From Aptenodytes patagonicus (Eukaryota > Chordata > Aves > Sphenisciformes > Spheniscidae): a DNA stretch of 64,000 nt. Positions within the stretch are counted from its first letter, which is position 1, and each line of letters begins with the position of its first letter. Below, in pieces: positions 1 to 64,000 of the stretch. The notes under the pieces were generated by a model that worked only from the letters and a program-made list of their open reading frames with translations, searched no databases and had not been told where the DNA came from. The stretch lies in assembly GCF_965638725.1 (NCBI RefSeq), contig NC_134961.1:3782001-3846000 (forward strand), written 5' to 3'. The position numbers were made by a program, and so were the translations under genes.

Positions 1-597
1 TGGGTGAAAAAAGCATCTGTAGATTCCAGTGAGAAATCAAAGTATGTGGTTTGTAGGTTCATTTGTTCAGAATCACGGGCCTATAGCTACTGTGTCTTTT
101 ATGATGCCATATTCAAGTTCTTAGGCTAGGCAACACGATGCATTAACTAGAAAACTTATTTGGGGGAAACGTTGAGAATTTTCTTCAAACGTGCCTGCAG
201 AATTTTTATAAAGATGTATTTACTCAGAGAAAAGATTGGACTTCAAAAGCTAGCGGAGAACCTAATCTGAACTTTGGTGTACTTTTAAGAATGTGAACGT
301 TATTAACCACAATCTTCTGTCACATTTTTAAACCTAGAATTTTTCACTTTCAGTTTGAAACATATGGGTAAACCTTTTTTGCCACATGCATGTTCGGAGG
401 AAATGCATGTTATTATTCTTTCTCACTGCATCTGTATTTTAGATCATTGTAAAACGTGTGCTTTTTGACTTACAAAAGGGGGAGGTTGTATGCAAATTTG
501 TTGCCAGTATAAAGTGGCAATTGTAATTCTCACTTTAACTTATTTTATCAATACAATGATAACAATTTTTCAAATACAGTGATGTTTCTTTTTTCAG

Positions 598-791
598 GCA
601 CATCATTGCTCAGAGCGGAATTGCAGTCATAGATTGCTCATGGGCCAAATTAGAAGAAACTCCCTTTAACAGAATGAGAGGAACTCATCTACGGCTGCTG
701 CCTTACTTGGTGGCTGCAAATCCTGTGAACTATGGTCGGCCCTGCAAGCTGTCCTGCGTGGAAGCTTTTGCTGCAGCTTTTTGCATTGTTG
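598..791 (+). CDS. TSR3: TSR3 internal coding exon (SAM/RNA-binding core)
   Basis: The acceptor is a T-rich tract ending ttttttcag at 597 and the donor is gtagg at 792. The first base completes a split codon and the exon ends after one base of the next codon. It encodes [20 protein letters not shown] and the strongly conserved [18 protein letters not shown] segment. Confidence 0.95.
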
Positions 792-3484
792 GTAGGCAGT
801 AATGTCTCATGTGAAATATGTTATAAGCAATTCTTACATCCTTAATCAGAAGAGATGATCTGCGATAGACTAAACTGTAATGTTGTCCTACTGGTCGTCA
901 CTTTGTTGAGTTTGAAATCAGGTTGTCTAGCTTTCTTCCAAGTACTCGTACCTGGTAGCATCGAGGTATCCGTGGGGTATTCATGTCAGCTAGTTAACAG
1001 GACACATATAAACTGATGATCCTGGTTTTGTCAGGATGGCACTTAATGTTAGAAAACTGTTAAAAAAAGCCCAAAAAGACAGAGTGTGACTCCGTAGGCA
1101 CCTTTGTCTTAATGAGAGATAACAGTTCTCTGTTAATACGGTGGGTTCTGGTTAAGAACAAAAGAAATTGCCCCCTCTTGTGATGTTTTGCAAACTCATC
1201 ACAGAACTTTCTTGACAATTGAAGAGACATGCTCTACTGTACTGCAGACAAATCCTACCTTCTGAAAATATTGTATGTACAGCTGCTCTCTTTCTGAAGG
1301 ACTGTGGCAGCTAGAGCTTGAATCATTCATTACCCGTACAAAATATTTTTATATAACACTCACTAAAAGATGATGAACTTTTCTTGGCTTCAGTTAGCTA
1401 TTTCAAGTTAAACTGAAATTTGAAAAGTTTTTTCATCTTTTTAAAAGTCTGACTCCCTGAACACTGAAAAGATGCTGGCAAACATCTCACTATTGTAGTG
1501 ATGCATAGGTATGTACTGAACTTAGAAACCTGTAAGCTGAGTGAAATCTCACACTGAAAAAGAAAACTGATCATTTATTTTCTGTTTTAGGATTCCCAGA
1601 CCTAGCCACCATTCTTCTAAGGAAATTTAAATGGGGTAAGGCATTTATTGACTTGAACAAAAATCTCTTGGAAAAATATGCAGCCTGTCATTGCCAGGAA
1701 GAAGTGCTGAGAGTTGAAAAGGACTTTTTAGCCAGTGTCCAAGAAACAAAAAATGAAGAAATGGGTAAGAAAAAACACAGACACACCACACACACCCTTT
1801 TCCTAACTAGTTTCTTTACAGTCTTTTCCTTTAACGTCATGAAAATATTGGCAAGGTAGAAGATAAGAGCTTTGTTGGGATGTATTGTTTCGTCTTTATA
1901 CTGTGTATTCTTCTTATAAGCAAGTTTGCCTATTTTTTCCAACTCAAAAAAATGAAAACGACTAAAGCAATTTAATGCATGTAGTAGTGTATTCACAGCT
2001 GAACTGTGGAGCAGCTACCCTGATTAAATTAAGGATATTGCAGAACTAAGGAGTAAAAAGAAAATACGGTGCTTCCTCATTTTACAGATGTTAAAAGCAG
2101 AGTATGAGTAAAAAGACTAGTAATTCAGGAGGACTACAAGAGAAATACAGGCATAAAATCTGACAGCAAGTTAGTTATACATAAAGACCTTTAATGGACA
2201 TGTTTATATAGTCCCTAATCAAGATGCTTAAAATCAGACCTATAAAGATAATGAAAATAGCTTATAATAAGTGCGGTAGTTTATTCCCAAATTCTTCTGG
2301 TAACTTACTGGTATCCCAGTATTTCAGGCTATATTCACAGGTGAGTGCTTGGTCTCATTCAGGACAGCACCAAAAAAGCCAAATCAAATGGTCAAGAACG
2401 CGTGAAGAGAGACACTGCTAGTTAATGTTTTCCTTTCACAGTGGTCAAGTCCCATAAAAATAGGCCAGGGGATCACACTGTAAGGCTATGGTAGACAGCC
2501 TCTAGTTTCTCTGAACTTTGATCTCTTTGCCATGACATGCTAGGCTCAATAAAATAATCCTGTTGTTTGGTGGAAGCCTAACTACCGTTAACATTAAACT
2601 GAAGACAGTTCTTAAGGGGCAACACTACTGTGCCAAATAAAGCACACTTCCACCCACAATCCTGTTTATTTTCTGGATGGACTGTAGTACCAAAGCTATC
2701 ATGCCTTGTTTGACTTTTCTGAGGTAATAGTTCTCCGCAGCTGTGTAAGCCAAAGTAAATCTAGCCCTACCCTTACTCGGCAAGAGCTAAACCTGGACAG
2801 CTATACTTCACTTCTCAGTAGACATGAACTAACTAGATAGCCCTTTTAGAACTAAACCATTCTGAGAACATCCATGTTTTCTTACCAAAAGCCTTAGAAA
2901 CCCAAGTGTACAGTCTGACTGACCCTAAAGAGCTACTGAATCCCTTGGGGGGGTGGGGCACAAAGGGCATGGAAAAGAATGAAAAGACTAGAATGGGGGG
3001 GCAGGACTTGGCAGTTGTTTCTCACCTCCCCTGGTTTCTGACCAAACAACTATGGTAAACTTATCAGAAAGCTGGACCAGACTTCCTATGCCTTTCCCCT
3101 CCCTGCCAATAATATTCTCTCAAAATGAAAATGAAGGCAGACCATTAAAATATGCTGCCTTCATCAATGTGTGCCCTTTTTTCTTCTTTTTCCAGATCCG
3201 TTTGATGTTGACTCAGGAAAAGAATTCTCTAATCCCAACAGACCAATCAATTCCCCAGGGTAATGAAATTTAATTTAAATACTATTTTTCTTATTATAAG
3301 TTGTTTTGCTTTTATAATCCTGAAAAATGTTTCCAGACTAGCACAAAGTAATGAAGAATCCGAGGAGGACAGCGTGAGCACTCCAGATGATGCCACTGAA
3401 AGCAGTGATAAGAGCAGTCCAGAAGATGATGGTACTGTAAAGTCGCTGCAACAAAAGCCAATAAATCAACTATTTGAAAAGTAA
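598..3484 (+). CDS. TSR3: 18S rRNA aminocarboxypropyltransferase TSR3, 3' part (four exons)
   Basis: TSR3 transfers the 3-amino-3-carboxypropyl group of S-adenosylmethionine to the hypermodified pseudouridine of 18S rRNA late in small-subunit maturation. The joined coding exons are 598-791, 1591-1764, 3196-3259 and 3337-3484, all with GT-AG borders and compatible phases. They encode 192 residues and a TAA stop. The first exon reads through [11 protein letters not shown] and then [20 protein letters not shown], the hallmark block of the family. The second gives [13 protein letters not shown] and LLEKYAAC. The tail is acidic and serine-rich and ends PINQLFEK. Human TSR3 has about 312 residues, so roughly 120 N-terminal residues lie before base 1. 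The gene converges on UBE2I. In human the same two genes also converge, but with BAIAP3 between them. Identity is from family knowledge; the splice model is read from the sequence. Confidence 0.95.
792..3195 (+). other. TSR3: TSR3 introns (792-1590 and 1765-3195)
   Basis: Two introns of 799 and 1431 bases. They are AT-rich with no further coding exon that I can recognise. Short G runs occur near 2947-3002. No transposable element is obvious. Confidence 0.8.
1591..1764 (+). CDS. TSR3: TSR3 coding exon (C-terminal half of the core)
   Basis: The acceptor is tctgttttag and the donor is gtaaga. The exon restores the split glycine codon and encodes [18 protein letters not shown], then LLEKYAAC and an amphipathic Glu/Lys-rich helix. 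It leaves a one-base overhang. Confidence 0.95.
3196..3259 (+). CDS. TSR3: TSR3 short penultimate coding exon
   Basis: The acceptor follows a long T-rich tract (ccttttttcttctttttccag). The 64-base exon encodes [20 protein letters not shown] and ends within a glycine codon; the donor is gtaatg. It follows exon 1591-1764 in phase. Confidence 0.9.
3337..3484 (+). CDS. TSR3: TSR3 terminal coding exon with acidic tail
   Basis: The acceptor is aaatgtttccag. The frame continues from the split glycine codon into an acidic, serine-rich stretch ([15 protein letters not shown] and onward) and ends at TAA 3482-3484. The tail is low-complexity, as is usual for TSR3 C-termini. The intron before it is only 77 bases, so retained-intron transcripts are possible. 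Confidence 0.88.
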
Positions 3485-5639
3485 AAAAAAAAAACCCACC
3501 AACAACAAAACCACCACATACCACAAGAACATAAAAAAATCCCCCAACGATCCCAAAGAGTTGTAACATCTTGTATAAAGAAATTTTCTTGTTAAGTCTG
3601 GCTTGTCCACCTGTAACTTGGTGCTTAGCAAATGCCTTCCTTTAGATGAACCTCAGGCTCTATGTGGGTTCATAGGTCTATTATGCACATAAAGGCTTTA
3701 GGTTATTTAATTTTTAGAAAATTGTCTATGGAATGTTGATTATTATATAAAGAGCCTGAAGCTTAGTTATGAGTTAAAAAAAACCCTGTATTCTAATCAA
3801 TGTCTGGAAAGCGGTTTATAGGTATTATTTTTACCTAATAGTACATGAAGTAAACCCTTTTAACTTCTGGACTATATTGCAACTGGAAAATGTGACTAAG
3901 TTGTTGTCCTGTTCAGAGTACCCACTACGTGAGGAGCCTTCTAACTTTCTGCAGGCTTGAACCTGCCATAGTGCATTTCTACTACTTCATCTAGTTTAGG
4001 GTAAACCGACTACCTAAGCATCAAAGGAAAAAATGCTTCCTGAAATTGTTGTAACATCTCAGTGTATCTTTTCAGTAACTTTACATGCTATTTTTTTTTT
4101 TTTATTTACTCTGATAGACCATCCTAAGCAACATACAATGTTTTGGCACTTTATATTCAGAACTGTACCATAAAGCTTCAGGTAACAGGTTCAGCAATGC
4201 TATCTGCCTGCATTCTCATTACTTGAAGTGCCACTCTACCAAGTCAGAAATACACATTGTCTGGCCCTTAAAGATTTGAGTCAGAGACTCTCATCAGCGC
4301 TAGTATCTTAGTTCACTTTTCCATATGCCTGCCAGTTTGTATAGTGAAAGTACAGCTGTTAGCAGTTGTTTTCTGTACGTTTAAATAGAATGCTTTTTTG
4401 AGTTTCCATCACCCAACTGGAACTTATTTAAACCTAAACTTCAGCAACCCCCTTCAGTAGACTTGGAGCTACTGAGGACAACTCATAGTGTTACTTTCGT
4501 ATATACGAGTTCTCCAAGTCACAGCAAGATTTTCACCTCTTAACCCCCTTCTACTAGAAAGATTAAATGCTGGCCCTACTGCAGCTAGAATTGGGAGTCA
4601 CAGTAGCAGTTTTAGTGGTACAAATATTCCATTTCCCTTTAACAAGAAAAAAAAAAAGCCCAGGTAAATGAATTTAACAAGGAATCTTTTCCTTTAACTC
4701 AGTTTCTCAATTACTCACTTTCCCACCCCAAGCATATGGAGTCTTTCCCAAATGAGCTGTTGTAACACGGATTTCTAGATAGTGGCAAGGAAGCAATCCT
4801 ACACAAACAATTTTTAAAGGACTGAGAAGAATGGAAGGGTGTTAGCTATTCTGACTTGGGAAAATGCTTCGATGTTACAAAGCTATTGGAATCAAATGCA
4901 GACAAGCAGAACAGATCTGAGAACAGAGCTGTATCACACTTCAGTCTCTAGCAGTAGCCGTTTTTTGGTAACAAAAGCACTGAAGAAGCTACAGCTCAGA
5001 TGGAACAAAGCTTTTCACACTTCATTTGTTTTGCAGAATGATTTTGACTAAAAAATACAATTAAAAAAGCAGTGAAAGTTTAATAAGAGGGCATATCAGC
5101 TTGACATACATGAAAATAACTTACATAATTTAACTGATTTCCTTTACAGAAGGAAACTGTAATTGCATAGAGCACGTCCTTTTCCTAAAAGCTATATACA
5201 TTGACATACGGAAGAAGGCACAGAAATATTTCTGATAAACAAGTACCATTTAAAATCCCCAGTTGCTGTAGGTCCCCTCGCATTCCTTGGACAGCTTCTA
5301 TTGCTGTTCATATTAGTCTAATGCTTGTGTTATTTTATGTTAATGTGGTCACAGCACTATGTTGATCCTGTTATGCACAGTAAGCACTTGGTCTCTAGCC
5401 AGTCAGAATTCTGTAAACTGTTTAAGGAACTGATCAAAGCTGAATAGCTGCAATTACCACTATGGGCCCAAAGAAAGGCCACACTCATGTTGGGGGCAAG
5501 GAAAAGAAACCAAGGCAATGTCTAAACAAAAGGTAAGTGCAGCATCACAGGCCTTAAAAACAGGACTTGCACTGAATTGTGTTCAGAGCCATTTAAATGG
5601 CAGTCTTTTAATGATTTTAATGAAGATAAATGAAACAAA
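3485..5639. other. TSR3 3' UTR and the gap between convergent TSR3 and UBE2I
   Basis: About 2.15 kb separates the TSR3 stop from the UBE2I poly(A) signal. The first part must hold the TSR3 3' UTR, but I found no clear AATAAA on the + strand, so its end is not fixed; ATTAAA variants such as the one near 4562 are possible. I see no BAIAP3-like coding exon here, although BAIAP3 occupies this position in human. A T13 run lies at 4091-4103. Confidence 0.7.
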
Positions 5640-6245
5640 GCCCTTTATATAAACAGTTTATTTACTCTAAACAGCAACACAGACAGAACGCCATATAAAC
5701 ACAAAGGAAGTGATGCAGAATAAGGATGCTGGCTGACTTTGGATCTCAGAGGCTCTTAAGCAATAACAACCTAGTTTCTGAAAGATAGAAAAACAAATTC
5801 AGGGAGGGAAGGGGGTGGAGGGCATGATTTTTTTTTTTTTTTTTTAATACAGCCAGCTAGAGGCTAAATATAGTTCTAACATTTTAAAGCATGCCTGCAT
5901 CAGATAGCAAAGTAACTAGAGATACTAGTGAATTTATAGAAGTATAAAAGTTTATAATTTTACAGCAGTTGAAATACTGACATCAATATTAAAATAAAAG
6001 CAAGTTTTACATAACAATCAAAAATACAAAAGACTGAAGGAAGAGACCCTGTATGAAAAAACTGGGGGCAATTCAGCAAATTTAGAACTGTATACAAGTG
6101 GCGAATATGGAAAATGGCACACATACAACCCCCTCCCCTAAGTGGATATTAATTGTACATAGCAACATTAGATTTTGCAAAAGTTTTGTAAACAAGTTCT
6201 TGCCAAACCAATCCCTTCCTTTTTAAGATGCTGCATGACAGACGC
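5640..6245 (-). other. UBE2I: UBE2I 3' UTR
   Basis: About 600 bases downstream of the stop on the minus strand, ending just past an AATAAA at 5662-5657. The cleavage position near 5640 is inferred from the usual spacing. An A18 run on the sense strand (T18 on +) lies at 5828-5845. Confidence 0.7.
5657..5662 (-). terminator. UBE2I: Candidate UBE2I poly(A) signal AATAAA
   Basis: TTTATT on the + strand reads AATAAA on the UBE2I sense strand, 584 bases after the stop codon. It is the best canonical hexamer that I found in this interval. Confidence 0.6.
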
Positions 6246-18799
<12,554 letters not shown>

Positions 18800-19403
18800 T
18801 AATCAAAGCAGGCAGACCCTGGACCGGCACAGAAAGTCTCCTCCTGCCTGCGGCGTGAAAGAAGTAGAAGAGACGGTACCAGCCGAACGGCTGCCGCAGT
18901 CACAAGAACAACAAAGGGGCCGCGCGGCAGGAGGTCTCGCTGCCCGACCAGCCAAGTAACTTCGCCCGGAGCGGCCGCGGCAGGGCCGAGCGCTGCCGGC
19001 CTCCGCCGAAGGCCGCTGGTCCCGCGGGCCCTGCGAAGGGGCCGGGGCCAGCGTCCGAGGCCCGCGCGGGGCGCCCCGGCGCCCGCCCGCTGGCTCCCGG
19101 GCAAGTACTCGTCGGGGCGGGGACCGCTTCGCGCAGGCCCCGTGGAACACAGACCTCCTCGGCGAGCTCGGCCGGCGGTGACCGAGACCTCCGGGAGCGG
19201 GCCGCGGGAGGCGCGGAGCCCGCCTGAGGCGAGCAACGATGCGCCGGCGGGCCCAGCCGCGCGGCCGCGGCAGGAGCCGCCAGGCCCGCACGCCCCGCAG
19301 CCGCCCGTCCCTTCACGCCACGGGCGGCGAGCGCCAGCCCACGGCCGCCTGCGCGCCGCGCCGGGCCCCGCCGTCCCAGGCCCCTCGCCCGGCCGGGCCT
19401 CAC

Positions 19404-19480
19404 CGTTCTCGGCCGCAGCACCCGCGCGTGTCCCGGATTGAAGCGGCAGCGAATGACCCGGATGTTCCCGGCTCGGCTCG
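19404..19480 (-). other. UBE2I: Candidate alternative UBE2I first exon
   Basis: The minus-strand sequence gccgagaacg followed by gtgagg is a near-consensus donor with exon end at 19404. It would splice to the ATG exon at 14986. Mammalian UBE2I uses several alternative non-coding first exons, which makes this plausible. The 5' boundary is not defined by sequence. Confidence 0.4.
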
Positions 19481-19782
19481 GCTCCCCCCCTTTGTCTCTG
19501 GTCCGGAGTTTCCCTCCCTCCTTCCTCGGCGCGGAGCGCGGTAGCGCCGTGTGTCCCTCAGCCCGACCCGTCCGTACCGCTGCGCCGGCGCGGTCTGAGC
19601 CCGAGTGCGATCCGTCCGCCACGCTTTACGCATCCTCGCGGCACAGGACCCAGAGGTGACCAGAACAACGCCTGAGCACGGAGCGCAGGGAGGAATCCCA
19701 GCGGGGCTCTCCCAGGCCCTATCACCTCCCCATGCCCCGCGGCTCCCACAAGCTCCCGTCGAGAAAATGAGCGAGTCTTTAC

Positions 19783-19850
19783 CTCGGGCGCTGAGACCGC
19801 CCGCGCCCCGAAAAGGCCCGCTCCCCGGAAGGGCGCTAGCGCGGGTCTAG
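19783..19850 (-). other. UBE2I: Candidate UBE2I non-coding first exon (proximal to CCAAT box)
   Basis: On the minus strand a strong donor (cccgag then gtaaag) ends an exon at 19783. A CCAAT box lies at 19926-19922, about 75-85 bases upstream of the probable start near 19840. The 5' end is a guess from promoter geometry; only the donor is seen directly. Confidence 0.45.
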
Positions 19851-19921
19851 CAGGCCGCGCCCGCCCCGGGACGCGCGCGAGACTAGCCGAACTCCACCCA
19901 CTGCGCCCGGCCGGGCCTCTG

Positions 19922-19926
19922 ATTGG
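19922..19926 (-). promoter_or_regulatory. CCAAT box
   Basis: ATTGG on + gives CCAAT (in ccaatcag) on the minus strand, inside the CpG island and between GC boxes. It is suitably placed for the minus-strand first exon that ends at 19783. Confidence 0.5.
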
Positions 19927-20059
19927 AGGATGCGGGCTCTGCCCCTGGCGGGGCTTTCGCAGGTGATGGGCGGGCGGGAGTGCCCGTCAGAGGGAGCGGG
20001 TGGCGGGGCGGGGCCGGGACCAAGCGACTGCGGGGCCTGCCGCGGCTGCGGGCAGCGTC

Positions 20060-22705
20060 CCGCCGCGGGGCGAGTCTTGGCTGCCCGCCGCTCCGAGGCG
20101 GCAGGAAGGTCGGGGCGGGTTGAGGAGCCGCAGCGGAGGACTGCTGCCGCCGGCGGCCGTGCCGTAAGCGACCGCCCTTCTTGACCGTCGGCCTGGGGCT
20201 GTCCCCGGCTCCGTGGGGCGCTGGAAAGCGCGGAGACTGACAGTGGCTTCCTCTGGTGCGGTCTTTAGTTGTGCGTTTGGCCCCAATTTGCTTTTGTTTA
20301 ACCTGATTTTTAAGAGGCAACATGCGTTATGCTCTGTGGGTTTTGTTTCTCATTGGATTTTTTTTTGTGGCTTTTTTTTTGTTTTTTCTTGGTTTTGGTT
20401 TCTAAGAATGCATTTTTAGTGGCATATAGGGAATGAATCACATTCTGTTCTCACCTTTGACTTACTTTTCTAATTTTAATGAAACGTAAGAAATTTCAGT
20501 CCTGAAACCTCGGCTTAGCCATGCCTTGCACTAGTCTGTGTTTCTTAATGTTTCTTGAACTATGTTCTATGTAGTATTAAAGTTCAAAATGGTTTCTCGG
20601 GAGCTCTAGAATTAACTATTTCAATAAATAATCACTTAGATTTGAATCAGCCCTAATCAAAATAGGTACTGAAGTCAGGAACCTCGTTGCCCAACAGCCC
20701 ACCTAGTGAGCAGGCACCTGCAAGAGCAATTCATCTTAGGCACATTAAAATGCCTGCCGGAGGAATTCTGTTTCTTCATAACCCCAGGCAACTGGGGTTT
20801 AGTTACAACTGGCACCTACAGCTGACAGAATGAATCTAAGCATTGCTGGACATTTTTGTTTATACTTTGTTCTATTTGGCTTTTAAAATTCCCACTTAAA
20901 ATTGTTAATTTTTTTGCTTTTTGTATTGCTTGAAACATGATGTACACAACATGGAGCTTTCAACTGCCTTTGAGAAAATGAAAGGCTGTTGCACAGGGTG
21001 AGGCAATAATCTACAATTCGTGTCGGTAATGGAGGGGGCAAGATGTCATCAGTTTAAACTGCAGTAAGAAAAATGGAGGTGAGGTATCAAAAAAATCCTT
21101 CTACTGGCAAAGACGCTACAACCCTAGGCTGCCTAACGCGGGGAGCACAGGTATGGAGCCTTCATCACTTGGGGCTTTAAAGGTAAGTTAAGCAAGATGT
21201 CTTTTAATTGTAGCCGCTCCTGCTTTTAGCCAAGGGGATGAGCTGAGTCATCTGTTATAGCTCTTCTCAGGCTTTTTTTTCCCCTGAACAATTCATATTC
21301 TCATTTAAATTTATTTTGGTTTTGACTCCTACAGAAAGGATGGAGAAGGTGAGTATTCTTTCTAGTTTTTACCTCTCTAGGCTGGTCTTAAGAAAACCAT
21401 TGAGCTGTCAAAGCAATGGGTGCTGCCTGATCTTTGTTTTAAATCTCAAAAGGGTGTCAACTAGCTAATGTTTTTAAGAGACCTCATGGCCAGCAGAGAT
21501 GGAAAAGGACAAACTGCTTCCAAAGCTTCCACGGACATATTTGCAACAGCTATACATCATCAAAGAAACCTCTCTTTCCAGGATGGGTCTGAGTTTGTGC
21601 TTGGAATCACACATCTACCAGGTGTAGAGAAAGAGTTGATATTGACTCTTCAGTCTTTGGATTCACCTCTACTGGTGAAGGCTGGCCTTGGGCTCGAATT
21701 CCTCCCATGCAGGTGGGCAGTTTCAACATCTTCCTATGGCAGTGAGAAATGCAAAAAGTGTCGTATCACAGAAATGTTTAAGAATGCTAAATAATGATTG
21801 TATCTTCATATAAACAAACCAAATTCTTGGACCACTTGCCCTATTCTCATGAATTCCTCATTTAGCTTCTCTCCACAAATGAGTTATTTAACAGTAATTA
21901 TGTTCTCTTGGAATGAATGGTTCCTGTTCACATTTGTGCTTTAGCCAATTACGTATCATAAGGATGTAAAATAGGACACCTGCCTTCCTGTGGGCCCTCG
22001 CTCCTGCCCAGCTTTCTCTTTTCCTAATGCATGGATACCTATGGCAGCATCTGCCTTAATTTCTTTATTCCTTTTAACTAGTAAGTGCTGGAGAAGAGAT
22101 GGAGGACAAGTTAGCAGCTGTGTGTACAGAAAACATCCTGACAGTCACAAATGACTTGGGGAAAGAGGGGAGTTTCAAAGATCTTAATGAAAACACCAGT
22201 TGCATGTTACTTGGTGAAAATACGTTTGGAAGGTCTGGTGGTGTCTTTGCACCTATTTGGAATAGAGACTTTCAGCAGGGCTGTTAAAGTACAATAGTGG
22301 CTATGCCAAATTGGACTAAAGATCACTCTAGCTAAGAAATCTTTCACCAGTAGCAAATGCCCACAGTAGAACCAGGACAAACACGTACTCCCCTGTGTGT
22401 CTTTCCCAGCAATTCCAGTGACATTACCAAAAGCAGTGGGGTTTAGGGGAAACTGTTAACACACCACTCACAGGATTTATCTCATGAAATTGTACAGACT
22501 GCAGTCCCAGAGAACGTCTCATGAAATTGTACAGACTGCAGTCCCAGAGAACATCACATGAATATGGACTATGTGTTTATGACTGCCAGGCGAAGACTTC
22601 AGCACACTGAAAGATGAATTTGCAGGGTCATTTTCATCTTTCTGAAGTGAAACTTCCCACTGAAAGGAAAGCTAGCTCCAAATAAACTCTAAATGTTATA
22701 AAAGA
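20060..22705 (+). ncRNA. Possible divergent spliced lncRNA opposite UBE2I
   Basis: On the + strand, leaving the CpG island, there is an ordered set of splice signals: a donor gtaagc after 20163; an exon about 21121-21182 with a perfect gtaagt donor; a strong acceptor (gactcctacag) and gtgagt donor enclosing only 14 bases, 21335-21348; and a pyrimidine-rich acceptor before 22082 leading to an exon that ends near an AATAAA at 22681-22686. No long conserved ORF spans these pieces, so a non-coding RNA is the simplest reading. This is inference from signals; some pieces may be chance. Confidence 0.3.
22480..22552 (+). repeat. 37-bp tandem duplication (two copies)
   Basis: A 36-base block starting tctcatgaaattgtacagac is repeated immediately with a period of 37 bases (copies 22480-22515 and 22517-22552) and no mismatch in the block. 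It looks like a recent slippage or short duplication event. Confidence 0.95.
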
Positions 22706-23914
22706 TCCAAACAGGATGTTAATGACTTACTTGTTTATGTCCCGTTTATTAACTGGTTTCTGGTTCAGGGTACACAGTTGTCCCTTTTATGCTCTCACTT
22801 TTGCTGACGGGTTAAGACACTTGAAGCTAGATACATATAGTAGGAATTTGGATTGAAAGTAATTCTGGTTGACTGTAAAGTGCAAATACTTCTAGTAAGA
22901 CAGTCTGATAAAAATGTAGATGCACACGTTGATTAGTTAATTCTACTAGAGCAATGTTTGTACTTAGGACTTATTTTAGTAAAATTCAAATGCAATTAAA
23001 ATGCAGGAAATCAGTTTAGTGAAATGACACCATTTTACTAAAGCTGCTGGATATATAAGGAAAGATTAGAATGTGCTTTGCATTTAAAACTGATTAAACT
23101 GTTAAGATGAAATTCACCTCATAAGTAACTGCATAGCCTCTAAGATTTTAGAGCTCACAGGTCTTAGCTTCTCATACTTAATTCTTACTAGCAGTTTGGA
23201 AAATAAGAGCAGTCCAGTGGTCTTCTCAATACTAATACTGAATTATGAACTCTTCTGTACTTGTACAGGGCACGGCTGTCAAACTGCCTGAATAATTTCA
23301 GCAACCTGTAGTGGCTACCTAATCATTTACTTCCTTCAGCCATTTCTATCTTTAAAACTTTTGCAGCAAACGTACTAAGTGACTTCTTATTTACATTTCT
23401 TATACTATATGTTGGCCTTATTACAAAGTGTCAATTTCAGTTAGCTTAATTTTTCAGACAAAAGAAGCATTTATATTAAAAAGCAAAGTACTGGATTCTA
23501 AAATAAATCTGTGATGTTAGGCAGGGTGATTTGTGAGTTGCGTGAAAGAAAATGTATGCAAAGTGATTAGTTAAAACTTGGTACATGTTTTTTTGTGTGA
23601 TTATATATCCATACCAGAGGGGACTGTCCTACTATAACGGTCAGCAACAGTCATAGTAAACACAAAGGGAAATACCTTAATTTCCCAGCATATATATATC
23701 TGAATAAACACGATTTTTTTGTGACACAGTCTTTGGGACAGCAGAAAAGGATACGTCTCCTTTACAAAGGAAAAAGTATTACTGCTTTGAATCACTGCAA
23801 AAAAATGCAACTATATTTTATATCTGAAGTGCTAATCTAGGCATATCAGTGATATTACACTGTTAATGTCAACATTAATGGATTTAGAAAAGAAAGATTT
23901 AAGACATCAGACTT
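22706..23914. other. Intergenic AT-rich sequence
   Basis: No gene, repeat family or strong signal was recognised between the possible lncRNA end and the probable KCTD5 3' end. Confidence 0.6.
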
Positions 23915-23930
23915 TAAAAGGGAAAAAACA

Positions 23931-23936
23931 GGTTTA
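23931..23936 (-). terminator. KCTD5: Candidate distal KCTD5 poly(A) signal
   Basis: AATAAA on the minus strand in the context aaataaacctg, followed by T-rich sequence. It is the last canonical hexamer that I noted before the UBE2I promoter region. Whether KCTD5 transcripts reach it cannot be told from sequence. Confidence 0.35.
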
Positions 23937-24326
23937 TTTCATGCAGTTTACAATACGCTAGTGTTATGAAAAGGAGGTTAAAAAAATACACACACATTTT
24001 AATTGTATGTTTGTTTTAAAAATGATGGTTAACTGTAACCATCTTCAAATGATTTGGGAAGCCCTAGCAGATGTTTTATCCAGGGAAATTCCCTGGATTC
24101 AGTTTCTTGTCTATGTCTGTGTTAAGAGTTTTGGCTAATGCAAAAGCATTAAAACCAGATCAAAACTCAAACTTTGCTGCAGTAAGAACACTTCAAAGAT
24201 AATGAATTGGCACAAAATGAAGTGTTATTGCTAATCCACTATCCAGGAAAAAACATGTTGTAAGTATGGCCACTTGGATATTAACACAGACAGCTGATGC
24301 ACAACTAATTTTGAGACCAGTGATTT

Positions 24327-24347
24327 GGGGGGGGGGGGGGGGGGGGG
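24327..24347 (+). repeat. Homopolymer G21
   Basis: A run of 21 consecutive G on the + strand, C on the KCTD5 sense strand. Such runs are rare, can fold into quadruplexes and are error-prone in assemblies. Confidence 0.95.
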
Positions 24348-26772
24348 AGAACATCTGTTGAATTGGGTAGGTAGGCCTAGAGAGCCCATAGGAAATAGAT
24401 TTTTCATAGCTAGGCTAAGGTGAGGCTCAGGACAGAAGCAGGTAGAAATAGTTGCCATTTGATGCTCCTTCAGTTTGGTGATCCCATTTCAGTTCCAGGT
24501 AGACAGGTTGGCAACATTTCTCTTACCATGCCTTGGCACTTGCTTCATCCTAGCAAGTACACGTGAGCCAAGTTAAATTTGAGTAAAGTTGTGCATAAGC
24601 TTTTGGAAAAATCTATAAAAGGAGCAAGAATCATGTACATAAATACATTAACTCTTACATTTCAGATGACCAGGCCTGGAAATCTCAACAGGTGTTAAGT
24701 CAGGTCAAAATGTAGGCTCAGCTTTCTGAGGCAAGGAGAGCACTGTCACAGAACCTCCTCCCCTTCCACCCACCCCCAAAGTAGCAAAATAACTTTCTAA
24801 AAAGTTTCTCTCATTATAGTAGTTATTAACACACAACATCCTAAAGAGAACCCTTTGATGGGCCCAGAAAGCTATGTTTGCAGCAGTATCTATTCACTGA
24901 ACTTGTGAGAAGTTTATGCCTAAGGGTAGACCTTCCTAAAGTAAAGGACAGCTAAGTTGCAATGAAATATCCAGCGACAATTTCCTGGGGCAGAATCCTC
25001 CTCAAAGTCTCTCTATTGCCAGTGCTGCTCATAAAGGTTGTTAGATTTCAGCATAGGCCATAATAAAGTGGTGGGTAAGTGTACTATCTTCTCTAGTGTA
25101 TTCCTTACCAAGCTGGATACTGAAATTCCAAGCCATATGTGAACACTTTTATCTGCAATTGGTTCAGCCATTTGTAAAAATTATTTTAGAGTGTGTGAGT
25201 TGAAAGAAAAACAGACTAGCTGCTTTTTAAATGTTATGTGTCTCCGGAACTTCAAATTAGCCCTGGAAAGGATTTTAGCCCTTAGCATTTCTGCATTGAA
25301 AATGGAAAGAGTTCCTTCTGTCTGACACACATTTAGGCAAACTGAAAAATAAGATCTATTTAGCCCTTTAAAGCCTCAGTTCAGTAAGAAGCCTTTAAAG
25401 ACAGCTCCTGATTGTTGTGAGCCAAAAGAAGTAAAAGTTATATGACAATGAGTTCAGAGAGCCTTCCACTTTTTTTTTTAAAACTAAATATTTATACTAT
25501 CTTAAGAATCAATAATTCTACACATAAACCCAGGTAAGATCCTGAGATTGTCCTTAAAGCTGGAGATAACTGCAGTCTAAACTATAATGAAGTAACAGGC
25601 AGCATCCTCAGACCGTATGTATTTCAAAATTGTTGTGTTAGAAAAGACACTTCTCCAGTGACCACTGGAAGTTTTAATCCTACCGTGCTGAGCTAACAGG
25701 TACTGTTAAAGGCGTAACAAAATCTCATCTCTTTTCAAGGGCCCCACCTTTCAGGGCTGATTGAAGAAGTTACTTTGAAAAACTTGAAAGATGCTTTTGA
25801 TGTAGCGAGAGAGAGAATAAAATAGGAGAATGACACTTTCTGATTTTATCACATCTCAAGTGAATAAAATCTCAGGCTTCATCTCCAAACTCTCTTTCAC
25901 TTGACTTTGATCTCCATGAAAAGCCCAGTAATTCACTTTTCTCTCAGTACTTCTCAAGGAATGTATTCCAGTATACCTGAATGATTGGACAATACACATT
26001 ATAATCCAGTTTCTAGGTAATTTCATTCAATCAGATACTACTGCATTTTTGCATTCCAAATTAATTTTTGTAATACTAATAAAAATAGTAATTTGTAATT
26101 AATGTGTGTTAATTTGCTGGTTAATTTGCTCTCTACTGCTCAAAAAGAGACTGACAACTCTCAGCAACCTCAATAGACGTTCACAGAATAGAGTGTTCTG
26201 TTCTGAGAAGCAGTTTTCTGAAAACACCATCATCCTACTCAACAGACCTGTTCCCTAAGCATGCCTGCAATCAAGTTTTCTTTTGTTTAATCTGCTAGAA
26301 GTTTTCATTTTTCTCCTGAAAAAAAACCCTCTCTCAGAGAAAGAGGAGATTGATTCCATTTTGGTATCTTCAGGAAATAGTCCTGTTTCTAATCAATCAT
26401 AACTGCATTCACATTGCTAGAAATGGAGCTACACAGCTATTGTCTAAAGAAAATCTGAAGACAAAAAAGTTGGATGAATACATCGAGCTCACTTTCTTAA
26501 GAAATATCTTTTACTAATGCTACAATGAAAGGTGAAGGGAACTTTTATCATTACAAGAAACCTAGCTGAGTTTGAAAAAAAGACAGTACATTTTCCAACT
26601 TTTCTGAGTACATGATTCTGAGGACTGAAAGTTCAGTAGAGAATCAATATAAGCTTCTAAATACAATCAAGCCTTTGACACACAAATTACTGTGGGATAA
26701 CAATCTGCAATTAGCCATAATCCATGGAAACCCCACAGTAAGTGGGAGAAAATTCCAGGTAACCTTTTGTCC

Positions 26773-26801
<29 letters not shown>
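26773..26801 (+). repeat. Homopolymer A29
   Basis: A run of 29 A on the + strand. I could not identify a retrocopy or LINE ending in it, so I call it a simple repeat. Confidence 0.9.
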
Positions 26802-26804
<3 letters not shown>

Positions 26805-29800
26805 ATTTCACATTTACTGTGGGAGCTGCTGAGTCAGACTATACTTTTGGACAGTTATTATGGACCAGGTGACATTCACGTCTTAGAGGCTTCAGAATGA
26901 CTTGTTCATTGCAGATAAACTCTGATTTAATTGCTGCTTGAAGAAGTCAAAAAAACGTCATCTCCAATACAGAAAATTAGCGTCTGACAAAACTTAAGGC
27001 CAACAGTATGCTATCTGTTTCCTAACTCAAAGCAAGAAATTTCTTTGGTAAATTTGAACTTCTCAGTTTTTAAACAAGTTTTGCAAGAAGTTTGTCATGT
27101 AAAAGCCTTTAAAGAATTTCACTGAAAATCCACTAATCATCTGCTGAAGTAACCTCCTGTTCCATGGACAACACACCAAACAACTTCACTGAATATTTGT
27201 ATAGCAAAAGGTTAGAGTTGTATCTTTCATAGAACTTAGATTTTCATGAGAAGTCACCTTGATTAACTGTTACGTTTTGGTATCTCTCTCTTCCTGCTTT
27301 ATTTCCTTCTGCTATGATCTCTTCGTGCTCAGGATCTTAAATTCTAACCTGGAATGCTGTTTTGATTTACGAATAGAGGAGCTGTGTAAATCCAGAGTTC
27401 ACATAAAAGGCTTTTGCAGCATAGGTTTTCAACTACAGCCCCCTAGTGAACCCATCAGCTTTACATAGTCATAGGCAGTTCTCTAGGGGTAAATACTCTC
27501 CCAATGACAGAAAAGAAACAGACAAAGGACTCCAGTTTAAACCATATTGGTACATTACCTCATCCTGCAAGATCTTAACAGACAAAGCAATGTTTGCAAA
27601 ACCTGGTGATGTAGATTGGACTCTAATGCAATTATCTTGTTACTGTAGCTAACTTTATTTGAAATTACAAGAGTCAAATAAAAAGAAACCAAACTTATTT
27701 GGGGATCAATTCTTAATGCCGTGAAAAAGGCATATGGTAGCACTTCCATCTATCTGAAAGCCTCAAATGTTCACAAAAATTAAAGCAATAATGACATTAG
27801 CAGGAACAGGAAAGTAGTTAGTTCAGGTGGTCTCAAACAACAGCATATTTAAAATAATTTACAAGGTACCTGCCTATTGAAGTTCTCTTTTTTTTTTTTT
27901 TTCTTTCTTAAGATCTTTGTGAGGTATTGGAAACAAAGTGCAAAATGATTAACCACTCATTTCCCCAAAATTTGCTACAACAGGGATACAATGTAAACTA
28001 GATTGCAGGTAATCTCACCATAAAAGCATGGTTTTAAACTGAAAATACTGAAAAAAACATACTTAGAAAACCCCACTCTTTTACATATTCTAAATTTGTT
28101 CAGTTTGCTCAATTTGTTAGTCATGCTTTGCTGCTGTCATTCTTGAAAATGTCACTTTATGAAATAAAATATTCTGTCTTTTTTGGGTTAAATAAGAGAG
28201 ACAACAGAAATGCTGATTCAGAAGGATCACTGTAAAGCAGATATTTTAGGCATTAAAATCCACTTAGGCCAATGCCAAATTACTCTGTAGAGCACACCAA
28301 GAAAACAACAAGAAACATGGTTGGCTGCAATTCCATGAGCTATGGAGCTCACAGAATTCGGTGGAGTCATACTGTTTAAAAACACAGTGACGACTGCAGC
28401 AGAGGAAATGTTTTAATATGCAGTTAACACAGACAACTGTTATTGTTATTTTCAGATACACAAGATAATCTCTTACTATTTAGGGGAAATTTGGGTGCTA
28501 AATTTAAGCTGATAAAATATGGGTGCCTAAAAAAGTATAAAAGTATAAACATTTCCCCCTACACAATTACATTTTCAGTAAATTCAATTCAGTTTTAACA
28601 TCTTAAAAAAAGACAAACATTTTATGTGGTGTTGTGGAGAGGCCAGCAGCTTCCTGTGCAGACCACATCCAAGTCGCAAAATGCATTACAAACCCTTTCA
28701 AGCATTAGATGCATGGACAAAACATTTAGCCCACTGCTTAACCTGCTTAGTAGAAATGGTTTTTACAAATTGTTTCTGCCAAACTTTTATCAATGTATAA
28801 TAGGTCCTTTTAAAAAAAAAAAAAAAGTAGACCCTGGGTGTTTGAAAATCAGGCTTTTGCGTAAAGGATTACCTAGAGTATATGCATAAATTCTGAAGTT
28901 ACTGAGAATGAAAATTGTAATGTCTTTAGAATTCAAAACAATCTTGTAGCTTTTTGAAACTCCCTTCCACTGCTTTCATAAGTCAATAAAGCTGAGTTTT
29001 ATACCGTCAATTTCATTAAGTGTTTTAAAGATGTGCTAAAGATTTTGCTCAAAACATAGTGTATTAAAAAGCTCCAGTCTTGTGTATTAGCCTTCATCAA
29101 GGACAAACTAATGAAGCTGCACCAGATGTTTTCAAACAGTGTTCTTTAACTGCATAGTTGAAACAGTATAGAAAGAGAAAGATTGATTACAGGTATCCTG
29201 AATGTCTGAAGTAATTAAGTTTTTCAATTGGATGAGCTTGTGTTCACACTCAAGATTGATTTTAATCCCAGTCAGAGAGATAGGGATCTAGGACTAGCCA
29301 GCCATATTTCTGTACAACCTCCAGCTCTTGAAAAATCTCTACCATAATCCACAGTTCAATGCTTATAGGCATTTTATAAAAGCACAAACACAGATATAAG
29401 TACAAACATCTCAAAAGAAACAGAATGTTCAGTTGTTCATTTTAAGTGAATTTTGATTCCCCTTCCAAACATCTGGCTAAGACTGGAGCATAACTTTTGC
29501 AGGAGGAGACTGTTTTAACAGAAGGAACACCAAGAATAACTCAGATGAATGCCATTTTCTCTGAGTTTAGTCTTCCCTTTGGGTATTAAAATATGCTATA
29601 AATCCAGTCAATATATACACCCTTCCTTTAGAGAAACCTTTTGTCTGTTGTGTAACTTTTTACATGCTAGTTTCAGTTGATCTCCTAGGCTGTTACTACA
29701 TAATAGAGTATGTCACAGAGCCGTAAGGAATGTGCAGTATAACACAGTCGACTGGGGCTGCCACTGATTCTGAAACAATGTAGGCCCAAATATTTGCATT

Positions 29801-29812
29801 TGTGGGCTGTAA

Positions 29813-29831
29813 TGTGTGTGTGTGTGTGTGT
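29813..29831 (+). repeat. (TG)n microsatellite
   Basis: Nine and a half TG units, directly visible. Confidence 0.95.
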
Positions 29832-30245
29832 AGCACCAATTACATTGTCCTTTAAATGTTTACAATGATTAGTACGAAAATGTCTCCGAACTGATCAACA
29901 TTGGGTCATCCAGCACCAGACATTAAGTGCTACATGTCTCAGAGGAAAATACGAGTGCATGGTCATTTCTTTTCAAATGACCAGTGTCAGTCAGCCCACA
30001 AGAGAGTACAACCATGCACTACAACCAAAACTTAACACACACTCCCACACCATCTATTTCCATTATGTAATCTTGCAACGCTTTCAGCCAGTTGACACCA
30101 GCTTATAGGCAAAAATGGTTGAACCCAGATCAACAGAAAATTGTCTAAATCAGATTTTTTCTTTTGCAGATGAGCCTCTTCAGTGTGACAATTCACTGTG
30201 TCTTGGAATAAAAGAGAAAAAAATTGTCACCGTTCAATACTGTCT

Positions 30246-30275
30246 TCACATCCTGGAACCTCGTTCTTGCAAAAT
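30246..30275 (-). CDS. KCTD5: KCTD5 terminal coding exon (ILQERGSRM)
   Basis: After the acceptor tggtctgtttcag the minus strand reads nine codons, ILQERGSRM, and a TGA stop at 30248-30246. This is the usual KCTD5 C-terminus, and the exon joins exon 41875-41750 in phase 0 across 11.5 kb. Confidence 0.95.
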   Translation of the reverse strand: MLQERGSRM

Positions 30276-33200
30276 CTGAAACAGACCAATAAAAATTCTA
30301 TAAATGAAAATTCGCTCAATGTGTTTCCTAAAGCATGGAGGTCAAAGAGCAACATAATGACTATTTCAAATAACCGATAAAGTGTCAGGGAGATGGTTCA
30401 AGGACATTCCTGAAGTCTGTGCTTTATGGCTGAGAAAAGACAGATTGATATATACAATGTCTCCTATCAAACATCATGAAAACAGATGTAAATCACTGCT
30501 AGGAATTGAGTATGATTAATATAACCAAAGCTTAAGGGTTGGTAGATCTAAAAAGTAAGCCATTTCACCTCATCCTAGTTCTGAAGATACTTAGGACCTG
30601 TATGGTAAATGAACTTGGGTACTTTATTAGAAATTGAATTTAATCTTCTTTTTCCTGTTCCAGTAAGATGTCCTTAACTCTCTGAAGTTTCAGCTGCAAA
30701 TTGTGTCCCATAAATTAGTACTGAAAACATGAACTAGCAACTCAAAATGTGCACAAATGGCACACTGGGCGAGATGACACAGGAAGTTTTCAAAGGCCAA
30801 GAGTACGAACTGGCAAGATTTAAATCAACAGACTGATTTAAAATCTGAAATAGATGCCCAGGCTTGGTCTTTTGCATGAACTAAAGTCAACCAACTACAT
30901 TTCTTCACAGATTTTTACTATGCTGTTCAGACATACAAAGCTTATCAGTTGGACTGACCAGCTATATGAAAATAAGTACTACTCTGACAGCAGTTTTAAA
31001 ATATTTTTACATTAATATTATTTGCTCATGCAAGATCTCAAGTTTTTTAGGCATCCTTGTCCATACGAAAATTGTTTCTGTGGACACAGGACATAGCACA
31101 TTGAACTTTTCATGCATTACCTTGTCCATCATTATCCTTTGAAATGTCCAAGCCAGGCAGCTGAAAGGCAATGCAGGCTCTGACTTCATGCGGAGGAATA
31201 TATTTCTCAAAAATTCTGCCTAAGGAATTTGATTCTCCCACTGTCACCAAGGAACTGAGATTCCCATTACAGTGAGTAAAAGGATTTTCTTTTTTTTCCC
31301 CTAAAAGCAGTTGGTTTGTTTAATATTCACTTTAAAAGGCATATATTAAACATAGGGACTGAAGTCCAATGGAAACAAAATATCTACCCCTGAAAAACCT
31401 AGGAATCCTTGTCTATAGCATCTTACAACATGAAGACCGCCTATTCTACTTCCAATTTGACTATTTTTTCCCTTTTCTGTTTCATTTCTCTTTGGCTCCT
31501 TCAGTGAGGAAAGCATGCAAGTCTTAGGATTGACTGTCCAAGCAACAATGTTTCTCATGTTGCTACTCTAAACTGAACGGCAATGAGCAATAATGAGGTC
31601 AACTCTCAGGCTGCATCGTACTGCAGGGAAGCCTTTAAGCAAACTGTAGAACCAATCGTGACAGTAGCCAAATAAAGCAATAAGCAAAGCTTCAAATGTA
31701 CCGAGCACAAGTACTTAACAATGTTAATCTGTCAGTAAAAGTATCTCTAATGATACTTCATTTTCTTTTGCATCTTGACAGTTTTCCTAGTACTGGGAAG
31801 GGCTCTTGATTTCAAAAAGCTGAAAGAAAGCAAAGGCACAATCCCTGGACAATGGCATAGCTGTCTTCAATGTAGAATTTCCTTCTGTGAGGATTTCAGT
31901 GTAGTCTGATATTAAGACAACAACCAACAAGGAGGGGCTGGTGGGGAATGTGAAGCTCAAGGGCAGCCTGGGCTGCAGTGACCACAAAATGGTGGAGTTC
32001 AAGATCCTTAGGGCACCGAGGAGGGCACACAGCAAGCTCACTACCCTGGACTTCAGGAGAGCGGACTTTGGCCTCTTCAGGGATCTGCTTTGTAGAGTGC
32101 CATGGGACAAAGCCCCAGAGGGAAGAGAGGCCCAGGAAAGCTGGGTAATATTCAAGGATCACCTCCTCCAAGCTCAGGAGCGATGCATCCCAACAAAGAG
32201 GAAGTCAGGCAAAAACGCCAGGAGGCCTGCATGGATGAACAAGGAGCTCCCGGACAAACTCAGACACAAAAAGGAAGCCTACAGAGGGTGGAAGCAAGGA
32301 CAGGTAGCCTGGGAGGAATACAGAGAAATTGTCTGAGCAGCCAGGGATCAGGTTAGGAAAGCTAAAGCCCTGATAGAACTACATCTGGCCAGGGACGTCA
32401 AGGGCAACAAGAAAAGATTCTATAGGTACGTCAGGAATAAAAGGAAGACAAGGGAAAATGTGGGCCCTCTCCAGAACGAAATCGGAGACCTGGTTACACG
32501 GGACACGGAGAAGACGGAGGTACTCAATGACTTTTATGTCTCGGTCTTCACCGGCAAGTGCTCGAGCCTCACCGCCCAAGCCGCAGAAGGCAAAGGCGGG
32601 GACTGGGAGAATGAAGAGCCGCCCACTGTGGGAGAACATCAGGTTCGAGACCATCTGAGGCACCTGAAGGTGCACAAGTCCATGGGACCCGATGAGATCG
32701 ATCCGCGGGTCCTGAAGGAACTGGTGGATGAAGTTGCTAAGCCACTATCCATCGTATTTGAGAAGTTGTGGCAGTCCAGAGAACTTCCCATTGACTGGAA
32801 AAGGGGAAACATAACCCCCATTTTTAAAAAGGGAAAAAAGGAAGACACGGGGAACTACAGGCCGGTCAGTCTCACGTCTGTGCCTGGGAAGATCATGGGA
32901 CAGATCCTCCTGGAAGCTATGCTAAGGCACATGGAGGACAGGGAGGTGATTCGAGACAGCCAGCATGGTTTCACCGAGGGCAAGTCCTGCCTGACTAACC
33001 TAGTGGCCTTCTATGATGGAGCGACTACATCAGTGGACACGGGAAGGGCTACGGATGTCATCGATCTGGACCTCTGTAAGGCCTTTGACACGGTCCCCCA
33101 CAACATCCTTCTCTCTCAACTGGAGAGGTATGGATTTGACGGGTGGACAGTCCGGTGGGTGAGGAATTGGTTAGATGGTCGCATCCAGAGGGTAGCAGTC

Positions 33201-36200
33201 AACGGCTCAATGTCCAGATGGAGGTTGGTGACGAGCGGCGTCCCGCAGGGGTCCGTATTGGGACCGGTACTGTTTAATATCTTCATCAATGACATAGACA
33301 GTGGGATCAAGCGCACCCTCGGCAAGTTTGCAGACGACGCCAAGCTGAGTGGTGTGGTCAACACGCCAGAGGGATGGGATGCCATCCAGAGAGACCTGGA
33401 CAAGCTTGAGAAGTGGGCCCGTGTGAACCTCATGAGGTTTAACAAGGCCAAGTGCAAGGTCCTGCCCCTGGGTCGGGGCAACCCCTGGTATCAATACAGG
33501 CTGGGGGATGAAGGGCTTGAGAGCAGCCCTGCCGAGAAGGACTTGGGGGTACTGGTGGATGAAAAGCCGGACATGAGCCAGCAATATGCGCTCGCAGCCC
33601 AGAAGGCCAATCGTATCCTGGGCTGCATCCAAAGCAGCGTGGCCAGCAGGTCGAGGGAGGTGATTATGCCCCTCTGCTCTGGTGAGACCCCACCTGCAGT
33701 ACTGCGTCCAGCTCTGAAGCCCTCAGCATAACGAAGACATGGAGCTGTCGGAGCAGGTCCAGAGGAGGACCACGAAAACGATCAGGGGGCTGGAACTCCT
33801 CTGCTATGAAGAAAGGCTGAGAGAGTTGGGGTTGTTCAGCCTGGAGAAGAGAAGGCTTTGGGGAGACCTTATTGCGGCCTATCAGTACTTAAAGGGGGCT
33901 TATAAAAAAGATGGCAGCAGACTTTTTAGCAGGGCCTGTTGCGGCAGGACAAGGGGGAATGGCTTTAAACTAAAGGGGGGTAGATTTGGACTAGAAATAA
34001 AGAAGAAATTTTTTATGCTGAGGGTGGTGAAACACTGGAACAGGTTGCCCAGAGAGGTGGTGGATGTCCCATCCCTGGAAACATTCCAGGACAGGTTGGA
34101 TGGGGTTCTGAGCAACCTGCTCTAGTTGAAGATGTCCCTGCCCACGGCAGGGTGGTTGGACTAGATGACCTTTAGAGGTCCCTTCCAACCCAAACTATTC
34201 TATGATTCTATGATTCTAAGACAAACACCTGATGCTAGTACTCAGTAGCACATTCCATCCCAGACTACCCCCAGAATCTGACAGCACACACGAACACTTC
34301 AATCTTTGTGCTTGTAGGATAATGGCTGGCAACCACTTAACACAGCACAGCAGTTTCATGTATGGTTTTAAATAAAGTCTTAGGCATTTGGTTTCTTTTT
34401 AATATTGTTAAAATGTTGATAATTTAACTTATCAGCCTCTATCAGTCATCAAGCCTCATGTCTTTCGTAGTGACTGTAGGCAAGTAGGATCTCACCTGCT
34501 TTGCACAACTCCACGGGATTTTTTAAGGACTGGAGTTCATGAAGAACCCATCACCATTTGTGTGCCTCAGGGATAGTTCAGAGACAGTTCAGTGTCAGCT
34601 TAAAAAAAAAAAAAAAAAAAATCCACTTTACCCCTTGCTCACTGCACTTCCTGCAGTACCTGGATCTTGCCTTGTGTATACAAAGTTCTTTTTCATTTCA
34701 AATTCAATATTATTATTTTGAAGTTATGAAGCCAGATGTCACTGCAGCTACTTCGATAAATTTCCAACATATAGAAAGATGTTTCCCATAGGCCATAAGG
34801 TGCTTTAGGGTATATTTCAGATGTAAATATTGCTTATTTCATGAAGATAATTTACTAAGTGTACTAAGCAAAAAGCATTTCATATGAAACTGTAGGAAAG
34901 ATACAAGTGAATTCTGTGAAAAGCTAGGCCCTGAAAATTGCTCAGTAACGGCTAGTATAATATCTTCAAAAGGGATTAGACAAACTTACAGAAGATAGTG
35001 CCATTGATACCTACTCATGGTATCATAGTGTCATTGTAGCTTTCAGACAATGATCGGGATGCAGGCTTGAAGTCAAAATTCCTGAACTGAGGCTTACTGG
35101 AAGGTGGGGAAATATATCAGGAGTTAATTTGATAAATGCCTCATACTTAAACTCTCCTCGAGTATTTGCTGTTTGTCACAGCTGAGAACAAAGTGCTGAA
35201 GTAGATGTCCACATAGTGGGTAACAGTCTGACCCAGCAAATGTAGTCAGTAAGTGCAACAATCTCCAATGGAGACAAAAACATGGCTGAAACAAGCACCT
35301 GTGCAGTTAGAAAATAATATTGGATCTATTCACTTTGTCAATCTTTCCAATTTAAAATGAAACATGAGTGTATTCTTTCCTAGAAGATAAAAAATACTTC
35401 TAAGATTAATAGACTTACAACTATTTTCTGTAGCTTCAGGAACACATACAATAAGATAAAACTAAGCCAGATCTGGATGCTGAACTTTGCACACTTTACT
35501 GAGCCAGTAAACGCAAAGCAAAGCAGAAAATTCTATCGGATCAGGCAATATTTTAACACACTTTGCTTGGTACTTCTTCTGTAACCCCTACCTTTACTGA
35601 AGGGGAAATGATTTCTGATCAGCAAGCTCTCATGAGAGGTATTCCATCCACATCTGTTCAGAAACTGTGTGAAAGAGGATCTTTTATAGTTATGGGCAGT
35701 GACTTTGTCCAAAGAGGAAATTGAATTTCAGTTATCAGGAATTCTATCAAAATTGTATGTACTTACTAAATACTGAAAGGATGACTGACTCTGTTCTGCA
35801 ATTCGAAATTCCTCCTTTTTTTTTTCCTGAAAAACCCTTTAATAAGACTATTCCTAAAAGTTTTAGTAGCTTACTGGGCAAAAATGCCAAGAGAAGATGT
35901 CTCAACACTAACAGAGGTCAATAAAATTTGAAAGCAGTTATGGCAGGCCTTCTCCCAAACTGCTAATAGCTAGGATTGAGAAGTATGTCTGGAGCAGAAC
36001 CAGGCATGGAAGAAGCTTTCATTTGAGAACATACTCTACTAGCTAAACAGGTGACTTCACTAATAATGCTCCTCTGTCCGCACACTTTAGATCACAGAAT
36101 CACCAAATGGTTTGGCTTGGAAAGGACCTTTAAAGATCATCTAGTCCAACCCCTCTGCCATGGACGGGGACATCTTTCACTAGTTGAAATGCTTGAAATG

Positions 36201-39200
36201 ATGCTCAAAGCCCCACCCAACCCAACCATGAACACTTCCAGGGACGGGGCACCCACAATTTCTCTGGGCAACCTGTTCCAGTGTCACACCACCCTCATAG
36301 TAAAGAATTTCACCATTATATCCAATCTAAATCTACCCTCTTTCAGTTTAAAAACACTGCCCCTTGTCCTGTCAGTACGGGCCCTCGTAAAAAGTCTTTC
36401 TCCGTCTTTCTTATAAGCCCCTTTTAAGTATGGGAAGGCCACAGTAACATCTCCCCAGAGCCTTCTCTTCTCCAGGCCAAAAAATCCCAACTCTCTCAGC
36501 CTTTCTTCATAGCAGAGGTGTTCCAGCCCTCTCTCTCACTGATCATTTTTATGTCCCTCCTCTGGGCCCACTCTAACAGGTCCATGTCTGTCTTGTACTG
36601 GGAACCCCAGAGCTGGACACAGTGCTCCAGGTCTCATGAGAGCGGAGTAGAGGGGGAGAATCACCTCCCTCGACCTGCTGGCCATGCTTCTTTTGATGCA
36701 GCCCCGGATAATTGGCTTTCTGGGCTGCAAGTGTATGTTACTGGCTCACATCCAGTTTTTCACCCACCAGTATACCCAAGTCCTCCTCTGCAGTGCTGCT
36801 CTCAATCCATTCAGCATCCAGTCTCTACTGATACTGGGGACTGTCCTGACCCTGGTACAGATCTGCAGTGTTCAGAATTTTCTTTCTTCTCATGTTTCTG
36901 TTCTGTTTTTCCTCCAGGTGCACCAGATCCATTGACTTATGAACTCTAAACAATGCTGAATGAACTCTCACATCCTAGGGGCCTGAGTGTGATTGCTTTT
37001 TAGGGAAGCAGAATGTGAGAACTATTTCCTCCCACTGAAAATAAATCTGCTGCAGATAGAATAGCGTTTTAAGGACTGTTCACCTCTCAGGCAGCTTAAG
37101 AATCTTGCATTCAATTCCAGCACAGTGCCAGTTTATTTTTTTTCAATAAAGCTTCAGATTTGATCCATTCTTTACAGCCATTCCTGAAGACTTGGCAAAA
37201 GACCTTATTCTACCTCAGCAGTAGTTTTTGTTAGCATCAGTTAAGAAAATAATGTAGGTTCTTCTTCAGCCATGCGGAAGCAACACTTCAGAGATAAGTA
37301 TAAGGCTGCTTTACAGCTAAAAAGTTCAGGTGTATAGGTGAGAAGCTGGAGTTCAATCTCATGCAATGGTAAATATCTTCAATTTATACAGGACTAGGGG
37401 AGCGATCGTCCCCCTGTACTCAGCACTGGTGAGGCCGCACCTCGAATACTGTGTTCAGTTTTGGGCCCCTCACTACAAGACAGACATTGGGTGCTGGAGC
37501 GTGTCCAGAGAAGGGCAACGAGGCTGGTGAGGGGTCTGGAGAACAAGTCTGATGAGGAGCGGCTGAGGGAACTGGGGTTGTTTAGCCTGGAGAAAAGGAG
37601 GCTGAGGGGAGACCTCATTGCTCTCTACAACTACCTGAAAGGAGGTTGTAGCGAGGGGGGGGTCGGTCTCTTCTCCCAAGTAACAAGCGATAGGACAAGA
37701 GGAAACGGCCTCAAGTTGCATCAGGAGGAGGTTTAGATTGGATATTAGGAAAAATTTCTTCCCCAAAAGGGTTGTCAAGCATTGGAACAGGCTGCCCAGG
37801 GAAGCAGTTGAGTCACCATCCCTGGAGGTATTGAAAAGACATGTAGATGTGGTGCTTAGGGACATGGTTTAGTGGTGGACTTGGCAGTGCTAGGTTAACA
37901 GCTGGACTTGATGATCTTAAAGGTCTTTTCCAACCTAAACGATTCTATGATTCTATGACTACCCGCACACCGTATCACTGAACATTCAATGATAAGTTAT
38001 CTTCTAGAAATTGGATAGCAGAATAAATATGAGCAGTGCTTGCAGACATGTTAGGAAAAGGTTGCAAAAGTTGTTCTTTCTGATGCAACTTTTGTGTTCT
38101 TCCACTTGTGACTTTTAAAGTACCTTGGTCTTCAACAAGATATCGAACTACAGTGGAAAGGACCTGATCCCTCTCCAGAGAGAGTTGTTTCCTGTGAAGT
38201 TGTTTCCTTCTTCGCTATGAGGGTGGTGAGGCACTGGGACAGATTGCCCAGAGGAGCTGTGGGTGCCCCATCCCTGGAAGTGTCCAAGGCCAGGTTGGAA
38301 GGGGCTTTGAGCAACCTGGTCTAGTGGAAGGTGTCCCTGCCCATGGCAGAGGGGTTGGAACTAGATGATCTTTAAGGTCCCTTCCAACCCAAACCATTCT
38401 ATGATTCTATGATAAATATAACTGTAGCACTGAGATCACGCTATTTACTTGTATTTGCCAAGTCTTGATTAAAAAATTATTAGTTTCAAAATTATCAGAT
38501 AAGACCATCTTTTGACTATGTTGCACTTCAGTCAAGTTTGCTAATTTATTGCCAAATCAGACATTTACTGAAAATGTATACTGTAAGTTTGTATCAGATG
38601 CCTCTACACGTAAAAAAAACATTTGACAGAAAAGCTGGTGCACAGAAAATAAAAATGAAAAGCAATTCTGACCCTAGAATCTACATGAAGAACTCTTCTT
38701 CTCAGCAAAGCTTTAAAGGAACCAATCACAATACAGCTTATAACAGCAACACTAATTATTCTGTCAAAGAAGCAATATCCAGAATGGGAATTCTATGCTA
38801 ACCATGCCACAACTATAATCACAAACACACACACCACCAGGACTAGCCAAAGGACAGCACTAGTGGGGGTAGGAATTGGATGGGGCAGAAAAGCATCTGG
38901 GTAAAATCCTAGGGCAGCTAGTGCTCACCATGACATTTACACTTAATCTGAGTCATTCATATCGTAATCCGTTTCTTCATCCTCACTCTGAGTGGCATGC
39001 AGCATGCAGCAAGTATAGAGAAAGGAAGGGAAAAGAAGAGATTGCAAGTGAGTCAGAGCTGCAAGAAAGTACAGTCCACTTACACTTGAAGCATCTGGGA
39101 ATGACATTTATTTACTTTTATCTGGGACCCCCACTCTTTGTAAGGAAGTATGACAGCAGACAAGTTCAAGGAGGAATGTTACAGATGTCATGAAAATTTC

Positions 39201-42200
39201 CTTTTTCAAATGTCCTGAAGTGAGCAGATAGAAGCCAACAGTGACATGCAACATAACAATAGGGGCCGTAAATATAGAGAAAATTTAAATAAAACTGTGA
39301 AGCTGGTACCTTAACTCTGTGTACTCTTCACCACGGATGGGAAAGGATAGCACTTGAGAATCTAACTTTGGATGCAGATGTTACGAACAAGCTTTGGTCA
39401 TTTGTCCCAAGAGTGACAGGTCAACAAAGTGGTATGAAAGAGAAGAATACTTGTGGGAATACAGGTTATCCTTCAGTAGTGCCATGGCTACCCGTAAAAG
39501 CTACTGGAACCATTTAAGTCAATATCCCAAATGCCGTTAATTTCCTTCGCTTAGGTGTATTAGAAGGTTACACGGAAGTCATCTACTAACTTACTAAGCA
39601 AACTGTTTTCCAAAAAAAGAAAACACAAGAAAAAAAGTCTCTAAGAGGGAATGAAGGTGAAGCTTGATTAGATCAGCTATCAGAAAATGTTTTTTCCTAT
39701 TCTGAAAGTCCAGTACTATTAAGTAAAATTGAAGTGCTTGGCAATAAAAATTACATATTGGCAGTTTATTGTTTTCTCTAACCCAACCTGCTGTAAAAGT
39801 AATAGGAAGATTTTCTCATGGCTTCTAAAAGTCAGGCCCCAGTACACGAACACATTATTCTGTATATATCACTGGATACCAGAATTTCAATCATATGAAC
39901 TTCATGAAGACCAACTCAGACACTAATGAACAGATTGCAGACTAGAGGATTGACGCTGGCTAAGAGGGAACTATTGAGACAACAGCTCCCACGGTCCAGT
40001 CAAGATTCCTGAACACAGCTGTCAGAAACCTCTCAACCAAAAAGAAATTTTTTGGTTTTTCTTTTTTTTTTCCAGGCACAACTTATACCTATAAAAAATA
40101 ATCGATCTATTAGAAACACAATATATAAAAAATGATTTTTCAAGTATTGCCATTAATTGCTAGCAACAGCTCAACTCTTCCAGGACAAAAGGAGTGAATG
40201 TTTATATCTCCAACCAAAATTAACAGTAATTCTTATTCATCACCCTGGTCAAATTATGCTCTGCTCTCTTCTCTGAAACAGTGACCAAGAAGCACTTCAA
40301 TGGAGATGTCTAAGATTTAGCTTCTCTCAGAGCTACTGAATTTACAGAGTTGTACTGCACTCTGAACTAGCTTTTGTATTTAGGGTTTAACAGTTTCATT
40401 TGATCCATATTTTCTTTTACATTAAGGATGCAATGTAACTCTGGCAACTTCTGAAGTTCCCTGAAGATGTACTACCATTCCTTATGAAGATATTTATTAG
40501 GTTCTAGAATTCCACATTTTATTTCAGGTACATATCTCAGCCCTAAATTATTAGCACACACCTCTTTAACCTGTCAAATTTTAAAGTTTTCCTGAAGCAT
40601 CCTGGCAAAAGCAGACCTTGACTAGGGTTTTGGAAAGAGTGAGCCATGGCTTACCCAGATTCACTGTTTACCCTTGACTACATTAATCCCTTACAACTCT
40701 TTGGAAGTTTTATCTCAACAGTGACAAAAGAGCATAAATTAATCATTTCACTAAGAATCCAACATAAAGCTTGGATTATTTTTATAGTGCAATTTACAAA
40801 AATGTCTCTATATCAGTAGCTGCATAACCAAGTTACAAGGCACAGAAAGTAGTGAAGTTTTATCTATTTGAGGCCTCAGTGCCAAGACCCAGATCAATTC
40901 TTAGCATTATTTCAAAATTAATTTCTTTGAAGGTGATTCTTGAAAAAGCAACCTTTGATGTTTTACCAATTGTTTCCCATCTACGTATACTAAATTAAAA
41001 GCTTTCAGGCCAACTACAGAAGTATCCAGTTTGCCTGTAGTCATCTCCTCATACAAAGCAACAATGCAATGATAAAAACTGTTCAATATGCATGAAAGAA
41101 GAATACACTTACATACATAACCGGTCTGCCTTATTACTATTCAGTTGTGTTTTTACATTTTCCCTTGTACAAACTCTGAAAGACAACTGAGTAAAATGCT
41201 AAGATATTGTTCCCATTACAATCTTTTTGTAAAGCTGGTTACAGAAAGTAAAGAGAACTAGGTAGAAACCTGAAAATATTAAGCTAACAAATACCTTAAT
41301 TTTATAACATATTGCACATGACTATGTTTTTCAGAGACAGCATATTACAATCTCCATTCTTGACAGTAAGATTTCTGCAGTTGAACTCAAGCAAGAAAAA
41401 CGGTTTTCAACTGAATCAGTGACAGAATAAGGAAGCATTCAAATGTGTAAGAAACAAAACCTAGATTCTCAACTGTAAACAGCAAATATCTGCCAATACT
41501 CGAAAAAACAGGACAGGTATCAGGAACAGTACAGAGTATTGCATTTAAAGAACCCATTTGGTATAACAAATGCATGCTGATTGTACCATTTACAGTCTCT
41601 CATACAATGGACAGGGAACCATTACTAGTCATGAGTGAGGGGAAAAAAGGCAATTAAATAATGGTCCAGAACAGAGGTAGGCCTAGCACGACTTAGGGAA
41701 GCGCACCCAATTTGACACCGTTTCTTTAGTCCAGTGTCTAGTAACTTACCTTTGCTTTTTCACTGGGTTCACTGGTTGTGCCATAGGGAGTGTTATGCAA
41801 TTCCTTTGAGACAACACACAGAAATTCAGCCTGATCTTCATTGCCATAGTTATAGGAAGAACCAATACTGACCAGCTGAAAGATTAAAAAAAAAAAAAAA
41901 AAGTCAATTGCATTTCCACATAAAACAAATTCCATAAATTCTCGTCATTAGTACAAACACTCCTTACTCTTCAGACTGTTGGTTGTGCCTGAAGCATGAT
42001 TCTCCACTTCAATGCAAATACATTTTGATGTTGACAAATACAGACACTCTGATGATAAGAAAAACATAGCTTTTCTTTTTAAACATTTACAGAATTAATG
42101 ATTTACGGTTATGATTATACTGTGAAAGAAAAGGCTACAGAGGCAGGCCAGTGGAAAAGTAGCTTGTTCCCTGTTTCTGTTATTTACTGGAAACCTTCCC

Positions 42201-45200
42201 ATCCTCCAAAGTTAATTTTTAAAAAGTTCGTATGTGGTATCTTAATGTGGCATGATTTAATATGTAAATGGCTGCATGCAGGAAGCACTTTAGCCTGAAG
42301 GAATACCCACCGCTTTACTTACAGAATAATGCTACTTCTATTAAAAAATATTTTGAGTAGACAAAGACAAAATTTGCATTTGATTGGAAAACAGCAAGAC
42401 ACAGTATGGTCGGACACCAAGATTAACATCTGAAATTCATATATACTGCTACAAGGAAGTTAATTAAGGAGCGCTACAAGCAGAAGCCATGTATAATGAA
42501 ATGTGACGTATTTACAAGCTTCTACAAGTCTCGGTATTAAATGATAAATTACAATTAACTGAGAAAGAAGGATATACTCAACATAAGTACTACCTCGTAT
42601 GCAGCATGTTTATCAAATGGCAGAAATTTCATGTACCTTGTCTTACCTTACATGCAGTACACACTTACCTAATGCTAGAAGCTTTACATAGCCTGCCTTT
42701 CCAAGTCAGAATGAATTCAGATGTAGCTGGTTCATTTATTTTAAAGGTTTATTTCAAAAGCGTGACAAGATAATGTATGATGCTATTACTACTGACACAG
42801 ATCAAAGTACTAAAAATCAACTTGTTACACAGATACACTGTATCTAAAGATCATTACCAAAACTATAGTAAATCTACCTACCAAATCACCACACACGTGA
42901 TAAGGCTGTCCTAGCCCCCAACCTCTATTATATCATTAAAATGCCCTAGTAGTGGCCCCATAGCAAAGACTTGACTTGTTTTTTAGGGCAACAGCACTTG
43001 AAACACCGTAGTTACCTGTCTAAAAACAAACTGTGTACTGCCATTAGTCTAGCAGAGCACCGAAGAAAGTAAAAGCCTTGTTAAAGCAGTGAAGATGCAG
43101 CCAAGATGAAATCTTGGTCCAGAATCTGTACTTGAAGGATAAGATTATTCCCCCAACAAAAGTGGAAGGTAGACCAAGGTTAAAAGCAGCTTCCATATAG
43201 CACTGTCAGGAGAAAAATAAAGCCTCATCGTATTTTTAAGGAGAGAGAGGAGAGAGATGCTCAGATGTTCCAGCACTGCGGTAAGACAGCCAAACAAGCA
43301 CCTCCATAGACAGACAGAGCCAATGCCTACAAAGAGCAGCAGGCAGTATGTCTGCACAATGAACCAACTTGATGCCAGGCCTAGGCAATGTAAAAGTTTT
43401 TGGACCCTGATGGTATTACAGCATACAAGGCTTAGCCTGCAATGAACAGTACTGGCAATCAAAATTTAGCACTCTCAAACTACCTACTTTAACTACACTG
43501 TCTAGGTGTGATCACCAGAAACCTTTCCGTCCCTCCTCCACTCCTAACATCACTCTAGTTCTGTAAAATACATACATAGTTAGTAATGAACACAGGCTGA
43601 TCAAAAATGAATGTGATAGACATTTTTTCCACCAAAACCATGTAACGATGTTACAAAACCCCACGTTTTTTAGAAGCACCGATATGTCCTCATTGGAATA
43701 AAAAAGCACCATTTATCTTGAGACGTTAAGTCAGATAATCTTTCACAATGGATACTCTGCAGTCTGCACCATAACATATTTTTGTAATATAGTATCACAA
43801 AACCCATAAAGTAACTAGCTGCTTAGTTGCACAAAATGGACTAAGAAAGTCTACTGACAAGCTTGGAAAATCAACCCAGACTTACTTCATATATAGAGAT
43901 GATTTGTTGATTCTCTTCCCTATCAGCAAAAAATATCATGCACAAATTTTCAGGAAAAAAAGCAAAGTTGGCTCTAAGCCTGTTGAAGTGCTTAAAGCAC
44001 TCACAAAAGATAAAGTTTATCCTATATATTATATAGCAATTACAAACCATATAATACAAATACAGTAACTGCTTCAATTATTGAGGTAAAATGTAGGACT
44101 ATTTTAAACAGTATTTTTAACCCACTTAAAGGCTAGAAAATATTAAAAAAAGTTGGATACATGTTTAAATAAACCCACGCATAATTCACCTTCTCTGAAG
44201 AGAAATTTTAAGAATAAAATTCAAGTATATGATTTGATTTAGTACACAGTCAACTCTTCTTCTTGCAAAATGGCAAGAACTTGATATCAGATGAGCTATG
44301 ATGACAACTACCAGAAGGAAAAATACTTCTTTCCTCATTGACGCTCAAAAGAAGTAAACAACCTCTCTGAAAGCAGATATGATACAAGATCCAAACATCA
44401 GCTAAATCATCAATCCTGGTTCAACAAGGTTGATAGGTCCTCAGCTGACAGCTACTTACATCCCCCACTAATGCTTCATAATCCAAATAAGTTGACCTTT
44501 TGCATATAAGTCTTTTTAGGAGATGTGGCAGACTGACTACTTATTAGCTAGTTGGATAGGACTATTGATTAGCTGACTGCAAAACACCTGGATGACTTTT
44601 TGCCATTATTAATCAGCTGGTGCCTTTCAAGATAAAGTCACTTTTGCAACATTAAACAAATTCTTCAAAACTCCAACACATGATACTCTTGTAAGCAGTT
44701 CCATATGTGTGCAACTAAGAATGTATTATTTGCATAGTATCAATAGCATGCTAGAAACTTCATCGTAGCTTTTTGAGATGCATCAGCAGCAATAAAGGTG
44801 ATGGCAGAAAAAGAAACAATGGAAAATGATTGCAGATTAGAACTGAACTGTTCTGTCAGAAAGTATGATCAGATATAAAGCAATATTTTAGCACTTGTAT
44901 TCCAAAAGTCACCCCATTGTTCCCAGCGTTGGTGGCAACGCTTTAAGAAGGATGCTGGTAAACTGGAAGGAATTGTTAAACTCCCCCACCCCGTGTCTGT
45001 CCGTCCGTCCCTGCCCTACAACTCCCCCCCCTCCCCCCCCCCCAAAAAAAAAAAAAAGAACCCACAACAAATCAGAGTAATCTGAGGTCTGCAAAACATG
45101 CATTACAATGCATAGGAAAAGGATTTCAGATTATCCAGCCTACTGTTTCTCAGACTTTCTGAAAGGACCAACTCTTTTTGGCTCATGGGGCTTAAACAGT

Positions 45201-48200
45201 AGAGAGAGTTTTAATGACCAAGAACTTAAGGAAGGAAAAAGAGAACATTCTGAAACTCTGAATTCCATAGATTTGTATGATTACATACGTATGTATACAT
45301 ACATGTATGTATTTTTCCTCATTGTTTTTTTCCTTCCATAACTTGTTTCTTACAGTCCTTACTAAAGCAGTGTGATCCTGCTTGAGCGTCCCTGTGAGCC
45401 CCAACAGTGTCATAATAACCAAGCATAGAAAAATGCCAATGTTACTTATCACAGAAAATTCATTAGATCATGATCCATTCACTGTTTGCATGGAATAAGG
45501 GTGCTGACACTAGTAGGCTGTCAGCTGTAACTAAAAAAGGGAGGAATAGAAAGCATTATTAGCATTATTATTATTAATTAATCAACAGAAATACATTTAT
45601 TTGCATTATATTGCTTGATGTGCCAATACAGGTCAGGATTTTCCTGAAAAGACAAAGAAATAACAATAGGGAAGTTCCTGTCTCATAAAGCCTGAACTTT
45701 TAAGTAAGATAAAAGATGACTATCAGAAAGGGCAAAGTTAAAAAAAACCCAACAGTTTGGCATAAGTAAAGGCAGACAGAGACTACCTGATGCCTAGCTA
45801 CGGTCAGGCTCGTTTTCAAAGAGGAAAGACTTAAGAATGATTTCAGGGAGAATAATGAAGTAACTTTCTGAAGAACTTTTCCTAAGTCTGCAGCTCCGTG
45901 AGAAGATAACTGTGTCTTTCAAAAAAGACTATTTAAGAAAAACAGATGATAAAAGTGATATTGCTGAGAGAATAGATCAAATGATTCCTGCCTGCATCAA
46001 GTTACTCAATGGCAGCAAAATATATGAATCTCTTCCTGTCTTAAATCAATGACTGTACACCTAAAAATATCCCTATGAATAGGCAAAATGGTTGGTGCAT
46101 CACTTTTAGGAACCTTATTTTTGAAGTGAACAAATCTCATGCCTAACTGAATTGAGAGAGATCTCAAAACCAGCCACATTTCAATAACTTGCCTATACAG
46201 ATTTGCTGTACTGGTTTAACAATATTGATTCAGAATCGATACAGCACATTTACAGGACAAATCAGCAATAGTATTACCATTACAGACAACCACTCCAACT
46301 TGCACAAACAGCATCCCTGTCCTTCTCTGCTTCCCACTGAAGTTATTCATATTAACTGACTCTTCTACTTGATGACTACCAATTTCCTTCTCTTTCTGTG
46401 ATGGTCTGATTCTCAAAACTGAGTAAATTTCATAATAATTATTCTCAAATTCTGTTTTAAATATTCTTATACTTTGAATATTACTGCTTCTATTTCAGAT
46501 GTGGTGAACTCCTTGCACACTAGAAAGCTTGTATCTTTTTTTTTTTTTTAATTAGACTATCTAACAGTTGATGGAATAAAAGGAAGTCCTCCCCCCAATT
46601 TTTTTTACAGAATCACGTCGTATGAATGTAAGAATGGCCTCCACACCTTTTAGAGTTATAATGCATTCATTCTGCTGCCTTCTCAAAGGATTTGTAAAAG
46701 GCTATAGATACATACACATCAGCCATTAAACTCAGCACTGATGACTGACACCAGGACCACAAGCATATGTATTTCAGGTCTCTTAATGCAATTGTCAGAC
46801 TTCAAATCTAGGAGGAAGGAAAATTCATTCCCTTCCAGATTGATTTTTTTTAATTTTATACCTGCCTTAATTTCTTCACTGCCTTCCCCCATCTCCCATT
46901 TTATTACATTGAATTTTACTTTGAGCTATCTAGGACATGAACACACAAATAACATCATGCTGCCTGTACCGTACACATCCTTAGTAACAGGCCACATTTC
47001 CTACTCAGTTCCAGAAAGTCTGCAAACCCAGTGCGTTAATTCCACATTCCAAATGTTACCTATACAACTGCAAGAAACAGTGCTTGGTACATTGAAAGCA
47101 GATTCTGGAATATAGCTAGGCAACAGTCCAGGTTTAAAATCTAGAATTGCATGGCTAAGTGTCCATGTAAACTCATAAGCAAGGTTCTGCTCAAATCAAG
47201 TCACTTTACTGATATGTTATCGTCATGATGTTATACTGATCTTTCAGACTGAATAACCATATATATAGCAAGGAAAAGAACGAGTACTCCGAGTATTTTA
47301 CTGATGAAAAATACTACAGAACACCAGGTTCCCAAATCAATTCACGTAAGACACTTCAAAATGGAATACAGCTATGTAAAGAACTGGAAACTGCCTCCAA
47401 TGTTACTGGTTAGCAAAAAATCCCTCCCAAATGCTGGAACACTGGGAAGTAACACAGCAATTAAAAAAGCAGTGACCTGAGGGCGAGGGGAGCAGGAAGG
47501 ATGAGACAGCCCAAAAAGCCAATGAGTGAAGCTATGATTCTTCATTTGGGTTTCAAGAAAATTTCCCAAGGGGGAAAAAAACCAAAACAACAACAAAAAA
47601 AGCAAAAAACCCCCAGGATGTTCTTTCCACTTGAGACAAGATTTAAAACTGCTGGTTTTGTTCTCCCCTCACTCCTCCATATTTTATTTCTGAAAAATTC
47701 TGTTATTTGTTGTTCCAGTTTGAATATATTTCATCCACCTAAAAAAAACAGTTAAGTTCTGAGTTACCAGAAACAAAGGGTTCAAACTCAGAACTTAACT
47801 GGCTATTAGGTGGATGAAATACACTCAGACTGGAACAATGATTAACACAGAAATGTCCCTTTCTGAACCCACTGAACTCAAAGCTTTATTCACAGGGCTC
47901 CTAATGTTTAAATTGTACCACTTTTACTTAACAAGTATGGATCAAAGGCTGTTAACTTTGGAGGAAGATTTAAGGAAAAGAAGTTACCTATTGAGAAGGT
48001 AAGAACTCTTCTTAAGAAAAACCTTTAACTAAATAACTAGGGGTTTTTTGTTTGCTTGTTTGTTTATTATTTTTACAATATGAACATTCATAATGTATAA
48101 TGAAATACTGTGAATATAAATAAAAGCCAGTCACAAATACACACAAATTACTATGTGCTGTACATCCAGGAATAAAGTGGAATGATTCGAAAGCAGAAGA

Positions 48201-51200
48201 AATGCGAGGAGGCCAAGCATATCAGTGTGAGGGCAAAAAGAATGGTGTGACACACCTCACTGCAGCATTTCTGGAAGCATCTCTCTTCCCCTTTCACTTC
48301 CCGTGACACTATCAGCAGATACTCTGACTGCTGGGCCCGGCCACAGCTGTACTGGGAACCTATACTGACAAGCTGAAATAACCAATCAAAGCAAAACACA
48401 AAAAGAAACCTTTGTAAAGCTGAAGCACATACCGTTATCCAAATCGTACAAATAACAGATGAGCTCAAATGTTCAGGTAACATTTACTTGCCACTACAAC
48501 AGGTTGCTATCAAGCTACAACTTTCATTTCAACATACTTAAAAGTTATGGAGGCAGTTGCAAGGCCCTCTGCAATTTCAAGGGAAGTTAAGAGTTACTGG
48601 TAGTAAGTCAGAAAACTCCCCATATCACTGTGGTGTAGCCAACTACTCTGAAAAACATAAACGAAGTTTGGTGCATTATGAAAGTGAGCATTATTTTCCT
48701 GTCATACTTGCCAAGTGCAGAAGGTAACGTGGATATAAAACTGGAAGGTGTTACGTAAAGCAATATATCAAGCCTGGGTATGAAAGAGCTTCATCTTGCT
48801 CCGGATATTGATAAACAAAATACAGCTAAGGAAACTTATGAAGTCAACTAGAGGAAAAAAAGTTGAGTGCTCTAAATTGGTTTTAGAAGGGGTAATTTAC
48901 AGAAGATCCAAGAAAGTAAGTGGAGTGGAAAAAATTGTCTGTCTTGTTCCCATAAAAATCAGTACCAAGAACTCTGTTCACACTTGCCAAACGTCTAATA
49001 ATTCAGAAGTTCAGAACAACCTCAGCTAAACTTCTCAACTTGTTATTACAAAAAATATTTTATCTTAATAACACATGACAATTCCTAGCCCATTTAAATT
49101 AAAGCATAGACTGCCAATGCACTTGAGAAAGATTAGAGCTTTAAATTAAACATGAAGAACTAGACAACAACTGCCTATTCTGAGTAAACTGGAGATTACT
49201 ACTGATGAGAAGGCTCATGAACAGTAAATTTATTTTTATCCTGCTATTGTTATGTGAATAATTTTGAAGGCAGCACCTAAATACCATCCTCCTCATATAG
49301 CGAACATATTTAAGACAGCATTATGGTGACAGACTCAGATCACATTAATCATTCAAATTTACATGACTGACACACCACTGCTGTCTAAAGCCTTTGTATG
49401 TAGCAATTTTGTATAGCCCAAAGTTTCTCATGCAGTATTGCCAAAATATTGTTTTTCCTGATTGCCTGAAGAGGTAACAATTGAAGCTAAAAATCATCTA
49501 CAAAATAACCCACTGAAATCACAAAAGTGGGGCAGCACAACTATTGGCAGTAGTTTTTGGACTGGGACTGATACATAATTGCAGTATTCTAGCAGCGCTT
49601 TCACTTGTATTCTTTGGAAAAATGCATCAATACATCTGCATAAGTGCACCAGAAGTTTAACACCTTTCACTCCTATTTAATCACCACATCCAATTGTATT
49701 TTACAATAACATTTTGAAATGTTATAGGGAGAGAAATATTTTTGATCAAAACCAACCACTTAAACATGTTATATGGGGCACAGAGCACAAGGACGCTCAA
49801 CCCATAGGAATATTACTCCTCTGAAAAAGCTGATGATTTCTATCCCACCAATGATAATATGTACAAAGCATGGTAGGTGCCATCCCAAAGACCGCGTCTG
49901 AAGGAAGCATGCTGCTGAGCAACACAGGTTTAGAAAAAATAAAAAATTACAGAAATGCTACAGCATTCTCAAATCTCAACAATAAAGCTGTTTAGATTAT
50001 ACAGAATATTCTAATCATGTTTCCAGTGATGTTTGCTAAAAGCAGGTCTGCAATGCAACCAAAGGAGAGAATGGCCTAGTCTGAGGTAATGAGAAGCTGA
50101 GTATTATAAGACCATACAGCTGTTGTGTTTATCTACTTCAAACTATGTGTCTAAGAGAGAGCAACATGGGGAAGGGAGGAAGTAGGGAGAAAGCTGGATG
50201 AAACAAGAACATAACATTCAAGAAAACCACTCTAATTTTCCAGTTCTAAAAGAGATTCTAAATTCTAAGAGGTTATAATAGTTCTTTCAGCAGTTGCACT
50301 GTCAAAGCAGTATTACTCCCAAATACAATATCCCCAAAGAATACAAGGCTTTAGGACAGGTAAAAGCCATAGTATCATTTAATCTGTCAAAAAGTAAAGA
50401 ATCTCTATTTGTAATGAAAGCTAGTTTCTCGTGACAAAGAAGAATGCCAAAAAAACTTTGTCATTGCACTGGTCAAAAAACAATCATGTGCATTAAGTGA
50501 GAGCTTTTTTCAGAGACTTAAACAACATTCAGCTTCTGGCATGCCAGACAGACCTGGTAATACTTGAGCTGGAGAACTGAAACGTAAGAAGCTTTCTCTG
50601 TGCTGGTTTAGTTTATTTGATCACAGCTGTCTCCATGACACCAGCACCTTACACATTTCATGGAATATAAACAAAACATTCTCTTTTACCTGTGTGTGCC
50701 GTACTTTTTAAAAATGTTGCTTAGTTGCATTATTAGAGTGAGACTGCACAGGATAAGATAATAATGTGCTTATTCCAATCTCTCCTACAGTTGGCACCAG
50801 ACAGTGAAAAAGATGCTGGCAGCTGAGCACTTGTGTCTCACTCCAGAGTTAACAGATTCATTGCTCCAAAGCAGTTTAAATATTCCGGTAGGTTAGGAAT
50901 GTGAAGGATGAAGAGGCCATGTAGTTAGTTTCTTATTTACAGAGATTAGCAAAGATAACAGAAAGATCTTGCAATTTCACAATGTATTCTTGAATGTACA
51001 CACAAACCTATTTTTATGCAGTGTAAAGAACAAAAACATTCACGTAGCTCACACCTATCCAGCTTCACATCCACACTGGTTAAGTTCACCCTCCTACGTG
51101 CGTCAGAATCATTGTTTGGGCCTGACAAACATTTCTCTCCCAAGCTCATCTCTTTTACCCAGAGCTCTTTATATCTGACCTACCATTTGTATAAACTTGT

Positions 51201-51734
51201 ATTAGTTAATTTTGGTTTATTCACCCTTCAAATGCTCGTGTGTGGACACCGAAGAATTACATTTCAAACATGATGTAGATGTTTTTTTAGAAAGTCAGCA
51301 CAATTTACCTCCTGGGAAGTTAGTTTTTTTGTTGTCTGACAAATAAGAATACAAATATCAAATTTTAACTCAACTGTGTATCTTTATCTATCCAATTTCT
51401 GAAAATGACTGCACTTAAAAAGATGCACAGAATTGACTTTATACTCCTCTTTCACATAACTGAATTTTTAGAAGACTTTGTAATTATATCCCATATGGTT
51501 TTTTTACCTGTTCAAATTTCCAGCCATCAGACATTGTGGAAACCATTTGAGTGAGTTCCTCTTCCTGGCACTGCAGCACCCTGTACACATGTTTGACTGG
51601 CACCTTCAAGAAGAAATACAAGATGCTCAATACAGCATGGAATTCACTATGTTTGTGACTTGTCTAAAGTTGCCCTTATTCTTTACAAATGGTAAGCAAC
51701 GACACCTTGGACACCTTGTCTTTTTTTTCTTTTC

Positions 51735-51766
<32 letters not shown>

Positions 51767-54098
51767 CTCATCTGTTCAGAATCACCTTGCAGAAGACTCA
51801 ATGCTTCATGAATATTTCAGGGACTGAAAGTGCTACTTAACAGTTATAACAAAATAATCTTAAGACTTACCTGTCATTCCATATGGTAGCAAACCACATA
51901 ATTCAAAATGAAGGTTGAGGATCTGCAGAGGCCTACTTAACTTTAAGGAATGTCTGACCATATTCAAAAATGTCTTTATTTCCCTGTTAAAGTTCCCCAT
52001 CCAGAGCAATTAATAACTAGGACCATTGAAGCTGAAACCCTTTAGAAAATGTTATCAGAGCAACTCTGCTATCCCGCAACCCAGCTTCAAGAGAAATTTG
52101 GCAACATGAGTTTGTAGTATCTCCATGAAGACTCAGTTATCAGGGAATGCCAGAGCAGCAGAGTTAAAGAACAAACCTGAATACTTTCTTTACTTAACAG
52201 TTTCTCTATCATATTCACTTTCATGAAGAAATATTCATAAGCTGCTATGAGAAGAGGCAGAGTCTTCTCAACTACAGAGCACTAAAAATAAAGAAACTAA
52301 CCTTGCTACAAAAGCATGACAGGAGCTAAACAGCATCTGTATGTATGCTGTATAAACATACTGTATAAACAGCAGTTATACCATAGTTAGGCAATCTCAT
52401 CATATTCAGAGTATTTAAATGTATGAGAAAAATATATTCTACAAAAGCTGTTTTCTAAAATAACTATTTCCAGAAATGGTATTACGACAAATTCTACTAT
52501 TACCAGACATTTTTGAACAATTCTTCAGAATGTTTTCAGTTTTTGAACAAGAACTAGAACCACATGCCTGTGCTCTTTGTAAGCAAACTGGCAGGTACTG
52601 GCAGTTAAGAATATTAATCTTTGTGTACTAAGGGTTCCAGCTCAGCCAGCGATGGAGGCAGCCATTCAGTATCTTACTGGGGAAATGAGCAGTTAATGAA
52701 AAAAAATGGAACCCACCCACTACTTGCCATAGAACAAATAATCAAAAACACACTAGAAAACAGCCTCACCTGTGAGATCTTGCTGTCTCTTTCTCTTATT
52801 TTGTCCTTTACCAGTTTTATTAGTGATGTGATATTGTAGAATTCAGCCTCTTCCAGTACACCTAGTATAAGAACATTTTTTGGAAAGAGAGTGTAAGCAA
52901 GGATTCCAGGCCAAAAGCACCAACCGGTTCTCTACAATCTTCTCTACAGCTATAGAAAATGATTTATTTTGCCCTAGGAAAAGTTCATTTACCAACCTAA
53001 TGATTCTGGCTTCCTTCAGGCACATGTAGTTTAAAGTCTAGCTCATTCTGAAAAACTGTCCTAAAAAAACCCCAAAGAGAACTGATGCCATTTCACATAT
53101 AGAATGAGAGGCAGGAAACCAAAAAAAGGAGCACAAATGCCATTCCATAGCAGACTGATGAACCACTATAGCTCAGGCCCTGCCTCAGGCTGGAATATGA
53201 AAGAGAAATTCAAATAGTCCTGCTGAAAGGCGCTGCAGCTGCTAGTGTGCAGAAAATTTTTCTTCCTGTCATTTGAGATCTTAGACCCTGAAACAAAAGC
53301 TTCAAGACACATACTACAGACTGCTCCCACTCACATGTTCAAGCCTCACCTGTTCTCCGCACGTACTGTTTAACAATGCACATGGAAATTATATTTCACA
53401 TTATTTCCTGTTAATATTGTTAGACTGTATTTCTCTCTGATCAATTTCTTCAATATCTTATCAATACAGTTTTAGTACTATATGGTTTAAAACAGTCATT
53501 GTCCATTAGGGTAAAATTGATATGAATTGGGGACAGGGAGGAAGAAGCTGGGGGCAGGATTTACTCTTCAAGAGCATAATCCACACATCTGAACATCCCA
53601 GAACTTCACTCTTACTTCGCTTTACATCTTCTAAAGCTTGTTTCACAGCCAGTATTCTTTTTCTTGAAGAGGACTAAACCCAAATATTTCACACAGTCAT
53701 ACAGGAAAGATACAAGATTATATGATAAAAGGCATCTCCCCTCATGTTTGAAGATTTGTGTGCTATTTCTAACTAGGGACGGGGGTTGTGAAATCAGGAA
53801 TCATACTCAAAACACTCAGATAACAGCATATGCTATAACTGCACAATACCCATCAGCTTCTCTTGAAACAGATGGAAATGCTACACTGATTAAGATTTAC
53901 CATCTACGTGTAAGTTACTTTTGGTGACTCAAAAGCAGTGAAAATAATAAGCAAGTGACAAGAAAGCAAGAGATTTAATAACATCTTACCTTCTTCAGCT
54001 AGGTCCTTGTTAATAACCAGTTTTCCATGTCTGAGATAGTTCAGTACTGGCCCAAAGTAGGTCGGGTCTCTGTCTATTAAATAGGCACCTGTTTCATC
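30246..54098 (-). CDS. KCTD5: BTB/POZ protein KCTD5, coding exons 2-6 (5' exon outside window)
   Basis: KCTD5 is a pentameric BTB adaptor for cullin-3 ubiquitin ligases, implicated in turnover of G-protein beta-gamma. Coding exons on the minus strand are 54098-53990, 52861-52770, 51603-51508, 41875-41750 and 30275-30246. Phases are compatible and every border is GT-AG. Together they encode 150 residues from [20 protein letters not shown] to ILQERGSRM. Human KCTD5 has 234 residues and its exon 1 ends just before DETGAY, so about 84 residues with the start of the BTB domain lie beyond base 64000. Exon 2 carries the second half of the BTB fold; later exons form the C-terminal domain ([20 protein letters not shown]). 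The last intron is 11.5 kb and holds four CR1 copies. A duplicate of the penultimate exon lies at 48151-48372. In human, KCTD5 lies over 1 Mb from UBE2I on 16p13.3, so the gene order differs. Confidence 0.96.
30276..31921 (-). other. KCTD5: KCTD5 last intron, 3' part
   Basis: 1.65 kb of AT-rich sequence up to the 5'-truncated CR1. No coding exon or known repeat was recognised. Confidence 0.7.
32460..33731 (+). pseudogene. CR1 ORF2 reverse transcriptase fragment, defective
   Basis: An open stretch of 423 codons covers the reverse transcriptase domain, with the conserved A, B and C motifs including FADD. It is part of a longer frame starting at 31941, broken once by TGA at 32334-32336. It ends prematurely after a frameshift near 33680, whose continuation is in the +1 frame from 33739. 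Decay is mild, so the insertion is relatively recent among avian CR1s. Confidence 0.9.
33739..34125 (+). pseudogene. CR1 ORF2 C-terminal part, out of frame with the upstream part
   Basis: 128 codons with the conserved [14 protein letters not shown], then [11 protein letters not shown], typical of the CR1 ORF2 C-terminus, ending just before the element's 3' UTR. It is separated from the upstream frame by a shift between about 33680 and 33739. Confidence 0.9.
34219..36090 (-). other. KCTD5: KCTD5 last intron, unique sequence between CR1 copies
   Basis: AT-rich intron sequence with an A20 run at 34602-34621. No exon was recognised. Confidence 0.7.
36091..36868 (-). mobile_element. CR1 LINE 3' fragment, reverse orientation
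   Basis: It starts on + with atcacagaatcacc, the complement of the CR1 3' end, and runs through complements of the C-terminal ORF2 motifs (on the minus strand [12 protein letters not shown] and [17 protein letters not shown]), to about the segment upstream of [15 protein letters not shown]. It carries several stops. It is in the same orientation as KCTD5. Confidence 0.93.
37396..37959 (+). mobile_element. CR1 LINE 3' fragment
   Basis: It begins at the segment that corresponds to the end of the reverse transcriptase region (cctgtactcagcactggtga) and continues through [20 protein letters not shown] to the 3' end, gattctatgattctatga. The coding frame is broken near 37736. Confidence 0.93.
38214..38412 (+). 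mobile_element. CR1 LINE 3' end, short fragment
   Basis: Only about 200 bases of the CR1 3' end remain (ggtggtgaggcactgggaca up to ccattctatgattctatgat). The break point upstream is near 38214. Confidence 0.9.
38943..38987 (-). CDS. KCTD5: Possible alternative KCTD5 terminal exon with acidic tail
   Basis: On the minus strand a pyrimidine-rich stretch and gccactcag acceptor open a phase-0 frame [14 protein letters not shown] followed by TAA at 38945-38943. Spliced from exon 41875-41750 it would give a 14-residue acidic tail in place of ILQERGSRM. An AATAAA at 38550-38545 lies about 400 bases on. The match of acceptor and phase could be chance. Confidence 0.25.
   Translation of the reverse strand, partial: SEDEETDYDMNDSD
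38988..41749 (-). other. KCTD5: KCTD5 last intron, 5' part
   Basis: 2.76 kb of AT-rich intron directly downstream of the canonical LVSIGS exon. No transposable element was recognised. The proposed acidic terminal exon lies at its end. Confidence 0.65.
41750..41875 (-). CDS. KCTD5: KCTD5 coding exon 5, canonical LVSIGS exon
   Basis: A 126-base exon in phase 0 at both ends. It encodes [20 protein letters not shown] and [20 protein letters not shown], ending AK. The acceptor follows a long T tract and reads atctttcag; the donor is gtaagt. The sequence matches KCTD5/KCTD2/KCTD17 family C-terminal domains closely. Confidence 0.97.
45024..45057 (+). repeat. Compound poly-C / poly-A tract
   Basis: Eight C, one T, eleven C and fourteen A in a row, directly visible. 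Length is likely polymorphic. Confidence 0.95.
47711..47837. repeat. Imperfect inverted repeat, arms about 53-55 bp, loop about 19 bases
   Basis: The arm 47711-47765 begins tgttccagtttgaatatatt. The arm 47785-47837 is its near-perfect reverse complement, with differences only in two short patches. The whole could fold into a long hairpin in KCTD5 pre-mRNA, 314 bases downstream of the duplicate exon. It may be a tiny non-autonomous DNA element or a local inverted duplication; I do not recognise a family. Confidence 0.9.
48063..48068 (-). terminator. KCTD5: Possible poly(A) signal for the alternative KCTD5 last exon
   Basis: AATAAA on the minus strand about 83 bases after the stop of the duplicate exon. 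The hexamer is common in AT-rich sequence, so this is only supportive. Confidence 0.3.
48151..48372 (-). CDS. KCTD5: Duplicate, divergent copy of the KCTD5 LVSIGS exon; candidate alternative exon
   Basis: On the minus strand an acceptor tgattggttatttcag leads, in phase 0, into [20 protein letters not shown] then [10 protein letters not shown]. It aligns without gaps to the first 26 codons of exon 41875-41750: 14 identical residues and several conservative changes (Phe/Tyr, Val/Ile, Lys/Arg, Leu/Val). Six identical residues use different synonymous codons, which is the mark of coding constraint. If read to its stop (48153-48151) it adds 73 residues ending in a hydrophobic stretch ([18 protein letters not shown]). 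Alternatively a gtgtgt donor after 48256 gives a 117-base, phase-0 exon that could replace the canonical one and splice on to the ILQERGSRM exon. Expression is not shown by sequence. Confidence 0.65.
   Translation of the reverse strand, partial: LVSIGSQYSCGRAQQSEYLLIVSREVKGEERCFQKCCSEVCHTILFALTLICLASSHFFCFRIIPLYSWMYST
48373..51507 (-). other. KCTD5: KCTD5 intron between exon 4 and the duplicate LVSIGS exon
   Basis: 3.1 kb, AT-rich. No other coding exon or repeat family was recognised. Confidence 0.7.
51508..51603 (-). CDS. KCTD5: KCTD5 coding exon 4
   Basis: A 96-base exon in phase 0 at both ends. It encodes [20 protein letters not shown] and [12 protein letters not shown], the start of the C-terminal domain. 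The donor is gtaaaa. It can be joined in frame to either copy of the LVSIGS exon. Confidence 0.97.
51604..52769 (-). other. KCTD5: KCTD5 intron 3
   Basis: 1.17 kb. A T-rich tract on + at 51721-51757 (A-rich on the sense strand) lies about 120 bases upstream of the exon 4 acceptor. Nothing else is notable. Confidence 0.7.
52770..52861 (-). CDS. KCTD5: KCTD5 coding exon 3
   Basis: A 92-base exon that completes a split glycine and encodes [20 protein letters not shown] and [10 protein letters not shown], the end of the BTB domain and the linker. The acceptor is tatactag and the donor gtgagg. Confidence 0.97.
52862..53989 (-). other. KCTD5: KCTD5 intron 2
   Basis: 1.13 kb of AT-rich sequence with no recognised feature. 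Confidence 0.7.
53990..54098 (-). CDS. KCTD5: KCTD5 coding exon 2 (BTB domain, second half)
   Basis: A 109-base exon starting in phase 0 with [20 protein letters not shown], then [16 protein letters not shown], the conserved BTB/T1 segment. The donor is gtaaga. Upstream on the sense strand is an unusually long G/T-rich tract that includes the acceptor. Confidence 0.97.
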
Positions 54099-54102
54099 CT
54101 AC

Positions 54103-54185
54103 ATTAGGGGGAAAAAAAAACAACCAAAAACAAAACAAAAACCCCAAAACACCACAAAAAAAACCCCAAACAAACAAACAAACAA
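54103..54185 (+). repeat. KCTD5: A/C-rich low-complexity tract next to the KCTD5 exon 2 acceptor
   Basis: On + this is a run of A with scattered C (aaaccccaaacaaacaaaca). On the KCTD5 sense strand it is an 80-base G/T tract that leads directly into the taatgtag acceptor of exon 2. Confidence 0.9.
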
Positions 54186-57100
54186 GCCAAAAAAACCCCA
54201 CAATGATTTGAATGTCCAAGCAGGAATGGCAAGCTAATATTCAGCTTGGCATCTAAATAGCAAGCAGGTATTCAGACATAGCCACATCCCTTAAAGCCAA
54301 ATTTATAAAAGACATTAAAAGGAATTCAACAATGTAATTGTAATTGTATCAGACTGATCACTCAACTCAATCATGTACTACACAACTTCTCTTATCTGAC
54401 CAATTCCCCCCAGCCCCTTATCAAAAGATTATCAACATTGTTAGCATGAAAGATCTAAGCACCGAGAACACTGAAAATTAAGGTTAAACATAACAAAAAC
54501 AGGAAACTATCATTTTGTTTGGAAACCTGAAGAATCAGAACAAAGGCTACATTCCAGTGAGGTTCAAATACCAGCTTTTTTTTTTTTTTTTTTAAATTAA
54601 AGGCAAACCAACCTACCTTCTCTTTAACCTCAACACTTTGTTCTAAAAGCTTTTGGTTTTGCCTTAGCTCAGATGTACAAATACTCACAGGGTACTGAGA
54701 ACACCTGTGTACCAAGCAAGGGTTGTATGTGCATCTTCTAAAAAAAAAAGTATACTGAAGATGCAGTTCCCAACTACCTCATGCAGACAAAGAAGGGACA
54801 GATCAAACTAACTGATGCTCAGTTTACTGAACAGAGTACAGCATTTTGTGGAATGCAAAACACAGTTCAAGAAATTCGCCTGCATAGCTGATATTCTTGA
54901 CAAACAGATAAAGAAGCAAAACTGGTATTTCCTACATAATTTAGAGTCTATGTGTGAACCCCTGTGATCAATGCAGTACTGACAATACTTTGTGCTGGCC
55001 AGAGGTCTAAGAAAGATTGATAAGACAGACGTCTAATAGATCCACTGCTCCTTTCTACTATCGAGTGGATCACTGACAGTATTAATCCTTTAGTACCTGG
55101 TTTGGTACTAAAGTTTTGGTGCAATAGATATCCTACAGAAATATACTGGAGACAGGTGGCAGCACCCCAAATACTTTTTTTATTTATTCTTATTTTTAAT
55201 ATTCTAGTAGTTTACAGGAGATACCAAAAAAGTATTACTACCAACAATCCTAGCTAAATTTGAATCACTCTCCCCAAAAACTACATGTGATAGTGATACT
55301 TCTTGTTTCACATGAAAAAAATCCTACTGACCCAATCCTTTGCATTTGGACATTAATGCTGACATGTAAAAGTTTGATTACTGAACTGTGATACCTGAAA
55401 ACTCTCTCTACTTAACAGTATCTAAAGTTCCTAAAATGTTTCATTGGAAAAAAAAATGGTTGATGTATTTTCAGGTACATGGATTTAGTTTCTGAATAAC
55501 TACGCTTGTCTAACCAGCGTTGGTGGAATGTAGAAAGACCACAGCCTGAACTACAAAAAACATAAACATCTTTCTATAATTACAAGCTAAATGCTTTACA
55601 CGCTTAGACACACTGTCATTTTAGAAGAAGTGAAGGGGTGTTATATTTTACATAAAATTAACTGTTCAAGAAACTGCTAATATATTAAAATGTGCTGTCA
55701 GTTAACCTACACTCAGCAGACAGTGCTTGATGAAGTCTAATCACCATTTCTTCTGACCTAAACTTATGGTCTCACAGAAGTGACACTATGCACCAAAAAC
55801 AGTAGATAGATGAAATGCATAAAATGGTATCTTTTTAATGTTTCACATTTGAATATATTTACATTACCAAAACACTTCAAGAATGAACAATCTACAGACA
55901 CAACCCAAAGAAATTAAATTAGCTGACAACTGTATGAATTATAACCTGAAAAGTATTATTTAATACAGGAATGGAAACCAGTGAAGTTGGAAAGGAAGAT
56001 TAAAACTGATAAAAAGAAACACTGTTTTAAAGAAAAAAAGCAGTCTTTGGTCATCAGTTGAACTGAATTAAGAAACATAGGGGCTTACAAAACTGGAATT
56101 CCTCCCAGTTAAGGGAAATAAGTCTCTAGAAACAAGCTTCTTCAATAAGGTTATTGTATTCTTTTACACTACAGTGTTTTCTCACATCACCCTCTGAAGC
56201 AATACTGGCCACCAGCTCTACACCATTAGAGACAGGTGGGTCACAGAAGCAAAGTAACTAAAAGCTCTAAATGAAATCTCAAGTAACAATGGTTACTTCA
56301 CTCCTTACACAAAAGGCCACAAAATTTTTATTTTTTTTTTTTTACAGACTACAGTATCTGACATTACTCTTAACTGAGTAGATTTCTATATACTAAACAG
56401 GCTTCCAATAAAAACACAAAGGGAACAAGCTATGTCAGGCCTTCTCTTTCAACTTCTACCTAATGAGAGGTCACCAGCAACCTGCATTGCCTGAATTCAT
56501 TAGCGTAGCATGCACATCAGAGCTTATTATTAGCACTTGTACCAAACATGCTTTACACATACTGACAGCATCCACTCTGTGAAACATAACATAGGTAGAA
56601 GACAAAAGCAATTCTATTATTAACCATTTTCCTCATCATCCACAAACTTTTTTCCCATTGTTGTTCCTCATCTCACTTTTTTCCCCGTTATACTCATTCC
56701 TTTCCTAACCACTATCAAGTTTTCTTCCTCACCAAATTACCATTTAGAATCTATAAAAATGCTTAATCTTCACACTGATAAATACAAATATCATACCAAA
56801 CATATGTATAATATACCACATATGAATAAAGTGCCATCTCACTAGTGTCATAGTTTACTCTATGAAGCCTTTCAGGCAACAACGTGTCTCCAAAAAATAA
56901 TAAAAAAGAAGAAAAAGGAACCCAAAAGTCTTATAATTTATGGTATAATAGTAACTTTTTTCCTTTTTTACATTAGTTAATATCAATAGTTAAAGTTTAA
57001 GAACTCTGGCTAAATTCTAACAGTGAGCAATCCAAATTCTGTCAACAGGATTCACTTTAGTATGTAAATTCCATGCAAAATTATAAATAGACTGAACAAC

Positions 57101-58484
57101 TCAGAGTAACTGGCCACTTGCTTACCCAGATTACATATAGGGAAAACATGCACTAATGAACATTATTCCAAAGAGAAAGATGCGTGTCTTGGACTTTGAC
57201 CTTACAACACAGGTGTGCTACAGACTAGTGCCAGGGAGTCAAGACCCAAAATGTAAACGATTCAGTAAAGAATATTGTAACAATACGCAAAGAATGCACA
57301 GGCAAAAGAGGCACAAAATTTACTTTCTAGGCATCTTCCTATAGGAAATGCCTTCTCACTCCTCCTTTAGAGTGAGCGGCCTGATTATCCTTCAACGTAC
57401 GCTAAGCACTTCATGTTGAAAACACTAAGAAAAGCCGATTACACTAGATCTTTAAGGATATTTATGTAATCATAAAACCAATAAAAGCTGACACAGTAAT
57501 GTAGTCATCTGCTCCACCTAGAACTCTCAAAATATGGGTCACAAGTCCTTCCACACTTTCAGAATATTGTCAGGATTGGCTTCATCCACATGTACCTGAA
57601 AACACATTGTATTCTCATGTGTAATTAGAATTTTGGACGCTCTTTCTAAAAGAAACATTTTTGGTTTATTTGAAGATGAGTAATAAATTGCACTTCAAAT
57701 GTGATCTAGACAGTTCAAAGGTGTAGCTACAGTTTGCACAGACATAACTGAACTAGCTTTAAGCTTGCTAGCTTGAATATTAATAGACTGTGCTGTCCCA
57801 GCTATGCTACTTCCTCTGCTAACTAGTTAGTTAGGTTTCTACAAGCTTTGAGCAAGTTTGAATCTTCACTGACACAACTAGTGTGGGTATTTTGAAGCCA
57901 TTTCCCAAGTTTCCGGTGAATACCACAAATGCCAGACAAATCTATATTCTAATAAGGTCTCAGTTTTCTCTCTTGTAGATATATTTTATACAAACAGGTG
58001 TTAATGTTTACCAGAACAGCAGCTGAAACTCAGGTTTCCTCTCTATTCAGTATAGTCACATAACCTCGCATTTCAACCCCATAGGTGTTCCATACAAATT
58101 TTGCCACTCTTTGCAAATGCTCCAGTCGTCTTTGCGTATCCAACACAAAAGTGTTGATTAACCACATAGGTGTTTGTATCTTCACCCAGTTCTGGTTTTG
58201 CATTACATTCTTCTCTCTAGCAAGTTTTTCCTTCCTTGTCCGTAAGTCCTAGACCTTCTCCATACCCGCTCCTTTTTACAAGGACACCTTTTAAAAGACA
58301 ACATTGCTGAGGTACAGTGAAGGCTGCATTTGTTTACCACCACTCTCCCACACCAATGTTTAGTCCAAGTTACAAATACCATGGAATTTTGGAGGAAGCC
58401 TAATAACTTGCTCTTAAATTTTCAATCACCTGGTTCAGCATACCAATGAAAAGTCAGCGTAGCTCACAATCATATTCCTTCCTC

Positions 58485-58523
58485 ATTAATTATTATTATT
58501 ATTATTATTAATTATTAATTAAC
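58485..58523 (+). repeat. (TTA)n microsatellite
   Basis: Imperfect run of ATT/TTA units, directly visible. Confidence 0.9.
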
Positions 58524-61500
58524 CCTAAAGCATATCTACAATCCAGCATTCGTGGAGACAGGAGACTCAAAATGCACATGTATTTTCAAAGAATTTGAAA
58601 AATATTGCCCAAAACATTTAAATTATGTATTCCAGTCTCAAACATTTCCACTTCAATCTCTATAGAGACTGAGGCTCAAAAGAATCACATTGAATACTTA
58701 GCCTGATCTTCATTTAAAACATACATAGGACTCAATTTATTTACAGTGAAATTTAATCTTTAGAAAGCAGTGGTGAAACCTAACCATTTTGTGCAAGCCA
58801 CTCCAATAACTAATTACTGTCACTGTTAAAAATGTGTACTTTCTAGCCTGGACAACTATAGTTTCACACTTCACCAGCTGGATCTCACAATACCTTTGCT
58901 AGACTGAACAGGCTTCACTATTAGATTTCTCGTCTCCATGTATGTACTTCTGGACTGAGAAGTCACTCCTTAAACTCCTTGCCAAAAAACAGTTTTGCTC
59001 TTTGTAACCTTCCGCCAAATCACATTTCATCCTGTGACTACCCTCCAAGTTCTCCAATTTTTGATGTGACCTTGAACTGTGGATACCAGAATCAGGTACG
59101 GGATTCTCACAGGACTCAAGAGTAGGACCAAATACCTACACCTCCCTAATCCCATTTAACATTCTCCCCAAGAATTGCATTAATACACTAGTTGAAATGT
59201 CAGAAATTTATTTCCAGTAAATTATCTTAATTGAGGTCAAAACTAGCCTGAAGACTTCTCCTCAAATACTTTTCCAGAACGGACACACTCAGAATCCACA
59301 CCACCAAGCTCTTGGCTCAAAGCTGTGCGCTCTAACATGGATATCTAAAAAGCTGACATCATTTACATATACTGAGCAAGCAGTTATTCTGCTAAAGGCA
59401 GCAATATGCACAGAAATACAATAATATTTGGCACTAAATCTGGATTTAGAAATAATTGTCTCCCCTATACTCTATGCTTTTTAAGTCTTGAGCTAGATGC
59501 TCAGAACACATTTTTCTCAAACTATGTGACCTAAAAACTTTGAGCATCAGCAGACTGCCAGTACTAATCAAAACTACATTAATAGCACAACCCACCTAGC
59601 TAGTCAGAAATCTCATGGACAAATAAAGTTTATCTCAGTTATATCTTCGAATAATGACTACAATTAAGATACTTTTTAGTGCTGACAGTTAAGGATGTGC
59701 TGCCAGGAAGATTTTGATTTTTCTAAAACGTTCAGTGCTTGCTTGCTTCCTTCCTTCCTTAACAGATTCTACCTCAGTACAATTACGCTTAACTTTAGAA
59801 AGGCATTAAAAGTCAAGCATGAATACTGTTGCCAAAAACCTTATTAAGAAAGGCTGATGATCTTCTGGCTTAGGGGAAAGTTTAAAGAACGATAGAACAG
59901 TTTATAAAAGAAAAACTGGTATATAGATAAAATAGGAAGGTGCTGAAATCAGGAAATATCTAGCAGTAAAACTTAATACAAGCATTAGATAAGTTAAACA
60001 AGGATGAAAAAGCAAGCAAGACTGCTTGTCTCTTTTTACGTATTCATTTCTAAAGCAAGATTTAAATACGCCGGAAAAGAAATCCTATTGTGAACAGTAG
60101 GTATGACCACTAACACTCATTCATTTGCTAAAATGATTCTCAAATGCAAAGAAGAGTCTTAAATGCAAAGATGCATATCACATTGTGAAACATACTAAAT
60201 TCAGAGAATCACCATCACTATCTCATTCCATTCAACGCTAGTTTTGCCACAGGGTGTGCCAAGGTTAATCTTTCTTCTGTTGCAACTGGAAACATATCTG
60301 ATACCAAGAGATAAGGCTGCATGGCCTTGTTCAGCATTAGCACCTGAAGATAATTTGAAGGCAAACATGCTACCTTTCTTGAAGCCTTTCAATTCTTTTT
60401 AGTAGCAAGCAATAAGGAAATCTTATGATTTATGTAGTTAAATAACAAAGAACCATGTTGGTGTAGAAATTACAGTAAAGTCGCTATGTATGCAACTGAT
60501 ATTTGTAAAACACAACCTATGAACTATTTCCGTTTCCTATTCTCATTTCTAATAAACTCATTCAGTTAACCTCTTTCAGAACTTCTTAATGTATCAACAT
60601 GGTTAATTTTTATATGCCTCACTTGTTGAGTTTGGGCAGAAACAGCTCTATTATTAATTTTTGGTTTTGCTTATAGGTCTGTTCTCATCCGAGATAAGCA
60701 TTTCTTATGGCTTCATTTTCTAAAGACTCTGATTTGGCAATCTTGCAAAGCAAGAAAGAATGTGAACTAAACTTTTTTCTTCAAAGACATACATTTACTG
60801 GTGTACGAGCTAATTTAATTATTGGCTCTTCTGCTTGGTCTTGCTTCTAGGCGTGCAATCAGCCCTCCTCCCTTTTGTCAGTTGGGACAACACTAGAGCT
60901 TTCCACAAGCTGGTTTAACTCACTGAAGTTGTAAAAAAAATATACCTCCTCCTCCATTTTTGCTGAGTTACATACTTATCAGATGGAGCGTGATCAGAGG
61001 AATATGAAATGTGCCTATGAACTATAAAATGTGTTTTGTATTATGAGCCCAATTCAATATTAATCTGTTGAACATACATCTAAATACTTCCCAAAGTGAG
61101 CTACTGAAGCGCATCCCAGACAAATTCCCCATACAGGAAATATGACACACCTTGTTAAGGTTAGATTTTTCATAGTTCTTTCAAACAGAGGGCTGTGGCT
61201 ATCAGTTTTGATAATCTCATCTGCCGGCTCATCCCTCAGGATTCTCCCTGCCCCACCTCCCCCACATCCTCATCTGGAGGTAGGGACAAGTATGTCTGGG
61301 ATGGGTGTAACAGGCATCAGCCTACATACGAGCTCAAATACACATTCTCTCTCACTTTAAAGTTTAAAACTAGGTGTTTAAAACCCATGTGATTTTTAGG
61401 AAAAAAAAACCACAATGGACTCAAACCCAGGAAATTATAGGTCACAGATCAGGTCTAATGCTTCAAGCTGTAAGAGGGCAGTATCTTTATCCATTAGCTG

Positions 61501-63749
61501 CACCTCGTAAGAACGACTGTTTTATAAGCACAAAATTGTGCTGCATAGTAGTCACTGTAAATAATCTTATTGTATGATTAAGAAAAATATGTCAACTTAG
61601 TATCAGGTTACAGCTCATAATGGAACTCCAAAAAGTAAAACCACAAGGGAAAAAACAAATCTATTACCATCAGATTTTGATTTACATATATGCAGCAAAG
61701 GAGAAGAACCAAAGTCCAGGACGATAAAACAAGTATCATCAATTATTCCCTTGAAATATCTGTGCTCATCAGTTAAAGGCATCTGATATTTCAAAATTAA
61801 ACCATACAGACAATCTATTGATGTGCTATTGTATCAAGACGGTACGTTCACAAACTGGTGAGATGTCAGGGAAGGATTTTTTTTTCTCTTGAAAGGACAT
61901 CTATGATATCTGTTATCATTCAGAGGAAAAAAAGGAACTGCTTGGATTATGTTTTGCTGTTTACAGGAGATGAAGAATCTAAAGATTCTGAATCAAATCC
62001 TTGGAAGAAAGACTTTACGTGTTTAAGTAATCTTAGGTACTGTAATTAATACACTGTGATGGGTAATCTAAGAGGTAGGCCACTTCTGCAAAATCCAAGA
62101 TGACAGGTGGCTGCAGAAACCAGGTTCTGAATGGTTCAAGTGAAAATCAATTACTACAGATGGCCAAGACAATGGGGCATGAAACCCTGACAAAGGTTGT
62201 ACTGAAAACAAGAGACCATAGCGCATATTTAACCAGGAAAGGCTTTTCTTTTTGTACATCAAATTGAAGACATCCAGGTTCATAAGCTTAGAGAATGCAT
62301 CTCTGAATAATAGGATTTTCTCTAAATCCAGATTTTCCACAACAGTCTGTAGTTCTCTCTATACCTACTGCTTGCCTCACATTACTGATTTGCACAATAA
62401 TCTATTGAAGATTAACTATACCAGGTACAGTCTTATAAAAAAGGCTACTCACAATGACAGGACAATGCAATTTGTTTGCATCTTGCTAAAGTGGTTTCCA
62501 CTAGACTTCTACATGGCAAAAAAGGATGACAGTAACATCTAAGCAGCTCAAATAACATATAAGCATGTTCCTTGTAAGCAAAGAATATCTTTCTATAGCT
62601 GCGACTGCAGCTAGCTTAAGTTGTCATGTACGCTATGAACAACCATAACTAAGTCTAGAAACGTGAAAAAAATTCATCAGGTCTCTCCATAGCCTGCTAA
62701 ATAACCTTAGCATAAATTTATGATTTGCTGCTACAACCCAAAAATGTAAGCGCAGTAAAAAAGAAAATGTTTAGATTAGTAGCCTCATGAAATTTTTGCA
62801 AGATAGCAATGCCTCATGATTGTGCTTGTGAAAGATGACTGATTTCATCAATTGGTGAAAAAAGGCAGCCAAATGCCTTAATTAGAACTAAAGCATTTCT
62901 TCTAAAACTGTGCCTTCTCTCTCTCTCTGATGACATTGAGAGATAGTAAATAAGCACCTTTTTGCAGTAGAACAACCCAAACAGGTGCCTTAATCACTAA
63001 GCGTACCTTATCATTTATTTAAGAAACCTTAGAAGAAAGCTTTCCTACCCCCTCCCAAGACAGTTTCTGACCTATCAGCAAGCCACCTACATTTTTAAGT
63101 TTATTTTTATAAGTCAGTTCAAGCTAATCCTCTCCAAAAAAACCCAAACCAAACCAAAGGCAACAAAAAACAATCCCCACACCACCACACTTGAAGGTAT
63201 TTTTTCTCTAACTCTGGAACACCATTCAGGTTCTGTTCCCTGCCTTCTTAAGCATCCTTTCTGGAAGTTATGCATGAGAAAATGAAGAAATTTACTACTA
63301 GTCTCACTAAAAAAAAAAATTACAATTTAAAAATTTATATATAAAAATCAACTCTTTATTTTCAACCTGTCAGTTATATGTTCAAGGGTTACAAGCCATT
63401 CCCTTCTTTTCCTTAAGTGTACTGTACTGGAAGTCCATTTTTGACCACTATGCTCTAAAATCTCTTTCAGAGCCAGCACTATATACGAATACTTTATAGC
63501 CATTACTACATACCACTTCATAAATAAAGTCCTTATCGGTAACTTTTCTTTCCCTCCTAAAAATGAGTCAGAATGAATATCCAAATATCCAGCATCACCC
63601 ACCATTTGCAGTCCATGCAGAATAAGTAATATTTTACTCAAGGAATTGCTGAAACAGAATACTCTGGCTAAGTAAGAGGTTATTGTCAAGAGTAGTTTGA
63701 GCTGGTTCTTGAAGTTGAACGAGAGTGATGACAGTGCAGAAATAACAGG

Positions 63750-64000
63750 ACACCAGTGCAGGCTGACACTCCACTAAAACACTAAAACTAGGGCCGGTCG
63801 GACAACGTAAAAATTTAAACAAACATATGAACGGTCCTGTGCTTCCTTCGTTGGATCTACAAGCAGCCGTGTTATTCGCAAACCCAATCGCCTTGCGTGA
63901 AATCAGCCCGCCCTCACACCCCCCCAAACTCAACTCCCTGGAAGCACACGGACTCGTTAAGCAACGCGACCCTTGACAAACTCCCCCGACGACGGCAGAG
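63750..64000. promoter_or_regulatory. KCTD5: CpG-richer shoulder at the window edge, probably near KCTD5 exon 1
   Basis: The last 250 bases contain about a dozen and a half CpG dinucleotides (for example ggccggtcgg, cccccgacgacgg), while the preceding intron has few. KCTD5 exon 1 must lie beyond base 64000 on the minus strand, so this is probably the downstream shore of its promoter island. Confidence 0.45.

Follow-up and report, generated by a model that had tools for sequence, protein, structure and literature searches.

A candidate second exon 5 in intron 4 of the Aptenodytes patagonicus KCTD5 gene

An exon 5 duplicate inside intron 4

The window analysed here, a 64-kb stretch of Aptenodytes patagonicus DNA, carries on its minus strand what looks like an intact KCTD5 gene. 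Like Insomniac, its orthologue in the fly, KCTD5 serves as an adaptor of the CUL3 ubiquitin ligase, and the two proteins are linked to G-protein signalling, motor function, and sleep. The exons lie at 53990..54098 (exon 2), 52770..52861 (exon 3), 51508..51603 (exon 4, ending with CAG/GTAAAA at 51508), and 41750..41875 (exon 5, 126 nt), and the coding end of exon 6, ILQERGSRM followed by a stop codon, lies at 30246..30275. It was found that intron 4 contains, on the same strand, a stretch of 26 codons (48295..48372) aligning without gaps to codons 1-26 of the canonical exon 5. The two share 14 identical residues, six of them with a changed codon (L, I, S, Y, E, and V) and eight with the same codon. 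The nucleotide differences at codon positions 1, 2, and 3 number 8, 8, and 13, and the DNA identity is 62.8%. Thus, the in-phase, gap-free copy with six synonymous codon changes that a first-pass annotation had described was recovered. The same annotation called most of the replacements conservative, which was too strong, since only six of the 12 have a positive BLOSUM62 score, while three score zero and three are negative.

A tblastn search of the window with exon 5 returned exon 5 itself (E 4.8e-26), the copy (4.7e-6), and a next best match at 0.91. A chance similarity inside the intron might be suspected from an alignment spanning just 26 codons, but it is extremely improbable given the gap between these E values and the sharing of strand, intron border, and phase. 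On this evidence, the copy arose by an old tandem duplication of exon 5 and not by chance. When the copy peptide was searched against the 1.35-Gb genome, five matches were found at E up to 10, namely the copy itself (4e-19), exon 5 of KCTD2 (0.19), KCTD5 (0.87), and KCTD17 (2.5), and a site on a further contig, C4 (3.8); the two paralogous loci are taken to be KCTD2 and KCTD17. A peptide resembling an antisense CR1 repeat fits the avian origin of the DNA, as does the genome size. In addition, 38 of the 39 codons of the copy (its extent is discussed below) match the KCTD5 structure chain 3drx_A at positions 152-178 (E 0.014), and only KCTD5 chains were matched by the copy at E up to 10. Neither the copy alone nor exon 5 alone matched a Pfam family. 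A repeat origin of the copy was rejected, because the DNA at 48000-48520, the copy with its flanks, occurs once in the genome search.

The divergence between the copy and exon 5 is uneven, with 29 of 78 nucleotides differing in codons 1-26 and 29 of 39 in codons 27-39, and the latter codons have no detectable kinship with exon 5. The similarity of the exon 5 tail to the sequence downstream of the copy was not significant (P 0.37), nor was that of the upstream flanks of the two exons over 40, 60, 100, or 200 nt (P 0.15-0.42). With no kinship detected in codons 27-39 or in the sequence beyond, an indel or a breakpoint there could go unnoticed. Is the duplication older than the KCTD2/5/17 split? 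This was tried via the paralogues, and no similar copy was found in about 20 kb around each of the KCTD2 and KCTD17 genes; the best matches of the copy peptide other than exon 5 had E 0.095 (KCTD2) and 0.35 (KCTD17), and neither lies in intron 4. Duplicates of KCTD5 exons 2, 3, and 4 were searched for in the window plus 20 kb, where none was better than E 0.12, and no RNA family reached its gathering score in 41000-52000.

Exon boundaries and splice sites

The copy starts at 48372 directly after the AG of the acceptor ...TTATTTCAG (48373..48391), in the same phase as the canonical exon 5, which supports the old duplication proposed at first, with a usable acceptor. By consensus scores whose weights and background frequencies were not fitted to data, this acceptor takes rank 59 among the 619 AG sites of intron 4; the acceptors of exons 2, 4, and 5 score higher and that of exon 3 lower. 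The 3′ end had been placed at the TAG at 48151, which is probably wrong, because an in-phase donor, GAG/GTGTGT (48250..48258), was overlooked. This donor ranks third of the 616 GT sites in intron 4 and gives an exon of 117 nt (48256..48372, minus strand; 39 codons, phase 0-0, no stop codon), so that 48256 is most likely the 3′ end. Judged by these consensus weights alone, the acceptor and the donor are both usable. The lengths of the copy (117 nt) and exon 5 (126 nt) are divisible by 3 and each exon is phase 0-0, so the reading frame survives the skipping or inclusion of either. A purine-rich run (22 of 23 nt, 48280..48302, codons 24-31) is possibly a splicing enhancer.

If the donor at 48256 were unused, the read-through at 48151..48255 would be part of an alternative last exon, running from the acceptor at 48372 to the TAG at 48151 and polyadenylated after AATAAA (48063..48068); the protein would then have a hydrophobic C-terminus and lack exon 6. 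The frame is indeed open down to 48151 (110 codons from 48483), and the AATAAA lies about 80 nt past the stop codon. However, the intron contains 10 AATAAA motifs, GC falls to 0.45 past the donor, and the extension shows no kinship to KCTD5. Above all, a strong in-phase donor would go ignored, and because of this donor a terminal exon is ranked below an internal one and considered unlikely.

I searched for acceptor-donor pairs that lie 60-250 nt apart and enclose an open, in-frame stretch, with the thresholds set at the copy's own scores. The 9.6-kb intron has one such pair, the copy. On the minus strand of the whole window there are five (the copy, exon 5, 37548-37441, and the overlapping 33840-33694 and 33816-33694), and on the plus strand one. 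Similarity, an open frame, and an acceptor were the grounds on which the copy had been picked; of its features, the donor and the GC content alone are independent of this choice. Homology to a neighboring exon was found, as in tandem-duplicated alternative exons, and so were the shared phase, a length divisible by 3, and an open frame, provided that the donor is at 48256. Neither a broken frame nor broken splice sites, the marks of a decayed copy, were found.

Decay or retention of the copy

The copy was at first called coding-constrained, its substitution pattern being taken as that of an exon kept by selection. This is unproven. In a codon model, omega on the copy branch was 0.32, which is not significantly below 1 (2 dlnL 2.28 with 26 codons and 0.88 with 39 codons). 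The synonymous changes were rejected as a proof of selection, since exon 5 is itself strongly constrained and drifts silently on its own branch, so that such differences are expected even with a dead copy. It is thus quite possible, if not the favored case, that exon 5 was duplicated once and the copy has since drifted neutrally and unused, its frame and splice sites persisting by luck. An omega of 1 is not rejected, the differences of 8, 8, and 13 would fit decay on one branch with silent drift on the other, and the tail of the copy retains no similarity to exon 5.

Neutral simulations were matched to the DNA divergence under three silent-drift assumptions, without indels. The proportion of runs reaching at least 14 identities was 1.3%, 25%, and 82%, and that reaching the BLOSUM score of the copy was 0.03%, 6.5%, and 50%. 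With saturated silent drift, therefore, the protein similarity of a dead copy is ordinary (P 0.50), and the 39-codon open frame is kept in 38% of the runs. In contrast, the acceptor, the open frame, and the strong in-phase donor were jointly kept in only 0.21%, 0.51%, and 1.28% of the runs (20,000 per assumption), and a contrast between head and tail as large as that of the copy appeared in at most 0.13% of the uniform-decay runs, again without indels. This whole anatomy argues for the retention of the copy, at least under the decay modeled here. It is a better guide to a candidate exon than synonymous changes against a constrained partner, which mislead.

The base composition was also assessed. 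The GC content of the copy is 0.53 (GC3 0.62) against an intron mean of 0.364, a value reached by 0.97% of 9215 windows, and so has not drifted to the intron level as might be expected of a relic. As a proof of retention this is weakened, since descent from a very GC-rich exon would make such a value ordinary (P up to 0.39).

A candidate alternative exon and its counterparts

The copy is probably, although with considerable room for doubt, an old exon 5 duplicate kept as an alternative internal exon, either a cassette or mutually exclusive with exon 5. The in-phase donor, the unusual GC content, the finding of no second copy, and the improbable survival of the anatomy in a dead copy support this beyond what was noted at first. 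Counting against a retained exon are the rank of the acceptor, only 59/619, the fit of the protein pattern to decay if silent drift has gone far (P 0.50), the omega value not significantly below 1, the undetected kinship of codons 27-39 with exon 5, and the finding of no similar copy in the KCTD2 and KCTD17 regions searched.

From the sequence, I infer splicing of the copy, its mutual exclusion with exon 5, and altered substrate binding. If exon 4 were spliced to the copy and on to exon 6, the C-terminal domain, which binds the substrate, would have a different end. Codons 1-26 would retain the pattern seen in the folded part, and the wholly different tail from codon 27 onward may let the CUL3 adaptor hold its substrates differently. 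The uneven divergence of head and tail agrees with a folded part that is retained and a tail that is free to change. In one report, the KCTD5 tail is described as unresolved in crystals, and the 25 residues at the C-terminus of the orthologue in the fly as contributing to activity (PMC11790235). The similarity between the copy and exon 5 appears to stop near the border of this tail, as placed on exon 5 by an alignment made here. As a tentative extension, some cells of this lineage may splice in a hidden second exon 5 in place of the canonical one. A loop and the flexible substrate-holding tail would then be exchanged within the same fold, so that one CUL3 adaptor gene would yield two ligases with different targets. 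If such an isoform is natural, with the change confined to the end of the substrate-binding domain, it would uncouple substrate choice from folding.

As a candidate, the copy would belong with the tandem-duplicated alternative exons. A partner similarity of 54% is low for mutually exclusive exons of this kind. Exon 5 of SNAP25 is a tandem-duplicated, mutually exclusive pair in vertebrates, and the likeness lies in an adjacent copy within one gene (PMC2581893). Set beside that class, the KCTD5 copy has a phase common to both exons and a length divisible by 3. Unlike such pairs, it is a candidate seen in genomic sequence and has its 54% over 26 codons and none after; the 6.4 kb from its donor to the acceptor of exon 5 is a further difference. 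In KCTD17, which belongs to the KCTD2/5/17 clade, splicing yields alternative C-termini, and different partners are expected by the authors; the passages on these C-termini do not present them as copies of exon 5, unlike the KCTD5 copy, and cloning from mouse brain gave a single KCTD5 transcript, which counts against an alternative exon (PMC5469494). In the ASCOT study, an unannotated "novel exon" of mouse Kctd5 was tested by RT-PCR (PMC6952364). Because its forward primer resembles, by my own reading, the end of exon 5, that exon probably lies downstream of exon 5 and not in intron 4.

A duplicate of exon 5 in intron 4 of KCTD5

The KCTD5 gene looks intact. In the window (C13:3782001-3846000 of the 1.35-Gb genome), the minus strand carries exons 2 (54098-53990), 3 (52861-52770), 4 (51603-51508) and 5 (41875-41750), as well as the coding end of exon 6 (30275-30246); exon 1 lies about 0.4 kb outside it. 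Solved KCTD5 chains match exon 5 across all 42 codons (best E 6.7e-24). An imperfect, A-rich tandem array (54112-54197) adjoins the exon 2 acceptor, giving a long T-rich tract on the minus strand.

In intron 4, a copy of exon 5 starts at 48372, directly after TTATTTCAG. The first-pass annotation had described an ungapped alignment of 26 codons to exon 5, with 14 identical residues and an acceptor at its start, and this was confirmed. Over codons 1-26, the DNA identity is 62.8%, and the BLOSUM62 score is positive at 20 of the 26 positions. In a tblastn search of the window with exon 5, the copy was detected with an E value of 4.7e-6, and the following match had 0.91. Given this E value, the strand, intron and phase of the copy and its start exactly at the acceptor, its homology to exon 5 is taken as shown.

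The DNA at 48000-48520 occurs once in the whole genome, where the copy peptide matches itself, exon 5 of KCTD5, KCTD2 and KCTD17, and a weak fifth sequence (E 3.8). Around the loci taken to be the paralogues KCTD2 and KCTD17 (about 20 kb each), no second copy was found, the peptide matching solely their own exon 5 at E < 0.09. Thus, the duplication would either postdate the split of the KCTD2, KCTD5 and KCTD17 genes or have been lost from KCTD2 and KCTD17.

Borders and splice sites

Where does the exon end? It had been drawn as running to a TAG at 48151, which is probably wrong: an in-phase candidate donor, GAG|GTGTGT, lies at 48256, 117 nt past the acceptor, and ranks third among the 616 GT sites of intron 4. 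With one set of unfitted consensus weights used for all KCTD5 sites, this donor scores 9.3, compared with 6.9, 10.2, 12.9 and 11.8 for those of exons 4, 2, 3 and 5. By the same weights, the acceptor reaches 5.8 (59th among the 619 AG sites of intron 4), which is above that of exon 3 (0.5) and below those of exons 5 (8.4), 4 (9.1) and 2 (9.9). The two sites define a 117-nt exon of 39 codons with phase 0-0, as in exon 5. When open, in-frame acceptor-donor pairs reaching the copy's own scores were counted, the copy was the only one in intron 4, and the window had five on the minus strand (canonical exon 5 included) and one on the plus strand. A weaker donor 5 nt upstream would break the frame if used. 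An AATAAA, as a terminal exon would require, is present at 48068; intron 4 has 10 in total. As judged from its sequence, the copy is a genuine and old duplicate of KCTD5 exon 5, ready for splicing, with corrected borders most likely at 48372-48256. Tandem-duplicated exons are well known as a kind.

An open frame with splice sites on its flanks also exists at 33840-33694 (minus strand). Its peptide resembles the antisense of CR1, a retroelement frequent in birds, and the frame is probably a repeat.

Retention or decay of the copy

Has the copy been kept by selection? The first-pass annotation had taken its synonymous changes and conservative replacements as signs of selection. This argument does not decide the question: exon 5 itself is constrained, and because it is held to its protein sequence, synonymous differences accumulate on its branch even if the copy is dead. 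Neutral simulations were matched on divergence (27-31 differences per 78 nt) and differed in how many ancestral silent choices were redrawn: none, half of them or all (3790, 3741 and 2922 runs kept). Of these runs, 0.03%, 6.5% and 49.7% attained at least the observed BLOSUM score of 73, and 1.3%, 24.9% and 81.6% attained at least 14 identities. In a four-sequence codon model, the omega (dN/dS-type ratio) of the copy is 0.32 for codons 1-26 and 0.33 for codons 1-39, neither differing significantly from 1 (2 dlnL 2.28 and 0.88); for codons 27-39 alone, the estimate hit the upper bound of 10.

The neutral decay of the exon's anatomy was simulated under three settings, with 20,000 indel-free runs apiece. 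The acceptor was kept jointly with the open frame and with an in-phase donor as strong as that of the copy in 0.21%, 0.51% and 1.28% of the runs, and these together with the protein similarity in 0, 0.035% and 0.5%. Neither these figures nor those on GC and divergence below amount to a formal test, as the finding was preselected on similarity, frame and acceptor, the runs lack indels and the splice weights are unfitted consensus values. Since the anatomy taken as a whole seldom survives neutral decay, I lean toward a copy that has been kept; a dead copy seems less likely.

The GC content of the copy is 0.53 (GC3 0.62), a level attained by 0.97% of 9215 segments of the same length (117 nt) in intron 4, whose mean is 0.364; this signal drops to P 0.16-0.39 when an ancestral exon GC3 of 0.9 is assumed. 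In codons 24-31, 22 of 23 consecutive nt are purines, and intron 4 has one other such cluster. The divergence from exon 5 is uneven, with 29 of 78 nt differing in codons 1-26 and 29 of 39 nt in codons 27-39; a tail this diverged appeared in at most 0.13% of indel-free uniform-decay runs. This pattern would follow if the fold was kept and the tail left free. A duplication breakpoint or an indel, of neither of which a trace was found, would explain it as well.

Predicted isoform and neighbouring features

KCTD5 is reported to bind G-beta-gamma through its C-terminal domain (PMC13361646). In Insomniac, the fly orthologue, rescue is still normal when the exposed loop N167-Y168-G169 is changed to alanine, and the last 25 residues, whose counterpart in KCTD5 is unresolved in crystals, contribute to activity (PMC11790235). 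By my own alignment, the loop corresponds to exon 5 codons 9-11 (NYG in exon 5, SCG in the copy), and the crystal-unresolved tail starts near codon 27, the point at which the copy stops resembling exon 5. Since the Insomniac loop mutant rescues and the last 25 residues matter, the loop change may be of little consequence, and swapping the copy for exon 5 would mainly provide a new tail. An arginine reported there as vital (PMC11790235) appears, by residue count, to fall in exon 4 and would thus be common to both forms.

In the titles, abstract starts and some passages of the papers listed on KCTD5 exons, isoforms, splicing and birds, no description of the copy was found; annotation databases of animal genomes may already carry it as a predicted isoform. 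RT-PCR of mouse brain is reported to have given a single KCTD5 transcript (PMC5469494), and ASCOT has primers for a novel exon of mouse Kctd5 (PMC6952364). The latter exon is not the copy, because its forward primer, by my reading, resembles the end of exon 5. Downstream of exon 5, the side on which the ASCOT exon must lie, intron 5 has an in-frame acceptor-donor pair matching the quality of the copy (37548-37441, minus strand; GC 0.55) and encoding a proline-rich peptide.

Some 420 nt past the donor of the copy, intron 4 contains a hairpin (47710-47838, minus strand) whose roughly 49 base pairs are nearly all matched, the inner 17 being perfect. The folding energy of the segment 47690-47860 is -79.9 kcal/mol (z -13.5 against 200 shuffles), and that of its opposite strand is -79.0. 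No repeat family is evident, because the genome search gave a single occurrence (the other listed match being its own opposite strand) and Rfam gave no match. The hairpin may represent an ancient palindromic transposon, or it may influence splicing.
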